A program made the translations under genes and the position numbers. A model generated the notes under the pieces. The model was given only the letters and a program-made list of their open reading frames with translations, did not search any database and was not told the DNA's origin. Below, piece by piece: positions 1 to 64,000 of a stretch of 64,000 nucleotides of DNA. Origin of the DNA: Bacteroidota bacterium (GTDB taxonomy: Bacteria; Bacteroidota; Ignavibacteria; Ignavibacteriales; Ignavibacteriaceae); contig JAJYDC010000011.1 of NCBI GenBank assembly GCA_021777835.1, forward strand, positions 1-64,000, in the 5' to 3' direction. The stretch's first letter is position 1. The number at the start of each line of letters is the position of its first letter.

Positions 1-701
1 GAAATACATGCTAGAATTATTGAAATACTCAATCTGAATTGATTATATTATTATAAATGGAAAAATTACACTATTATTTATCTGTGTTTTTTATCTCTGT
101 TAAGGTTACCTTTTATTATGAGTCAACACGAACTGAAATTATGCAAAAATGAATTCTATAAAGGAAAGAGCCTTAATCAATTATTCCCACAGCTAGCCAG
201 AACCTTCGGAGAAAGTGAGAATACATTTTTTGCCTATTTTTAGAATACTTGAGACCCGCTTTCATAAGTAAGACATATATTATTCACAGTTTCGCTTAAC
301 TTCTCTTAGGAAACTAAGACACTGCAAATTCCCCCTACCCCTTACCTATTCAAACCCATGATTACTGCTTAATGATTTGATATAATACCATATATGGATT
401 AATAACATTATCCCTCTCAAAGAATCCTTGCATATATGACAATACTTTCTGATTTATCACACCGAATAAGAACACAATAGAGTAACTGATCTATGCTTCA
501 TGAATATTGTCCAATATAAATTTATTATTATATTTCTTATTATAATTAAAAGCTTGATGTAGTTTGGGTAGTGATACCGCTCTAATCGACGGATGAACAA
601 ATTCATTTCCCCGAATACAGTATATGATTAGTTATAACTTTTCACCTTCTGTATTTGCCCATCTAAGCCAGTATCTTAAACCAACATGAGGAATTCTTGA
701 T

Positions 702-2849
702 ATGATCCGAAATATTTATATAACTCTTATGGTAATATTGTCATTTGGGTTAGTCTCCTTTGTCCTTGCAGCAGCTAATACTAATACTCAAGGAGATAAA
801 TCATCGTCTGAACGTAATAATCCTTTCTTCACCGAAAGTAAACTTCCCTTCCAGGCTCCGCCTTTTAACAAGATTAAGGACAGTGACTACAAACCGGCAA
901 TTGAAGAGGGTATGAAACAGCAGCTTGCTGAAATCCAAAAGATTGCCGACAATCCGGCTAAACCTACATTCGAGAATACACTTGTTGCTCTAGAAAAAAG
1001 CGGCCAGTTACTCGATAGAGTCTCAATGGTATTTAATGCTGTTACAAGTGCCAATACAGACTCTCTGCTTCAAAGTGTACAAGAGGAAGAAGCTCCAAAG
1101 CTTGCGGCTCATAACGATGCAATATTTCTAAACACCAAACTATTTGAAAGAGTTAAAGCAATTTATGAAAAACGAGCTGAACTTAAGCTCAACCATGAAT
1201 CGCTTAAGCTAGTTTCATATTATTATGACAAGTTCGTACGTGAAGGCGCTAACTTATCTAATGAAGATAAAACAAAACTTAAGAAATTAAATGAAGAAGA
1301 AGCGACTCTTATTGCTAAATTTGATAACAAATTATTGGCAGGCACTAAAGCTGGAGCATTAATAGCAAGTGACACTTCAAAATTAGACGGGCTCTCACAA
1401 GCAGAAATTGATGCAGCAGCACAGTCCGCTACCTCGCGTGGTCTAACAGGAAAATGGCTGATACCATTGCAAAATACAACCCAGCAGCCTGACCTTCAGA
1501 TTCTAACTAACAGAGAAACCCGTAAAGAGCTTTTTGAGAAATCCTGGAACAGGAATGAACTAAATGATGCAAATGATACCCGTTCCGATATAGAACGTAT
1601 TGCAAAAATCCGTGCTGAGCAAGCTCACTTATTGGGTTTCCCAAACTATGCTGCTTGGAGACTCGAGAATCAAATGGCTAAAACTCCACAAGCAGTAGAG
1701 AAATTCCTAGCTGGTCTAGTTCCGGCAACCGTGGCAAACAAACAAAAAGAAGCAGCTGATATCCAAGCTTTTATAAATAAATCAGGCGACAATATTAAAC
1801 TGGAACCTTGGGATTGGAATTATTATGCTAACAAATTACGCAAGTCACGCTTTAATTTCGATGAATCAGAAGTAAGACCATATTTTGTATTAGAAAATGT
1901 ACTTCAGAAAGGTCTCTTCTACGAAGCACACGAACTATATGGATTAACATTTAAAGAACTTCACAATATTCCTGTTTACCAGAAGGACGTCAGAGTCTTC
2001 GAAGTCTTTGATAAAGATGGTTCACCACTTGCCCTCTTTTATGCCGACTATTTTAAACGTGATAATAAATCCGGCGGCGCCTGGATGGATAATCTAATGC
2101 AGCAGTCTAAACTTCTGGGAACAAAACCGGTAGTTTATAATATAACTAACTTTACAAAACCAGCACCGGGACAGCCCGCATTATTAAGCTATGACGACGT
2201 TACTACTATGTTCCATGAATTCGGTCATGCACTTCACGGAATGTTTGCTGATGAAGAGTACCCAAGTCTTTCAGGTACCAATGTGCCACGTGACTTTGTT
2301 GAATTCCCTTCTCAGTTTAATGAACACTGGGCGCTTAATCCTCAAGTATTAAAACATTATGCTTTAAACTATAAAACCGGCAAGCCAATGCCACAGGAAC
2401 TAGTTAATAAGATTAAAGAATCATTAACGTTTAACCAAGGATATGATTTTACAGAGATTCTTGCAGCATCTGATTTGGATATGGCGTGGCATACATTGCC
2501 TGTAAGCGCACCCTTACAAAATGCTGATGAGTTTGAAACTGCAAGCCTGAAGAAAGATGGTTTATTTATTCCTCAGGTACCCACACGTTATCGATCGAGC
2601 TATTTCCTACATATTTGGGGCAATGGATACGCCGCTGGTTATTATGCTTACCTCTGGTCTGAAATGCTGGACGATGATGCATATGACTGGTTTATGACTC
2701 ATGGGGGACTCACCCGGAGCAATGGTGAACGTTTCCGTAATATGATACTTTCTCGCGGAGCAACTGAAGACTACGGGAAGATGTTCCGTAATTTCACCGG
2801 TCATGATCCACGAATTGAGACAATGCTAAAAGATCGAGGTCTCAAATAA
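702..2849 (+). CDS. dcp: M3 family zinc oligopeptidase (peptidyl-dipeptidase Dcp-like), exported
   Basis: 715 aa ORF; HEFGHALHGMF matches the M3 HExGH zinc motif; N-terminal hydrophobic signal segment. Confidence 0.88.
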   Translation: MIRNIYITLMVILSFGLVSFVLAAANTNTQGDKSSSERNNPFFTESKLPFQAPPFNKIKDSDYKPAIEEGMKQQLAEIQKIADNPAKPTFENTLVALEKSGQLLDRVSMVFNAVTSANTDSLLQSVQEEEAPKLAAHNDAIFLNTKLFERVKAIYEKRAELKLNHESLKLVSYYYDKFVREGANLSNEDKTKLKKLNEEEATLIAKFDNKLLAGTKAGALIASDTSKLDGLSQAEIDAAAQSATSRGLTGKWLIPLQNTTQQPDLQILTNRETRKELFEKSWNRNELNDANDTRSDIERIAKIRAEQAHLLGFPNYAAWRLENQMAKTPQAVEKFLAGLVPATVANKQKEAADIQAFINKSGDNIKLEPWDWNYYANKLRKSRFNFDESEVRPYFVLENVLQKGLFYEAHELYGLTFKELHNIPVYQKDVRVFEVFDKDGSPLALFYADYFKRDNKSGGAWMDNLMQQSKLLGTKPVVYNITNFTKPAPGQPALLSYDDVTTMFHEFGHALHGMFADEEYPSLSGTNVPRDFVEFPSQFNEHWALNPQVLKHYALNYKTGKPMPQELVNKIKESLTFNQGYDFTEILAASDLDMAWHTLPVSAPLQNADEFETASLKKDGLFIPQVPTRYRSSYFLHIWGNGYAAGYYAYLWSEMLDDDAYDWFMTHGGLTRSNGERFRNMILSRGATEDYGKMFRNFTGHDPRIETMLKDRGLK

Positions 2850-2870
2850 TCGCATTTGAATATTTAAGGT

Positions 2871-2891
2871 CTTCCAGCATCTAGCTGGAAG
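2871..2891. terminator. hairpin CTTCCAGC-atcta-GCTGGAAG downstream of the M3 peptidase gene
   Basis: perfect 8-bp inverted repeat 22 nt after the stop codon; weak T tract. Confidence 0.4.
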
Positions 2892-2920
2892 TCTATAAAT
2901 TTATTACTAATAAAATAAAG

Positions 2921-2944
2921 AAAGCCGGCGTAAAGCCGGCTTTT
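2921..2944. terminator. bidirectional intrinsic terminator between convergent genes
   Basis: AAAGCCGGC-gtaaa-GCCGGCTTTT hairpin with A-rich and T-rich flanks, between convergent CDSs. Confidence 0.8.
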
Positions 2945-2977
2945 CATTTTTATCAATAACTGAGAAATTAGTTTAGC

Positions 2978-4216
2978 TCAAGTTTCTTTCTCAACTTTAA
3001 TCTCTTTATTCTTTGATGCCCGCAATCTAACAATTATTACAATGATAATTATAATAAGCAATGGAATTACTATGTATAACCAGGTAAATGACGTTGCCAT
3101 TGCAATATCTTTCCATTGTGCTATCTTACTGTCTATAACACCTATCTGAGTATCAGTAATTAACTTATTATCCATCAAGAAAGGCACCCAGTTAGGCTTA
3201 ATATTTCCATTCCAGACAGTATCGGCAAATACCATGTACGTACCCTTAGATTCACTTTCGTTTGTGCTGAAATTCTGTATTTCAGAACTTATATAAGATG
3301 TTACTGCCTGAGTGAACTCATCACCGCTAGAAAATTGATTGAGAATAATTCCATGCATAGCAAACGCCTGGTTAATCGAACTCCATGCTTGTTGAACTAT
3401 GGCATTATCCCAGGCTGCCAAAGCAGTATCTATGCCTTTCAAATCTTTCACACTTTCATGCTTCTTAGAATATATATCTATTATTTGAGGGCCAGCTGTT
3501 TTCCACATTTTTTTAAACTGCTGTTGTTGAGCTTGGACTGACTTTAGATCATTTGGGGTAAGCGCGGCTGCACCTAAGAATTTAATATTATCATCAATTG
3601 ATTTCCTAATATTAGATATCATATCCATTTTCTTAAATCTAGAGTAAATCTTCTGCTGATCCGAACTAGATAAATTTGAGCTCTGTAATGAAGAAGGCGG
3701 CATTAAACTGTCTATCATGGACATGATTAGTTTATCTCTCTTAAACAAGGAGTATCTTAACTCAGAGATTATTCGATTTAGCCGCTCAACATCGGTCTTG
3801 TTCTGAGACTGAGCCTCCTGCAACTTAGCTAGTAAATCCGCATTTTGACTATTCAAAGTATCAATCTGCATTTGAAGCTGTGATACTTTGGACTGAAGTG
3901 TAGTAATCTGACCAAAGTCCCCTTGTCGCAGCGTAAGTGCATTATTAAGTTTCGTAATAGTACCATTAAAGTCATCAGGATAAAGGCTCTTATCTAATAA
4001 ATCCTTTTTAGATATAAAGTCAGAACTTAATTGATCTATCTGAGCCTTGATTTGAGTAAGCTGATCAGCAGTTGATGCGCTTTTAATAGACTCACCAATA
4101 TCCTTGACCTTTGATTTGAAACTCTGTACTGTCTCATAGTCCTGCTGCGCATAATTTACCCCATTGAAAAAAAGAATAACAAAGAATACTGCTAATAAAA
4201 TATTTATCTTTTTCAT
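2978..4216 (-). CDS. hypothetical exported protein with coiled coil and C-terminal transmembrane segment
   Basis: 412 aa; signal peptide, long Q/L/S heptad-like region (LQSKVSQLQMQIDTLNSQ), C-terminal TM WLYIVIPLLIIIIIVIIV. Confidence 0.65.
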   Translation of the reverse strand: MKKINILLAVFFVILFFNGVNYAQQDYETVQSFKSKVKDIGESIKSASTADQLTQIKAQIDQLSSDFISKKDLLDKSLYPDDFNGTITKLNNALTLRQGDFGQITTLQSKVSQLQMQIDTLNSQNADLLAKLQEAQSQNKTDVERLNRIISELRYSLFKRDKLIMSMIDSLMPPSSLQSSNLSSSDQQKIYSRFKKMDMISNIRKSIDDNIKFLGAAALTPNDLKSVQAQQQQFKKMWKTAGPQIIDIYSKKHESVKDLKGIDTALAAWDNAIVQQAWSSINQAFAMHGIILNQFSSGDEFTQAVTSYISSEIQNFSTNESESKGTYMVFADTVWNGNIKPNWVPFLMDNKLITDTQIGVIDSKIAQWKDIAMATSFTWLYIVIPLLIIIIIVIIVRLRASKNKEIKVEKET

Positions 4217-4680
4217 TTTGCTTCCTCCTTAACTATTCCTTTTTCAGTGAGGTTAACTTTGTTGGCACCATTTTCCCCGTACACGAGCTCGATATATGGA
4301 GGTCTTTGGTTGAAGGCTGGATTTAGAATCCCAACTTTATCAGATATCTCTATTTTCTTTTCTAATCGAAAAGTGCCCTCTTCAACATTAAACACGTAGA
4401 CATTCTTGAAATTCTTAGCAACCATAAAGTAATATCCGTTAGCATTTCTAATTACTCTAAGTTGCTGGTTTTGATAACCTAGTGAATCGCCTGTCTCTTT
4501 TAAGAACAATTCACGGGCATCAAAATCAATTGAGTAACGCTTTATATCAACTTTACCATTATTGTCGACATTTAGCACAGACTCTACAGGCCAGGCAAAA
4601 TTGGCAGGCTTTAATATTAAAGTAGAACATGCGCTAATGAATAATAAGGAAGCAACTAACAATAATTTGAGCGTCTTCAT
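4213..4680 (-). CDS. hypothetical lipoprotein
   Basis: 155 aa; lipobox LFISAC; 4-nt overlap with the downstream coiled-coil gene. Confidence 0.65.
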   Translation of the reverse strand: MKTLKLLLVASLLFISACSTLILKPANFAWPVESVLNVDNNGKVDIKRYSIDFDARELFLKETGDSLGYQNQQLRVIRNANGYYFMVAKNFKNVYVFNVEEGTFRLEKKIEISDKVGILNPAFNQRPPYIELVYGENGANKVNLTEKGIVKEEAK

Positions 4681-4948
4681 GAATCCTCCTATAATTGTTG
4701 TGAATATTAGGATTATTTAATAAGTAACTACCCTGATTCAGTATTCTTAAGGAAGATACTTCTTCAAAATGTTTGATGCAATAAGACGCCTCACACTGGC
4801 AATATAATTATTGTAGAATGAATTAAATGAAAATAAGCAAGAGACTCAAAAATTCCACTTTTTTACCAAAATGATAGTTTTTTTTAACTTCTTTGCAGTA
4901 ATACCCAAGGATACTTTTAGATGACCGTAAATATTTTTACCCATGAAA

Positions 4949-5362
4949 TTATTTAACTTTCTTTAGTGCTTCCAACATTATCTGGTACAAATCCTTCCTA
5001 GTGAATGGCTTAGAAATATAATGAGTAAAGCCTGATGATAAGAAATGTTCTTTATCTCCCGCCATTGCATACGCCGTAAATGCTATTATGGGTATTTCAT
5101 TATAACCTTCTAATTCTCTTATCTTTTTAGTAGTTTCAATTCCATTCATTTCCTTACCAAGATTTATGTCCATTAGGATTACCGAATAAGCATTTGTACT
5201 TGCTTTTTGAACTGCATCTTTGCCATTAGCAGTACTATCAACATTAAAGTAATTACTTAAATATGTTTCAGTAAGCTTTCTTGAAAATAAATCATCCTCA
5301 ACTAATAAAATGTCTAACTTTTCTTTGTCACTTAAGAATTCTTCAAATTGTTTTATATCCAT
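4949..5362 (-). CDS. stand-alone receiver-domain response regulator
   Basis: LLVEDDLFSRKLTE...VILMDINLG...PIIAFTAYA...YISKPF: complete REC motif set. Confidence 0.9.
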   Translation of the reverse strand: MDIKQFEEFLSDKEKLDILLVEDDLFSRKLTETYLSNYFNVDSTANGKDAVQKASTNAYSVILMDINLGKEMNGIETTKKIRELEGYNEIPIIAFTAYAMAGDKEHFLSSGFTHYISKPFTRKDLYQIMLEALKKVK

Positions 5363-5417
5363 TTTTATTATTAGTCCCTACTTTATTTGACTACTTTTAT
5401 TTAATTATTTTCTTTAA

Positions 5418-7688
5418 CTATATATTGCTAGGAAGTTTTATAGTAAATACTGTTCCTTTATTGGATTCACTCTCCAATGAAATTATACCATTCATTTTCT
5501 CAACAAAATGTTTTGTTATTGTTAATCCTAAACCTGCTCCTTCATATTTTCTAGAATATCCTTCACTCACTTGACGAAATTCTTCAAAAATTAGCTTCTG
5601 ACTTTCTTCTGGTATCCCTATGCCGGTATCTATAATTTTGATAATTGCAAATTCTTTAGAATCAGTGATCTCTTTCTCTACTTTAATAATAACACCACCT
5701 TTTGCAGTAAACTTTACGCCATTATTTATAAGGTTTTCTATTACTTCTTTGCACATTCTTTCGTCTAAATTTACATTGAAGTTCTGAAGTGCAGTATCAA
5801 GTTCAATATATAGTCCTTTAGTCTCTACCGTGCTTCTTAACGATTCTATAGTTTGATTTACCATATCAATTAGATTAAAGAATGAATTATTTATTTGAAG
5901 GCTATCAGATTCTATCTTAGAAAGATCAAGAATCAAATTCAAAGTTTCTAAAAGTCTATTGCCGCTCACAAATATAGCCTCTATCATATCTACGTATTGG
6001 CTATTCGAGAGCTCATTCCGAAGAATATCGGAAAATCCAAGAATTCCTATTAATGGAGTTCGAAGTTCATGACTCATATTTGCAAGGAAATTAGATTTTA
6101 AGCGGCTCATTTCTTCTGCTTTTTCTTTAGCTTGTATCAACTCTTCAAGAGTTTGCTTATTCTTAGTTATGTCCAGCAAAATACCCCTAAGCCCCACAGC
6201 TTTGTCATTAGCAATAATCGGGCGCGCGTATACCAAACAAGGAAATTCAGAACCATCTTTCCGTATTGCCATAAGTTCTATTCCCCCCAAAAGCTTCCCC
6301 CTTAGTGTTTCGGCAAACTTTTCTAAAAGAAATCCACTTTCTTTAGAATAGACCACCTGCTGAATAGCTATGCCATTTGAAAGGTCATCTTCAGAATATT
6401 GGAATGTAACAAGCCCTTCTTGGTTTAGATATGTTACTATCATATTTATGTTGGCTTCAAAGACAGTTTGAGGTAATAATTCAGCAAGGTCCTTAAATCT
6501 TTTTTCACTTTCCCTTAAAGCCAGTGCAGCTAATTTCTTGTCATTTATATTTTCGAGCATCGACAGTAAATAAAGCGTTTTACCTTTACTATCCTTAACA
6601 ACCTTTGAAGTTAAATTAGTCCAGAATAAATCCCCTGATTTACTTCTATATCTTTTTTCAAAGCTTACAATATTTAATTCATTTGAAATAACTTTATTGA
6701 ATAAAGTTTTACTCTGTACTTTATCATCATCAAAAGTTACATCGCTTATATTCAAACTACGGAATTCATTTTCATCGTATCCCAACATTTTTTGTAATGC
6801 AATGTTTGCATCCAGATAATTTCCTGAAGGTGATATTCTTGCCATTCCAATTGGTGCGGATTCAAAAATACTTCTATAAAGTTCTTCGCTATCTCTAAGT
6901 TTATTCCTGGTATTTACCAAGTCGGTTATATCATGCAAAATTCCAATTATTCCTGATATTTTATTATCTTCATTATAATATGGCAATAGTTTAGTATCGT
7001 CATACCTGCCATCAAGATAAATAATCCCATTTTGGATATTACCTTTAAGTGCTTCTGCAAAAGCCTCCCCAGCCTTAATAGTCTTACCTTCTAATAATTC
7101 AAAGGGGACATCTTTATACAGCTCTATAAGATTCTTTCCTAATAGTTCTTCACTCTTAATACCAGAAATAATAAAACCTTTACCCTGAGAAAATATTGGG
7201 ACTCCTTTATTATCAGTCATAAATAGTACGACCGGAAAATTGTTAACAATACTAAGAAACTTTTCTTCCTCAACTTTAAGAGATCTTCGAATTAACTTAT
7301 TCTTTTCTTTTTCTTCATGTTCGCTTAATGCCCTATTTATTGCTGGTAAAAGCTTTATTATTTTATCTTTTAATACATAGTCTGTTGCTCCCATTTTTAA
7401 TGCTTCAATAGCGCGCTCTTCACCAATATAGCCTGAAACATATATGTATGGCACATCGGCGGCTAATTCTTTGGCAATTTTTAGTGCTGATAATCCGTCA
7501 AATGACGGTAAAGCAAAGTCCGACAATATAAGATCAAACTTTTCATTGATAAGCGCTTCTTCAAAAGCGTTCTTATTGGAAACCCTTTTAATTTTACACT
7601 GAGTTAATTCGGAAAAAATAGTTTCATGGATTAACATTGCATCATTATCATCATCTTCAAGATGAAGAATATTTATTGTCTTATCCAA
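5418..7688 (-). CDS. REC-PAS-PAS-PAS hybrid sensor histidine kinase
   Basis: N-terminal REC (LHLEDDDND...LILSDFALP), PAS repeats, HisKA NMSHELRTPL, HATPase G1/G2 motifs (DTGIGIP, GAGLGLTI). Confidence 0.92.
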   Translation of the reverse strand: MDKTINILHLEDDDNDAMLIHETIFSELTQCKIKRVSNKNAFEEALINEKFDLILSDFALPSFDGLSALKIAKELAADVPYIYVSGYIGEERAIEALKMGATDYVLKDKIIKLLPAINRALSEHEEKEKNKLIRRSLKVEEEKFLSIVNNFPVVLFMTDNKGVPIFSQGKGFIISGIKSEELLGKNLIELYKDVPFELLEGKTIKAGEAFAEALKGNIQNGIIYLDGRYDDTKLLPYYNEDNKISGIIGILHDITDLVNTRNKLRDSEELYRSIFESAPIGMARISPSGNYLDANIALQKMLGYDENEFRSLNISDVTFDDDKVQSKTLFNKVISNELNIVSFEKRYRSKSGDLFWTNLTSKVVKDSKGKTLYLLSMLENINDKKLAALALRESEKRFKDLAELLPQTVFEANINMIVTYLNQEGLVTFQYSEDDLSNGIAIQQVVYSKESGFLLEKFAETLRGKLLGGIELMAIRKDGSEFPCLVYARPIIANDKAVGLRGILLDITKNKQTLEELIQAKEKAEEMSRLKSNFLANMSHELRTPLIGILGFSDILRNELSNSQYVDMIEAIFVSGNRLLETLNLILDLSKIESDSLQINNSFFNLIDMVNQTIESLRSTVETKGLYIELDTALQNFNVNLDERMCKEVIENLINNGVKFTAKGGVIIKVEKEITDSKEFAIIKIIDTGIGIPEESQKLIFEEFRQVSEGYSRKYEGAGLGLTITKHFVEKMNGIISLESESNKGTVFTIKLPSNI

Positions 7689-7717
7689 AAAACCTCTAAA
7701 GATTGATTTAGTTTTAA

Positions 7718-8170
7718 TTATATACTCATTGAGCTAACAGGCGGAGGTTCGTTTATTACAGCCCAGAATAATCCAAGCTGTTTTACTGCACGAATGAATT
7801 CCTCAAAATCTACTGGTTTAACTACATAGGCATTGGCGCCTAATTTATAACCTTCTACTAAATCTCTTTCTTCTCGTGAGGAAGTTAAGATTACGGCTGG
7901 CACCATCTTAAGGCTATCATCTGATTTAATTTGTTTTAGTACTTCAAGACCCGTAACCTTCGGCATTTTTATATCCAAAAATATGACAGCTGGGTTGCCC
8001 ATTATACGGTCTGCAAATTTTCCACGACAGTACAAGTAATCAAGAGCCTCTTCACCATCGTTCACAACTACTACAACATTTGCAAGATTAAATTCTTCTA
8101 ATGCAGTGAGCGTTAATTCAACATCATTTTTATCATCTTCTGCAATTAGTATTTTTTTTAGCTCATTCAT
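7718..8170 (-). CDS. Rcp1-like response regulator
   Basis: ILIAEDDKNDVELTL...VIFLDIKMPKVTGLEVL...VILTSS...YVVKPVDF; 8-nt overlap with the upstream histidine kinase. Confidence 0.9.
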   Translation of the reverse strand: MNELKKILIAEDDKNDVELTLTALEEFNLANVVVVVNDGEEALDYLYCRGKFADRIMGNPAVIFLDIKMPKVTGLEVLKQIKSDDSLKMVPAVILTSSREERDLVEGYKLGANAYVVKPVDFEEFIRAVKQLGLFWAVINEPPPVSSMSI

Positions 8171-10031
8171 GGTTTTCTCTCATCATATTTAATGTAAAGT
8201 AAAATGTTGCTCCTTGATTAACCTGACCATTAGCCCATACTCTGCCTCCATGACGGTTAATAATTCTTTTAACATTAGCCAGACCTATTCCAGTTCCTTC
8301 AAATTCAGCGCTACTGTGAAGCCTTTGGAATACGCCAAAGAGTTTGTCTATATATTTAGGATCAAATCCGGCACCATTATCTTTTATGCTGAATATATAT
8401 TCATTTTGTTTTGCTTCAACTCCAATTTCAATTACAGGTTCATCTATGTGACTTGTATATTTGACTGCGTTAGATATTAAATTTAAGTAAGCCTGCTTTA
8501 ACATAGATGGATCACCTAATACTTCCGGCATGTTTGATATCTTCCACGTAATATTTCTTTCATTGATCTCATCTTTAAGATCGAGAATAGTTTCTTTAAT
8601 AATATTATTTAGGTTTAGTTTTGACAGATTCATTTCAGATTGAGCCATTCTAGAAAATGAAAGTAAGTCGTCTATAAGCATACCCATTCTTTTTGTCGAT
8701 TCAATAATATAAGAAAAATATTTTTGATTTTTGTCATCTAATAACGAGCTTATATTCTTCTGTAAAATTTGCACGAATCCGGTTATGTGTCTTAAGGGAG
8801 CACGTAAATCATGAGACACTGAATATGAAAAAGATTCAAGTTCTTTATTAGCTTCATCAAGTTGAGAAGTTCTTTTGATTACTAGTTCTTCAAGATTTTC
8901 CCTATATGATTTTAACTCATCTTCCGTTTGTTTTTCACGTGTTATATCTTTTGATAGAATCAATATCCCTTCAGGAATAGGCTCCATGTTAAGAAGAAAC
9001 CACTCTCTATCACCGTTTTCATATATAAATTCATTCTCCATGGTTAGGTGAAGATGATTTTTTAAACACGATTCTAGTTTCGCAAACATTTCAGATTTCT
9101 CAATACCTGGATATATTTCCATCATGGTATTACCAATTAATTCATCCTTCGTTTTCCTACCTTGCGCTGCTGCCGCATTATTGATGTAAAGATATCGAAA
9201 ATCATTACTTATAATTTGAAAGCCTTCCATCATGTAATCTAGAGTTGTCCTATAACGTTTTTCAGCCTTACTTAGTTCCTCTTGTGATCGAATCCTTTCG
9301 GTAATATCCTGCATCGTAACGAGCACTGAAAAACCACCTTCACTATTTATAGGATTAAGTCCTATCTCTAGAGCTATTTCATTTCCATTTTTGCTTAATC
9401 CATAAAGATCGGTTCTCTTTCCAATAATTCGTGGCTTTGGATTTAGAAAGAAATCTTTATGGTGCTTTTGGTGACTTTTAGAGTATTTCTCAGGAATTAA
9501 TATTTCTAGCGATTTTCCTATTAGTTCACCCGGTAGATATTGGAAAAGCGTTTCAGTTTGTTTGTTGGAATAAGTTATTTTCCCTTCTTTATTAACTAAA
9601 AGAATTGCAATTGGGGACGATTCAAGTACCAATTGAAAATTTTCTGATGTTCGTTTCTTTTCAGTTATATCGTTAACAGTAACGAATCGACTATTTCTTC
9701 CTTTATAAATTATATCGTGTGAAATTATTTCCACGTCAAGTAAAGAACCTGACTTGGTCAAATGCCGCCAGCCTGAAGACCACTGATATTGAGAAGTTTC
9801 ATTTTCAATGTTCTTTAGTAGACGCTGCTCGTCTTCTTTTGGTCTAATATCTTTAAGTGATAATTTGTAGAATTCTTGCTTTGAGTAACCGTATATATTT
9901 ACTGCAGCATCATTCACTAGTAAGAATTTTAATGTCTTTAGGTCATATATCCACATAGGAAAAGGGTTTGACTCGAACAGTATATTAAATTGCTCTTCTT
10001 GGCTTATGTGAGTATATTGTTGCTTAGGCAT
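8163..10031 (-). CDS. multi-PAS sensor histidine kinase
   Basis: three PAS domains, HisKA (SVSHDLRAPLRHI), HATPase (NGAGFD, GTGIGLANV). Confidence 0.92.
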   Translation of the reverse strand: MPKQQYTHISQEEQFNILFESNPFPMWIYDLKTLKFLLVNDAAVNIYGYSKQEFYKLSLKDIRPKEDEQRLLKNIENETSQYQWSSGWRHLTKSGSLLDVEIISHDIIYKGRNSRFVTVNDITEKKRTSENFQLVLESSPIAILLVNKEGKITYSNKQTETLFQYLPGELIGKSLEILIPEKYSKSHQKHHKDFFLNPKPRIIGKRTDLYGLSKNGNEIALEIGLNPINSEGGFSVLVTMQDITERIRSQEELSKAEKRYRTTLDYMMEGFQIISNDFRYLYINNAAAAQGRKTKDELIGNTMMEIYPGIEKSEMFAKLESCLKNHLHLTMENEFIYENGDREWFLLNMEPIPEGILILSKDITREKQTEDELKSYRENLEELVIKRTSQLDEANKELESFSYSVSHDLRAPLRHITGFVQILQKNISSLLDDKNQKYFSYIIESTKRMGMLIDDLLSFSRMAQSEMNLSKLNLNNIIKETILDLKDEINERNITWKISNMPEVLGDPSMLKQAYLNLISNAVKYTSHIDEPVIEIGVEAKQNEYIFSIKDNGAGFDPKYIDKLFGVFQRLHSSAEFEGTGIGLANVKRIINRHGGRVWANGQVNQGATFYFTLNMMRENHE

Positions 10032-10500
10032 AGTATAGTTGGAATGTAAAACTTTTGTAAAGTTTCTTATTGTTAAATAACTGCAAGTTTAACTTGGGAA
10101 CAGTTATCCTATATAAAACTAAAAACTTAAGTATATATATTTATTTATTTTAACTAAATATACTAAAAGTTAAATTAAATGGAATGCATTGCTTGTGATT
10201 TATATCAGGGAATTATTATTACTGAGTTTTTTGGTTTTTCTTTGCCTGTGGCGAATAATCAGAACTCAGTGTAAAAAAAGAATCTGGAAAGAATAAAGTA
10301 AGTCTACCTCTGTCTAAAATATGACATATTAATTTATTCTTCAAAGTAATAATTAGAAATAATAATTAAATTGAAGCTTAAGACATTTACATAAATTCTT
10401 TCTCTACTGTATTCTTACTATTAGTATATGTAGTTTTAAGTAGGAAGTAAAAATAAATAATTTTATATTTTAGCAGGTAATAAAACTAAAGGATTACAAA

Positions 10501-10959
10501 ATGAAAAAGTTAACTGTACTTTTGATGTCATTTCTCTTCTCACTGATTTTGCTTATTACGTCTACCCAAGCTCAAGCTCTTGGGACAGTAGGAAAGCTTT
10601 TCACAAAAGATCAAGCGAATCAACTTTTCGGACCTGTTGTAAGTTCACAAACAATAAGTGCAGCTGCATTACGAGCTCTTGCTGAAAGATCACCTAATTA
10701 CATAATGTTTAATCTAATAAATGGTCGACTTGTTGTATTAAATGCAAATAGGAAAATGTTGTCCGGACCAGCGTCAATGACTGCGGTAAGCCCGACTCAA
10801 GTATTTCATTTTTGCAGTGCAAGTAAAATATTGGAGCTTTTGCAAACTAGCGGAGCAACATCCGTTAAAGTAGAGCAAAGGCAAAATAATTTAACAATTA
10901 CTGCGGATAGCCAAACCTTAGAAGATTTCATGTCATGTCCTCCGACTTGCGCTCAATAA
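10501..10959 (+). CDS. hypothetical secreted protein
   Basis: 152 aa with a clear signal peptide MKKLTVLLMSFLFSLILLITSTQAQA. Confidence 0.6.
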   Translation: MKKLTVLLMSFLFSLILLITSTQAQALGTVGKLFTKDQANQLFGPVVSSQTISAAALRALAERSPNYIMFNLINGRLVVLNANRKMLSGPASMTAVSPTQVFHFCSASKILELLQTSGATSVKVEQRQNNLTITADSQTLEDFMSCPPTCAQ

Positions 10960-10966
10960 ATTTTGT

Positions 10967-11533
10967 ATGATTAATTCCATACTTATTTACATCCTAATGT
11001 TCATCTGGCTGCTTGTTCCAGTTAGGCAAATAGGTGAAAAACATTTTTATTTCTTTTTGGTTGGCATTAGTGGTGATATAACGACGCTTGTGGCTAGATT
11101 ATATTTTCATTCAAGTACTAATTTTTTTGTAGTACTGTTTTTAATATTCGCTTTTATCTCATTATTTGAGAGAAAGTTGATAGAAAAACGTAAAATTATC
11201 ATCTTAATTTCAATTGTGATACTAATGCTTGTCGAAATGACTACCAGCTATAAACTTAATGTTATTTTAATCGAAGTAATAAACATATTTATTTTGATTG
11301 CATTTCTAGCGGATTTAATTCTACAATACACAACTAAAAGAATGTTTCCAATACCACTGGCACTATTAGTTTTATATGAATTAACAGTCGTAACAAAATA
11401 CATAACTCTAATAACTGAATACAAAAATGCTTATCCTTACTTTATTCTCGCTTCTATTTTTGAAGCTTTCATCGGACTCTTCTTTTGTATATTTAAAGAA
11501 GATGACCACAGAATCAATATTCAGCTTAAATAA
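10967..11533 (+). CDS. hypothetical multi-pass membrane protein
   Basis: 188 aa, about five to six hydrophobic segments; 7 nt after the previous ORF. Confidence 0.6.
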   Translation: MINSILIYILMFIWLLVPVRQIGEKHFYFFLVGISGDITTLVARLYFHSSTNFFVVLFLIFAFISLFERKLIEKRKIIILISIVILMLVEMTTSYKLNVILIEVINIFILIAFLADLILQYTTKRMFPIPLALLVLYELTVVTKYITLITEYKNAYPYFILASIFEAFIGLFFCIFKEDDHRINIQLK

Positions 11534-12695
11534 TCCCGTAGTCTATTCGTTGCTTTTATTGATTATTATTTTAGTAATCATTTATATTTTTTACCGGTTT
11601 ATAATTCAACCGATGAGAATTCATTTTGATAATGAAAAGAATGACATTAAGCTTAAACACCTGGAGCTAATGGCAGCATTTAGTGAGCTTGATCCTGAGC
11701 CTGTCTTCAGGTTTGACAGATTCGGTAATATAATAATGACAAATAAAGCTGGAAACGACCTAGATTTATCTAGGTATGCAATCAATAAACCTCTGGAATC
11801 CATTATACCTGAAGTTGCACAAATAGATTTAGATTCGTGTATAAAAGAAAATAAGAACCTAATCATAATGTCCAAGCTTAACGGTAAGACTTATCAGTTC
11901 GCAGTCCGTGGATTTTCCCGAATGCAAATTGGTCAAATATATGGAAGTGATATAACCGAGCTAAAATTAGCAGAAGAAAAATTGAAGTTAGCGTTACAAA
12001 GAGTTGAAGAGTCAGAAAAGCTGAAAACTGATTTTCTAGCTCAAATGTCTCATGAAATACGTTCCCCGTTGACCGCTATGCTGGGATTTAATTTGATAAT
12101 TAAGGATCAATATTCGAATAGATCTTCCGAAGATCTTGGTTATGCTTTTGATGCAGTAGAGAAAAGCGGCAGAAGATTAATACGGACAATGGATCAATTA
12201 TTAAATATGTCCCAGCTTCAGACAACAACCTATAAAAAAAGGCTCGAGGAGTTTGAACTTGTTAACTTATTAAAGAAACTAATACTTGAATTTCAAAGTG
12301 AGATAACTGAGAAGAAGTTAAAATTAACAATGAATACTGAAGTTGGGGAAAGTAAAATTATTAATGATATATACGCAGTTACTCAGATTATACAGAATAT
12401 TTTGGATAATGCTGTCAAGTTTACCAACAAAGGTGAAATTCAGATTCATTTAGAAAATGGTTCAAAAGGAATTAAAGTATTGACTATATCAGATACGGGT
12501 ATAGGGATGTCTGAAGAATATATCAAGAAAATATTTACTCCATTTACTCAAGAAGTTATGGGATATAACCGCCCATTTGAAGGTAACGGCTTGGGATTGG
12601 CTATTAGTAAAAGATATGCTGACTTGAATAACATTAATATTCAAGTTGAAAGTGTTAAAAACAAAGGTACAAAAGTATTTTTAATATTTAATTAA
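11502..12695 (+). CDS. membrane-anchored PAS-like sensor histidine kinase
   Basis: ORF track begins at 11427 inside the previous CDS; MTTESIFSLNN at 11502 is a better start. HisKA QMSHEIRSPLTAM; HATPase DTGIGMS, GNGLGLAIS. Confidence 0.88.
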   Translation: MTTESIFSLNNPVVYSLLLLIIILVIIYIFYRFIIQPMRIHFDNEKNDIKLKHLELMAAFSELDPEPVFRFDRFGNIIMTNKAGNDLDLSRYAINKPLESIIPEVAQIDLDSCIKENKNLIIMSKLNGKTYQFAVRGFSRMQIGQIYGSDITELKLAEEKLKLALQRVEESEKLKTDFLAQMSHEIRSPLTAMLGFNLIIKDQYSNRSSEDLGYAFDAVEKSGRRLIRTMDQLLNMSQLQTTTYKKRLEEFELVNLLKKLILEFQSEITEKKLKLTMNTEVGESKIINDIYAVTQIIQNILDNAVKFTNKGEIQIHLENGSKGIKVLTISDTGIGMSEEYIKKIFTPFTQEVMGYNRPFEGNGLGLAISKRYADLNNINIQVESVKNKGTKVFLIFN

Positions 12696-14548
12696 ATAGA
12701 TAAATTAGGTGAATAGCTTTCATCTAAGAATAACTTATTAACCTTTATTTCTCCCCTTACCGAGTTGGTTAACATTATCTCTTCAGCTTCGTTTAAATCG
12801 GTTCTACTTATTATTTTTTCAGTAACATTTTTGTTTTGTGAGATGAAGTATTCCCTATAAATACCAGGTAGAATACCCGAGCTCAGATTAGGAGTGTACC
12901 ACAAACCTCCCTTCTTTATAAATATATTTGAGATAGCGCCTTCGGCAAGCTCATCCTTTTCATTGAAGAATATTACATCGTAATAATTTCTGGTCGAATA
13001 ATAAACAAATTCATTGTTATAAAGATTTCTATTCGTTGTCTTAAAATATTGGAATCGATTCATTGAATTAATTTTATTCTTTGAAACAATAATATTTATT
13101 TCCTCAGGAACTTTTGAGAAATCCTTTATTTCCATTTTAATTAGTCCCGTTTTATTTAATCTAATTCTCAATATATACTTTTCATCTGGATCAAGGTCAT
13201 TAATTATTTTCTGAATTTCAACTTTTAGTTTTTCTAATTCAAATAAAAACAAAAAATAGTCTGCTGAATCCTGCAATCTTTTTAAATGTTGATCCAATAA
13301 GAAGGCTTGATTATTTTCAATCCTCACGGTTTCTAGTAATTCAAAATATGGATCCGTATTGCTTAGAAACTTGCTTTTTAATATTGTTTCTTCAAATTCC
13401 TTCTCGGGATTACTATCCCATACAATGCCACTTCCAATACCAAGTTCTCCTGTATTTGAGTTCCTGATTATTTTTAGTGTTCTTATTGCAACATTAAAAA
13501 TTATTTCATCTGATTTAATAAGACCTATTGCCCCAGTGTATATTCCTCTTTTGACATACTCAAGATCATGAATAATTTGCATAGTCATAATTTTAGGAGC
13601 ACCAGTAATTGAACCGCACGGAAATATATTTCGTATTACATCACTGAATTTAATACCATTTTTCAATCTTGCTCTTATTTCTGAAACCATTTGGTAAAGC
13701 GTTTCATATTTTTCAATTTCAAATACTTTATTTACTTCAACTGCATCATATTCACTTAATTTTCCTATATCGTTTCTCATAAGATCAACTATCATCGAAT
13801 TTTCTGCTTTGTCTTTTTCACTATTTTCTAATTTAGACTTTTGAAGCAAATCATCATTTAGATTAAACCCCCTCTTTATAGTCCCTTTCATTGGTCGAAC
13901 TGTTATTAAGTCATTTTTTATCGAGAAGAATAATTCTGGAGAAATTGAAATAATCAGATCATTGCAATTATTTATAAATGCGCAATATTTTGAAGACTGA
14001 TTAAAAATAAGCCTCTTGAAAAGCATAACCGGGTCGTCCAGTAAATCGAACTTGGCCTTTATGGTATAATTCACCTGATAAGTATTGCCGCAGGAGATTT
14101 GCTCTTTAATTTCGGCTATTTTGTTTATGAATTCAGTCATTGGATTTGTCAAATCTAGAGAAGAAATTCCGCGCTTATCTTCGTCTAAATATTCAATGTT
14201 TAATTCTTTCGAAGCTAGACTAATTATTTCTTCTTTATTAAAGAAACAAAATTTCAGAAGAGGCTCATTGTTATAATCTAGATAAGCATTAAGCTTTTTC
14301 TCAAGGGCATATCCAGCTTCATAATTGATAATTCCATATCCTTGGTTGCCTGTATTTATTTCATTATCAATTTTACTTAAAGTATCTAATGTATCATCAG
14401 CATTACTTGAGGTAAGAATTCTTGCCGGATTTTTGAATAGATAAGAATTGCTGTTTTGATAAATAGGTGGAGTATAAAAAAATGCAGAGTCACGGGTTTC
14501 TATGACCTGTTTTAATATTTCATCAATTAGCATGATAGTAATATACAC
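12692..14548 (-). CDS. pabB: aminodeoxychorismate synthase component I fused to aminodeoxychorismate lyase (PabB-PabC)
   Basis: chorismate-binding signature (PCGSITGAPKIMTMQII) plus C-terminal class IV aminotransferase region. Confidence 0.88.
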   Translation of the reverse strand: MYITIMLIDEILKQVIETRDSAFFYTPPIYQNSNSYLFKNPARILTSSNADDTLDTLSKIDNEINTGNQGYGIINYEAGYALEKKLNAYLDYNNEPLLKFCFFNKEEIISLASKELNIEYLDEDKRGISSLDLTNPMTEFINKIAEIKEQISCGNTYQVNYTIKAKFDLLDDPVMLFKRLIFNQSSKYCAFINNCNDLIISISPELFFSIKNDLITVRPMKGTIKRGFNLNDDLLQKSKLENSEKDKAENSMIVDLMRNDIGKLSEYDAVEVNKVFEIEKYETLYQMVSEIRARLKNGIKFSDVIRNIFPCGSITGAPKIMTMQIIHDLEYVKRGIYTGAIGLIKSDEIIFNVAIRTLKIIRNSNTGELGIGSGIVWDSNPEKEFEETILKSKFLSNTDPYFELLETVRIENNQAFLLDQHLKRLQDSADYFLFLFELEKLKVEIQKIINDLDPDEKYILRIRLNKTGLIKMEIKDFSKVPEEINIIVSKNKINSMNRFQYFKTTNRNLYNNEFVYYSTRNYYDVIFFNEKDELAEGAISNIFIKKGGLWYTPNLSSGILPGIYREYFISQNKNVTEKIISRTDLNEAEEIMLTNSVRGEIKVNKLFLDESYSPNLSI

Positions 14549-14649
14549 ATCTTGATGTTATAATGATATTTATGCTTCTGGAATTTTTTGAAGTAGTGTT
14601 CTGTATAACAGTTTAGACCTTAAATAGATTATTCTGAAATGTAATAAAA

Positions 14650-15335
14650 TTAATTAAATCTGAAGTAGGAAATTGATATTTCTCGACAATGATGTACATG
14701 GTTTTCAGGAAGATTAACAACATCACCGAAAATCATAATGGCCGATCTTTCTGATTTATTAGCGACCTCAATAATATTCCCGAAAGTTGACATTTTAATT
14801 TTCTTATTTTCACTTGAAGCGTTTAATATTATAGCCACAGTTATATCAAGTTTTACTCCTTGTTCTATTCCAGGAGAATATATTTTGTCAGCCTGAGTTA
14901 CTCCTATTAAAACAATAGTAGTATGTTTTTGAAGATTTAAATAGTCTAACCAGCCACAATTTGTGATTTCATTTTTACTGCAGCAAGTGAAAACCGAGAT
15001 TCCGGATGAAGACTCTCTATGTGTCGGTGGTATCCTGGCAAGCAGCGATGCTGATAAAGATGAAGATATTCCTGGTACTACTTCAACATCATTATCAATT
15101 AAGTACGCTGCTTCCTCGTTACCTCTACCAAAAACATAAGGGTCTCAACCTTTAAGCCTTGCTACCTTATCCACATCCTTTGCGTATTGTTCAAGTGCTT
15201 TATTTATTCATTTCTACCTTTGTAAAGCTATGATTTTCCTTTTCTTTTCCGACACAGAATATTTGTGAGTTATTATTAGCGTATTTCATGGTTTCATCAC
15301 TTACATGATAGTCATGCAGTATTATTAAGAAAAGG
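14650..15335 (-). pseudogene. cobA: degraded uroporphyrinogen-III C-methyltransferase / siroheme synthase (SUMT, CobA)
   Basis: minus-strand translation gives HDYHVSDETMKYANNNSQIFCVGKEKENHSFTKVEMNK then, after a frameshift, INKALEQYAKDVDKVARLKG*DPYVFGRGNEEAAYLIDNDVEVVPGISSSLSASLLARIPPTHRESSSG...; SUMT motifs VGK, RLKGGDP.VFGRG, EVVPGISS and IP.THR are recognisable; stop in place of Gly, frameshift and missing N-terminus. Confidence 0.88.
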
Positions 15336-15353
15336 AAGAGTTAAAAGTACTAG

Positions 15354-16367
15354 TTAAAAAACAGAAAGCATTCGATCTATTGGAAGCTTCGCACGCAGTG
15401 CAATATCCTCTGGTACTTTCACTTCATATTGTTCATAAAGGAGTGAATCATATAGATTTTTGAGCGTAATCATTTTCATATACTCACATACAGATTTATC
15501 ACTCATGGCAAAGAATTCTGCTTCTGAGTTTATTTTTTTCAGTCGGTGTAAGATCCCAACCTCAGTAGCAACCACGAATTCCTTATTATCTGATTTCTTA
15601 ACGTGATTTATCATTCCTTCGGTAGAAAATATTTTTACGTTTTTGCAGTCCGAATATACTTGAGATTTTAACATACAGGCTGTTGAACAACCGCATTCAG
15701 GATGAATCAGAAAATCTGCGTTAGGGTGCGCTAGTCGAGCATCACTAAAGCTAACTTCGCCCATTTTTTCATGAACATGGCATGCCCCATCCCATATTTC
15801 AATATTTCTTCCCGTCATAGCTTTCGCATATTGCCCAAGAAAACGGTCAGGTAAAAACAATACCTTTTTATCTTTTGGAATTGCCTCGATTATTTTTACT
15901 GCATTAGACGAAGTGCAGCAATAGTCACTTTCAGCTTTAACTGCGGCTGTAGTATTTACATAAGAGACTACAACAGCGCCAGGATTATCATTTTTCCATT
16001 CTATCAATTGCTCTACATTTATTGTATCAGCTAAAGAACACCCGGCTTGTAAATCTGGTATTAGAACCTTTTTATCTGGAGAAATTATAGATGCCGTTTC
16101 TGCCATAAAATGAACGCCACAGAAAATAATTAGGCTTGCATCAGTCTGAGCAGCCTGCTGTGATAGTCCTAGCGAGTCACCTACAAAATCTGCTACATCC
16201 TGTACATCACCAATTTGATAATTGTGAGCTAATATTACAGCATTCTTTTCCTTTTTTAGATTTGTTATTTCAATTGCTAATTCATTCATATATTTGTCTT
16301 CTAAATAAAGTGCATTTTTGTTTTTAAGTTTGTCTAAACGTATGAAGTCTTCAAGATTATGAATCAA
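15354..16367 (-). CDS. nadA: quinolinate synthase
   Basis: AVILAHNYQIGDVQDVADFVGDSLGLSQ; HPECGC cluster ligand motif. Confidence 0.95.
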   Translation of the reverse strand: MIHNLEDFIRLDKLKNKNALYLEDKYMNELAIEITNLKKEKNAVILAHNYQIGDVQDVADFVGDSLGLSQQAAQTDASLIIFCGVHFMAETASIISPDKKVLIPDLQAGCSLADTINVEQLIEWKNDNPGAVVVSYVNTTAAVKAESDYCCTSSNAVKIIEAIPKDKKVLFLPDRFLGQYAKAMTGRNIEIWDGACHVHEKMGEVSFSDARLAHPNADFLIHPECGCSTACMLKSQVYSDCKNVKIFSTEGMINHVKKSDNKEFVVATEVGILHRLKKINSEAEFFAMSDKSVCEYMKMITLKNLYDSLLYEQYEVKVPEDIALRAKLPIDRMLSVF

Positions 16368-17208
16368 TTTTCATACAAATATCTAAAGCTTTAACAGAGT
16401 GAGTTAACGCTCCAACTGAAATATAATCAACGCCAATACGGGCAGTTTCGAGAATTCTATCAATATTCATGTTGCCAGATGCTTCAGTCTTAGCTTTCCT
16501 TTTAATTAATTTAACGGCTTCTGACATGAGAGAAGTCGACATATTATCAAGCATAATCATATCTATGTTGCATTTTAAAGCTTCACGCACTTCATCAAGG
16601 TTAGAGGTTTCAACTTCAATCTTTAATTTCTTATTAGATTTTGAATTTTTCGTTTTAACTCTTTGGACAGCTTTAGAAATACTTCCGGCAGCTTTGATAT
16701 GGTTGTCTTTAATAAGTGCCATATCAAATAACCCGATTCTATGATTAGTACCTCCACCAATTTTAACAGCATATTTGTCTATTAATCGCAAACCAGGAAC
16801 AGTTTTTCGCGTATCAAGAATTTTTGTATCGGTATCTTTTAACACGCCAACATATTGTGATGTAGTTGAAGCAATACCCGAGATTCTTTGAAGAAAATTC
16901 AATGCTATTCTTTCGCCAGTTAACAGGGCTCGAAGAGAACCTTTCACTGTCACTATTCGAGTTCCGGCAGAAACTAAGTCGCCTTCCTTAACGAGAGGTT
17001 TCCAAATTATGTTTTTGTCTAGTTTCTTAAAAACCCTTTTTGCTATTTCAAGTCCAGCAATCACTCCTACTTCCTTAGCGAGGATATACGCAGATGCAAT
17101 TTGAGATTTTGAAACAATACTATTAGAAGTAATATCGCCGCCGCCTATATCTTCCCTAAAAGCTGCTTCGATAATTCGATTAAGATCTTTTTCATTTATT
17201 GATTTCAT
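16357..17208 (-). CDS. nadC: nicotinate-nucleotide diphosphorylase (carboxylating)
   Basis: EDIGGGDITS, ALNFLQRISGIAT, ILDTRKTVPGLR, GGGTNHRIGL. Confidence 0.96.
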   Translation of the reverse strand: MKSINEKDLNRIIEAAFREDIGGGDITSNSIVSKSQIASAYILAKEVGVIAGLEIAKRVFKKLDKNIIWKPLVKEGDLVSAGTRIVTVKGSLRALLTGERIALNFLQRISGIASTTSQYVGVLKDTDTKILDTRKTVPGLRLIDKYAVKIGGGTNHRIGLFDMALIKDNHIKAAGSISKAVQRVKTKNSKSNKKLKIEVETSNLDEVREALKCNIDMIMLDNMSTSLMSEAVKLIKRKAKTEASGNMNIDRILETARIGVDYISVGALTHSVKALDICMKIDS

Positions 17209-17244
17209 AATTATTGGCTAATTCAATATAAAAATCGTAACTAT

Positions 17245-18822
17245 TTAATTAACTGCTAAATATTTTTCTTTTTGATACTTTTGCTGAATTATTGTACACT
17301 CGAACTTTTCATCTTCATTTGGATAATCTTCTCGAAGATGACAACCACGGCTTTCCTTTCTAAGCAAAGCACCTTTAGTTACAATCTTAGCAATTTCAAG
17401 TAGGCCAAAGATTCGTCCGGAATAATACTCATCATCATTTGTAACATAATTATTTGATAATTTTTGTAATTCGTCCAAAGCTATCCCCAATGATTCTTGT
17501 GAGCGAACTATTCCAGTTAGATTCCATAAAATTGTAGCAATTTCATTTTTAGTTTTTATAAATATTTTTCGATTAGTCTCATCGATTTTGAGAATAGAAT
17601 GTTCAATTTGCAGATTACTTGTTTCAGGAGACTGTATGTTTATTGCAAATTCAACGGCACGTTTTCCAAAGACAATACATTCAAGGAGTGAATTACTTGC
17701 CAGGCGGTTAGCACCATGTACTCCGTTTGAGGCAGCTTCACCAACTGCATATAAACGATGAATATTTGTTTCTCCGTATAAACCAGTTTTAATTCCGCCG
17801 ACCATAAAATGTGCTGCCGGAGCAACAGGAACAAAATCTTTTGTAATGTCTATTCCATATTTTAACACATCGTTATATATATTAGGGAAACGTTGCTTTA
17901 TTTTCTCAGGATTCAGATGAGAAAGATTTAGAAATACATTTTTATCTCCCGATCTCTGAAGTTCATAAAATATAGCTTTAGATACAACATCACGCGGAGC
18001 AAGCTCACTTATATGGTCCTTGCTCAAAAATCTATTTCTCTCTTTATTAATGAGAGTGGCACCCTCGCCTCTTACAGCTTCACTTATTAAGAAAGTTTCG
18101 CCAGTATTCGTATAAAAAGACGTCGGATGAAATTGAACAAACTCCATACTTTCGACGTCAGTTCCTGCAGCATAGGCCAAAGAAATACCTTCTCCTAAAG
18201 TCGTGTTTGGATTTGTAGACCTTTGAAAAATAGCCGAAGCGCCTCCGGAATTTATAAATGTGGAATTCCCTGTTATTGTTATATTTTCTGCATTCAAAAG
18301 GTTAAATGCCTGAACCCCGTAACAAACATTTTCGTTCATTATTAGTTTATGAACTAATGTATTTTCAAAAATCCTTATTTGTTTATTTGAAGTAACAAAA
18401 GAGAGTACAAATTTTACAATTTCTCTTCCTGTGGAGTCACCTCCCGCATGTAAAATACGTTTTCTACCATGCCCTCCTTCCAATCCTGAAGCAATCTTCC
18501 CATTTTCGCGGTCGAAAGGCATTCCCATTTTTATTAATTCTTCAAGCCTAACTTTTCCTTCCTCCACTAGAATTCTCACTGCATTAGAATTACAGAGGCC
18601 ACGCCCAGCTCTAATAGTATCCTCAAAATGAAATTGGGGAGAATCATTAGTGCCTATGGCACCAGCAATGCCACCTTGAGCCCAATATGAGTTGCTAGTC
18701 TCAATTGTAGTCTTTGTTATAAGCGCAACTTTGCCATATTTTGATGCATGTAGAGCTGTGGATAGTCCGGCTAAGCCACAGCCGATTATAACAAAATCAT
18801 ATTGATATTCATTCATTCTCAA
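17245..18822 (-). CDS. nadB: L-aspartate oxidase
   Basis: FAD-binding N-terminus, HFEDTIRAGRGLC, EFVQFHPT, AVGEAASNGVHGANRLASNSLLE. Confidence 0.95.
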   Translation of the reverse strand: MRMNEYQYDFVIIGCGLAGLSTALHASKYGKVALITKTTIETSNSYWAQGGIAGAIGTNDSPQFHFEDTIRAGRGLCNSNAVRILVEEGKVRLEELIKMGMPFDRENGKIASGLEGGHGRKRILHAGGDSTGREIVKFVLSFVTSNKQIRIFENTLVHKLIMNENVCYGVQAFNLLNAENITITGNSTFINSGGASAIFQRSTNPNTTLGEGISLAYAAGTDVESMEFVQFHPTSFYTNTGETFLISEAVRGEGATLINKERNRFLSKDHISELAPRDVVSKAIFYELQRSGDKNVFLNLSHLNPEKIKQRFPNIYNDVLKYGIDITKDFVPVAPAAHFMVGGIKTGLYGETNIHRLYAVGEAASNGVHGANRLASNSLLECIVFGKRAVEFAINIQSPETSNLQIEHSILKIDETNRKIFIKTKNEIATILWNLTGIVRSQESLGIALDELQKLSNNYVTNDDEYYSGRIFGLLEIAKIVTKGALLRKESRGCHLREDYPNEDEKFECTIIQQKYQKEKYLAVN

Positions 18823-19224
18823 ATAATGTCTTATTTTTTTAAAGATTAAAATACGAATTTTAAGATAAGAATATAATGACGAAATGGGCTCCTATGATTT
18901 AAAGATTATCAACATTAAAAAGCAAAAGACGTGGTATTGGTAATACCTAAATTTATAAATTAGTTTTTAACCATTTAAATTTAGGCACTAAAACCAAATA
19001 TCTCACAAGTTACATCCTGAAATTATATAATACTCTATTCAACGGAATTAATAGTTGATTTGAAACTGAGATTTTCATAAATATCGCGACGATATTTTAT
19101 TAATTTATTTCATTTTACATTAGAGTACTTTTTATGTACACGTAATTCAATTAGCCATGAAATATTTGAACTTCAGCCAAGATATAAAAACGAACTTTCG
19201 GTAATAAATCAAGTTTTAGCACTT

Positions 19225-19695
19225 ATGTTATTTAGCGAGAATATTTATAAGTTTATGTTTGCAGCCTTGCAAGAAGCAGAATTAGCACTAGAACAGAATG
19301 AAGTTCCCGTAGGTGCTGTAATTGTGCATAAAGATAGAATAATTGGTAAAGGTTTTAACCAAACAGAAACATTAAAAGACCCAACAGCTCATGCTGAGAT
19401 GATTGCCATAACATCTGCTGCTAATCATTTACAGGATTGGAGGCTAAACGACTGTGATATTTTCGTAACTCTAGAGCCGTGTATTATGTGCACAGGAGCA
19501 CTTCTATCTGCGAGGATAAAAACGATCTATTTTTCTACATTCGATAGAAAGTTTGGAGCTTGCGGATCACTTTATAACTTAGCTGAAGAAAAAAAATACA
19601 ATCATAAAATTCAAATATTTTCCGGAATTTATTCGTCTGAAAGTGAAGCTCTGTTAAAAAAATTCTTTGTTAATGTTAGATACAATAAAAATTAA
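19225..19695 (+). CDS. tadA: tRNA-specific adenosine deaminase
   Basis: EVPVGAVIV, HAEM, LEPCIMCTGAL deaminase zinc motifs. Confidence 0.95.
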   Translation: MLFSENIYKFMFAALQEAELALEQNEVPVGAVIVHKDRIIGKGFNQTETLKDPTAHAEMIAITSAANHLQDWRLNDCDIFVTLEPCIMCTGALLSARIKTIYFSTFDRKFGACGSLYNLAEEKKYNHKIQIFSGIYSSESEALLKKFFVNVRYNKN

Positions 19696-19768
19696 AATTT
19701 AATATCTTCAAACTTAAACTTGACAAATATGCCCTTAAATAATAATTTAGTTTTAACATTTTGGGATT

Positions 19769-20440
19769 ATGATGCAAATCGTGTTATTTGGCTCTCCAGG
19801 TGTAGGCAAAGGTACTCAAGCAAAAATACTATCCACAAAGTTAGATATTCCTCATATTTCGACAGGGGATATATTAAGACAAACTGTAAATAATAAAACT
19901 CCGCTTAGTATAATCGCTAAAGAAAAGATGAATAAGGGTGAGTTAGTTTCAGATGAAATAATGTTTAAATTAATTCAAGAAACATTATCCCGGAAGGAAT
20001 GCAAAAAAGGGTTTGTCCTTGACGGATTTCCACGAACTATTGCTCAGGCAATTGAGCTAGATAAAATCTTTGAACAGTTAAAATTAAAGGACGTAAAGTT
20101 AGTAATAATTACTGCAAATGAAGAAGAAATTGTACGTCGTTTAACTAATAGAAGAGCTTGTACAAATTGCGGGAATATTTTCAACTATAATGACATTAAG
20201 GAGTCAAAAATTTGTCCTTCTTGTGGAGCCATGGATAGTTTCTATCAGCGAGATGATGACAAAGAAGATGTAATTAGACACAGATTAAAAGTTTATAAGA
20301 ATACTACAGAACCAGTGTTAAGTTATTATCAGAATAAGCGAAGTGAGATATATATTGATGGATTAGAATCAGTTGAGGAAGTAACTAATAATATCCTGTC
20401 CGAATTAAAAAAAACTAGCGGTAATAAAATTATTGCTTAG
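19769..20440 (+). CDS. adk: adenylate kinase (zinc-type lid)
   Basis: FGSPGVGKGTQ, DGFPRT, lid Cys motif CTNCG...CPSCG. Confidence 0.97.
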   Translation: MMQIVLFGSPGVGKGTQAKILSTKLDIPHISTGDILRQTVNNKTPLSIIAKEKMNKGELVSDEIMFKLIQETLSRKECKKGFVLDGFPRTIAQAIELDKIFEQLKLKDVKLVIITANEEEIVRRLTNRRACTNCGNIFNYNDIKESKICPSCGAMDSFYQRDDDKEDVIRHRLKVYKNTTEPVLSYYQNKRSEIYIDGLESVEEVTNNILSELKKTSGNKIIA

Positions 20441-21101
20441 GTTTTATAACAACCTTGGATGCTTTACCTCCTTCGATTCGAATGATTTTGGCGTTATAAC
20501 TTTTAAGCAGTTCATAGTTATGAGTTGCGAAAATTACTGCTGTACCTCTAAGATTTATTTTCTTAATTATCTCCAAAATTTCAAGTGAAGTTTCAGGATC
20601 TAAATTGCCGGTAGGCTCATCGGCAAGAATTAAAATAGGATCATTTACTATAGCTCGCGCTATTGCAATTCTCTGCTTTTCCCCTCCGGATAATTCATTA
20701 GGCATGCTATGGCGTCTGTGAGATAGTCCGACATCAGTTAATACATCATTTACTTTCTTCTTAATCTCCCCGCTTGATTTATTAGTCGATTCCAAAACGA
20801 AACTCAAATTTTCATAGACATTTCTATCTTTAAGAAGCTTAAAATCCTGAAATATTATTCCAAGTTTTCTTCTAAGAAGAGGTAAATTTCTAGGTTTAAT
20901 TGTACGAGAATCATACTCGTCAAAAGATATTCTCCCTTGCGTGGGCAAGATATTCATATAAATTAGTTGAAGCAAAGTACTTTTGCCGGCACCACTTTTA
21001 CCTATTAGGAAACAAAATTCACTTTGACTCAACTCAAAGTTTAATTCAGAAAATACCGGCTGATTTGAATAGCTATATTCGACATTCTTGAAATCTAACA
21101 T
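20430..21101 (-). CDS. ftsE: cell division ABC transporter ATP-binding protein FtsE
   Basis: [35 protein letters not shown]; FtsE-like overall. Confidence 0.85.
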
Positions 21102-21104
21102 ATC

Positions 21105-22106
21105 TTATTTTAGTTTTTTTTGTAATTTTCTTCTAGATTTGACAATTTTTTTTGCGTAGTAAAAGGACTGAAGCATACTTGATTCATCTGCAATGCTTTT
21201 ACCTGCAATATCATAAGCAGTTCCATGATCCGGTGAAGTTCTAATTATAGGTAAGCCAGCAGTATAGTTTACTCCTTTTCCGAAATTTAAAAGTTTAAAC
21301 GGAATCAGCACCTGGTCATGATACATTCCTAGTGTTAAGTCATAATTTTTATATAACCGATTCGCAAAAAAGGCGTCAGGAGGAAATGGTCCATAAAAAT
21401 AATTTGAATATTCCTTTTCATTCAATAATGGCTTAATTATATCCTCTTCTTCACTTCCGATAAATCCATTTTCACCGGCGTGAGGATTTAATCCCAACAC
21501 TGCAATTTTTGGAGAGCTAATAGATAAATCCTCTTTAAGCATTTTCATAACTACAGCAAATTTACTTTGTAGTAATTCGCGATTTATTAGTCCGGAAATA
21601 TTTATAATTGGATTATGAATAGTCAAAAGAGCTGCGTTCATCTTTGAAGATAGGAATGTCATGGCATAATTTGAAGTGTTACTCATTTCAGCAAGCATTT
21701 CAGTATGACCGGGAAACTTTATTCCCGCCAGTTTCAAAGCAGTTTTCGAAATAGGAGCGGTAATCATTGCATCAACAAATTTAGTTTCTGAATATTTAAA
21801 TGCCAGTTTGATGGCTTCGTAAGCTGCTATTCCGCTTTCCTTTGTCGGTGTGCCTATATTTAGTTTAGTATTTCCAATATCAACAATCGTAATTCGAACT
21901 GATTCATTGCTTATTTTATCATTTAGGAAATGATACTGAAAGGGTAGTTTTGTCTTTTTTATTGTATTTAAGAAAGCATTCTTGGGGCAAATAAAATAAA
22001 ATCTATCATTAATACTTTGATAAATTTTATTCAAAGTTTTAATCACAATTTCCGGTCCAATTCCATTGACATCGCCGCATGTAAAAACATAATTATTCAT
22101 ACTCAA
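21105..22106 (-). CDS. pdxA: 4-hydroxythreonine-4-phosphate dehydrogenase
   Basis: GDVNGIGPEI, PGHTEMLA, GLNPHAGE, MYHDQVLIPFK, RTSPDHGTAYDIAG. Confidence 0.96.
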   Translation of the reverse strand: MSMNNYVFTCGDVNGIGPEIVIKTLNKIYQSINDRFYFICPKNAFLNTIKKTKLPFQYHFLNDKISNESVRITIVDIGNTKLNIGTPTKESGIAAYEAIKLAFKYSETKFVDAMITAPISKTALKLAGIKFPGHTEMLAEMSNTSNYAMTFLSSKMNAALLTIHNPIINISGLINRELLQSKFAVVMKMLKEDLSISSPKIAVLGLNPHAGENGFIGSEEEDIIKPLLNEKEYSNYFYGPFPPDAFFANRLYKNYDLTLGMYHDQVLIPFKLLNFGKGVNYTAGLPIIRTSPDHGTAYDIAGKSIADESSMLQSFYYAKKIVKSRRKLQKKLK

Positions 22107-23392
22107 TCTCTCAAAATAAAATTGCCAGAGCCGTCATTATCGATAAACACAAATTTTTTTTTAGGATTATTATATATCCAGGTTTCAACAACTTTACCAT
22201 CTCGATTTGAATCCCTAGTGATTTTTTGAGGCTTGCCGAATTTGATATAGATTTTACCACGGTCCGTTTCAATGCCACTCTTACCTGAGAATAAAGCAAA
22301 AGTTTTATCAGCATAATCAATGCGGGTATAATATTCTTCCATTAGAGGATTAAAAGTAGTTCCCGGTATGGAGCCTATATTATTCCAAAATTGGAATAAA
22401 ACTTTTTGATAATCTTTTGAATCTGAGTACAGCATTTTAGTAATCACAGAATCCTTTTCTATAAATTTTAACATCTTGATTGCACCTTCCGGACTAAGCA
22501 ATGACACAGGCTTATTGATCCAAAGAACCCGCATATGAAATATTTTAGACTGTTTTGAACTTTTATCCCTACTTACTATTATTTCAGCATTGCCCTCCAT
22601 CAACTTATTATTTATTTCCGGAATAACAAAATTTTTAGTTACAGGGAGGCTCGTTTCATCACCTAGGATAATTTTATCGTTGCATTCCCTTAAATTAATT
22701 TTTGATTTGAAATTATCGTATACTTTGGAATTAAATACGGTATCTAAATTATTCTTGATAACAACAAAAATGCTTTCAAGAGTCGTATCAATACAAGGTA
22801 TTAAGAGACCATATCTAGTCTGACTAAATGGGAGGGACTCACTAAAATTACTAAGTTCAAAGTATTTATTAATTTTGCATGTGGCTAAAGTTGATTTAAT
22901 TACTAGAGGGGAAATTATGTCAGACTTATTTTTGTTTTGGACATCTAATCTTTTAACGAGGAATTTTACTTCATGTCCGGTATTTAAATCTGTCAAAAAT
23001 GGTAGAATTTTATAACTACCGTCTTTTAAGTAAAAGCTAATAATGCCTTGATAATAATTGTTCTTATTGACGGTTTCATTGAATGTGTCAATAAAAATAC
23101 TTTTGTTTTGAATTTGGCGTACAATATTCTTAGATGCAGAATCAGTCACTTCAATTGAAAATGTAAAAGAAGCAGAATATTTATCGTCACTTTTAATAAA
23201 TACTAATCTTGCAAAGCTAATTCTGTATGTAAAATAGACATGATTAACAGAACCACTTGGAATAGAATGAATTTCAGAAAAGCAAAGAGAATTACCCTTT
23301 AACAAGTTCTCCTCTTCCCTTTTAAATTTATGTGATTGAGCAAAAAGTTGCGAAACTATAATAAATGTAATGAATACAACTTTATTTATCAC
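22103..23392 (-). CDS. GWxTD domain-containing exported protein
   Basis: signal peptide; C-terminal EYYTRIDYADKTF...GIETDRGKIYIKFGKP typical of the family. Confidence 0.8.
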   Translation of the reverse strand: MINKVVFITFIIVSQLFAQSHKFKREEENLLKGNSLCFSEIHSIPSGSVNHVYFTYRISFARLVFIKSDDKYSASFTFSIEVTDSASKNIVRQIQNKSIFIDTFNETVNKNNYYQGIISFYLKDGSYKILPFLTDLNTGHEVKFLVKRLDVQNKNKSDIISPLVIKSTLATCKINKYFELSNFSESLPFSQTRYGLLIPCIDTTLESIFVVIKNNLDTVFNSKVYDNFKSKINLRECNDKIILGDETSLPVTKNFVIPEINNKLMEGNAEIIVSRDKSSKQSKIFHMRVLWINKPVSLLSPEGAIKMLKFIEKDSVITKMLYSDSKDYQKVLFQFWNNIGSIPGTTFNPLMEEYYTRIDYADKTFALFSGKSGIETDRGKIYIKFGKPQKITRDSNRDGKVVETWIYNNPKKKFVFIDNDGSGNFILRD

Positions 23393-23419
23393 TTTGTTTC
23401 AATATTATTGGACTAAATA

Positions 23420-24673
23420 TTAGCTATTCATATTGTTTAGAAAGTCCTTATTATTTTTAGTCCCTCTTATTTTGTCAAGTAAAAAGTCCATTGCTTCTAC
23501 GGGGCTAAAATCACTAAGAATTTTTCTAAGAATCCAAACTTTGGCAAGATCATCCTCTTTCAATAATAAATCCTCCCGGCGAGTACCAGATCTATTCACA
23601 TCAATAGCAGGGAAAACTCTTCTATCACTAAGATCACGATTAAGTACAAGTTCCATATTGCCCGTACCTTTGAATTCTTCAAAGATTACGTCGTCCATTC
23701 TACTTCCGGTATCGATAAGTGCAGTAGCGATAATAGTTAGACTTCCACCGTCTTCAGTATTTCTAGCTGCTCCAAAGAATCTCTTTGGTTTGTGAAGTGC
23801 GTTTGCATCAACACCTCCTGAAAGAATTCTTCCGCTATGCGGGACAACTATGTTATGTGCTCTAGCAAGTCTAGTAATGCTATCAAGTAAAATGACAACA
23901 TCTTCATTTGCTTCAACAAGTCGTTTAGCTTTTTCGATTACCATATCAGCTACTTGAACGTGGCGTTCCGGCGGCTCGTCAAAAGTGGAACTTATTACCT
24001 CTCCTTTAACAGACCGCTCCATATCAGTTACTTCTTCGGGGCGTTCATCTATAAGAAGAATAATTAGTTTAATTTCAGGATGGTTTCTTGTAATCGAGTT
24101 AGCAATTTTTTGTAGCAGAATTGTTTTTCCACTTTTGGGTGGAGAAACGATTAATCCTCTTTGTCCTTTACCGATAGGAGAAAGTAAATCCATAATTCTC
24201 ATGGCATATTCACCAGGAACAGTCTCAAGATTTATTCTTTTTGTGGGGTATACCGGCACAAGGTTGTCAAATAATGTTCTTTCTCTAATGCCTTCTGGTT
24301 CAAGTCCGTTCACGGCCTCAACACGCAATAGTGCAAAAAATCTTTCTCCTTCTTTTGGAGGGCGAACTTGACCGCTTACAAAATCTCCTGTTCTAAGGCT
24401 AAATTTTTTAATTTGAGAAGGTGAGACGTATATATCGTCCGGCGAAGGCAAATAGTTATAGTCGGAAGATCTTAAAAACCCGTAACCATCGGGAAGAACT
24501 TCAAGCACACCCTTTGAAAAAGTCAATCCGTCTTTAGAAGTTTGAGCTTCTAAAATCTTGAAGATTAACTCTTGTTTCCTCAAGTCGCTGTAGGCGGCTA
24601 TGTTTAATTCTTTAGCTATCGTGTTTAGCTCCACGATTTTTTTTGACTTGAGTTCGGAGATATCCATTGGCAT
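23420..24673 (-). CDS. rho: transcription termination factor Rho
   Basis: Rho_N, cold-shock-like RNA-binding region, [12 protein letters not shown] Walker [14 protein letters not shown]. Confidence 0.97.
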
Positions 24674-24856
24674 TATAATGATCCTATTAAATTATGATGA
24701 GATTTATTTTTATTGATTTGAGATTTATAAAACACTTTTTGATGTCGTACTTTTTCTGATTAACGGTCTAGAGGTTTAATTATTTCTTATTCAATTGATT
24801 AATTATTGAAAGGAACAAGAGGATTGATCCAAACATAAGCTTATTAAAAAAAAATG

Positions 24857-26125
24857 TCAAGTGTTATTTAAGCCTTTTTCCAAAAGAGTTTTAACCTCAC
24901 CTAAGAGATACATGCTACCGGCAACAACTAAACAATTCTCCTGATTTTGATCCTTAAAATCTTCGACGAATTTTGCGGGATTATATTCAGTGATCACACT
25001 TAATCCCAATTCTCCGGCAATTATGCGCAATTCATCAATCTTACACGCCCTTTCAGATTCAATTTGAGCTATATGAATTTCGTCGAAATAATCTTTTAAA
25101 AGTTTAAGAATTTCTTTGATTGATTTGTCTTTCATTACTCCAAACAATAAAACTCGCTTATTATATTTTTTATAATCAGTTAAATATTCAGTCAAAAATT
25201 TTTGTATACTCTCTGGGTTGTGCGCCGAATCAAAAATAATATCAGGTTTTTGCCAATATAGTTCATATCGTCCTTGCAATCCAGTATTTTTCAATACCTT
25301 CTTAATACCACGACTAATAGCGCGAAGATTATCAGTTTCAAGTGTTTTTGTTACAGTTAATCCAGCAAGTGCAGCGTTATACTTTTGATAATTTCCACGT
25401 AGCGGCATTTTGAAATCATCAAGCTCAAGCTCTTCAGTGTATAGTTCCAGAGTGTTGTTCTTTTCAATTACATAATCTTGAATCTTATAAAGCATGCTTT
25501 TGGTTTGAGAGCATTTTTGCTCTATGATATCTTCTGCTTCAGAAGGCAATTTCCCGCAAAACACCTGTGAATCCTTTTTAATAATTGCAGCTTTTTCAGA
25601 TGCAATCTCTCTTAATGTAGTGCCCAATATATTTGTATGCTCTAAACTTATTGAAGTTATAATAATTCCTAGCGGTTCCAGAACGTTAGTAGCGTCCAGT
25701 CTTCCGCCTAATCCAGTTTCGATTACAGCATAGTCAACTTGCATTTCATAAAAATATTGAAATGCCATTGCCGTTGTTACTTCAAAAAAGGTAAGCTTAT
25801 CATTATCAATTATTTGTTCATTATCCGAAAGAAAGTCAGCTACATATTCATTAGGAATTTCATGGTTATCAATTTTAATCCTTTCATTGAAACGGACAAA
25901 ATGAGGTGAAGTATATAGTCCTGTTTTATAATTAAACTCCATAAGCATGCTGGCAATAAAAGAAGAAGTGCTTCCCTTCCCATTAGAACCGGCAATATGA
26001 AAGGCCTTTAATTTTTTCTGCGGATTATTCAAATGTTCAAGAAACCTTGTAATGTTCTCTAATCCGAGCTTTATACCGAACGTATGTAGTGAAAAAAGTT
26101 TTTCTAATGCTTTGTCAACATTCAT
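24857..26125 (-). CDS. folC: folylpolyglutamate synthase / dihydrofolate synthase
   Basis: FHIAGSNGKGSTSSFIASML; TGLYTSPHFVRFNERI; DSAHNPES. Confidence 0.95.
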   Translation of the reverse strand: MNVDKALEKLFSLHTFGIKLGLENITRFLEHLNNPQKKLKAFHIAGSNGKGSTSSFIASMLMEFNYKTGLYTSPHFVRFNERIKIDNHEIPNEYVADFLSDNEQIIDNDKLTFFEVTTAMAFQYFYEMQVDYAVIETGLGGRLDATNVLEPLGIIITSISLEHTNILGTTLREIASEKAAIIKKDSQVFCGKLPSEAEDIIEQKCSQTKSMLYKIQDYVIEKNNTLELYTEELELDDFKMPLRGNYQKYNAALAGLTVTKTLETDNLRAISRGIKKVLKNTGLQGRYELYWQKPDIIFDSAHNPESIQKFLTEYLTDYKKYNKRVLLFGVMKDKSIKEILKLLKDYFDEIHIAQIESERACKIDELRIIAGELGLSVITEYNPAKFVEDFKDQNQENCLVVAGSMYLLGEVKTLLEKGLNNT

Positions 26126-26126
26126 T

Positions 26127-27044
26127 TTATATTATATATGAGCCAGTTAGTTCTGAAATTCTTTCTATTCCATTTGTTGAGCAATAATTTTCTAGATCTT
26201 TAATAATTTCGTCAGCTATCTTTGGATTTATAAAATTCGCCGTTCCTATTTGAATAGCTGAAGAGCCAACAATCATAAACTCAATTACGTCTTTCCAATT
26301 CATAATTCCGCCAATGCCGATAATTGGTATTTCTACTGATCGCTTTATTTCCAGAACTTTTGCAAGTGCTACAGGTTTTATTGCTGGACCAGAAAGTCCT
26401 CCGGTTACATTAAAAAGTTTTGGCCTCTTACTGAAAATATTAAATGAGGTTCCAACTAGTGTATTAATTGCAGAGACTGCATCTCCCCCTTCCTGTTTAA
26501 CTACTTTGGCAAATTCCGAAATATATGAAACATTGGGAGATAATTTAATTATTACCGGTTTATTAGTACAAGCTTTTACCTTCTCTGTAATTTCTCCGAC
26601 GGCATTTAGGTCATTGCCGAATTGAAGTCCGCCTTCTTTAACGTTGGGACATGAAACGTTTATTTCGAATGCTTTTATTGTTTCTTCACCTGTTAATATT
26701 TTAGTACATTCAACATATTCTTCAATTGAACTTGCTGCTATATTACAGATTAATGGAACGTCATAGTTTTTTAAGAAAGGTATTTTTTCTTTCAAGAAAA
26801 CTTCAACTCCGACGTTAGCTAAGCCTATAGAATTTAACATTCCTGCCGAGGTTTCAACTACCCGCTGAGGGGGATTTCCCTTTCGGGGTTTAAGGCTTAA
26901 CGATTTTGTTACTATACCGCCTATTTTATTGAGGTCAATGAACTCCGACATTTCATTGCCATAGCCTACTGTACCTGAGGCTAATAAAATTGGATTACGT
27001 AATTTTAGAGATCCAACATTTACACTTAAATCAACTTTATTCAT
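26127..27044 (-). CDS. pyrD: dihydroorotate dehydrogenase B catalytic subunit
   Basis: NPILLASGTVGYG, EINVSCPNVKEGG, IIGIGGI. Confidence 0.95.
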   Translation of the reverse strand: MNKVDLSVNVGSLKLRNPILLASGTVGYGNEMSEFIDLNKIGGIVTKSLSLKPRKGNPPQRVVETSAGMLNSIGLANVGVEVFLKEKIPFLKNYDVPLICNIAASSIEEYVECTKILTGEETIKAFEINVSCPNVKEGGLQFGNDLNAVGEITEKVKACTNKPVIIKLSPNVSYISEFAKVVKQEGGDAVSAINTLVGTSFNIFSKRPKLFNVTGGLSGPAIKPVALAKVLEIKRSVEIPIIGIGGIMNWKDVIEFMIVGSSAIQIGTANFINPKIADEIIKDLENYCSTNGIERISELTGSYII

Positions 27045-27838
27045 AAGACTATGTCCTTTACATTAAATACTGGACCATCTTTACAAACCAAAGAATATTT
27101 ATCTTTAGTATTAGTTGATTCAACCGGACATCCCTGACATATTCCAAATCCACAAGCCATTGCACTTTCAATAGAGATTTCACATTCAAATTTATTTATT
27201 ATAGTAAATTCCTTTAATGCCTTAAGCATCGGGTTCGGACCACAAGCAAATATTTTAATTTTATCTTTTTTTAATAGTTCAAGATTCTCATTTAATAATC
27301 CTATAACTGTACCTTTATATCCCATTGTGCCGTCGTCTGTTGATACCGAGATGTTATTTAACCCATAAGTAATAACGTCATTTGAATTCTTACCACCGAC
27401 AAATGATATATTTTTTTTGTTTTTAGGTAATGCTCTGACAAAATAAGGGAATGGTGCGGCACCCAAACCTCCGGCAACAATTACCGCAGTATTATAATCA
27501 CCTTCAATGTTAAAACCATGTCCGAGCGGACCTAAAATATTTATGGTCTCGCCTTTAAGTTTTTGAGCTAGGATTTTAGTTCCCTCCCCTAATATGTTAA
27601 ACATTAAGAATATAAAATCACCCTCAATGTCACAAACGCTAAATGGTCGCCTTAGCAAAGGAGAGTAACTATCTGAGACAAGTATATTTAAAAATTGACC
27701 TGGTTTAATTGTGGATGATATTTCAGGGGCATACACTTTTAATAGAATAATATTATTTTCAAGTTTGATAGTTTTTTCAACAGGAGATTTAACTATTAAC
27801 AAATTACTTCCTTTTTTTTTAGAATCGATGACGTACAA
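27041..27838 (-). CDS. pyrK: dihydroorotate dehydrogenase B electron transfer subunit
   Basis: FAD/NAD-binding ferredoxin reductase fold; C-terminal CGFGICQGCPV [2Fe-2S] motif; overlaps pyrD by 4 nt. Confidence 0.93.
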   Translation of the reverse strand: MYVIDSKKKGSNLLIVKSPVEKTIKLENNIILLKVYAPEISSTIKPGQFLNILVSDSYSPLLRRPFSVCDIEGDFIFLMFNILGEGTKILAQKLKGETINILGPLGHGFNIEGDYNTAVIVAGGLGAAPFPYFVRALPKNKKNISFVGGKNSNDVITYGLNNISVSTDDGTMGYKGTVIGLLNENLELLKKDKIKIFACGPNPMLKALKEFTIINKFECEISIESAMACGFGICQGCPVESTNTKDKYSLVCKDGPVFNVKDIVL

Positions 27839-27861
27839 GTCAGGTTAATAAATCCCGGTGC

Positions 27862-28929
27862 TTATAGATGATCGACAAGTTTATTTATCTTGAGATAGTC
27901 TACAATTTTTTTTACTTCCTGCGACTGATCGCGCCTACAAATAAGTAATGCATCTTTAGTGTTAATTACTATTAGATTTTCAGCTCCAATTACGGCTGTA
28001 AATTTATCCGGAGAGTATATATAAGAATCGACAGTAGCTTCCGTAAATATTTTACCTATGGTTGCATTTCCATCTCCGTTTTTATCTGAAAGCTGATATA
28101 CTTCTTCCCAACTTCCGACATCACTCCAGGAGAATTCACCTTTAGTTAAATATACCTTTTTTGATTTCTCCATAATACCATAGTCAATTGATACGCTCTT
28201 TAGCATTCCATATACGTTAGTAAGTACACTATCAAATAAAGGGGTATTTATTACATCCTTTAACTTGTCTAGGCCTTCATAAAGATCCGGCATTAAATTC
28301 TTTATTTCGTCGAGTATAACATCTGCTCGCCAGATAAACATACCACTGTTCCAGAAAAAATCTCCGCTTTCTAAAAACCTTACTGCGGTAGCATAATTAG
28401 GTTTTTCGGCAAAGGATAAAACTTTATAAATATTCTTCGATACATTATTCTCGTCTATTTGGATATAACCGTAACCAGTTTCAGGTCGTGTTGGTAATAT
28501 CCCAATAGTTACTAATCCTTCGGAGCGGTAGGCAAAATCAATTGCTGTTTTCAAAGTTTGATGGAATAATTCAGTTTCTTTTATAATATGATCTGCAGGC
28601 AGGACAATCATTAAACCGTCCTTGCATTTTTGTTCAATCACAATTGAAGCAAGTCCAATGCAAGCCGCAGTGTTTTTACCAAATGGTTCCACAATAATGT
28701 TTTGAGGAGGCAGGTCAGTAAGTTGGTTTATTATTTCTGCTTCTTGAACTTTGTTTGTAATTACGAATATGTCCTCTTTTTTTACAATGCCATCAAGTCT
28801 TTCCACTGTACTTTGAATCATTGTATTTTCGCCAAATATCTTTAATAGCTGTTTAGGCGTCTTTTCCTTGCTCCTCGGCCAGAACCTTGCCCCTACTCCG
28901 CCAGCCATAATAACTGCATAAATCTTCAT
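27862..28929 (-). CDS. manC: mannose-1-phosphate guanylyltransferase
   Basis: MAGGVGARFWPRSKEKTPKQLL; SFAEKPNYATA. Confidence 0.92.
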   Translation of the reverse strand: MKIYAVIMAGGVGARFWPRSKEKTPKQLLKIFGENTMIQSTVERLDGIVKKEDIFVITNKVQEAEIINQLTDLPPQNIIVEPFGKNTAACIGLASIVIEQKCKDGLMIVLPADHIIKETELFHQTLKTAIDFAYRSEGLVTIGILPTRPETGYGYIQIDENNVSKNIYKVLSFAEKPNYATAVRFLESGDFFWNSGMFIWRADVILDEIKNLMPDLYEGLDKLKDVINTPLFDSVLTNVYGMLKSVSIDYGIMEKSKKVYLTKGEFSWSDVGSWEEVYQLSDKNGDGNATIGKIFTEATVDSYIYSPDKFTAVIGAENLIVINTKDALLICRRDQSQEVKKIVDYLKINKLVDHL

Positions 28930-29828
28930 TAAATACTTCCCTTAATATTAAGAGTCTGAATTTCTTTACCAAATACTTCAGCTCTGTTTAAATAATTATT
29001 TATGTCTACTTCTTTACCTCTGACTAATGCCACTATCACTATAAGACATGCTCTTACTGATTCAATTACATCTTTTCCCGGCATTAATTCTCTGGTTCTA
29101 ATCAATAAGAGAGCTTTCGCAATTATCCAGTGCATGTTTGCTATTATGTCAAAACCAATCTTTGCCGATATATCTCCGTTAATTTTCATTTTCTTTGCAA
29201 AGATTTGAAGTTCCTCAGAGCTTACTTCGTTTTTGGAAAGTTGCTTAAGCATACCATCAATTGGTTTGATTGTTTTAAGTATTTCATTCTCATAATTCTG
29301 GAAGAATAAGTCTTCGTCTTCTTTTTCTTCTTCAAATATTATCTTTTCTTTTAACTTGTTGCTTTCCGTTTCGTCGAATAGCTTACTATCGGGTTTCCTT
29401 TTTGATAAATCTATATTTATATTATTTTCATTTTTATTCGGAATAGGTTCAACAGGTTCGGGAATTACAGCGACAACAGCGTTTTCCTTTAATTTCTCTA
29501 ATGCGTTCCTGAATGTTGTAGGATTAACCATATCTAGCATGTGGCTAAGATCTTTTATTAGGTATTGGCTGTGTTCTTTGAACTTATCGGAAAGCTTAAT
29601 TAAATCTATTTGATTTTGCGTTAGATATGTGTGTATCTCATTAAGTCTAATCGCTAAAGTAGATAACTCCGTAATTTTTTTCATACTTCGAATATCAGCT
29701 TCAAGATTCTCTGATTTAACAATGGCTTCTCGTAGTAATGCTACTACTTCAATTTTTTGCGTACTTAGCCTAAGATTATTTGAAGCTGTAGAGATACTTT
29801 GGATTATATATTGTTTAATTAATTCCAT
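28929..29828 (-). CDS. hypothetical protein, helical
   Basis: 299 aa ORF fitting exactly between manC and alr with 1-nt spacing; no recognised domain. Confidence 0.65.
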   Translation of the reverse strand: MELIKQYIIQSISTASNNLRLSTQKIEVVALLREAIVKSENLEADIRSMKKITELSTLAIRLNEIHTYLTQNQIDLIKLSDKFKEHSQYLIKDLSHMLDMVNPTTFRNALEKLKENAVVAVIPEPVEPIPNKNENNINIDLSKRKPDSKLFDETESNKLKEKIIFEEEKEDEDLFFQNYENEILKTIKPIDGMLKQLSKNEVSSEELQIFAKKMKINGDISAKIGFDIIANMHWIIAKALLLIRTRELMPGKDVIESVRACLIVIVALVRGKEVDINNYLNRAEVFGKEIQTLNIKGSI

Positions 29829-30950
29829 CTAGTCTTTATAAGTCCTAGGGACTCTTTTGCTGATTCCACAAATAATTTCATATGGTATCGTCCTAAGTAT
29901 ATTAGCCCAATCTTGTGCATCAACTTTATATTTTCCATCTTTTCCTAATAGTGTTACCTTATCTCTTGGCAGTATCTTTTCATTTCCAACATCGAACATT
30001 ATTCTATCCATTGTTACAGTTCCCACTTGTTGAACCAATTTTCCTTTGATTATTGCTTTAGCTGAATTACTAAGACCCCGGCTAAATCCATCCGCATAAC
30101 CAATTGGAACTGAAGCTATCTTAGTCTCTTTTGATGCTTTGAACCTTTTTCCATAGCTAACAGATTCGCCCTTTGCAATATTTTTAACTGATGTTACTGA
30201 AGAAAATAATGACATTACAGGTACAATCTTAATCGAGCCTGATGTCTTTAACGATGGATAATATCCGTATAGTATAATCCCAGGTCTAACCATATCTAAA
30301 TATGATTCAGGCATGTCAAGTATTGCTCCGCTATTTGCAGCGTGAGCTAACCCATATCTTATTTTTTCTTTTTTCAATTCGTTTAGCAAGTCTTTGAATC
30401 TTTTTAGTTGAAGTTTTGCAAATGTTTTATCCTTTTCATCCGATGTTGCAAAGTGAGTGTAGATACCATCAATAATAAAATTATCATTCCGGCTTACCTT
30501 TTTTACAAAATTAAAGGCATGTTTATAATCAATGCCAAGCCTATTCATTCCAGTATCAACTTTTATATGTATCTTGATCCTTTTACCCTTTGAGGTATTA
30601 TTCTTGGCGTTTAATAATACTTTGATATGATCATCTGAAAATACTGTAGGTATCACATTATATTTTAGGACCAACTCAGCTTGAGTATTATTGAAAGGAT
30701 CAAAGACAAGAATTGGTTGGTTTATTTTATGTTTTCTTAATTCAACAGCCTCTTCTGGTATAGCAACGGCATAATATTCAGGTTTCTTGCCGTCTAGCGA
30801 ATTAAGTGAATTAACAATCTCTATGGAGCCATGTCCATAAGCATCAGCCTTTACAACTGCCATTACTTTAACATCTTTGATTGCCCGCCGAATGCTAAGA
30901 TAATTATATTTTAAGTTTGAAAGATTTATAACAGCATAAGTAGGGCGCAT
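29829..30950 (-). CDS. alr: alanine racemase
   Basis: AVVKADAYGHGS PLP-lysine motif; GYADGFSRG. Confidence 0.96.
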   Translation of the reverse strand: MRPTYAVINLSNLKYNYLSIRRAIKDVKVMAVVKADAYGHGSIEIVNSLNSLDGKKPEYYAVAIPEEAVELRKHKINQPILVFDPFNNTQAELVLKYNVIPTVFSDDHIKVLLNAKNNTSKGKRIKIHIKVDTGMNRLGIDYKHAFNFVKKVSRNDNFIIDGIYTHFATSDEKDKTFAKLQLKRFKDLLNELKKEKIRYGLAHAANSGAILDMPESYLDMVRPGIILYGYYPSLKTSGSIKIVPVMSLFSSVTSVKNIAKGESVSYGKRFKASKETKIASVPIGYADGFSRGLSNSAKAIIKGKLVQQVGTVTMDRIMFDVGNEKILPRDKVTLLGKDGKYKVDAQDWANILRTIPYEIICGISKRVPRTYKD

Positions 30951-31126
30951 CAGAAATTCATCAAATTGTTAGTAAAAATATAGTTTTTATAGAAGTTATA
31001 ATCAATCAATAGAATGTAAATGTAAAATTAAGAAATATTTAGAAGTAAAGTATAATTTATTCATTCTTTTAAGAGATGATATTTGAGGGACTTTGTTATG
31101 CGAAAAATATTCTAAGTGCGAAATAA

Positions 31127-31155
31127 ATTCACACTTAGTAAAATAAAGTGTGAAT
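31127..31155 (+). promoter_or_regulatory. 10-bp perfect inverted repeat ATTCACACTT / AAGTGTGAAT in the 5' region of the 31257 lipoprotein gene
   Basis: direct sequence reading; overlaps an alternative stem CTAAGTG(31112-31118)/CACTTAG(31132-31138). Confidence 0.45.
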
Positions 31156-31256
31156 AATGCTTTATTATATGATAAATAATGCCATTTCAGAATTGGCACT
31201 TAAATTGGGAATCACCGACTGAGTATTATGTTAAACGATTCAAGGAGTAAAATAGA

Positions 31257-32603
31257 ATGAAAACGGATATTTATAAGCGCGTATTTAGCTTTGATAAAGC
31301 AAGAAGAATAATATTATCGCTAGTTGTATTTTCTGTTATTGCAATATTATCGGGTTGTGCTAATAGTAATCCAAGTGGACCCAGCGGCTCCCCTGCCACT
31401 GTTGAAGGTAAGGTAAGCGGAAGCAACAGCTCAGCCGGTAAGATGTTTAAGTCAACTTCCACGGAATCAGGTGTGCAAGGCGCAACTGTTATTCTTGCTA
31501 TGGTAAAAGCAAATGGTACACTTCAAACGGTATCAAAGGCGGCAGTTCAGACTGATATAAATGGTAAATTTGATGTAGAAACTGATCTTAGCGGAATTTC
31601 AAACTTGGTAGTTATTGCAACTCAAGGGACTCAACAGTGGAAAGCTGTGGTTACTTCACAAGTACAATCGGGGCTTAAGGTATATTCTGAGCCACTAGAC
31701 GATCAGACTACTATTAAGACAAATCTCTTTATTAAAGCAAAAGAGAATAACGATGGTAATGTTACTTATGCTGAAATAGAGAATTATGTGTCTTCAGGAA
31801 TTGCATCAGAAATAGAGAGTGATTCATCAATGGAGAATGAAGTTGAAGCATCTATAAATGCTGAGGCCAATGCTGAGGCAGAGGCTGCATCTAATTCAGC
31901 ATTAGGGATTACTCAAGCCCAATGGAATTCTGTTGTTAACGGCGAGGCTGAGGCTGAAGCATCACTTGAAAGGAACTTATACTATGCAAATAATCAAAGT
32001 GACGATGACGCAGCACATTCAAGTTACTTTCAGGGAATGGTAAATGCGTATTTGAACGCAGGATTATCCGCTGATATGTATATAAAAGTATTAGAGATAT
32101 CTGAAAGAGTATTTCTAAACAGCACTGCAAATCTCAATGCGCAGGTTGCTTTTTCATTTGAACAAAGAGCTGAATATATAAAAGCAGTTATAATGAATTA
32201 TGCTGTTCAATCAAGCTTCACAGCGCTAGGCGCTTCTCAAGCAGAGATGAATGACGCTATTAACGCTGGCGTTACATTAGCAACATCAATTAAGAGCGCT
32301 ACTTCAGCGTCTGACATTAGTAACGCTTATACGACTTATCAAAGTACAATCGAATCAGATATGTCTGTAATGATAGGGATAAATAGCTCTATGATGAGTA
32401 ATATGGATTCCAATTTGGCAGGTTATAGATCAACGCTACAGGCTGCTGTGACTTCTAATGCATCGGCGACTAGCGTTGTAAATGCTTATGCTGCATTTTA
32501 TGCAAGTGTTAAGGCTGAGATGACATCTGTTATGGGTGTTTCAAATGCAGCACGTTTGAATGCTGCTGCAAATGTGATGATGATACTTTATGCAAGTTTT
32601 TAA
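31257..32603 (+). CDS. Ala/Glu-rich lipoprotein with N-terminal carboxypeptidase-regulatory-like beta domain
   Basis: lipobox ILSGC; VEGKVSG...GVQGATVILA...TDINGKFDVET; helical A/E/S-rich C-terminal part. Confidence 0.7.
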   Translation: MKTDIYKRVFSFDKARRIILSLVVFSVIAILSGCANSNPSGPSGSPATVEGKVSGSNSSAGKMFKSTSTESGVQGATVILAMVKANGTLQTVSKAAVQTDINGKFDVETDLSGISNLVVIATQGTQQWKAVVTSQVQSGLKVYSEPLDDQTTIKTNLFIKAKENNDGNVTYAEIENYVSSGIASEIESDSSMENEVEASINAEANAEAEAASNSALGITQAQWNSVVNGEAEAEASLERNLYYANNQSDDDAAHSSYFQGMVNAYLNAGLSADMYIKVLEISERVFLNSTANLNAQVAFSFEQRAEYIKAVIMNYAVQSSFTALGASQAEMNDAINAGVTLATSIKSATSASDISNAYTTYQSTIESDMSVMIGINSSMMSNMDSNLAGYRSTLQAAVTSNASATSVVNAYAAFYASVKAEMTSVMGVSNAARLNAAANVMMILYASF

Positions 32604-32670
32604 GCGGGTAGTCGAGGCATTTACCCTATTATAATTGCTTCTCCTCTATGTTCGATTGATTGCTGTAATG

Positions 32671-32700
32671 GCCTTTCAAAGTAATTTGAAAGGCTTTTTT
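32671..32700 (+). terminator. intrinsic terminator of the lipoprotein gene
   Basis: GCCTTTCAAA-gtaa-TTTGAAAGGC followed by TTTTTTT. Confidence 0.9.
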
Positions 32701-32762
32701 TATGGGTAGTGCAAATTAGAGGGGGGAGTTATGTGGGGTTGATAGGTGTGGGAGATGCCTGT

Positions 32763-32817
32763 CAGAACGTTTTCAGGACGAATTCAAGACGTTTTCAGAA
32801 CGTTTTCAAGACGTTTT
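32763..32817. repeat. five tandem 11-bp units (CARRACGWWTT)
   Basis: CAGAACGTTTT CAGGACGAATT CAAGACGTTTT CAGAACGTTTT CAAGACGTTTT, exact 11-bp period. Confidence 0.9.
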
Positions 32818-33080
32818 CAGAATTATTATTTAATGATTTATTGATTTGGGCGGGGTTTTTGAATTTTTTACTGCCAATTATGGAAATATGGCATCAGTAT
32901 AATCAAATTGGCTATAAAGCTTGATAAAATTTACTGAATTATAACATTTAAATCAAATAGCAAATTGGGATGATATTAGTTAATATCTGAAGTTAGGCGA
33001 AAATGAAATTTATTTAGGAAAGCCTCAATTAGCCATTATCACGAAGGTGAGAAGTCATTATTTGATTATTATAGCATAGT

Positions 33081-33105
33081 GGATACCCGCTTTCGCGGGT
33101 ATGAC
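33081..33105. repeat. REP-like palindrome ATACCCGC-TTTC-GCGGGTAT
   Basis: perfect 8-bp stem; diverged related sequence at 251-285. Confidence 0.6.
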
Positions 33106-33441
33106 AAATATTATTGAGAATGCTCTCGGAACTCCGGTTAATAAAATCATGATATAAGAAATAGATTGTTTATTTCAGACTAAGCACTTATTATTGGATC
33201 ACAATAATAAAAACATTTGAAATCTTTGTTCCTTCTCGAAATACTTTGTGAGCTTTTGCTAATAGAGTATTGCAGCCACTCAATGCAGCATGCATCGATT
33301 TCCCAATATGTTATGTATTCAATTTAAACCGGTTCTTAATCAGGACAATAAAATATTAGGGGATATTTGTATAATGTTTAAAAATAAAGCTGACTATTTC
33401 AGGCAGTTTAGGATTATCATAAGAAGTAAGGAATTTTAAGA

Positions 33442-34056
33442 ATGAGAATAAGAAAATTTGAAAATATATTTATTAAATTTATAAATGAGTCAGTTAAACA
33501 CTTCAAGGAGATTGGTTCGATAGCACCTGATTCTGCAATTTGCGTGGATAGTATTGTTAAATCAGTACCATTTGAATCTGCTGAATTGATTCTCGAATAC
33601 GGCGGAGGCAGCGGAGCTGTAACAGGAGAGATAATAAAAAGAAGAGAGCCGGAAAGTACATTCATCTGTTTCGAGAAAAACAATAATTTTTATCATTCAT
33701 TAAGACAGACGATAAAAGGACCAAATATTTTTGTGCTCCATGAGGACGTATTCAATTCAAAGAATGTTCTCTTATCCAAATTCAACATACAAGTAGGCAG
33801 TGTAGACTGTATTATATCAACACTTCCCTGGTCATTATTGGATTTTGAAGAGCTCCTGGAGAAAGAAGTATTGCCTTTACTTAAAGAAGACGGCATTTTT
33901 ATTCAGTACATGTATAGTGTAGCTTTTCTTAATGGTTTTAGACTGCGCCCTATATTAAAGAAATATTTTACTCAGATAGACTTAGATTTCGTCTTCTTCA
34001 ATATCCCGCCTACATTTGTTTATACATGCCGCGGTAATAGAAATCCTAATATATAG
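33442..34056 (+). CDS. SAM-dependent methyltransferase (rRNA adenine dimethylase-like / phospholipid N-methyltransferase-like)
   Basis: ILEYGGGSGAVTGEI motif I; DCIISTLPWSLLDF. Confidence 0.75.
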   Translation: MRIRKFENIFIKFINESVKHFKEIGSIAPDSAICVDSIVKSVPFESAELILEYGGGSGAVTGEIIKRREPESTFICFEKNNNFYHSLRQTIKGPNIFVLHEDVFNSKNVLLSKFNIQVGSVDCIISTLPWSLLDFEELLEKEVLPLLKEDGIFIQYMYSVAFLNGFRLRPILKKYFTQIDLDFVFFNIPPTFVYTCRGNRNPNI

Positions 34057-34120
34057 TTTCATACATTTTTCATTTTCTTTAAGTAATTAGCTTCAATCCT
34101 ATCAGATATGGTTTAGAATA

Positions 34121-35896
34121 CTAATTGATTACAATCATTTTACTGTACGATGTGTTATCGCTTGAAAAGAGTTCAATAAAATAAGTCCCTGAAGGGAGAC
34201 TATCAGTGGATAATGAATAGGAATTATTGCCTGCAAAAGAATATGTTTTTATTGCTTTCTTCACTTCCCTTCCATACACATCAAAAACCTTTATTACCAA
34301 ATAAGAATTTTTATGAAGCACGTAAGTAATATTAGTGATATTATCAAATGGGTTCGTGAAATCATGATCAAAACCAAGTTGAGCAGGATTCAGATAATTG
34401 GCAGACAAAAATGGGAGAAACAATACGTGGATTACATTACTAATAGTGCTTTCATTTGATAATCTATCCAGAGCCGTAACAGTGAAATATTCATTTTTAT
34501 CAGGCAGTATAGGAACCCGGGTGTTATTTATTTCTTCAACCTTTATAATATGAGTTGAGGTAAGGTCACTTTGCTTAAACCTGCTATTTGGGAATTTATA
34601 GACAACGTAACGGAAGGCGGTATCGCCATCAATCGCACGCGAAGGAGCATCCCAATCGAGCTCAATCTTATTTACATAAGGGATATTTTTATATCTTAAG
34701 TTTAAAGGCGGGTTAGGAGGAATAGAATCTTTCCAAGTCATAACAGGCAAAAGAGCTTGATAATGATAAACATCATTTTTCAAACTATCGGCAAAGCTTT
34801 TAGGATTGTTCAATATTCCATCATTAGTTCTAAATAGAATATTTCCTTCAACGTTTGGATTGTTTCTACTTGCTCTAATTTGGTTCAGTAATTCAGCAGA
34901 GCTGAATTTATTTATTTTATAAGCTGCCAGGCTTGGATATAAATGACGTCCATTAGTTTGAGAAGACCACCACTTTAGCAGTTTGGCATAATCCTGCCGT
35001 CCTCCGAATTGCCAATAAAGCTGCGGAGAAATGTAATCTATAAGTCGATGTTTTAACCAATAAATTCCATCTGAATAAATTTCGTTATAAGAAGAGAACC
35101 CATAGATGCCTGCGGGCACGTCATTTTTCCATATTCCAAATGGGCTGATTCCGAATTTCAAATAGGGTTTAGCAACTTTAATGCTGTCGTGAAGCATTTT
35201 TATTAATAGGTTGACGTTGTTCCTTCTCCAGTCATTCTTATTAGTGAACCCATAATTATATTTTTTAAAAGCCTCATCATCGTGAAATTTTTGATTGCCA
35301 ACAGGATACGGGTAAAAATAATCATCTAAATTAACACCATCGATGTTATATCTTCTTACAACATCCATAATCACAGAGACTACATAATTTCTAACCTGAG
35401 GCAGACCCGGGTTAAGAATTTTAGAATTACCATATTTCACAACCCATTGCGGATGCCGGACACTAACATGCTTCGGAGATTGTTTATAAGCGTTATTGGT
35501 GCGTACTGCGCGATAAGGATTAAACCAAGCGTCTAATTCCATTCCGCGTTTATGGGTTTCTTTAACGGCGAATTCAAGCGGATCATAGAATGGTTTAGGC
35601 GGAGTGCCTTGAGAGCCAGTTAGCCAATAGGACCAAGGTTCATAAGGAGAATTATACATTGCATCGCATTCAGAGCGGACTTGAAATAAAACTGCATTAA
35701 CACCAATTGCTTTCAGGCTATCCAATATTGAAACAAGTTGGTCTTTTTGTTCAGCAGTTGTTAGATTTTTTGACGAAGGCCAATCCAAATCGCCGATTGT
35801 AGAAATCCAGGCGCCGCGGAATTCCCGTTTAGGCGGGATAGTTTGAGAGAATAAATAAACTTGGAATATTATAATAAAAAGGAATATATATTTCAT
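34121..35896 (-). CDS. GHL10/DUF187-type glycoside hydrolase with C-terminal T9SS-type sorting domain
   Basis: REFRGAWISTIGDLDWPSS...NAVLFQVRSECDAMY...NIDGVNLDDYFYP; C-terminal IKVFDVYGREV...LPSGTYFIEL. Confidence 0.87.
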   Translation of the reverse strand: MKYIFLFIIIFQVYLFSQTIPPKREFRGAWISTIGDLDWPSSKNLTTAEQKDQLVSILDSLKAIGVNAVLFQVRSECDAMYNSPYEPWSYWLTGSQGTPPKPFYDPLEFAVKETHKRGMELDAWFNPYRAVRTNNAYKQSPKHVSVRHPQWVVKYGNSKILNPGLPQVRNYVVSVIMDVVRRYNIDGVNLDDYFYPYPVGNQKFHDDEAFKKYNYGFTNKNDWRRNNVNLLIKMLHDSIKVAKPYLKFGISPFGIWKNDVPAGIYGFSSYNEIYSDGIYWLKHRLIDYISPQLYWQFGGRQDYAKLLKWWSSQTNGRHLYPSLAAYKINKFSSAELLNQIRASRNNPNVEGNILFRTNDGILNNPKSFADSLKNDVYHYQALLPVMTWKDSIPPNPPLNLRYKNIPYVNKIELDWDAPSRAIDGDTAFRYVVYKFPNSRFKQSDLTSTHIIKVEEINNTRVPILPDKNEYFTVTALDRLSNESTISNVIHVLFLPFLSANYLNPAQLGFDHDFTNPFDNITNITYVLHKNSYLVIKVFDVYGREVKKAIKTYSFAGNNSYSLSTDSLPSGTYFIELFSSDNTSYSKMIVIN

Positions 35897-35960
35897 TATA
35901 TATAATGCCGAGAAACGGGAATATGATATTTAGTTGAAAACATTTGCATAGGGGGATACA

Positions 35961-36944
35961 TTAGACTAGAAGCTTGCCGTTTTCCATTAAAAGTTTATCA
36001 TCAAGATAAACAGTAGGATATTTCACTACGCCATCAAGATGTATAGGAACGTCAACAGAGCCACCCATAGACAAGTTATTGCCAAGAGCAATATGAATAG
36101 TGCCTAAGACTTTTTCATCTTCTAGAAGGACTCCGCTTAATTTAGCTTTATCATTAGTTCCGATGCCAAACTCTGCAATATTACGTGCTTTAATGTCATA
36201 TTTATTAAGAAGATTAGTCAATTTATTAGCAACTGCACCTCCGGAAATCTTAGCAGCGTATCCATTTTCCACGGTAATCCGTAAGACCGGCTGACTATTC
36301 ATATTATTTGAATTTTTAATCAAGCCAAATCCAGCCATTGAACCGTCAACAAGAAAGACTCCGTTTGCAGTACCTTCAACAGGAGCTAAGAAAGTTTCAC
36401 CAGTAGGAAGATTTCCGCTCTCCCCTTTTTTATGGTATAGTCCTTTGCTTGCTATAGACTTTCTACCATTAATACTAAAGGACAAGTCGGTTCCAAGTTT
36501 AGTAGTAATTCTAACAAACTTTCCTTTATCCAAAATCCTTTTAAGTTTAATTGATAATGCAGTAATTTTTTCATAATCCGCATTCATACCGCGAACCATT
36601 ACATCATTAGTAATCCCTGGGAAAGTAGCAACCCTAGCACCATTGCTAGATGCTTCCCTTCTAGCTTTAGTATGGGTAAGAGATTTAGTTGTTGGGCATA
36701 ACACAACATCAAAATCTTTCATGAGGTTTGCTATATGAGCCGGTGGTTCCTCACCGTTTACTTTTCCTGATTTCATTTCAACTAGCAATGCAAAATTTCC
36801 CAATTTAAGAGCATTGGAGTATAATGAATAACCTATATCTTTTTTATTTTCGTCGGTAATAACGAGAACGCTCTCATTTTTTTTAAGACCCATACAAATT
36901 TTAAGTGCAGTTACTGATGCTTTGTCAAGTTTCGATAATTTCAT
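35961..36944 (-). CDS. M29-like aminopeptidase / leucyl aminopeptidase family protein
   Basis: GTDLSFSINGRK...NLPTGETFLAPVEGTANG; GIGTNDKAKLSG. Confidence 0.75.
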   Translation of the reverse strand: MKLSKLDKASVTALKICMGLKKNESVLVITDENKKDIGYSLYSNALKLGNFALLVEMKSGKVNGEEPPAHIANLMKDFDVVLCPTTKSLTHTKARREASSNGARVATFPGITNDVMVRGMNADYEKITALSIKLKRILDKGKFVRITTKLGTDLSFSINGRKSIASKGLYHKKGESGNLPTGETFLAPVEGTANGVFLVDGSMAGFGLIKNSNNMNSQPVLRITVENGYAAKISGGAVANKLTNLLNKYDIKARNIAEFGIGTNDKAKLSGVLLEDEKVLGTIHIALGNNLSMGGSVDVPIHLDGVVKYPTVYLDDKLLMENGKLLV

Positions 36945-36970
36945 ATAATTTATTTCATTAAGTAAAGGGA

Positions 36971-37729
36971 TTAAAGCGGGAATCCAAAATTAAGCTGTAT
37001 TGCAGCATTAAAACCGCCATTAGAGATAAAGTTTTTCATGCTCACTTTAGAATTTTCACTAACAGCGAGTTCAGTGCCGTCAACCGATTTCATTTTACCT
37101 ATAGAAAAGGCAGAGTACCCAGCAGTACCTTCTAAGCTAATATAATTCTCAATAACATCAAGTATGAATCCTGTACCCACAGAGTAACCGATAGAAGGAT
37201 TTTCGCTATTGTATTTATAAATAACGGATGTAGGACCAGGCGAGTTAGTTGTATTTGTATAAGAGGCGTTAGTATAAATCAAGGCAGCGTCAATAACCTT
37301 CCAGCTTAAAGCTCCGGTAATAATTGTTCCAAGATCAATCCCCAATCCCCAATTAGTTAATTGAATTTGATTTATAATTGTAGAAGCGCCAGCATAAGAG
37401 TTAATTTGGGTTTGATTATTTTCAGTCACACTTTGATAAAAGCCTTTAGTAGTTAAAATAAATCCTTTAACGTTTGCTCTAAAAAAGTTTATACCGAAAC
37501 GATATCCCTGAGCCTGTCCAAATTTACTCATTGGAGAAGAAAGAGAGTCAGCATTATTTAAATTGAAGGAATTGATATATTCATTTAAGCCTTTTGGATT
37601 ATATTGCTGATAAGTAAATCCAGCATAGCCACCAACAAAACCTAGGCAGCCGAAGCCTAAAGTCTGGGCATTTGAATTAGTAGAAATCGCAATAAAGCAA
37701 ACTAATAAAGCAAATTTTAGGAAGAGCAT
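36971..37729 (-). CDS. hypothetical exported (outer-membrane-like) protein
   Basis: signal peptide, alternating aromatic beta pattern. Confidence 0.55.
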   Translation of the reverse strand: MLFLKFALLVCFIAISTNSNAQTLGFGCLGFVGGYAGFTYQQYNPKGLNEYINSFNLNNADSLSSPMSKFGQAQGYRFGINFFRANVKGFILTTKGFYQSVTENNQTQINSYAGASTIINQIQLTNWGLGIDLGTIITGALSWKVIDAALIYTNASYTNTTNSPGPTSVIYKYNSENPSIGYSVGTGFILDVIENYISLEGTAGYSAFSIGKMKSVDGTELAVSENSKVSMKNFISNGGFNAAIQLNFGFPL

Positions 37730-37942
37730 AAATCCTCAAAGCAATGTACAATTAACTTAAGGATAATATGATTAAAAAGGAATTTATTTATTGCTGCACC
37801 TGCAGTATTTGCATATTAATTTAGAAATTAAAATGACAATAATTATATAATAAACCTTAAATGAAATTGTTTTATTTATATATATAGACTATAAATTATA
37901 TAATGGTCTAATCAAATCAGATAGGTTTTTAATATTTTGTAT

Positions 37943-38455
37943 TTAGAAATATACAGTTGCGAACAATACAGTTCCGGTATTATAATTAACACCGCCAGGA
38001 TTGCCAAATCTATTTGAAAGTTTAGCAGAGAAGTCGAAATTTAACTGCGCCTCGATACCCATACTAAAATTCTTGCTGAAGAAATATTCTCCCCCACCCA
38101 ATAAGCCTGCAATCCAGTCAGTAGTGCTTGTACCTACTTTAGGAATTCCAAATATTGCTCCGGCTCTAAAACCAATTATCGGTGCAAAATTAGATGTATA
38201 AGCGATATAATGATGGTAAACTAATCCCGCAGCAATATCAGTGTTAACTCCACCTATATTTGCTACACCAATACTTGGTGCTATTGTATTTAAGTTTCCA
38301 GTCCAAATCGGGAATAATATATCCGCTTGGGCGCCATTTACTACGGCTGAGATTCCCCATGAGCCATGAGATAACATTTGCGCATAATTAATACTTGTAA
38401 TAGATAAGACCCCTACTAAGATTACTACAACTGAGAGAAAATGTTTTTTCATCAT
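37943..38455 (-). CDS. hypothetical outer-membrane beta-barrel-like protein
   Basis: signal peptide; EYFFSKNFSMGIEAQLNFDFS barrel-like C-terminal strands. Confidence 0.55.
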   Translation of the reverse strand: MMKKHFLSVVVILVGVLSITSINYAQMLSHGSWGISAVVNGAQADILFPIWTGNLNTIAPSIGVANIGGVNTDIAAGLVYHHYIAYTSNFAPIIGFRAGAIFGIPKVGTSTTDWIAGLLGGGEYFFSKNFSMGIEAQLNFDFSAKLSNRFGNPGGVNYNTGTVLFATVYF

Positions 38456-38486
38456 TTATCCTTTTTTAACTTTATTAAATTATTTA

Positions 38487-39122
38487 TTAATGCTGTGTGA
38501 TATTAGGCGCGCTACCATCTAAACTAACATAAATCATACAGTCTTCCCAAAGTAAGTTCCCATTAATTTCAACATATATTCTATAGAATCCGTTAGGGAG
38601 CTGATTACCGTTTTGATCTTTCCCATTCCAAATAAACTTATGAAATCCGGCCGCAGGATAACCGTTATATAGATTCATCGAAAATTGTTTTGAGGGGGTT
38701 TTAAAAAGTCCTTCTTCATATAGTGCATGATCGGTAAAATCTTCTCCTGGCATTCTTCCTCTTACTACCCAAATAGATACTGAAGACTTTTCAGGCAAAC
38801 TATATAATATTGAAGTTCCATTGCTAGCCGGGTTAGGAAATAAATTGAAAATCCTGAATACTTGAGGAATAGGTTGTGAATTATTAAGATTTCCATTAAA
38901 AGGCAAAGAAAGTTTTCCGTTTGGATTTCCAATTGTACCTAATTCAGTTGGAGAATCCGGGCCAGTAACCACTATTCCCGTTATAACCGGGGGGTAAGCG
39001 ATTTCAGTTAGTATTGGATCCGCGCTGGTCGGGCTGCTGCATGAATAAAATATCACCGGTACGAACAAAAGAGGTAACAAAAGCAATTTGTAATTGTATT
39101 TAATCATAAATGCTCCAAACAA
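38487..39122 (-). CDS. lipoprotein with FlgD-Ig-like C-terminal domain
   Basis: lipobox FYSCSS; KFIWNGKDQNGNQLPNGFYRIYV. Confidence 0.7.
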   Translation of the reverse strand: MFGAFMIKYNYKLLLLPLLFVPVIFYSCSSPTSADPILTEIAYPPVITGIVVTGPDSPTELGTIGNPNGKLSLPFNGNLNNSQPIPQVFRIFNLFPNPASNGTSILYSLPEKSSVSIWVVRGRMPGEDFTDHALYEEGLFKTPSKQFSMNLYNGYPAAGFHKFIWNGKDQNGNQLPNGFYRIYVEINGNLLWEDCMIYVSLDGSAPNITQH

Positions 39123-39421
39123 TTAGTTCTATATAATATCTTTATGAGAAGTCATGCAGCAAAATATTTTACTTTTCCAGGGAACGAATATATATTTTGT
39201 TACCATCCTGATTTAATCGGCGCGAATTACTTAAGATTTATAGAAATTATTTTAAATATTCTGGTGATTTCAGAACAAGAATTGTTTTTAATATTTCTAT
39301 TCTTACAATTTTACATTCTGAAAACAAGTTTTTGATAATTGACTCTTGAACCATATTAAAAATGATTTGGGTTTATTTCGGACAAAGGGATTAATTTATA
39401 TCTTTATAATTATTATATAAA

Positions 39422-39448
39422 AACCATCCGTAATTGATACGGATGGTT
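39422..39448 (-). terminator. intrinsic terminator of the OPT transporter gene
   Basis: AACCATCCGTA-attga-TACGGATGGTT perfect 11-bp stem; T tract on the minus strand. Confidence 0.85.
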
Positions 39449-39470
39449 AATATTTGTAAAGGCTATAAAA

Positions 39471-41495
39471 TTATTTTATAGGTTCTTCTTTACTCATAGC
39501 ATTTTTATAAAGGATTATAGCAAGCAGAGTAAAGAAAATGAGAGCAATTAAATCGCCCCAATTTCCGAATGCATCAGCAACAGAAGCGACGCCGCTTCCG
39601 CCAAAGAGTCCAAGGACATTCTGATGAAGTTTATCAATAAATGAAATTGGATTACCTGTGCTATCTTTGCCTACAGTCCAGCCAACCAGAACTGCAATGA
39701 GAATACCTGTAATAGCACCACCCGCAATTAGACCCGAGCTAAACAAAGCACCCGGACCAATTTCAGATTCAGCTTCAGCAGATTTCTTTCTCTTATCAAC
39801 AATCCATTTTACTAGTCCGCCGACAAAAATCGGTGTAGTAGTTGAGAGTGGAAGGTAAGCACCAACAGCAAATGCAAGAGAAGACACGCCGCACAATTCC
39901 ATAACTAAAGAAATACCCATACCGATAATTACTAAAGCCCATGGTAGGTTCTGACTAAGTAGTCCTTTAATTACAGTAGCCATTAAAGTAGCTTGAGGAG
40001 CAGGTAAAGGATCAGGATGAGCAGCGGTGATTGGTCCGATACCAACAGTTTTTTCGAGAAGCAACAAAGTAAAACCGATTGCAACAACAGAAGCAAGTAC
40101 ACCTATAATCAATCCAATTTGCTGTTTGATAGGAGTTGCGCCAACTATATAACCTGTCTTTAGATCTTGCGAAGTTGCACCGGCATTAGCAGCAGCGATA
40201 CAAACAATAGAGCCAACGACCAATGCTAGCGGCTCATAAAAGGAACCAGTCCAGCCGATTCCTACGAAGATTAAGGAAGTAGCCATGAGCGTGGCAATAG
40301 TCATTCCGGAAATAGGGTTAGATGAAGAGCCGATAATACCCACGATTCGGGAAGACACAGTTACAAAGAAGAAACCAAAGACCACGACCATAATGGAAGA
40401 AAGTAAATTAGTAGGGATATTCGGAATAAGGGCCATGAAAAGGATAAGTACTACGCTACCACCGAGAACAAAAACAAGAGGCATGTCTTTAGCGGTTCTC
40501 AATTTTACTTCTTCTTCTACATTATTAGCTTTATTACTTCTAGATTCCTTAAAATCTTTGAAAGAGTCAGTGAATGCATTAACAATTGTAGGAAGAGATT
40601 TAATAAGAGTAACAATTCCACCAAAAGTAACTGCACCAGCGCCTATATATCTAATATAATTACTCCAAATGTCAGAAGCTGACATTTGTGAAATAAGCAC
40701 TTTTCCAGGAGCAAATACAGTAGTTAATCCATCACCTAAGAGAGTAATAAGAGGAATTAGAACGATCCATGATAACACGCCTCCGGCAACCATTATACCG
40801 GAAATTTTAGGGCCGATGATATATCCAACGCCTAAAAGTTCAGGGGTAATTTCACCGTTTATCGTTCCATTAGGCAAAGCAGATTGTTTGCCAAAAACAT
40901 AAGCCGGAACGTCTTTCCAAAGACCGAAGATAGACATTAACAATTTATAAAGGAAAGCAATGCCAAGACCGTAATAAACTTTCTTTGCAAGATTTCCTCC
41001 TTTTTCACCTGCGACTAAAACATCCGCGCAAGCAGTTCCTTCAGGATAAGGCAGGACACCATGTTCTTTAACAATAAGGGAGCGTCTAAGCGGAATCATA
41101 AAAAGGATACCTAAGATTCCACCGGATAATGCAAGAACAAATATTTGGAAATATTGGAAATAAGCTCTACCGCCGGGTAAGAAAAGAAGAGCCGGTAAAG
41201 TAAATACTACACCTGCGGCAATTGATTCTCCCGCAGAACCAATAGTTTGGACAATATTATTTTCCAGAATTGTTGACTTGCCAACTTTTTTAAAGATAGA
41301 AATTGCAAGAACTGCGATTGGGATAGACGCACTAACAGTCAAGCCAACCTTCAATCCAAGATAGACTGAAGCCGCTCCGAATATAACTCCGAAGATTGCG
41401 CCGAGTATAATTGCTTTTAAGGTAAATTCAGGGATAACCTCATTTGCGGGGACATAAGGTTTGAATTCTGTGGAGGTAGAATTTTTTTCTGCCAT
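39471..41495 (-). CDS. OPT family oligopeptide transporter
   Basis: 674 aa polytopic; EFTLKAIILGAIFGVIFGAASVYLGLKVGLTVSASIP; PYPEGTACADVL. Confidence 0.9.
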   Translation of the reverse strand: MAEKNSTSTEFKPYVPANEVIPEFTLKAIILGAIFGVIFGAASVYLGLKVGLTVSASIPIAVLAISIFKKVGKSTILENNIVQTIGSAGESIAAGVVFTLPALLFLPGGRAYFQYFQIFVLALSGGILGILFMIPLRRSLIVKEHGVLPYPEGTACADVLVAGEKGGNLAKKVYYGLGIAFLYKLLMSIFGLWKDVPAYVFGKQSALPNGTINGEITPELLGVGYIIGPKISGIMVAGGVLSWIVLIPLITLLGDGLTTVFAPGKVLISQMSASDIWSNYIRYIGAGAVTFGGIVTLIKSLPTIVNAFTDSFKDFKESRSNKANNVEEEVKLRTAKDMPLVFVLGGSVVLILFMALIPNIPTNLLSSIMVVVFGFFFVTVSSRIVGIIGSSSNPISGMTIATLMATSLIFVGIGWTGSFYEPLALVVGSIVCIAAANAGATSQDLKTGYIVGATPIKQQIGLIIGVLASVVAIGFTLLLLEKTVGIGPITAAHPDPLPAPQATLMATVIKGLLSQNLPWALVIIGMGISLVMELCGVSSLAFAVGAYLPLSTTTPIFVGGLVKWIVDKRKKSAEAESEIGPGALFSSGLIAGGAITGILIAVLVGWTVGKDSTGNPISFIDKLHQNVLGLFGGSGVASVADAFGNWGDLIALIFFTLLAIILYKNAMSKEEPIK

Positions 41496-41589
41496 GTATT
41501 ACAACTCCTTATTAATAATTTGGAGAAAAATGATGGTGAATATTTGCATAATTGTTAAGAAAAGCAAACGAATAGTTATAAATCTAGAT

Positions 41590-42375
41590 TTAGAATTTTA
41601 ATTTTCTCATTCCGATATGGCATATTGCGAAGTCATATTTAACTGGATCGGAAGGATCAAACTTGCTAAGGTTAAGTGTTATTTCCTCGGCCATTAACCA
41701 GCTAACGTTTTTTCGGTTTGTAAGGCGGATTGATCTGCATACTCTTGCAACGTGAGTATCAACAGGTATTATTAATTTATTGGGTTTAACAACATCCGAC
41801 CAAAATCCGAAATCGAGTTCATCATGTCTGACCATCCAGCGAAGGAAGAGATTTATTCTTTTGCATGCAGAACCGTTATCGGGAAGCGGAAACATGAATT
41901 TTAGCCCCGGAGTTAGATCCATATTAGGATTAGTTTTCCTGGCGAGGGTAATAAAATATTCGGAAAATTTATTTATCGGATTTTTCACATTAACATCCTG
42001 AGGATTTGTAAAGGTACTAAATAGGTTTTTCAAAGAATCATATTCAGAGTATACACTCTTAAGCAGCCGAAAGAATAATCGTATATCCGATTCAGTATAA
42101 AATCTATGTTTTACATTTTTGAAAATTGAGTCTAATTCTTTCGGGTTAAAATCCATAATAAAATCAAATGGCTGATTGTTGGTAATTGCCAAGATTTTAT
42201 TTACTGAATTAATTATTTGCGATACATTTCCATAAGCAAATACAGAGGCAATAAAACCGATTGATTCAATATCTTTTTCGCTTTTGAAAAGATGTAGAAA
42301 CTGCAAAGGATCGGGAGATATTTTTGACTTATCAAAGGCCAAATAATGTTCATCAAGTTTTGCTCTAAGGTTCAT
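41590..42375 (-). CDS. TIGR02757-family protein
   Basis: RINLFLRWMVRHDELDFGFW...IIPVDTHVARVCRSIRLTNRKN. Confidence 0.85.
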   Translation of the reverse strand: MNLRAKLDEHYLAFDKSKISPDPLQFLHLFKSEKDIESIGFIASVFAYGNVSQIINSVNKILAITNNQPFDFIMDFNPKELDSIFKNVKHRFYTESDIRLFFRLLKSVYSEYDSLKNLFSTFTNPQDVNVKNPINKFSEYFITLARKTNPNMDLTPGLKFMFPLPDNGSACKRINLFLRWMVRHDELDFGFWSDVVKPNKLIIPVDTHVARVCRSIRLTNRKNVSWLMAEEITLNLSKFDPSDPVKYDFAICHIGMRKLKF

Positions 42376-42395
42376 TATACAGAGACTTCAATAGG

Positions 42396-43106
42396 CTATT
42401 TAACAAGTCTAATCATTTCCTTAACGGCTTCATTTAATCCAACGAACACAGCTCTAGCAATTACTGAATGCCCTATGCTTACTTCATCAATACCGGGGAT
42501 TTCGCGAAATATTTTTATATTCTGATAATCGAGTCCATGCCCAGCATTAACGCCCAGACCGAGCTTTTTAGCATGTTTCACTGCAATTCTAATTTTTTCA
42601 AGTTCGTCAAATTGTTCCTCCTCTGAAATAGCGTTAGCAAAGACTCCAGTATGAATTTCTATGAAGTCCGAGTTTATTTCAGCAGAGGCGTCAATTTGTT
42701 CTATTGTAGGTTCGATAAAAAGAGACACTTCAATTTCAGATTTGTGCAAATCATTTATCGCATCTTTTAGTCTACTGATATTGTCAATAACATTTATTCC
42801 GCCTTCAGTAGTTAATTCCTGACGGCGTTCTGGAACAATAGTAGCGAGTTCAGGACCAACATCGCAGGCAATTCTAATAATTTCATCAGTCGCAGCCATT
42901 TCAAGATCAAGCTTTGTTGTAAGGAGCTCTCTAAGCAGTCTAACATCACGTTCATTTATATGCCTTCTATCTTCTCTTAAGTGGACAACAATTCCATCGA
43001 CGCCTGCCTGCTCTGCTAGCAAGGCAAAAGTGACCGGATCGGGCTGGTTTTCTCCCCTTGAATTTCTTAAGGTAGCAATATGATCAACATTTAATGAAAA
43101 TCTCAT
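42396..43106 (-). CDS. pdxJ: pyridoxine 5'-phosphate synthase
   Basis: NVDHIATLRNSRGENQPDP; GIVVHLREDRRHI; GLGVNAGHGL. Confidence 0.97.
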   Translation of the reverse strand: MRFSLNVDHIATLRNSRGENQPDPVTFALLAEQAGVDGIVVHLREDRRHINERDVRLLRELLTTKLDLEMAATDEIIRIACDVGPELATIVPERRQELTTEGGINVIDNISRLKDAINDLHKSEIEVSLFIEPTIEQIDASAEINSDFIEIHTGVFANAISEEEQFDELEKIRIAVKHAKKLGLGVNAGHGLDYQNIKIFREIPGIDEVSIGHSVIARAVFVGLNEAVKEMIRLVK

Positions 43107-43284
43107 TTTTATTCCTCGTAAAAATATTAGTATTCAATTGTGATGAAGAGACGATGCAATCTTTCCCTGTAAAATAGCCAAAATATATTCCAAGTAAAAA
43201 CACCCACATTACTTCAGGAGATTATGAAATTTTCGTATATATTTTAGGAGACAATTATTTAATTATTTCGGAATCCAAACGAAA

Positions 43285-44421
43285 ATGAAAATCTTTATAA
43301 CAATAATATTACTTACTGTATCCTATCACTTATGTTATGCACAACAAGCAAGAATAAAATTCATTGTAATAACTTCAGATAAAGGAAAGCAAGAGGGTGT
43401 ATATATCACAGGTAATACTGCAATATTAGGGAATTGGGATGCATCTTCAGTTCCATTGGATAAAATAAATGATAGTACATGGAGTAAAGTCTTTGAATTT
43501 AAGGACAGCACTACTATACAATACAAATTTACTAGAGGTACCTGGCAAAACGAAGCTTTAACAATTGATGGTACAATCCCATCGAATTATAAATTAAAAG
43601 TTACGAAAGATACAGTGGTTATCGTCAACATATCAAAATGGGGCAAAGGATTGTTCAATAAGAAGCCTATGGGAAAAATCACAGGTACTGTTGAATATTT
43701 TAGAAAATTAACAGGGAAAGGAATAAAGCCTCGTGACATTATTGTATGGCTGCCTCCGTCATATAAAAAAGATAAGGCAAAAAGATACCCTGTTTTATAT
43801 ATGGAAGACGGCCAAAATATATTTGACCCGAAGACATCCTCATTTGGAGTTGATTGGCAATTAGATGAAGCGGCCGACAGCTTAATAAAAGCAAAGGCTA
43901 TAAAGGAGATAATAATTGTCGGCATTTATAACACCTCTGATCGAGGGAAAGAATACCTTGACACCAAAATCGGTCACGACTATATGAACTTTATAGTCTA
44001 TAAACTTAAGCCTTTTATAGATAAAAGATTTAGGACATTACCTGACAGAAAAAACACTGCAACGGGAGGTTCCTCTGCGGGCGGATTAATTTCATTTATG
44101 CTTTTATGGGAATATCCAAACGTATTTTCACAAGCGGCTTGTTTATCTCCGGCATTTCACATTGATAATATTAACTTTGTTAAAAATGTTAAAGAGTATG
44201 ACGGAAAGAAAAAACCGATAAGGATGTACATTGACATAGGGACTAAAGATTTAGAAGTTCAATTAAGACCGGGAGTTGATGAGATGGTTAATGTTCTTGA
44301 AAGCAAAGGATATAAAGCCGGGAGAGATCTTGAATATTTTATTGCCAACGGAGCCACGCATAATGAAGAAGCATGGTCAAAGCGAAATTGGAGATACCTG
44401 GAATTTATGTTTGGTAAATAA
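43285..44421 (+). CDS. secreted esterase (esterase D-like) with N-terminal CBM20-like starch-binding domain
   Basis: VYITGNTAILGNWDASSVPL CBM20-like; PVLYMEDGQNIF...ATGGSSAGGLIS nucleophile elbow. Confidence 0.87.
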   Translation: MKIFITIILLTVSYHLCYAQQARIKFIVITSDKGKQEGVYITGNTAILGNWDASSVPLDKINDSTWSKVFEFKDSTTIQYKFTRGTWQNEALTIDGTIPSNYKLKVTKDTVVIVNISKWGKGLFNKKPMGKITGTVEYFRKLTGKGIKPRDIIVWLPPSYKKDKAKRYPVLYMEDGQNIFDPKTSSFGVDWQLDEAADSLIKAKAIKEIIIVGIYNTSDRGKEYLDTKIGHDYMNFIVYKLKPFIDKRFRTLPDRKNTATGGSSAGGLISFMLLWEYPNVFSQAACLSPAFHIDNINFVKNVKEYDGKKKPIRMYIDIGTKDLEVQLRPGVDEMVNVLESKGYKAGRDLEYFIANGATHNEEAWSKRNWRYLEFMFGK

Positions 44422-44440
44422 GCTAAAGATTATTTTATTT

Positions 44441-45175
44441 TTAGTATCTGTCGAGTTTAAAATTCTCGCCAAGATAAAGCTTTCTTACCTCAGCATCGTT
44501 TGCTAATTCTTGTGCTTTACCCTGCTTAAATATTATTCCGTTTATCAAGATATAAGCATTATCTACAATACTTAAAGTTTCATGCACATTATGATCGGTA
44601 ATTAATACGCCGATTCCTCTATTTTTTAGATTCGCAACAATGCTCATAATATCCTCCACAGCAATCGGATCAACACCTGCAAAAGGTTCATCAAGCAGGA
44701 TAAAACTTGGATCAGTTGCAAGAGAACGAGCAATCTCAGTTCTTCGTCTTTCACCTCCGCTCAGCTGGAAGCCAATACTTTTCCTAATATGAGTAATGCT
44801 AAGGTCTTCTAATAATTTTTCACATTTTTCTTTTTTTTCTTTTAAGGGAATAGGTATCATTTCCAAAATTGCCATGAGATTGTCTTCGACGGAAAGTCTC
44901 CTAAAAATAGAAGCTTCTTGAGGTAAATAGCCGATTCCCATTCTGGCTCTTTTATACATAGGAACCTTGGTAATGTCAGAATCATCAAGATAGACTTTCC
45001 CACCGTCAGGTCTAATCATTCCGACAATCATATAAAAAGTAGTAGTCTTCCCTGCTCCATTTGGTCCAAGGAGTCCAACAATTTCACCTTTAGCGACTTC
45101 AATAGAAGCGCCGTTTACGACAGTTCTCTTTTTATAGATTTTTACTAGATTTTCGCTTCTTAACTTTGTTGCCAT
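44441..45175 (-). CDS. lptB: LPS export ABC transporter ATP-binding protein
   Basis: [54 protein letters not shown]. Confidence 0.96.
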
Positions 45176-45219
45176 AAAATTGAAGTATGAAATGGATTAA
45201 ATGAAAAACAATAAGATTT

Positions 45220-46659
45220 CTATTTTTTATTGAAACTCTCTAAATATTTTGTTGATCCTGATAGCAATGATTCCTTTGTTGGTCGATTATTATAAAGGAC
45301 ATAATCCGGAAGAGTGAAGGATAATTCATTCCCTTTGACTTTTATTTCAGGGTAGTATTCACTATTCGGAGTGCCATAAAGATTTACCTGGCTAACTTTT
45401 TTATCTTCAAAATATATTTTTGCCGTTTGAGAAGACGACTTTATTAGTCCGTTAGGAGAATTATCATCATAAAGATAATAAATACTATACACTTTCCCAT
45501 GTACGTCTGTTTCTCTAATACCAGATTCATTAAAATACACTCTCAAAGTATCGCCGGAGATTTGATCAAACCTTTCCCGGTACATTGCATTTTGAGAAAG
45601 AATAAAAGCATTTCTGTTTACATTTAATAGATTAATCTTATTATTCTTCATGAAAATAATTATGGAGTCACCAGTAAGCTGTGAATTTTCGTACCATATA
45701 ATTGGTTGAGAGGCGACGGGATTTATTTTGAATGTAACAATTTTCCCAAGACTTCGATAATACAATGAATAATCATTCTTTGAGGCAAAACTACCTTTAA
45801 CAATTTCGACTGAATCTTCAGCTTTGAAAATATTCATTGTATCTCTATAGGCTTCCAAGCGTTTTGATTTAATTACGAGTGTATCAATCTTTAAGGTGCG
45901 AACAGAATCCTTTTTACCGATTAAAGAGGTATCAGGCTGCATGATATAAGAAGAATCAATTTGAATTAGGAGAGGATTTTTATCAATCAAGGAATAATAT
46001 TTTTTAGGATAATCTTCCAGATGATCACCGTATATTTTAGTATTGTTAGCGGAGTTTCTTATTAGGACATTATTATCTGCAAAAGTGATTCTTGATTCCC
46101 TAAAATGTGTAAGGCTATCAGCTTGGATTATATTTTGTGATTGGACAATTTTAACATTCCCAACGGCAATTGCTTTTCCTTCGTTTTTGAAATAAGTCAG
46201 TTCATTGGAAGTTAATATCGAAGAAGTATCAACTAAAGTAACATTATGCTTGAATATAGCTTTGTCCAAATCGAAGAAATAATCGCCAGAGTCAGCAGTA
46301 AGAATTACTTTCTTATCATTAAGTTTGACTCCTGAATTTGATTCAGCTTTTCTTTCATCACCGAAATAATATCCATGATCGCAAGTAATTGTTAAGGTAT
46401 CCTGGGTAGCAACAACATTTCCAATCAATTCAGCCTTATTTTGCGAAACAAAACGAACAGCCTTATCACAGGTTATTTTCACATTGCCTTGTGTAATCAC
46501 AACGTTTCCATATACAGTGTCTATACTTTCACCATTAATATTATGGAAAACATCCTTCCCACCAGTGACAGTTATCTGTTGTTGTTGGGCAAACAGAGCT
46601 CCTGTCAGGAAAATGGATATTAGAAATAATTTAATTTGAATCTTCATTATTAGCATCAT
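45220..46659 (-). CDS. lptA: OstA/LptA-like LPS transport protein
   Basis: repeated OstA-like strands (GNVVITQGNVKITCDKAV, IGNVVATQDTLTITCDHGYYF); adjacent to lptB/lptC. Confidence 0.85.
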   Translation of the reverse strand: MMLIMKIQIKLFLISIFLTGALFAQQQQITVTGGKDVFHNINGESIDTVYGNVVITQGNVKITCDKAVRFVSQNKAELIGNVVATQDTLTITCDHGYYFGDERKAESNSGVKLNDKKVILTADSGDYFFDLDKAIFKHNVTLVDTSSILTSNELTYFKNEGKAIAVGNVKIVQSQNIIQADSLTHFRESRITFADNNVLIRNSANNTKIYGDHLEDYPKKYYSLIDKNPLLIQIDSSYIMQPDTSLIGKKDSVRTLKIDTLVIKSKRLEAYRDTMNIFKAEDSVEIVKGSFASKNDYSLYYRSLGKIVTFKINPVASQPIIWYENSQLTGDSIIIFMKNNKINLLNVNRNAFILSQNAMYRERFDQISGDTLRVYFNESGIRETDVHGKVYSIYYLYDDNSPNGLIKSSSQTAKIYFEDKKVSQVNLYGTPNSEYYPEIKVKGNELSFTLPDYVLYNNRPTKESLLSGSTKYLESFNKK

Positions 46660-47240
46660 TTTCTTTTAGGAACCTGTAAATCCGCAGCATTTTTATTTTT
46701 GTTTTTTACAGTATCCATTCTTGTTACGTATGTTATATTGTAGATAGTATAATTTCGTAAATTTTGATCAGATTCAAATCCATACCCCTGGATTTTTTCC
46801 TTAGGAGACACAATCGTTACAAACTTATCGGATACAATTTTTCTATCCTTATTTCGCCACATTAACTCTTGTGTTTTGAGAGTAACACCGCTATCGCTAA
46901 CCGCAACGACACTATCATTTGCGTACAAATCATTAGTTATATTGTTAACCTTGCCATTAAGAGCTGTCAGGGTTGTAGTCTTAATTTCATTCTCATTAAA
47001 AAAATCCACTTTAATAGAGCTATCAAGCAAAGTCTCAGGGGGGCTATCGAACATACGCATATGACCGTAATACAGAATTGCTCGAGTCTTGCCGGAATCG
47101 CTAAATATTACTGTAGAATTCCATCCTTCCTGAACAGGAAGTTTTGTTGTCTTAATAGATGCATTTATTGTTGGTTTTACCTGTCGATTGCTACATCCGG
47201 AAAAAACGATAATAATAATTAAAAGTGCGAATAATTTCAT
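46656..47240 (-). CDS. lptC: LPS export periplasmic protein LptC
   Basis: lipobox FSGCSN; LptC-like TLTALNGKVNNITNDLYANDSVVAVSDSGVTLKTQELMW. Confidence 0.85.
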   Translation of the reverse strand: MKLFALLIIIIVFSGCSNRQVKPTINASIKTTKLPVQEGWNSTVIFSDSGKTRAILYYGHMRMFDSPPETLLDSSIKVDFFNENEIKTTTLTALNGKVNNITNDLYANDSVVAVSDSGVTLKTQELMWRNKDRKIVSDKFVTIVSPKEKIQGYGFESDQNLRNYTIYNITYVTRMDTVKNKNKNAADLQVPKRK

Positions 47241-48214
47241 CTCTGCCGCAGACCAAGATTAATTAGATCATGGAGATGAACAATCCCAATTGGTTTATTT
47301 TCATCAGATCTGATAACCAGAGTAGTAATCTTAAAGTTTTCCATTTGCTGAAGAGCAAAGGATGCGAGATAATTTTCCTTCATTACTTTTGGATTATGGG
47401 ACATAATATCTTTTGCTGTTAGATTCTTAATTTCCAGAGTTTTCTCAAGCAATCTTCGTAAATCTCCGTCTGTAATTATACCGGTAAGTAAACCATTCTT
47501 GTCAACAACGCAAGTAGTACCTAATCGTTTTGAAGTTATTTCCAATATTACATCTTTTATAGACGTATTCTCATTTACAATTGGAATTCTATCGCCGGAA
47601 ATCATAATCTCTTTAATTTCAAGAGAAAGTCTTTTCCCAAGACTTCCCCCGGGGTGAAGATAGGCAAAATCCTCTGCAGTAAATCCTTTTCTTTGAAGGA
47701 GAGTAATTGAAAGGGCGTCACCCATTGCAAGAGTAGCAGTAGTTGAAGCTGTCGGTGCCAGGTCATAAGGGCATGCTTCCTCTTTAACCGCAATATTTAA
47801 AAAGATATCACACTGAGTTCCTAACTTAGAATCCTTATTTTCAGTCATAGCAATTAAAGTTACTTTCAATCTTTTGAGCATTGAAAGTAAGTTCAATATT
47901 TCCTCAGTAGATCCACTCTTTGAAATGAGAACGACTACGTCTTCTTGACGAACCATTCCAAGATCACCATGGAGAGCATCGGTTGGGTGAAGATAAATGG
48001 CAGGAGTACCAGTTGAGTTTAAGGTTGCAACAATTTTCCTTGCAATGAGGCCTGATTTTCCCATACCGGTAAATACGACTCTTCCAACAGAATGATAAAT
48101 AACATCAACCGCCTTAACAAATTCGCTATTTATGCTTTCATCCAGATTGGCTACGGCTTCAGCTTCTATTCTAATTACTTCTTTTCCTTTAAGAATAATT
48201 TCTTCGTCAGTCAA
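47237..48214 (-). CDS. kdsD: arabinose-5-phosphate isomerase (SIS + CBS domains)
   Basis: GRVVFTGMGKSGLIARKIVATLNSTGTPA; ALHGDLGMV; CBS pair. Confidence 0.95.
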   Translation of the reverse strand: MTDEEIILKGKEVIRIEAEAVANLDESINSEFVKAVDVIYHSVGRVVFTGMGKSGLIARKIVATLNSTGTPAIYLHPTDALHGDLGMVRQEDVVVLISKSGSTEEILNLLSMLKRLKVTLIAMTENKDSKLGTQCDIFLNIAVKEEACPYDLAPTASTTATLAMGDALSITLLQRKGFTAEDFAYLHPGGSLGKRLSLEIKEIMISGDRIPIVNENTSIKDVILEITSKRLGTTCVVDKNGLLTGIITDGDLRRLLEKTLEIKNLTAKDIMSHNPKVMKENYLASFALQQMENFKITTLVIRSDENKPIGIVHLHDLINLGLRQR

Positions 48215-48217
48215 TTG

Positions 48218-48994
48218 TCAACCTTTCTTAAAAATACTGAATAGTTTGTTTTTCTTTGATTGATTTTGCTTAGCTTGGAATTGCGAGTAATCAAGCTTTA
48301 TTCTTCTAAAATATTTATTATATAATAGAAATGCCGAAACTAGATCCGAATCCTCATAAGAATCGAGATTTGAGAAAAATAAATTCGGCTTTAAGGCTAT
48401 TTTAGGATCGCGAATTTTCTTAACAAGCATCAAGTGATTATAGTAATTACTTAACGGAATTAAATAATTAATTTTATTCTCAATATTATGCACCCATATT
48501 TTCTTATGTACAGGAGCAATTGCTATTATATATTTACCCGGTAAAAATACAACTTCTCTAACAAAAGAATTATCGCCGGGCGCTTTATCTCCCGGATTCC
48601 ATGCAGAATAATTTAGGCTTATTAGATTAAGAGGATTATCTGTAATTTTATTAACGACAGAAATATCAATTTCAATTTCATCATCTAACTCTTCCTGAAT
48701 GGTAATATTGTATAGATTACCATCAAAGTTAGACACGCCAGCTGCAAAAATTGGCATGGACGGATCGGATAAGTCAACCAAAGAATTCTCCTTACCTAAT
48801 ATCAAATTGCCTTCTCCGGATCTTCCTATCCCAATAACGGAAAGGGATTCAATTTTCTCACGGTATAATTTATAACCAGACTTATTTTCAGGCAAAATAC
48901 TATAAAGAAGAATTTTTTCCTTCTCAGATAATTTTCTTGGAAATTGACGAAAGCCATTCCCACCTAACGAATTGTTATTTGCTTCCAAATGCAA
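48218..48994 (-). CDS. conserved-position protein of unknown function in the Kdo/Lpt operon
   Basis: 258 aa ORF between kdsA and kdsD, same strand, tight spacing; no recognised domain. Confidence 0.65.
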   Translation of the reverse strand: MHLEANNNSLGGNGFRQFPRKLSEKEKILLYSILPENKSGYKLYREKIESLSVIGIGRSGEGNLILGKENSLVDLSDPSMPIFAAGVSNFDGNLYNITIQEELDDEIEIDISVVNKITDNPLNLISLNYSAWNPGDKAPGDNSFVREVVFLPGKYIIAIAPVHKKIWVHNIENKINYLIPLSNYYNHLMLVKKIRDPKIALKPNLFFSNLDSYEDSDLVSAFLLYNKYFRRIKLDYSQFQAKQNQSKKNKLFSIFKKG

Positions 48995-49018
48995 TGTTAA
49001 TTGTTATTTTAAATAGTA

Positions 49019-49831
49019 TTAATAACGTTTTACTAATTTATCAATTGCTTTTATCTCAGTTAACAATTCTTTTAACTCATCCAAAGGTAATTGACTAGAA
49101 GCATCGCTTAAAGCTTCTTTTGGATTAGGGTGAACTTCCAAAAACAGTGCATCAATTCCAATTGCCGTAGCAGCTTTAGCCAAAGGCTTAATAAATTTCG
49201 GTTGACCTCCGCTTGTATCTCCTTTGCTCGGCAACTGCACTGAATGAGTAGCATCCATAACTACAGGATAGCCAAATTCTTTCATTATTATAAATGAACG
49301 CATATCTACTACCAAATTATGATAGCCAAAAGTTGTACCTCTTTCAGTAAGCATTATTTTAGTATTTCCAGTAGACGCAACTTTCTCGGCAACGTGCTTC
49401 ATATCGTCGGGGGCAAGGAATTGTCCCTTTTTAACGTTAACAATTTTACCTGACCTCCCTGCTGCTAAGAGTAAGTCTGTTTGTCGGGATAAAAAAGCAG
49501 GAATTTGCAGGACATCAGCGACTTTACTAACGTAATTTATTTCCTCAACCGTATGTACGTCAGTTAGGATTGGCAGATCTAAATTTCTTTTAACTTTGCT
49601 AAGAATTTCTAACGCTTCTTTTTCGTCAATGCCAACGAAGGAATTAATGCTAGTTCGATTTGCTTTCTTATAGCTAGATTTGAATATGAAAGGAATATCT
49701 AAATCAGAAGTAATTTTTTTTATTTCATTTGCTGTATAAAGAATTAGCTTTTCATTTTCGACAACACATGGACCTGCAATTAATACTAACGGTTTGTTAT
49801 CGCCGATATATATATTTCCTAATTGTATCAT
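49019..49831 (-). CDS. kdsA: 3-deoxy-8-phosphooctulonate synthase
   Basis: IAGPCVVEN; FKSSYKKANRTS; QIPAFLSRQTDLL. Confidence 0.96.
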   Translation of the reverse strand: MIQLGNIYIGDNKPLVLIAGPCVVENEKLILYTANEIKKITSDLDIPFIFKSSYKKANRTSINSFVGIDEKEALEILSKVKRNLDLPILTDVHTVEEINYVSKVADVLQIPAFLSRQTDLLLAAGRSGKIVNVKKGQFLAPDDMKHVAEKVASTGNTKIMLTERGTTFGYHNLVVDMRSFIIMKEFGYPVVMDATHSVQLPSKGDTSGGQPKFIKPLAKAATAIGIDALFLEVHPNPKEALSDASSQLPLDELKELLTEIKAIDKLVKRY

Positions 49832-50238
49832 AAATTTAATATTTCCATTTTTCTTAACTTAAATATAAATAATTTGTGACATTATTATGGCTTTCGGGAA
49901 TATGAATATTTTGGATCAATAGATTTGGTGAATCAGTGAACTTTAGTTACGAGACTTAAAGAACAAAAACACATTATCTGGATGATGGATTCCACAGTTT
50001 ATATATGAGAATTAGAATTTGCTTAGAATAAATCCTTAGGAAATATGGAATAGGAAATATGGAATATGGAACAGGTTAAAGTATAACTAAGTTAATGCGT
50101 GCAATCTTATTTGGACGGTTTTCAAAATAGGTGATACGGGTTACCCCAAGACAATTTCAAAATTGTAAGATTTGTGCTTAATATTTTTTAATACCAATTG
50201 TCACTAGTAAATTAGATTAATCATTTATATAAAATAAT

Positions 50239-52758
50239 ATGAAAAAGATACTTAGATTCTCATATAGTACAATACTCGTTTTATTTATAAATATTTTATT
50301 TTCCGGTCAATTGCAGGCGCAGCCAAGACCAGTAATGAATTCCGGAGAACTGCAGCTTGCGCTAGATAAATTAAATGTGCTGGGAAGCGTTTTGTACATA
50401 GCAGCTCATCCCGATGATGAAAATAACGCTTTACTTGCTTACTTTGCAAAAGGGAAACTAGTCCGGACAGGTTATCTTTCCTTGACACGCGGAGACGGAG
50501 GTCAGAATTTACTTGGTACAGAGCAAGGTGATCTTCTTGGTGTGCTTAGGACGCAGGAACTTTTGCAAGCTCGTAAAATTGACGGTGCCGAACAATACTT
50601 TTCACGTGCTGTAGATTTTGGATTTTCTAAGTCAGCAAAAGAGACTTTAGATTTTTGGGGAAAAGATAAAATACTTTCAGATGTTGTCTGGGTAATAAGG
50701 AAATTCAGACCTGATATAATAATAACAAGATTCCAAGGAACAAAAGCTGACGGGCATGGTAATCATACCGCTTCGGAGATGCTTGCAGCAGAGGCGTTTA
50801 AATTATCGGGAGATTCCACAAAATTCCCTGAACAATTAAAATATGTAAAACCATGGCAAGCAAAGAGAATACTCTGGAATGCCTGGCTTCCGTTGCTAGA
50901 GAAACGTAAAGCTGATCTTTCAAAATTATTGAAAGTTGATGTGGGGGGATATAACTCTTTGCTTGGAGAATCATATACCGAGATCGCTGCTCAAAGCAGA
51001 AGCATGCATAAAACTCAGGGGTTTGGATCCAGCAGCAGCTTTGGAGAAGCAATAAATTATTTTGTTCCGATAGAAGGTGCTCCAGCCGCAAATGATATCT
51101 TTGATGGAATAGATATGAGCTGGAACCGAGTCAAAGGCGGCGAAGTAATCGGCACATTGTTAGCTGAAGCTGACAAAGAATTTCATCCTGAAAATCCTTC
51201 TTCGATATTACCGATTCTGCTTAAAACTTACGGCGAAATGAAGAAAATTGACGACAACTATTGGGTAAAAGAAAAGGAAAAGGAATTACTTGAAGTTATA
51301 CGTTCTTGCGCCGGAATATTTATAGAAGCAGATGCGTCTGATTATACTGTATCCCCCGGTGATGGACTCAGCGTTCGTTCATCAATTATAAACCGTTCAA
51401 ATTTTCCTTTTCAACTTGAAAAAGTTGAAGTGACTGACCAAACAAATACAGTATATGAAAATTCAGAATTGAAAAATGAGAAATTGCTTCCTGTAAACTT
51501 GACTTGCAAAATCCCTGAGAACGCAGAATATTCGCAGCCCTACTGGCTGCGAAAAGAACACACTATTGGAGATTATATAGTCACTGACCAAAGGCTAATT
51601 GGTAAAGCTGAAAATGACCCGCCACTTATTGCAAGATTTTATGTAAAGGCAGGAAGTGAGACTTTAACTTTCAGTACGCCGGTGCAATATAAATGGACTG
51701 ATCCGGTGAAAGGTGAGGAATTTCGACCTCTTGTAATAGAGCCGAAAGTGTTGATTAATTTAAAAGATAAGGTATATCTATTCCCTACTTCGAAACAAAG
51801 GGATGTATCTTTCATACTTAAAAGCGGCGAGAATAATTTATCTGAGGTATTAAAAATTGAAGTACCAAAAGGATGGCAAGTTGAACCTAATCAAATAAAA
51901 TATACTTTTAAGAAAAAATATGATGAGCATGTTTTTAATTTCAAGATAACTCCGCCTGATCATTATTCCGAGGGTTATGTGAATGCTTATTCTGTTTCAG
52001 ACGGCAAGACTTATTCAATGGGTGAATCAGTGATAAACTATTCTCACATTCAACGTCAGACTGTATTTTATCCTTCGAAAGCGAAGATCATAAGATTAGA
52101 TTTGAAGAAAGTAATTAATAATATCGGCTATATTATGGGGCCCGGTGACGAAGTGCCACAAATACTCAAGGAATTAGGTTACAATGTAACGATGCTAAAT
52201 GACAATGATATTGAGACAAAAAATCTTTCTGATTTTGACGCAATAGTTACAGGGATAAGGCTTTATAATACAGACAAACAAATTTCATTTGAACAGCCAA
52301 AGCTTTTAAAATATGTAGAGGATGGCGGTACTTTAGTAGTACAGTACAACAAATTTTTCGATCTAGTTACAGATAAAATTGGTCCATATCCGTTTCACAT
52401 CTCGAATGATAGAGTTACAGATGAGAATTCTAAGGTAACTTTTCTGGATAAGAATAATCCAATATTGAATTACCCAAATAAAATTACAGAAGATAATTTT
52501 AATGGATGGATACAGGAAAGAGGTTTATATTTTGCTGATAAATGGGACAAGAACTACACACCCGTGATTAGCTGTCATGATCCTGATGAGTCGTCTAAGG
52601 ATGGAGGTCTTTTATTTACTCATTTTGGTAAGGGAGTATTTATTTATACCGGTTATGATTGGTTCAGAGAACTTCCAGGGGGTGTATCGGGCTCATATCC
52701 TATTTTTATAAATATGATATCTGCCGGGAAATATTATAATTCGGATAAAACGAAATAA
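50239..52758 (+). CDS. large exported PIG-L family deacetylase
   Basis: IAAHPDDENNALLAYFAKG...LSLTRGDGGQNLLGTEQGDLLGVLRTQEL; HGNHTASEML. Confidence 0.9.
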   Translation: MKKILRFSYSTILVLFINILFSGQLQAQPRPVMNSGELQLALDKLNVLGSVLYIAAHPDDENNALLAYFAKGKLVRTGYLSLTRGDGGQNLLGTEQGDLLGVLRTQELLQARKIDGAEQYFSRAVDFGFSKSAKETLDFWGKDKILSDVVWVIRKFRPDIIITRFQGTKADGHGNHTASEMLAAEAFKLSGDSTKFPEQLKYVKPWQAKRILWNAWLPLLEKRKADLSKLLKVDVGGYNSLLGESYTEIAAQSRSMHKTQGFGSSSSFGEAINYFVPIEGAPAANDIFDGIDMSWNRVKGGEVIGTLLAEADKEFHPENPSSILPILLKTYGEMKKIDDNYWVKEKEKELLEVIRSCAGIFIEADASDYTVSPGDGLSVRSSIINRSNFPFQLEKVEVTDQTNTVYENSELKNEKLLPVNLTCKIPENAEYSQPYWLRKEHTIGDYIVTDQRLIGKAENDPPLIARFYVKAGSETLTFSTPVQYKWTDPVKGEEFRPLVIEPKVLINLKDKVYLFPTSKQRDVSFILKSGENNLSEVLKIEVPKGWQVEPNQIKYTFKKKYDEHVFNFKITPPDHYSEGYVNAYSVSDGKTYSMGESVINYSHIQRQTVFYPSKAKIIRLDLKKVINNIGYIMGPGDEVPQILKELGYNVTMLNDNDIETKNLSDFDAIVTGIRLYNTDKQISFEQPKLLKYVEDGGTLVVQYNKFFDLVTDKIGPYPFHISNDRVTDENSKVTFLDKNNPILNYPNKITEDNFNGWIQERGLYFADKWDKNYTPVISCHDPDESSKDGGLLFTHFGKGVFIYTGYDWFRELPGGVSGSYPIFINMISAGKYYNSDKTK

Positions 52759-52792
52759 TAAGAGTTAACTTTAATAAAATAAAGGGCTGCCA

Positions 52793-53149
52793 GTGGATAA
52801 AGTAAAAGAATTGAAATCAATTGAAGAATGGAATCAACTTAAAAAGGAATCTCAGTCAAAAAGCGATATAGTAATCTTTAAGTACAGTCCATACTGTTCA
52901 ATAAGCGCATTTGCAGAAGAGAATTTTAATTCATGGATTTCATCTTTGAATGATAGAGACGATTTAAAAATTATAAAAGTTAACGTAGTATCAGAGCGTC
53001 CTGTTAGTCAGCAAATTGCCAAGGATTTAAAAGTTGTTCATGAATCACCGCAACTAATTTGGGTAGACGCAAACTTGGGTATTAAATGGAATGCTACTCA
53101 CTACAATATAACAGAATCTGCCTTAAAAGATAAAATCAAATTAGAATAG
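52793..53149 (+). CDS. ytxJ: YtxJ-like monothiol bacilliredoxin-type protein (GTG start)
   Basis: VIFKYSPYCSISAFAEENF; QIAKDLKVVHESPQLIWV. Confidence 0.87.
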   Translation: MDKVKELKSIEEWNQLKKESQSKSDIVIFKYSPYCSISAFAEENFNSWISSLNDRDDLKIIKVNVVSERPVSQQIAKDLKVVHESPQLIWVDANLGIKWNATHYNITESALKDKIKLE

Positions 53150-53244
53150 AATAAACCTCCACTAGACTGCTGACGTTATTCTCTTTATGTGTCATTTCAA
53201 ATATGTTTTCAACATTGCAGTAAGACAGACAGCACTAGTTCGAG

Positions 53245-53688
53245 CTAGCTACGTCTCAAATAATCCCAAAGCGGCACACCTTTACTATTTCTCATCTGAA
53301 GAATAATTCCATTGGAAATAATTCTTTGAGCAATAATAATTGGCTTACCGTTATAGACTACCCTCGAACCTTCAATAACGATTTTATCATTAGCTTTAAG
53401 ACAAATATTTAAGCATTGAGTAAACCAAGTTGGGCATAAAATAGCGGTAGCGGTTTCAGTTTTAGTTTTTACAACAACCTGAATACCAAAGCACATTCCT
53501 TTACCAGGCTGGACACTATCAATACTCACAATCTCCCCTGATAAAGTATCTATAGTTTTGGTATTGAATAAGTCATTAAACTCACTACCGGATTCCCATC
53601 CGTCATTTCTACTTTGTGTTAACCCAAGATTTGAGCAAAATACAAGAAACAAAAAAACAACTGCATACTTAGAATAATTGACTTTCAT
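53245..53688 (-). CDS. hypothetical exported protein, possible OB-like domain
   Basis: signal peptide; DTLSGEIVSIDSV...NDKIVIEGSRVVYNGKPIIIAQRI. Confidence 0.6.
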   Translation of the reverse strand: MKVNYSKYAVVFLFLVFCSNLGLTQSRNDGWESGSEFNDLFNTKTIDTLSGEIVSIDSVQPGKGMCFGIQVVVKTKTETATAILCPTWFTQCLNICLKANDKIVIEGSRVVYNGKPIIIAQRIISNGIILQMRNSKGVPLWDYLRRS

Positions 53689-53702
53689 AAATAACCCCTT
53701 TC

Positions 53703-53727
53703 TCAGGCTATTTATAAATCAGCCTGA
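53703..53727 (-). terminator. hairpin TCAGGCT/AGCCTGA between the Usp gene and the downstream exported-protein gene
   Basis: 7-bp perfect inverted repeat in the 44-nt intergenic gap; no strong T tract. Confidence 0.35.
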
Positions 53728-53732
53728 ATGAA

Positions 53733-54233
53733 CTAGCCAACCCAGTTTTCAGCAAAAGTACTTCTATTTGAAGAAACTTCTTTAAGAAGAGTTGTATTTG
53801 ACTTTACACAAATTGTTGGAATTTCCGAATACCTAAAGACTTTGTTGGCAACGTTTCCAGTAATCAAATGAGAAAGCCCAGTCCAGCCATGCGAAGCAAT
53901 TACAATAAGATCCACATTGTTTTTACGAGAGTAATAAAGGATTTGTTCGTACGGTTTACCAGGAGTCAAAACTTCGATGATATCTACGCCCTGTGCGGAG
54001 ATTTTATTTATAAATCTCCTTAATTCCTCTTCGGCATCCAGGTAGCGAGATTGTTCATATCTCTTTTCGTTGAAATCATCGAGGATTTGATTTTGATTGT
54101 AAACCGGCTCAATAATGTGAAGCACATGGAGAGTTGAGTTGTTCTGTTTCGCAAGCATATGTCCGAATTCAAGAGCCTGCACAGAATTGGTCGAAAAGTC
54201 AGTAGGTACTAAGATGTTTTTGTATTCCACCAT
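53733..54233 (-). CDS. universal stress protein
   Basis: ILVPTDFSTNSVQALEFG...LIVIASHGWTGLSHLITGNVANKVFRYSEIPTICVK. Confidence 0.93.
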   Translation of the reverse strand: MVEYKNILVPTDFSTNSVQALEFGHMLAKQNNSTLHVLHIIEPVYNQNQILDDFNEKRYEQSRYLDAEEELRRFINKISAQGVDIIEVLTPGKPYEQILYYSRKNNVDLIVIASHGWTGLSHLITGNVANKVFRYSEIPTICVKSNTTLLKEVSSNRSTFAENWVG

Positions 54234-54277
54234 AGAAACCTCCTTTTTTTTTTAATTAAATTACATTCTTCAAAAAG

Positions 54278-54631
54278 TTAGACGAACAAAGTTGATAATT
54301 GTTTCGTCACCTCATTTAGGTCAAAAGGTTTGTAAATAATTGAATTTGTATACTGTCTAATAAGCTTATCAAAATCTTTAACTTGATTTTCATAGACATA
54401 AGTTAGGACAATAGGAACATTAATTTTAGCTTTTCGAAGCTCATGACATAAAATTTCTATTTTTTTAGATGGCTGCGTATCAATGATAATCATATCAAAA
54501 TTAAGATGAGCAGACATTTCTTGCAGAACGTGAAGATCTGTTGTTATAGTCACATTGTAACTATTCTGCAAATACATCAAAAAACTTAAACACATGCTTG
54601 CATCAGAGCTATATACTATAATATTTTTCAT
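54278..54631 (-). CDS. receiver-like domain protein with atypical acidic pocket
   Basis: IIIDTQPS and YKPFD positions resemble REC; N-terminal acidic pair replaced by SSDA. Confidence 0.65.
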   Translation of the reverse strand: MKNIIVYSSDASMCLSFLMYLQNSYNVTITTDLHVLQEMSAHLNFDMIIIDTQPSKKIEILCHELRKAKINVPIVLTYVYENQVKDFDKLIRQYTNSIIYKPFDLNEVTKQLSTLFV

Positions 54632-54894
54632 AACGGGTGATATTCCGGTAAATTTATGGGTGCAAAAAAAAGGTGTCGAATAATGTGCCAGATTTGCAGA
54701 TCTGTAAAGTAAAATAAATAGCCTAAAATTTATCGAAATTCGATGTTTCTAGCTAGCTACAATAAAAATGAAGAAGATATAGCGGTATTCACTTCTCGTT
54801 ATTGAAAATGAAAAAATGAAAATTTCATAGAATGAGAACAAAAAAGATGATACTTACTTGAAAAAGGCGAATAAATACATAAATATGCAAGACA

Positions 54895-56250
54895 TTAAGC
54901 CTTAATGTCAAGTTCTTTTAGCTTTCTATAAAGAGTTGAAAGTCCGACCTGTAAGACTTCAGCAGTTTTTTCCTTATCAAAATGATTATTCTCCAAGGCT
55001 TTATAAATATAATCCTTTTCAATTTTCTTTACATATTCTTCAAGCGAACCAATTTTGGAGAAATCAATTACTGGTCCTTTAGAATTAAAATTTTGAGGCA
55101 GATCATTTAAGAGAATGAAATCAGTTTTACAGAAAATAGCAGCTCTTTCAAGTGTATTTTCGAGTTCTCGTATCTCCCCTTTCCATTCATAGTTCATCAT
55201 TGAACGCATGGCTTCACTATCGATTCCCTTAATATTCTTGTTAAGTTCTTTTCTGTATTTATTTAAAAAGTGATCAGCAAGTAATGGAATATCCTCTTCC
55301 CGTTCTTTTAAGGAAGGAAGTCGAATTTCTACAATATTTAGGCGATAATAAAGATCCTCTCGAAAACGTCCGTTAACAACATCTTCTTTAAGATCCCGGT
55401 TAGTTGAAGCAATAAATCTCACATTTACAGAAATTGACGCAGTAGAGCCAACAGGGGTGTACTCTTTCTCCTGAAGAACGCGGAGTAATTTGACTTGCAA
55501 CTGGAGGGGTAATTCACTTATTTCGTCTAAAAACAAAGTGCCGCCATCGGCCGCCTTAATTAATCCTTCTTTATCTGAAATTGCCCCGGTAAACGCACCT
55601 CGCTTATGTCCAAACAGTTCGCTTTCAATTAAATTTTCCGTAATAGTTCCACAATTAACCGAAATCATGGGTTTATTTTTTCTTTTGCTGTTATAATGCA
55701 GAGCGCGTGCAACTAATTCTTTACCTGTACCACTTTTACCTGTAATTAGGACAGTAGTATCAGTATCAGCTACAGTTTGTATCATGTCAAATATTTTCTT
55801 TATTGCAGGGCTTTTACCGACAATATTTTCGAAGTCAAAATTTCGTTGTATTTCCTTCCTTAAAAGCCGATTTTCAAGAATTAGATTTCTTACTTCAAAC
55901 AGCCGTCTTATTTTTATAAGAAGCTCATCAAATTCAACCGGTTTTAATAAATAATCGCTTGCTCCATTTCTAAGAGCAGAAATAGCAGTATCCAAAGAGC
56001 CAAAAGCAGTAATAATAATTACAGAAGTCTGGATATTTAATTTTTTAATTTCCTCAAGAAGTTGAATACCTTTCATTTCAGGCATTTCAAGATCAGTCAG
56101 CACAAGATCAAAGGACTCTTCCAGCAGCCAGTTATAGGCGGCACGCCCGTTTTCAGCTTCTTGGACATAAAATCCTTCTTTTTTAAGAATAAATGAGAGA
56201 GATTCTCTAATAATATCTTCATCGTCTACAACTAAAATTCTTTCAGCCAT
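54895..56250 (-). CDS. NtrC-type sigma54-dependent response regulator
   Basis: REC + AAA+ (GKSGTGKELVARALH, ESELFGHKRGAFTGA) + C-terminal Fis-type HTH. Confidence 0.96.
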   Translation of the reverse strand: MAERILVVDDEDIIRESLSFILKKEGFYVQEAENGRAAYNWLLEESFDLVLTDLEMPEMKGIQLLEEIKKLNIQTSVIIITAFGSLDTAISALRNGASDYLLKPVEFDELLIKIRRLFEVRNLILENRLLRKEIQRNFDFENIVGKSPAIKKIFDMIQTVADTDTTVLITGKSGTGKELVARALHYNSKRKNKPMISVNCGTITENLIESELFGHKRGAFTGAISDKEGLIKAADGGTLFLDEISELPLQLQVKLLRVLQEKEYTPVGSTASISVNVRFIASTNRDLKEDVVNGRFREDLYYRLNIVEIRLPSLKEREEDIPLLADHFLNKYRKELNKNIKGIDSEAMRSMMNYEWKGEIRELENTLERAAIFCKTDFILLNDLPQNFNSKGPVIDFSKIGSLEEYVKKIEKDYIYKALENNHFDKEKTAEVLQVGLSTLYRKLKELDIKA

Positions 56251-56261
56251 ACATATTCCTT

Positions 56262-57707
56262 TTAAGGTTGAATTGGTAAAGTTATTGTAAAAGTAGTGCC
56301 TTGATTTAGTTTGCTTTCTACTTTTATGTCCCCCTGGAAACTCTTAATAATACCATAACTCACCCAGAGCCCCAAGCCGGTTCCTTTGCCTGCTTGCTTG
56401 GTTGTGAAAAATGGTTCAAATACTTTTGCTAAATTTTCTTCGGGAATACCTTTGCCGTTATCACTAAATACTATAATAACAAAATCATCAATTATTTCAG
56501 AACTGATTTCTATTCTCTTTTGCTTTCTGCTGTCTTCAAGTTCTGCAATAGCATCCACTGCATTAAGTAAGATATTAACAAAAATTTGCTGAATCTGGTC
56601 AGAAATGAGAGGTAGTAATGGGATTCTTTTATTTAATTCAGCGCTAAATTGAATATCCTTTGCCTTTGCCCCAACTTTTATAATTTCAATTGCTTCGTTA
56701 ATATTTTGATTTATATCAGTCAATTGAAGTTCATAATTTGATGGGCGAGAAAAATCAACTAAATCTCTTATAATTTTAGAAATCCTAGTAACTTGTTTTT
56801 TTATCAATTCCAGCTTTTCTTTAGCAAATTCATCGTTTGTCGATCTCTGGACTACCTGTACAAGGGCAGAAATTGAAGCAAGCGGATTGCCTACTTCATG
56901 AGCAACGCCAGCGGCTAAAGTGCCTATGCTTTCCATTTTTTGAGTATGGATTAATTGCTTTTCTAATAGTTTTTTCTCAGCAAGGTCACGATGAATGCCA
57001 AAAAAGCCAGTAACGTTTCCGTCACTATCGAGAATTGGAGAAATTAGTAATTGAGTGTAAAAGGGGTCACCGTTCTTTTTGCGGTTTTCGACTTCACCAG
57101 CCCAGACCTTTCCGGAGGAAATTGTATTCCACATTTTATCCCAGAATTTTTTAGAATGCTTTCCGCTACTGAAAATACTGGGATTTTTACCTATTAATTC
57201 TTCTCTAGCATAACCGCTTGTAGTAACAAAGGCAGGATTTACATATATCATTTTTCCTTGAAGGTCGGTAATCTGAACCGGATTAAGAGTATTTTGAGCG
57301 ACATAATAGAAGCGCATCAACTCATTTTCTTTTAACCTTTGGTCAGTGACGTCCCTTGCAGAAATAATACAATACATATTTTCGTTTGGTTGTTCCGAGA
57401 AAGGCGAGAGAAATAAGTTAACGTCAAAAATTTGACCATCAATATTAAATTTTGAAAATAAAGTCTCATTCTTATTTTCTTCGATACAATTAGTAAATAA
57501 TAATTTTGCTCTTCCAACAAATGCTGGTTCTATTAAATCGAAGAAATTTTGATGAATCAAATTCTTAGTAGTAATTTTTAGAATATCATACGCAGTTCTA
57601 TTGATATCTAGAATCTCTCCGTTCCGGGAGACAACAAAATACATATCCTGAAAATTTTCAAATAGACGAAAATCAAAATTAAACTTCTTAGTGGGAATAT
57701 TTCTCAT
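56262..57707 (-). CDS. PAS-PAS sensor histidine kinase (NtrB-like)
   Basis: [19 protein letters not shown]-box; [32 protein letters not shown]. Confidence 0.94.
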
Positions 57708-58203
57708 AAAATAATTTATTAGATTCCTATTTCATAGCATATCTAAGCAATATAAAAGAATTTTTCAAGATTGCGATAAGCAACATACAATTTATTTACT
57801 ACCGAATGTAAAACCACTATATAAAATAATGCCAAACTTGGTTTAGTGAATGAACAAAAAAAATATAAATTTTCCGTAGAATTAATAGTATTTGAAAGTG
57901 AGAAGAATAGTAAAATATAAAGATTCCCACTTCTGCAAAGTAAAAAAATCTTCTTCCCAATGTCAAGAAATTCAACTAGAATATAGCATTAAATAATTAA
58001 AAAATTAAGTATCCGTTAATGTAATTATTAAATTTCGTTTTGGAATGAAGATTGCAGTGTAATTTTCAAAGTATTAAGATAATATTGATATTGGCAAATA
58101 GAATAGAGTAAAGATTACAGCAAACCTCCACCTAATATCGGTTGTAGTCTTTAATCTACCCTAGTAACGAATAAAAATGTTACCTCTCTTCTTAACGCCC
58201 ACC

Positions 58204-58250
58204 TTAGGGCATGGTGAATATCGATCCGCAAGTTGATCATCGTGCCCTAA
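58204..58250 (+). other. extended hairpin / possible structured RNA between the HK gene and metX
   Basis: TTAGGGCAtggtga ... tcatcgTGCCCTAA; inner stem uses two G-U wobbles only if transcribed from the plus strand. Confidence 0.4.
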
Positions 58251-58254
58251 TTAT

Positions 58255-59427
58255 TTATAAGGTATTAAAAAAGTTTTTTATAATTCTAGTAAGTTGGTCG
58301 AATTCAATTAAAAAGGCGTCATGTCCAAAAATTGAATTTATCTCTGTATAAAATGAGTGCGGTATTTTTGAAGAAATTTCGATTTGTTCATCCGGCGGGT
58401 ATAATACATCCGTTGATATACCGATATTTAATGATTTGGCTTTTATACTTCCCAAAACTTCCTTTTCGGAGCCTCTTCTAAAGCTTACATCATGCAAATC
58501 CATTGCTTTAGTAATGTACAAATAAGTATTCGCATCAAAACGCTCGACTAATTTTTCCCCCTGATGCTGAAGATAACTCTGGATTTGAAATTTATAATCT
58601 TTAGAAATTAAATTTTCTTGCTGATCAAATATTTCTCTTCCAAATTTGCTATCAAATGATGACTTTGTGCGGTAACTAATCATAGCAATTTTCCTTGCTA
58701 AGCCCAGACCGTTTAAAGGCTGCTTTGAATAATTTCCATTGTCCCAAGCAACATCATTCATAATTGCATTTCTTGCAGTCTCATTTAATGCAATTCCCCA
58801 TGCAGAATGTTTTGCGGAAGTAGCAATTGGAATAATTGATTCAACAAAATCAGGATACATAATTGCCCATTCCAAGACCTGCATTCCGCCTAAAGAGCCG
58901 CCTGCAATAGAATACAGTCTATTTACTCCCAAAGTTCTCAAAAGTTCATACTGAACTCTGACCATATCTCTAACAGTAATGACAGGAAAATCCATTCCGT
59001 AAATTTCATTTGTAGACGGGTTAAGGCTAGCCGGACCAGTAGAGCCATAACATCCGGCGAGAAAATTCGGGCATATAACAAAGTATTTATTTGTATCAAA
59101 GGCTTTACCCGGGCCAATTAATTCATTCCACCAACCAGGTTTTCCAAAATTCATTCTATTGTATTTATCGAGAAATTCATACTTATACGAATTGTTTAAT
59201 TCATTTTCAGTAATTATTCCGGCAGCATGTGAATTTCCAGTTAAGGCATGACAAATCAAGATGGCATTATCACCTGATTCATTTAGTTCGCCATAAGTCT
59301 GATAAGCAGTCGTGACACGATTTAACACTTCTCCTGATTCTAATCGAAGAGAATTCTCTTTTGGAAAAAGTTCAACGAATTTTGTGAGAGCGACTATTTC
59401 AATTTTTTCTTTCAGGGTTAATTCCAT
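58255..59427 (-). CDS. metX: homoserine O-acetyltransferase
   Basis: [34 protein letters not shown]; start revised from 59499 to 59427 (MELTLKEK) because the longer N-terminus reads through a hairpin. Confidence 0.93.
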
Positions 59428-59474
59428 TTTTTTTATTCCGAAAGATAAATAATGTTTTGTTAAAGAAGTAAAAT

Positions 59475-59499
59475 TTGGGTGAGCTTTTGGCTCACCCAA
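59475..59499 (-). promoter_or_regulatory. intercistronic hairpin between metY and metX
   Basis: TTGGGTGAGC-5nt-GCTCACCCAA perfect 10-bp stem. Confidence 0.7.
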
Positions 59500-59551
59500 T
59501 AATATTTGAGTGAAATAATTTAATTATTATGAATAAAATGTTAATTCTTTT

Positions 59552-60904
<1,353 letters not shown>

Positions 60905-60940
60905 TTATTTGATATTGTTTATTTAAGTCTTCTTTAAACT

Positions 60941-60977
60941 AAAAAAACCTCTTCGAGAAAGATTTGCGAAGAGGTTT
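60941..60977 (-). terminator. terminator of the SAM-I riboswitch expression platform
   Basis: minus strand AAACCTCTTCG...CGAAGAGGTTTTTTT, 11-bp stem plus T tract, 55 nt before metY. Confidence 0.92.
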
Positions 60978-60985
60978 ATAAGCAT

Positions 60986-61117
60986 CTTTTCTCATCTTTC
61001 CCTAAACTCCGGTAAAACCAAAGCGGGCAGGAAGTAGCACCACATTTTAATTTAATTTTGCATGGTTGCTAAGGTTTTCATCGGGCCTGTTCCCTCAACC
61101 TTTCTCGATAAGAGTCG
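60986..61117 (-). ncRNA. SAM-I (S-box) riboswitch aptamer
   Basis: minus strand CTCTTATCGAGAAAGGTTGAGGGAACAGGCCCGATGAAAACCTTAGCAACC...GGTGCTACTTCCTGCCC...GATGAGAA: matches S-box core, P1 closes with one wobble; upstream of metY-metX. Confidence 0.95.
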
Positions 61118-61149
61118 TATTTAATATTATTTTTATGTCATATATATAT

Positions 61150-61186
61150 AAAAAAGCCCTTCTCGATTCGTTACCGGGAAGGGCTT
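61150..61186 (-). terminator. intrinsic terminator/attenuator downstream of the Cys/Met leader ORF
   Basis: minus strand AAGCCCTTC-15nt-GAAGGGCTT then TTTT; perfect 9-bp stem. Confidence 0.88.
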
Positions 61187-61210
61187 AATTTCAAAAATAT
61201 TTAAATTTGT

Positions 61211-61312
61211 TTAAGCAGTGTCCTTCCTGGATGACCTACACATCATCATACAGCAGCAACACATTGCTTTGTGATTTAATTCTTTTTTAATATTTACAAT
61301 TTTGTTCTTCAT
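61211..61312 (-). CDS. putative Cys/Met leader peptide MKNKIVNIKKELNHKAMCCCCMMMCRSSRKDTA
   Basis: 34-codon ORF (33 aa plus TAA) with TGT TGC TGC TGT ATG ATG ATG TGT followed by an attenuator-like terminator and SAM-I riboswitch upstream of metY; below the size cut-off of the supplied ORF track. Confidence 0.75.
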   Translation of the reverse strand: MKNKIVNIKKELNHKAMCCCCMMMCRSSRKDTA

Positions 61313-61324
61313 AATTTCTAAAGC

Positions 61325-61353
61325 AAATTAACCATTGAATGATTTCAAGTCAA
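61325..61353 (-). promoter_or_regulatory. candidate promoter TTGACT-N17-TAATTT for the leader transcript
   Basis: spacing of 17 nt on the minus strand, just upstream of the leader ORF; no experimental support. Confidence 0.4.
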
Positions 61354-61411
61354 TAGAATTTCTAAATTTATATGCAAAATCAATAAATATGTGATCCAGA
61401 TAATAATCAAT

Positions 61412-62227
61412 CTATTCATTCTTATAGAGTTTGGAAGCCTTTTCTGCGGATGTAACTAATCCTTTGATCATCGCAGAACTGAAACCATTGTGTTCCATTT
61501 GATTTAAACCGGAGATAGTAATTCCTCTAGGCGTAGTAACTTTATCAATTTCGCTTTCCGGATGCGCATCATTGTTCAACAATAAAGAAGCTGCACCTTT
61601 AGCTGTTTGGGCAGCCATAAAAATTGCTTCCTCTGAATGAAATCCAATTTCAATTCCTCCTTGTGAAGCAGCTCTAATTGCTCTTAAGAAAAATGCAATT
61701 CCACAGGCACATAAAGCAGTAGCCGGGACCATCAGATCTTCTTCAATAATCATAGTCTTCCCTACCGAACTAAATATTTCTTCAGCAATTTTGATAGCGC
61801 CGTTAGTTTTAATATCTGATGAAATACAAGTCATTGATTCACCAATGGCAATAGCTGTGTTAGGCATAGCCCTAACAACCGGAATGTTTTTTCTCAATAA
61901 TTCCTTAATAGCCATTATACTCGCACCCGAAACCACTGAAATCACTAAATGCTTTTCTTCCTTAATTTCAGATTTAATTTCTTGAAGAATTTCATCTAAC
62001 TGCTTTGGCTGAACTGCAATAATTATAATTTCCGCATCTCTCACTGCACTACGATTATCTTGCGTAGTTATAAAACCTCGTTCCGAAAAATTCTTTATAG
62101 TATCAATTCTTCTTTTAGTTATATAAATATTAGCTTCAGTAAAAAGATTTGAAGATACTAAACCATTGGCAATTGCCTGTCCAATATTTCCTCCTCCGAG
62201 GATAGCAGCCTTTTTATACAGTTTCAT
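61412..62227 (-). CDS. proC: pyrroline-5-carboxylate reductase
   Basis: ILGGGNIGQAIANGL; VVRAMPNTAIAIGESMT; TTPRGITISGLNQME. Confidence 0.95.
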   Translation of the reverse strand: MKLYKKAAILGGGNIGQAIANGLVSSNLFTEANIYITKRRIDTIKNFSERGFITTQDNRSAVRDAEIIIIAVQPKQLDEILQEIKSEIKEEKHLVISVVSGASIMAIKELLRKNIPVVRAMPNTAIAIGESMTCISSDIKTNGAIKIAEEIFSSVGKTMIIEEDLMVPATALCACGIAFFLRAIRAASQGGIEIGFHSEEAIFMAAQTAKGAASLLLNNDAHPESEIDKVTTPRGITISGLNQMEHNGFSSAMIKGLVTSAEKASKLYKNE

Positions 62228-62264
62228 TTTATTATCCTATTTAACATAAAAATAAATATCCTAT

Positions 62265-63569
62265 CTAACTCTCAAGAAGAAATTGTTTAAATTCATCATA
62301 ATTTTTCGAAATTGGAATTGATTTCTTTTCCTTATTTATTAAGGTTAATAAACGTTTAGGCACTTCAATTTTTTTTCCTATTACTCCTTCGATACTATCA
62401 GAGAATTTAGACGGATGGGCAGTTTCCAATATAATCCCAGAAATATCATCATCATTAGTTTCTCTCATATATTTTTGAATTGCCAAATAGCCGACTGCCC
62501 CATGCGGATCAATTATATAATCGTATTTTTCATACACTTCCTTAATTGCAGATAAGGTCTGCAGGTCAGAAAAGGCAGCGCCATAAATATTCTCACTCAT
62601 TTTATGATAATTTCTTTTAAATAAATGAATTATTCTAGCAATATTACTTGGATTTCCTACGTCCATAGCATTCGATAGAGTTTTTACAGAAGGTCTAGGT
62701 TCAAATACTCCAGTGTTCAAATAATTGAGGAAGACATCGTTAGCGTTGAAAGCGGCAATAAACTTGAAAATTGGAAGCCCCATTTCTTTAGCCATCAAAC
62801 CGGCAGTGAGGTTTCCCAAATTCCCGCTTGGGACAGAGAAAACGATTTTACTGCTCTCTTTGCTTTTATCCGCAAATGACTTAAAATAATAAAAAGTCTG
62901 CGGAATAAGGCGTGCAATGTTAATGGAATTGGCTGATGATATTTTTTTTTTATTAGTCACTTCGTTGTCAAGGAAGGCTTCTTTGACAAGCCTCTGACAA
63001 TCATCAAAAGTTCCATCAACTTTCAAAGCAGTAATATTTTCGCCTAGAGTAGTAAGCTGCAATTCCTGAATTTCGCTAACCTTATTTCCGGGATATAACA
63101 ACACTACATTAATCCCATCAACCTTATAAAATCCATTAGCAACTGCGCTGCCCGTATCACCAGAGGTAGCTACCAAGATAGTGATATTCTTATTGTTATT
63201 TCGGATTAGATGCGACAAAGTTTTTGCCATAAACCTAGCGCCAAAATCCTTAAAAGCTAAAGTAGGTCCATGGAATAATTCGAGTATTGAAAGGACTTTT
63301 GAAATTCTAATTACCGGTGCGTTGAATGTAATTGATTCCTCGATAATATTAAGTAATTCATTATGAGAAATTTCATCTTCAATAATATTTTTAGCTACTT
63401 CAAAGGCAATTTCATTAAAACTTAACTTATCAATATTCTCAAAGAAATTCTTAGAGAGCTCAGGTATATAAGACGGCATATACAAACCACCGTCATCGGC
63501 AATTCCTTTGATTACTGCCTCACTAAAAGTAGCAGAAAGACTATTATTATTTGTGCTATAGAAAATCAT
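62265..63569 (-). CDS. thrC: threonine synthase
   Basis: LFHGPTLAFKDFGARFMA; LVATSGDTGSAVANGF. Confidence 0.96.
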   Translation of the reverse strand: MIFYSTNNNSLSATFSEAVIKGIADDGGLYMPSYIPELSKNFFENIDKLSFNEIAFEVAKNIIEDEISHNELLNIIEESITFNAPVIRISKVLSILELFHGPTLAFKDFGARFMAKTLSHLIRNNNKNITILVATSGDTGSAVANGFYKVDGINVVLLYPGNKVSEIQELQLTTLGENITALKVDGTFDDCQRLVKEAFLDNEVTNKKKISSANSINIARLIPQTFYYFKSFADKSKESSKIVFSVPSGNLGNLTAGLMAKEMGLPIFKFIAAFNANDVFLNYLNTGVFEPRPSVKTLSNAMDVGNPSNIARIIHLFKRNYHKMSENIYGAAFSDLQTLSAIKEVYEKYDYIIDPHGAVGYLAIQKYMRETNDDDISGIILETAHPSKFSDSIEGVIGKKIEVPKRLLTLINKEKKSIPISKNYDEFKQFLLES

Positions 63570-63570
63570 T

Positions 63571-64000
63571 TTAATATGGTATTATTTTAGGACCTATTTT
63601 ATTAATTTTCGAGATATAGAGATCATTACCAATTCCAATTGCATTAAGAACGCTCTTCATAGCATTACCGACTTTTTCAGCGGAGACTTTTGATTTACTA
63701 AATGCAAATATTGAAGGACCAGAACCTGAAATGCTACATCCAATTGCTCCAGCAGCTAATGCTGCATTTTTGACTTCATAGAAATTCGGAATTAAAATTG
63801 AACGCACAGGTTCAATTATAAAATCCTGAAGGGAATTTCCTATGAGTTCGTAGTCGCTGCTGACTAATCCTGCAACGAGTCCAGCTACATTTCCCCACTG
63901 TTTAACTGCATCGGATAATAAAATATGTTTACGTAATATTTTCCTAGTATTTGCAGTTATAATTTCAAGATGGGGGTGGATAATTGTGCAAAAAAGATTT
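63571..64000 (-). CDS. thrB: homoserine kinase, partial (N-terminus beyond window edge)
   Basis: the minus frame stays open to the window edge: NLFCTIIHPHLEIITANTRKILRKHILLSDAVKQWGNVAGLVAGLVSSDYELIGNSLQDFIIEPVRSILIPNF...AAGAIGCSISGSGPSIFAF. Confidence 0.93.
   Translation of the reverse strand, partial: NLFCTIIHPHLEIITANTRKILRKHILLSDAVKQWGNVAGLVAGLVSSDYELIGNSLQDFIIEPVRSILIPNFYEVKNAALAAGAIGCSISGSGPSIFAFSKSKVSAEKVGNAMKSVLNAIGIGNDLYISKINKIGPKIIPY

Follow-up and report, generated by a model that had tools for sequence, protein, structure and literature searches.

The 5′ leader of the metY–metX operon in this Ignavibacteriales genome is very probably a two-stage regulator, in which a ribosome-mediated attenuator of Cys/Met charging stands in series with a SAM-I riboswitch acting as an OFF switch. 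This reading is carried by features legible in the sequences: the anatomy and conservation of the leader, the co-occurrence of its short open reading frame (ORF) with a terminator, an antiterminator whose arms track each other between lineages, and codons that vary with context. In the window, by which we mean the whole 64,000-nucleotide stretch that was analyzed, the order on the minus strand, where all the features described here lie, is proC, promoter, leader ORF, first terminator (T1), SAM-I aptamer, second terminator (T2), metY, and metX. The immediate 5′ neighbor of the leader is proC, which has the same orientation and belongs to a thr-proC operon; a thr leader was sought near thrA and none was found. 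The regulated gene, metY (59552..60886), encodes O-acetylhomoserine sulfhydrylase (TIGR01326, E = 1.5e-210; PF01053), and metX (58255..59499; start codon uncertain) encodes homoserine O-acetyltransferase (NF001209, above cut-off). A presumed Bacteroidota-type promoter is formed by a putative −33 element, TTGAC (61349..61353), and a putative −7 element, TTAATTTG, of the TAnnTTTG type (61324..61331); among the 33 homologous leaders, nearly all have TTGAC-N17/18-TAnnTTTG located 8–29 nt 5′ of the ATG.

The leader ORF (61211..61312) runs for 33 codons (MKNKIVNIKKELNHKAMCCCCMMMCRSSRKDTA) from an ATG at 61312 to a stop codon at 61213-61211, exactly where the first-pass annotation had drawn it, and has homologues at 33 SAM-I loci. 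Its peptide contains the stretch MCCCCMMMC, encoded by a regulatory tract, ATG TGT TGC TGC TGT ATG ATG ATG TGT (M17–C25; 61238..61264), supported by its Cys/Met enrichment and context dependence; the eight codons from TGT onward, which the annotation had already read, fall at 61261-61238. The tract ends eight codons 5′ of the stop. The six reading frames of the window hold no other run of at least five Cys or Met residues, and 60 Markov-simulated windows contained none. In the 33 homologous leaders, Cys and Met make up 34% of codons from codon 9 onward, versus 6% after shuffling; the ORF displays the run of product amino acid codons expected of a leader-peptide transcription attenuator. Codons 7–8, AAT ATT (N7 I8; 61289..61294), form a second conserved element: ATA occupies nucleotides +20 to +22 in 33/33 leaders, and codon 7 is AAT, once CAT, in each case at the same distance from the ATG. 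Asn is found at codon 7 in 32/33 leaders, a figure slightly favored because a few start codons were chosen partly for giving Asn7, and in 57 of a wider set of 65. To judge from the sequences, this conservation is a nucleotide-level signature (AAT/CAT, ATA). A MKxxNLNI-like start is shared by Kapabacteria leaders and, within the order, by many leaders of hisG. No NCBIfam family matched the Cys/Met leader or the his leader, and no Rfam leader family matched the leader at threshold.

Between the ORF and the structural gene lies an intrinsic terminator, T1 (61150..61186; −17.7 kcal/mol), identified from sequence and homologues. Its arms (61186-61178 / 61162-61154) and T run, 24 nt past the stop, agree with the first description of this locus, as does the pairing of CCAGGAAGG (61230-61222) with CCTTCCCGG (61182-61174) at eight of nine positions. 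A second helix of the antiterminator, in which GCTTAA (61216-61211) pairs with TTAAGC (61188-61183), had been missed. Region 2 (61211..61227) comprises GGAAGG (61227-61222) and GCTTAA, stop codon included, and region 3 (61177..61188) comprises TTAAGC and CCTTCC (61182-61177), overlapping the 5′ arm of T1. The duplex of region 2 with this arm is worth −12.9 kcal/mol (p = 0.03 versus shuffles), and the leader region as a whole folds with z = −4.3. The candidate anti-antiterminator, hairpin 1:2 (61213..61269; −18 to −19.7 kcal/mol), carries the Cys/Met codons in its 5′ arm and region 2 in its 3′ arm; its helix 66–71/78–83 (alignment A1) is 94% paired, with a covariation score matched by one of 500 shuffles.

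A ribosome footprint extends ~13 nt ahead of the A-site codon. By this geometry, GGAAGG stays free while any codon of the tract, the last included, is in the A site, and it is covered by a ribosome on the stop codon; computationally, the antiterminator is thus freed by a stall and masked at the stop codon. As long as the 3′ arm of T1 has yet to be synthesized, the exposed RNA folds into the antiterminator (−14.6 to −20.7 kcal/mol), and at equilibrium T1 is favored (−17.7 versus −13.0 kcal/mol for the antiterminator). Because T1 outweighs the antiterminator at equilibrium, switching must depend on kinetics, as it does in classical attenuators. In the proposed first stage, poor charging of Cys-tRNA or Met-tRNA would stall the ribosome in the tract, which would open hairpin 1:2 and free region 2 to pair with the 5′ arm of T1 ahead of 3′ arm synthesis, letting RNA polymerase pass. 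With charged tRNAs, the ribosome would reach the stop codon and cover region 2, and T1 would form.

The second stage had been overlooked. Between T1 and metY lies a SAM-I aptamer (60989..61114; Rfam RF00162, E = 7.6e-13), scoring 65 bits against a gathering threshold of 44.4 bits, and it is followed before the gene by an expression platform with its own intrinsic terminator, T2 (about 60941..60977), a hairpin AACCTCTTCG..CGAAGAGGTT with a run of seven Ts. The T-box models of Rfam gave no match at E ≤ 1 to the whole window or to the leader, which is accordingly not classed as a T-box. The first-pass annotation had read the locus as an attenuator, and the joint occurrence of T1 and the ORF, antiterminator arms that track each other, and codons that follow function bear it out, but it was incomplete in lacking the riboswitch and T2. 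Its further claim, that formation of the antiterminator would allow metY and metX to be transcribed, holds for the antiterminator, supported by comparison, but leaves T2 downstream: relief of T1 alone is insufficient for metY transcription because a riboswitch with a second terminator comes after. Abundant SAM would cause the riboswitch to terminate at T2. With two OFF stages in series, expression of metY–metX would therefore require both a shortage of sulfur amino acids and a low SAM level. That the ORF is translated, that ribosomes stall on it, that polymerase reads through, and that SAM is bound are predictions from sequence, as are the resulting logic and a response to Cys or Met starvation.

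We surveyed 164 genomes of the order, mostly metagenome bins, in which 69 genomes hold 77 SAM-I loci; the upstream DNA was inspected at all 77, and leaders were sought by pattern and family searches. This survey for Cys/Met-rich ORFs before metY and cys genes, suggested by the first-pass annotation, found a short ORF with a Cys/Met-rich tract at 33/77 loci, with very divergent sequences (e.g., MKTENRNIISNKMAMCLCCMMMCISSRKDAA, MKLSNKNIPAQKLNSMHMMMCESEK, MKNEKQNIASKFNSMNACMCLCCINC, MIQHNRNIALMIMHMIMRMHIS). A T1-type hairpin, such as AGCCCTTC..GAAGGGCT, is found 3′ of the leader ORF, and hairpin and T run occur together in 32/33 cases (31 called by script and G128, with a weak T run, by eye). In G083 (L083), the Cys/Met leader and the T1 hairpin are kept and the T run is absent, so the hairpin is probably no longer an intrinsic terminator. 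SAM-I loci without the ORF also lack T1 and have a promoter directly 5′ of the aptamer; one of them (G125) has a single unrelated hairpin near the promoter, and in G036 the ORF and T1 have decayed jointly. ORF and terminator are thus conserved together and lost together, and a search for homologous loci that kept the terminator without the ORF, which would have spoken against the attenuator, left that reading standing. SAM-I aptamers before metH (L051, L102, L103, and similar loci of Ignavibacteriaceae) never carry a leader; these loci are divergent from a nucleotide-sugar-epimerase-like gene. At L147 and L260 (UBA1304), the leader, T1, and T2 are kept and the SAM-I aptamer has apparently shrunk to a P1-like stem, possibly by natural decay. 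One Cys/Met pattern match, in G014, was dismissed as chance, as no leader or met/cys gene was recognized beside it.

The antiterminator was compared between lineages. Across the 33 leaders, the segments that follow the tract pair with the 5′ arm of T1 more strongly than dinucleotide shuffles do (Fisher combined p 8e-20, from related loci), and the complementary motif itself varies by lineage: GGAAGG, AGGGCTT, CCGAAGG/CCTTCGG, GAAAGGG/CCCTTTC, and GTGAGAATG/CATTCTCAC. In a set of 30 leaders that extends to Kapabacteria and Balneolota, pairing is better with a leader's own T1 arm than with a swapped one (p = 5e-5); all these p-values are optimistic because the loci are phylogenetically related. 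The covariation check proposed for the alternative stems gave a divided outcome. The arms do track each other when swapped within the order (p = 1e-4), but in a genus-level alignment, where the second helix is formed in 71% of cells, the antiterminator pairing was equaled by 143/500 shuffles, the arms being too conserved for covariation.

A reading without attenuation would make T1 the terminator of the thr-proC operon, the ORF an accident, and the riboswitch the sole regulator of metY. The location of proC just upstream in the same direction fits it, as does the fact that SAM-I by itself suffices in many relatives; we nevertheless give it almost no credence. A promoter sits between proC and the ORF, which is conserved in frame with Cys/Met content far above chance. 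T1 is not the terminator of proC, because G034 has proC upstream but neither ORF nor T1, only a promoter directly before the aptamer. Nor is the leader–SAM-I unit the tail of proC, because it also stands, without proC too, 5′ of cysH-type sulfate assimilation operons (G009, G134, G150, G098); that of G009 encodes two PAPS-reductase-domain proteins, an EF-Tu-like (CysN-type) GTPase, and sulfite reductase.

What the ORF senses is addressed by its codons, which differ with the regulated pathway and the partner sensor. The median C/(C+M) is 0.44 in metY leaders with SAM-I, versus 0.10–0.17 in the Met-rich metY leaders without it (p = 5e-7, relatedness ignored), and Cys takes a larger share in cys-operon leaders than in metY leaders, whether SAM-I is absent (p = 4e-6) or present (p = 0.01; relatedness again ignored). 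It is otherwise hard to explain why codon content should vary with the target and with whether a SAM sensor is present, and the codons are therefore probably the signal. This variation also makes it very unlikely that the peptide acts by TnaC-like nascent-chain arrest or by metal or redox sensing in place of tRNA charging. Cys/Met-rich peptides can bind metals, and N-I at positions 7–8 is conserved and keeps a constant spacing from the start; against this, the tracts vary widely (CCCCMMMC, MIMHMIMRM, CC only), the spacing between N7 and the tract differs by about 2–10 residues, and the conservation of codons 7–8 is nucleotide-level and extends to his leaders. A further alternative, which we regard as doubtful, is that only Cys or only Met is sensed, the other codons being tolerated or serving RNA pairing (ATGATGATG/TCATC). 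It draws on the Met codons that make up the stem of hairpin 1:2 and on the existence of Cys-only and Met-only leaders (G128, G133), but both residues are enriched in most leaders, and unrelated leaders mix Cys and Met without the ATGATG/CATC pairing. The mixed Cys/Met-charging attenuator is the reading we retain.

Other arrangements of sensors were found at related loci. Among 20 metY loci of the order examined that lack an RF00162 match, 11 carry two leaders in tandem (Met-rich, at L261, L263-L268, and L273-L276), with a terminator after each in 10 and after the first only in one; a single leader is present at four others, and three have a SAM-I/IV aptamer instead. By sequence, it looks as if the second tandem leader replaced the SAM-I aptamer. 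Most sulfate assimilation (cysH) loci that lack SAM-I (among L281-L287, L289) have a Cys/Met leader and, 3′ of it, a second and longer uORF with CCC or CCCC at its end. The reverse order is seen at 15 loci, mainly in Cyclobacteriaceae (L165, L167, L168, L171, L174, L175, L178-L183, L186, L192, L198), where a SAM-I aptamer precedes a uORF of ~35–49 aa that starts 8–14 nt past the aptamer, ends in CCC to CCCCCC, and is followed by metY. On balance, we favor the view that the sulfur sensors of Bacteroidota are modular and stackable: Cys/Met leaders, SAM-I aptamers, and uORFs with C-terminal poly-Cys would be exchanged between two slots, tuning each operon, and the codons of the leader would adapt to its partner sensor. 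Leader plus SAM-I, leader plus leader, SAM-I plus poly-Cys uORF, and leader plus poly-Cys uORF would all be products of the same scheme.

The leader shares with the trp, his, and leu attenuators a short ORF with pathway codons, a hairpin 1:2, an antiterminator 2:3, a terminator 3:4, and a stop codon by region 2; it differs from them in its mixed Cys and Met codons, its metY/cys target, and the downstream SAM-I riboswitch with a second terminator. The mycobacterial polycysteine short ORFs (Canestrari 2020, as cited by PMC13236596; first seen in PMC1262725) likewise place Cys codons before sulfur genes. Those ORFs end close to their Cys run and were found to lack an intrinsic terminator (PMC1262725), unlike the leader described here, whose tract is internal, mixed with Met, and followed by an intrinsic terminator with an antiterminator, so that it falls outside the mycobacterial type. 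The nearest published logic is that of the nine SAM-I/T-box(Met) tandem gates (PMC9481103), which read the same inputs, methionine charging and SAM, in series; in our case, a translating ribosome, not a T-box RNA, would read charging, of Cys as well as Met. Leader-ORF tandems could not have been counted in that survey, which required that no ORF intervene. The SAM-I/AdoCbl tandem riboswitches, a NOR gate described in the same work (PMC9481103), likewise combine SAM-I in series with another, independent OFF device upstream of a methionine gene; that device is a metabolite aptamer. The Xanthomonas SAM-I riboswitch, which also senses uncharged initiator tRNA (PMC7270179), similarly joins SAM to methionine-tRNA status, but through one translational platform, versus two transcription terminators here. 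Bacteroidota leader peptides are mentioned in general terms only (PMC9723704, PMC7366714).

A search of mainly openly accessible papers turned up no tandem of leader peptide and SAM-I, and the one described here appears to be the first of its kind. It would extend leader-peptide attenuation, with a mixed Cys and Met sensor, to a phylum where it has scarcely been described, and would offer a naturally occurring gate with two inputs, tRNA charging and the end product, each read on its own. In relatives, a second Met leader has apparently taken the place of the SAM aptamer, which would amount to a natural experiment on the swapping of regulatory RNA modules. The source genome also carries a his leader, MKKENLNITVTGHAHHHHHYFIDAGRS (MKKENLNI...HHHHH), with a terminator, before hisG (L106/L211, G000:C42:10585), and this style of attenuation is therefore in use elsewhere in the same genome.
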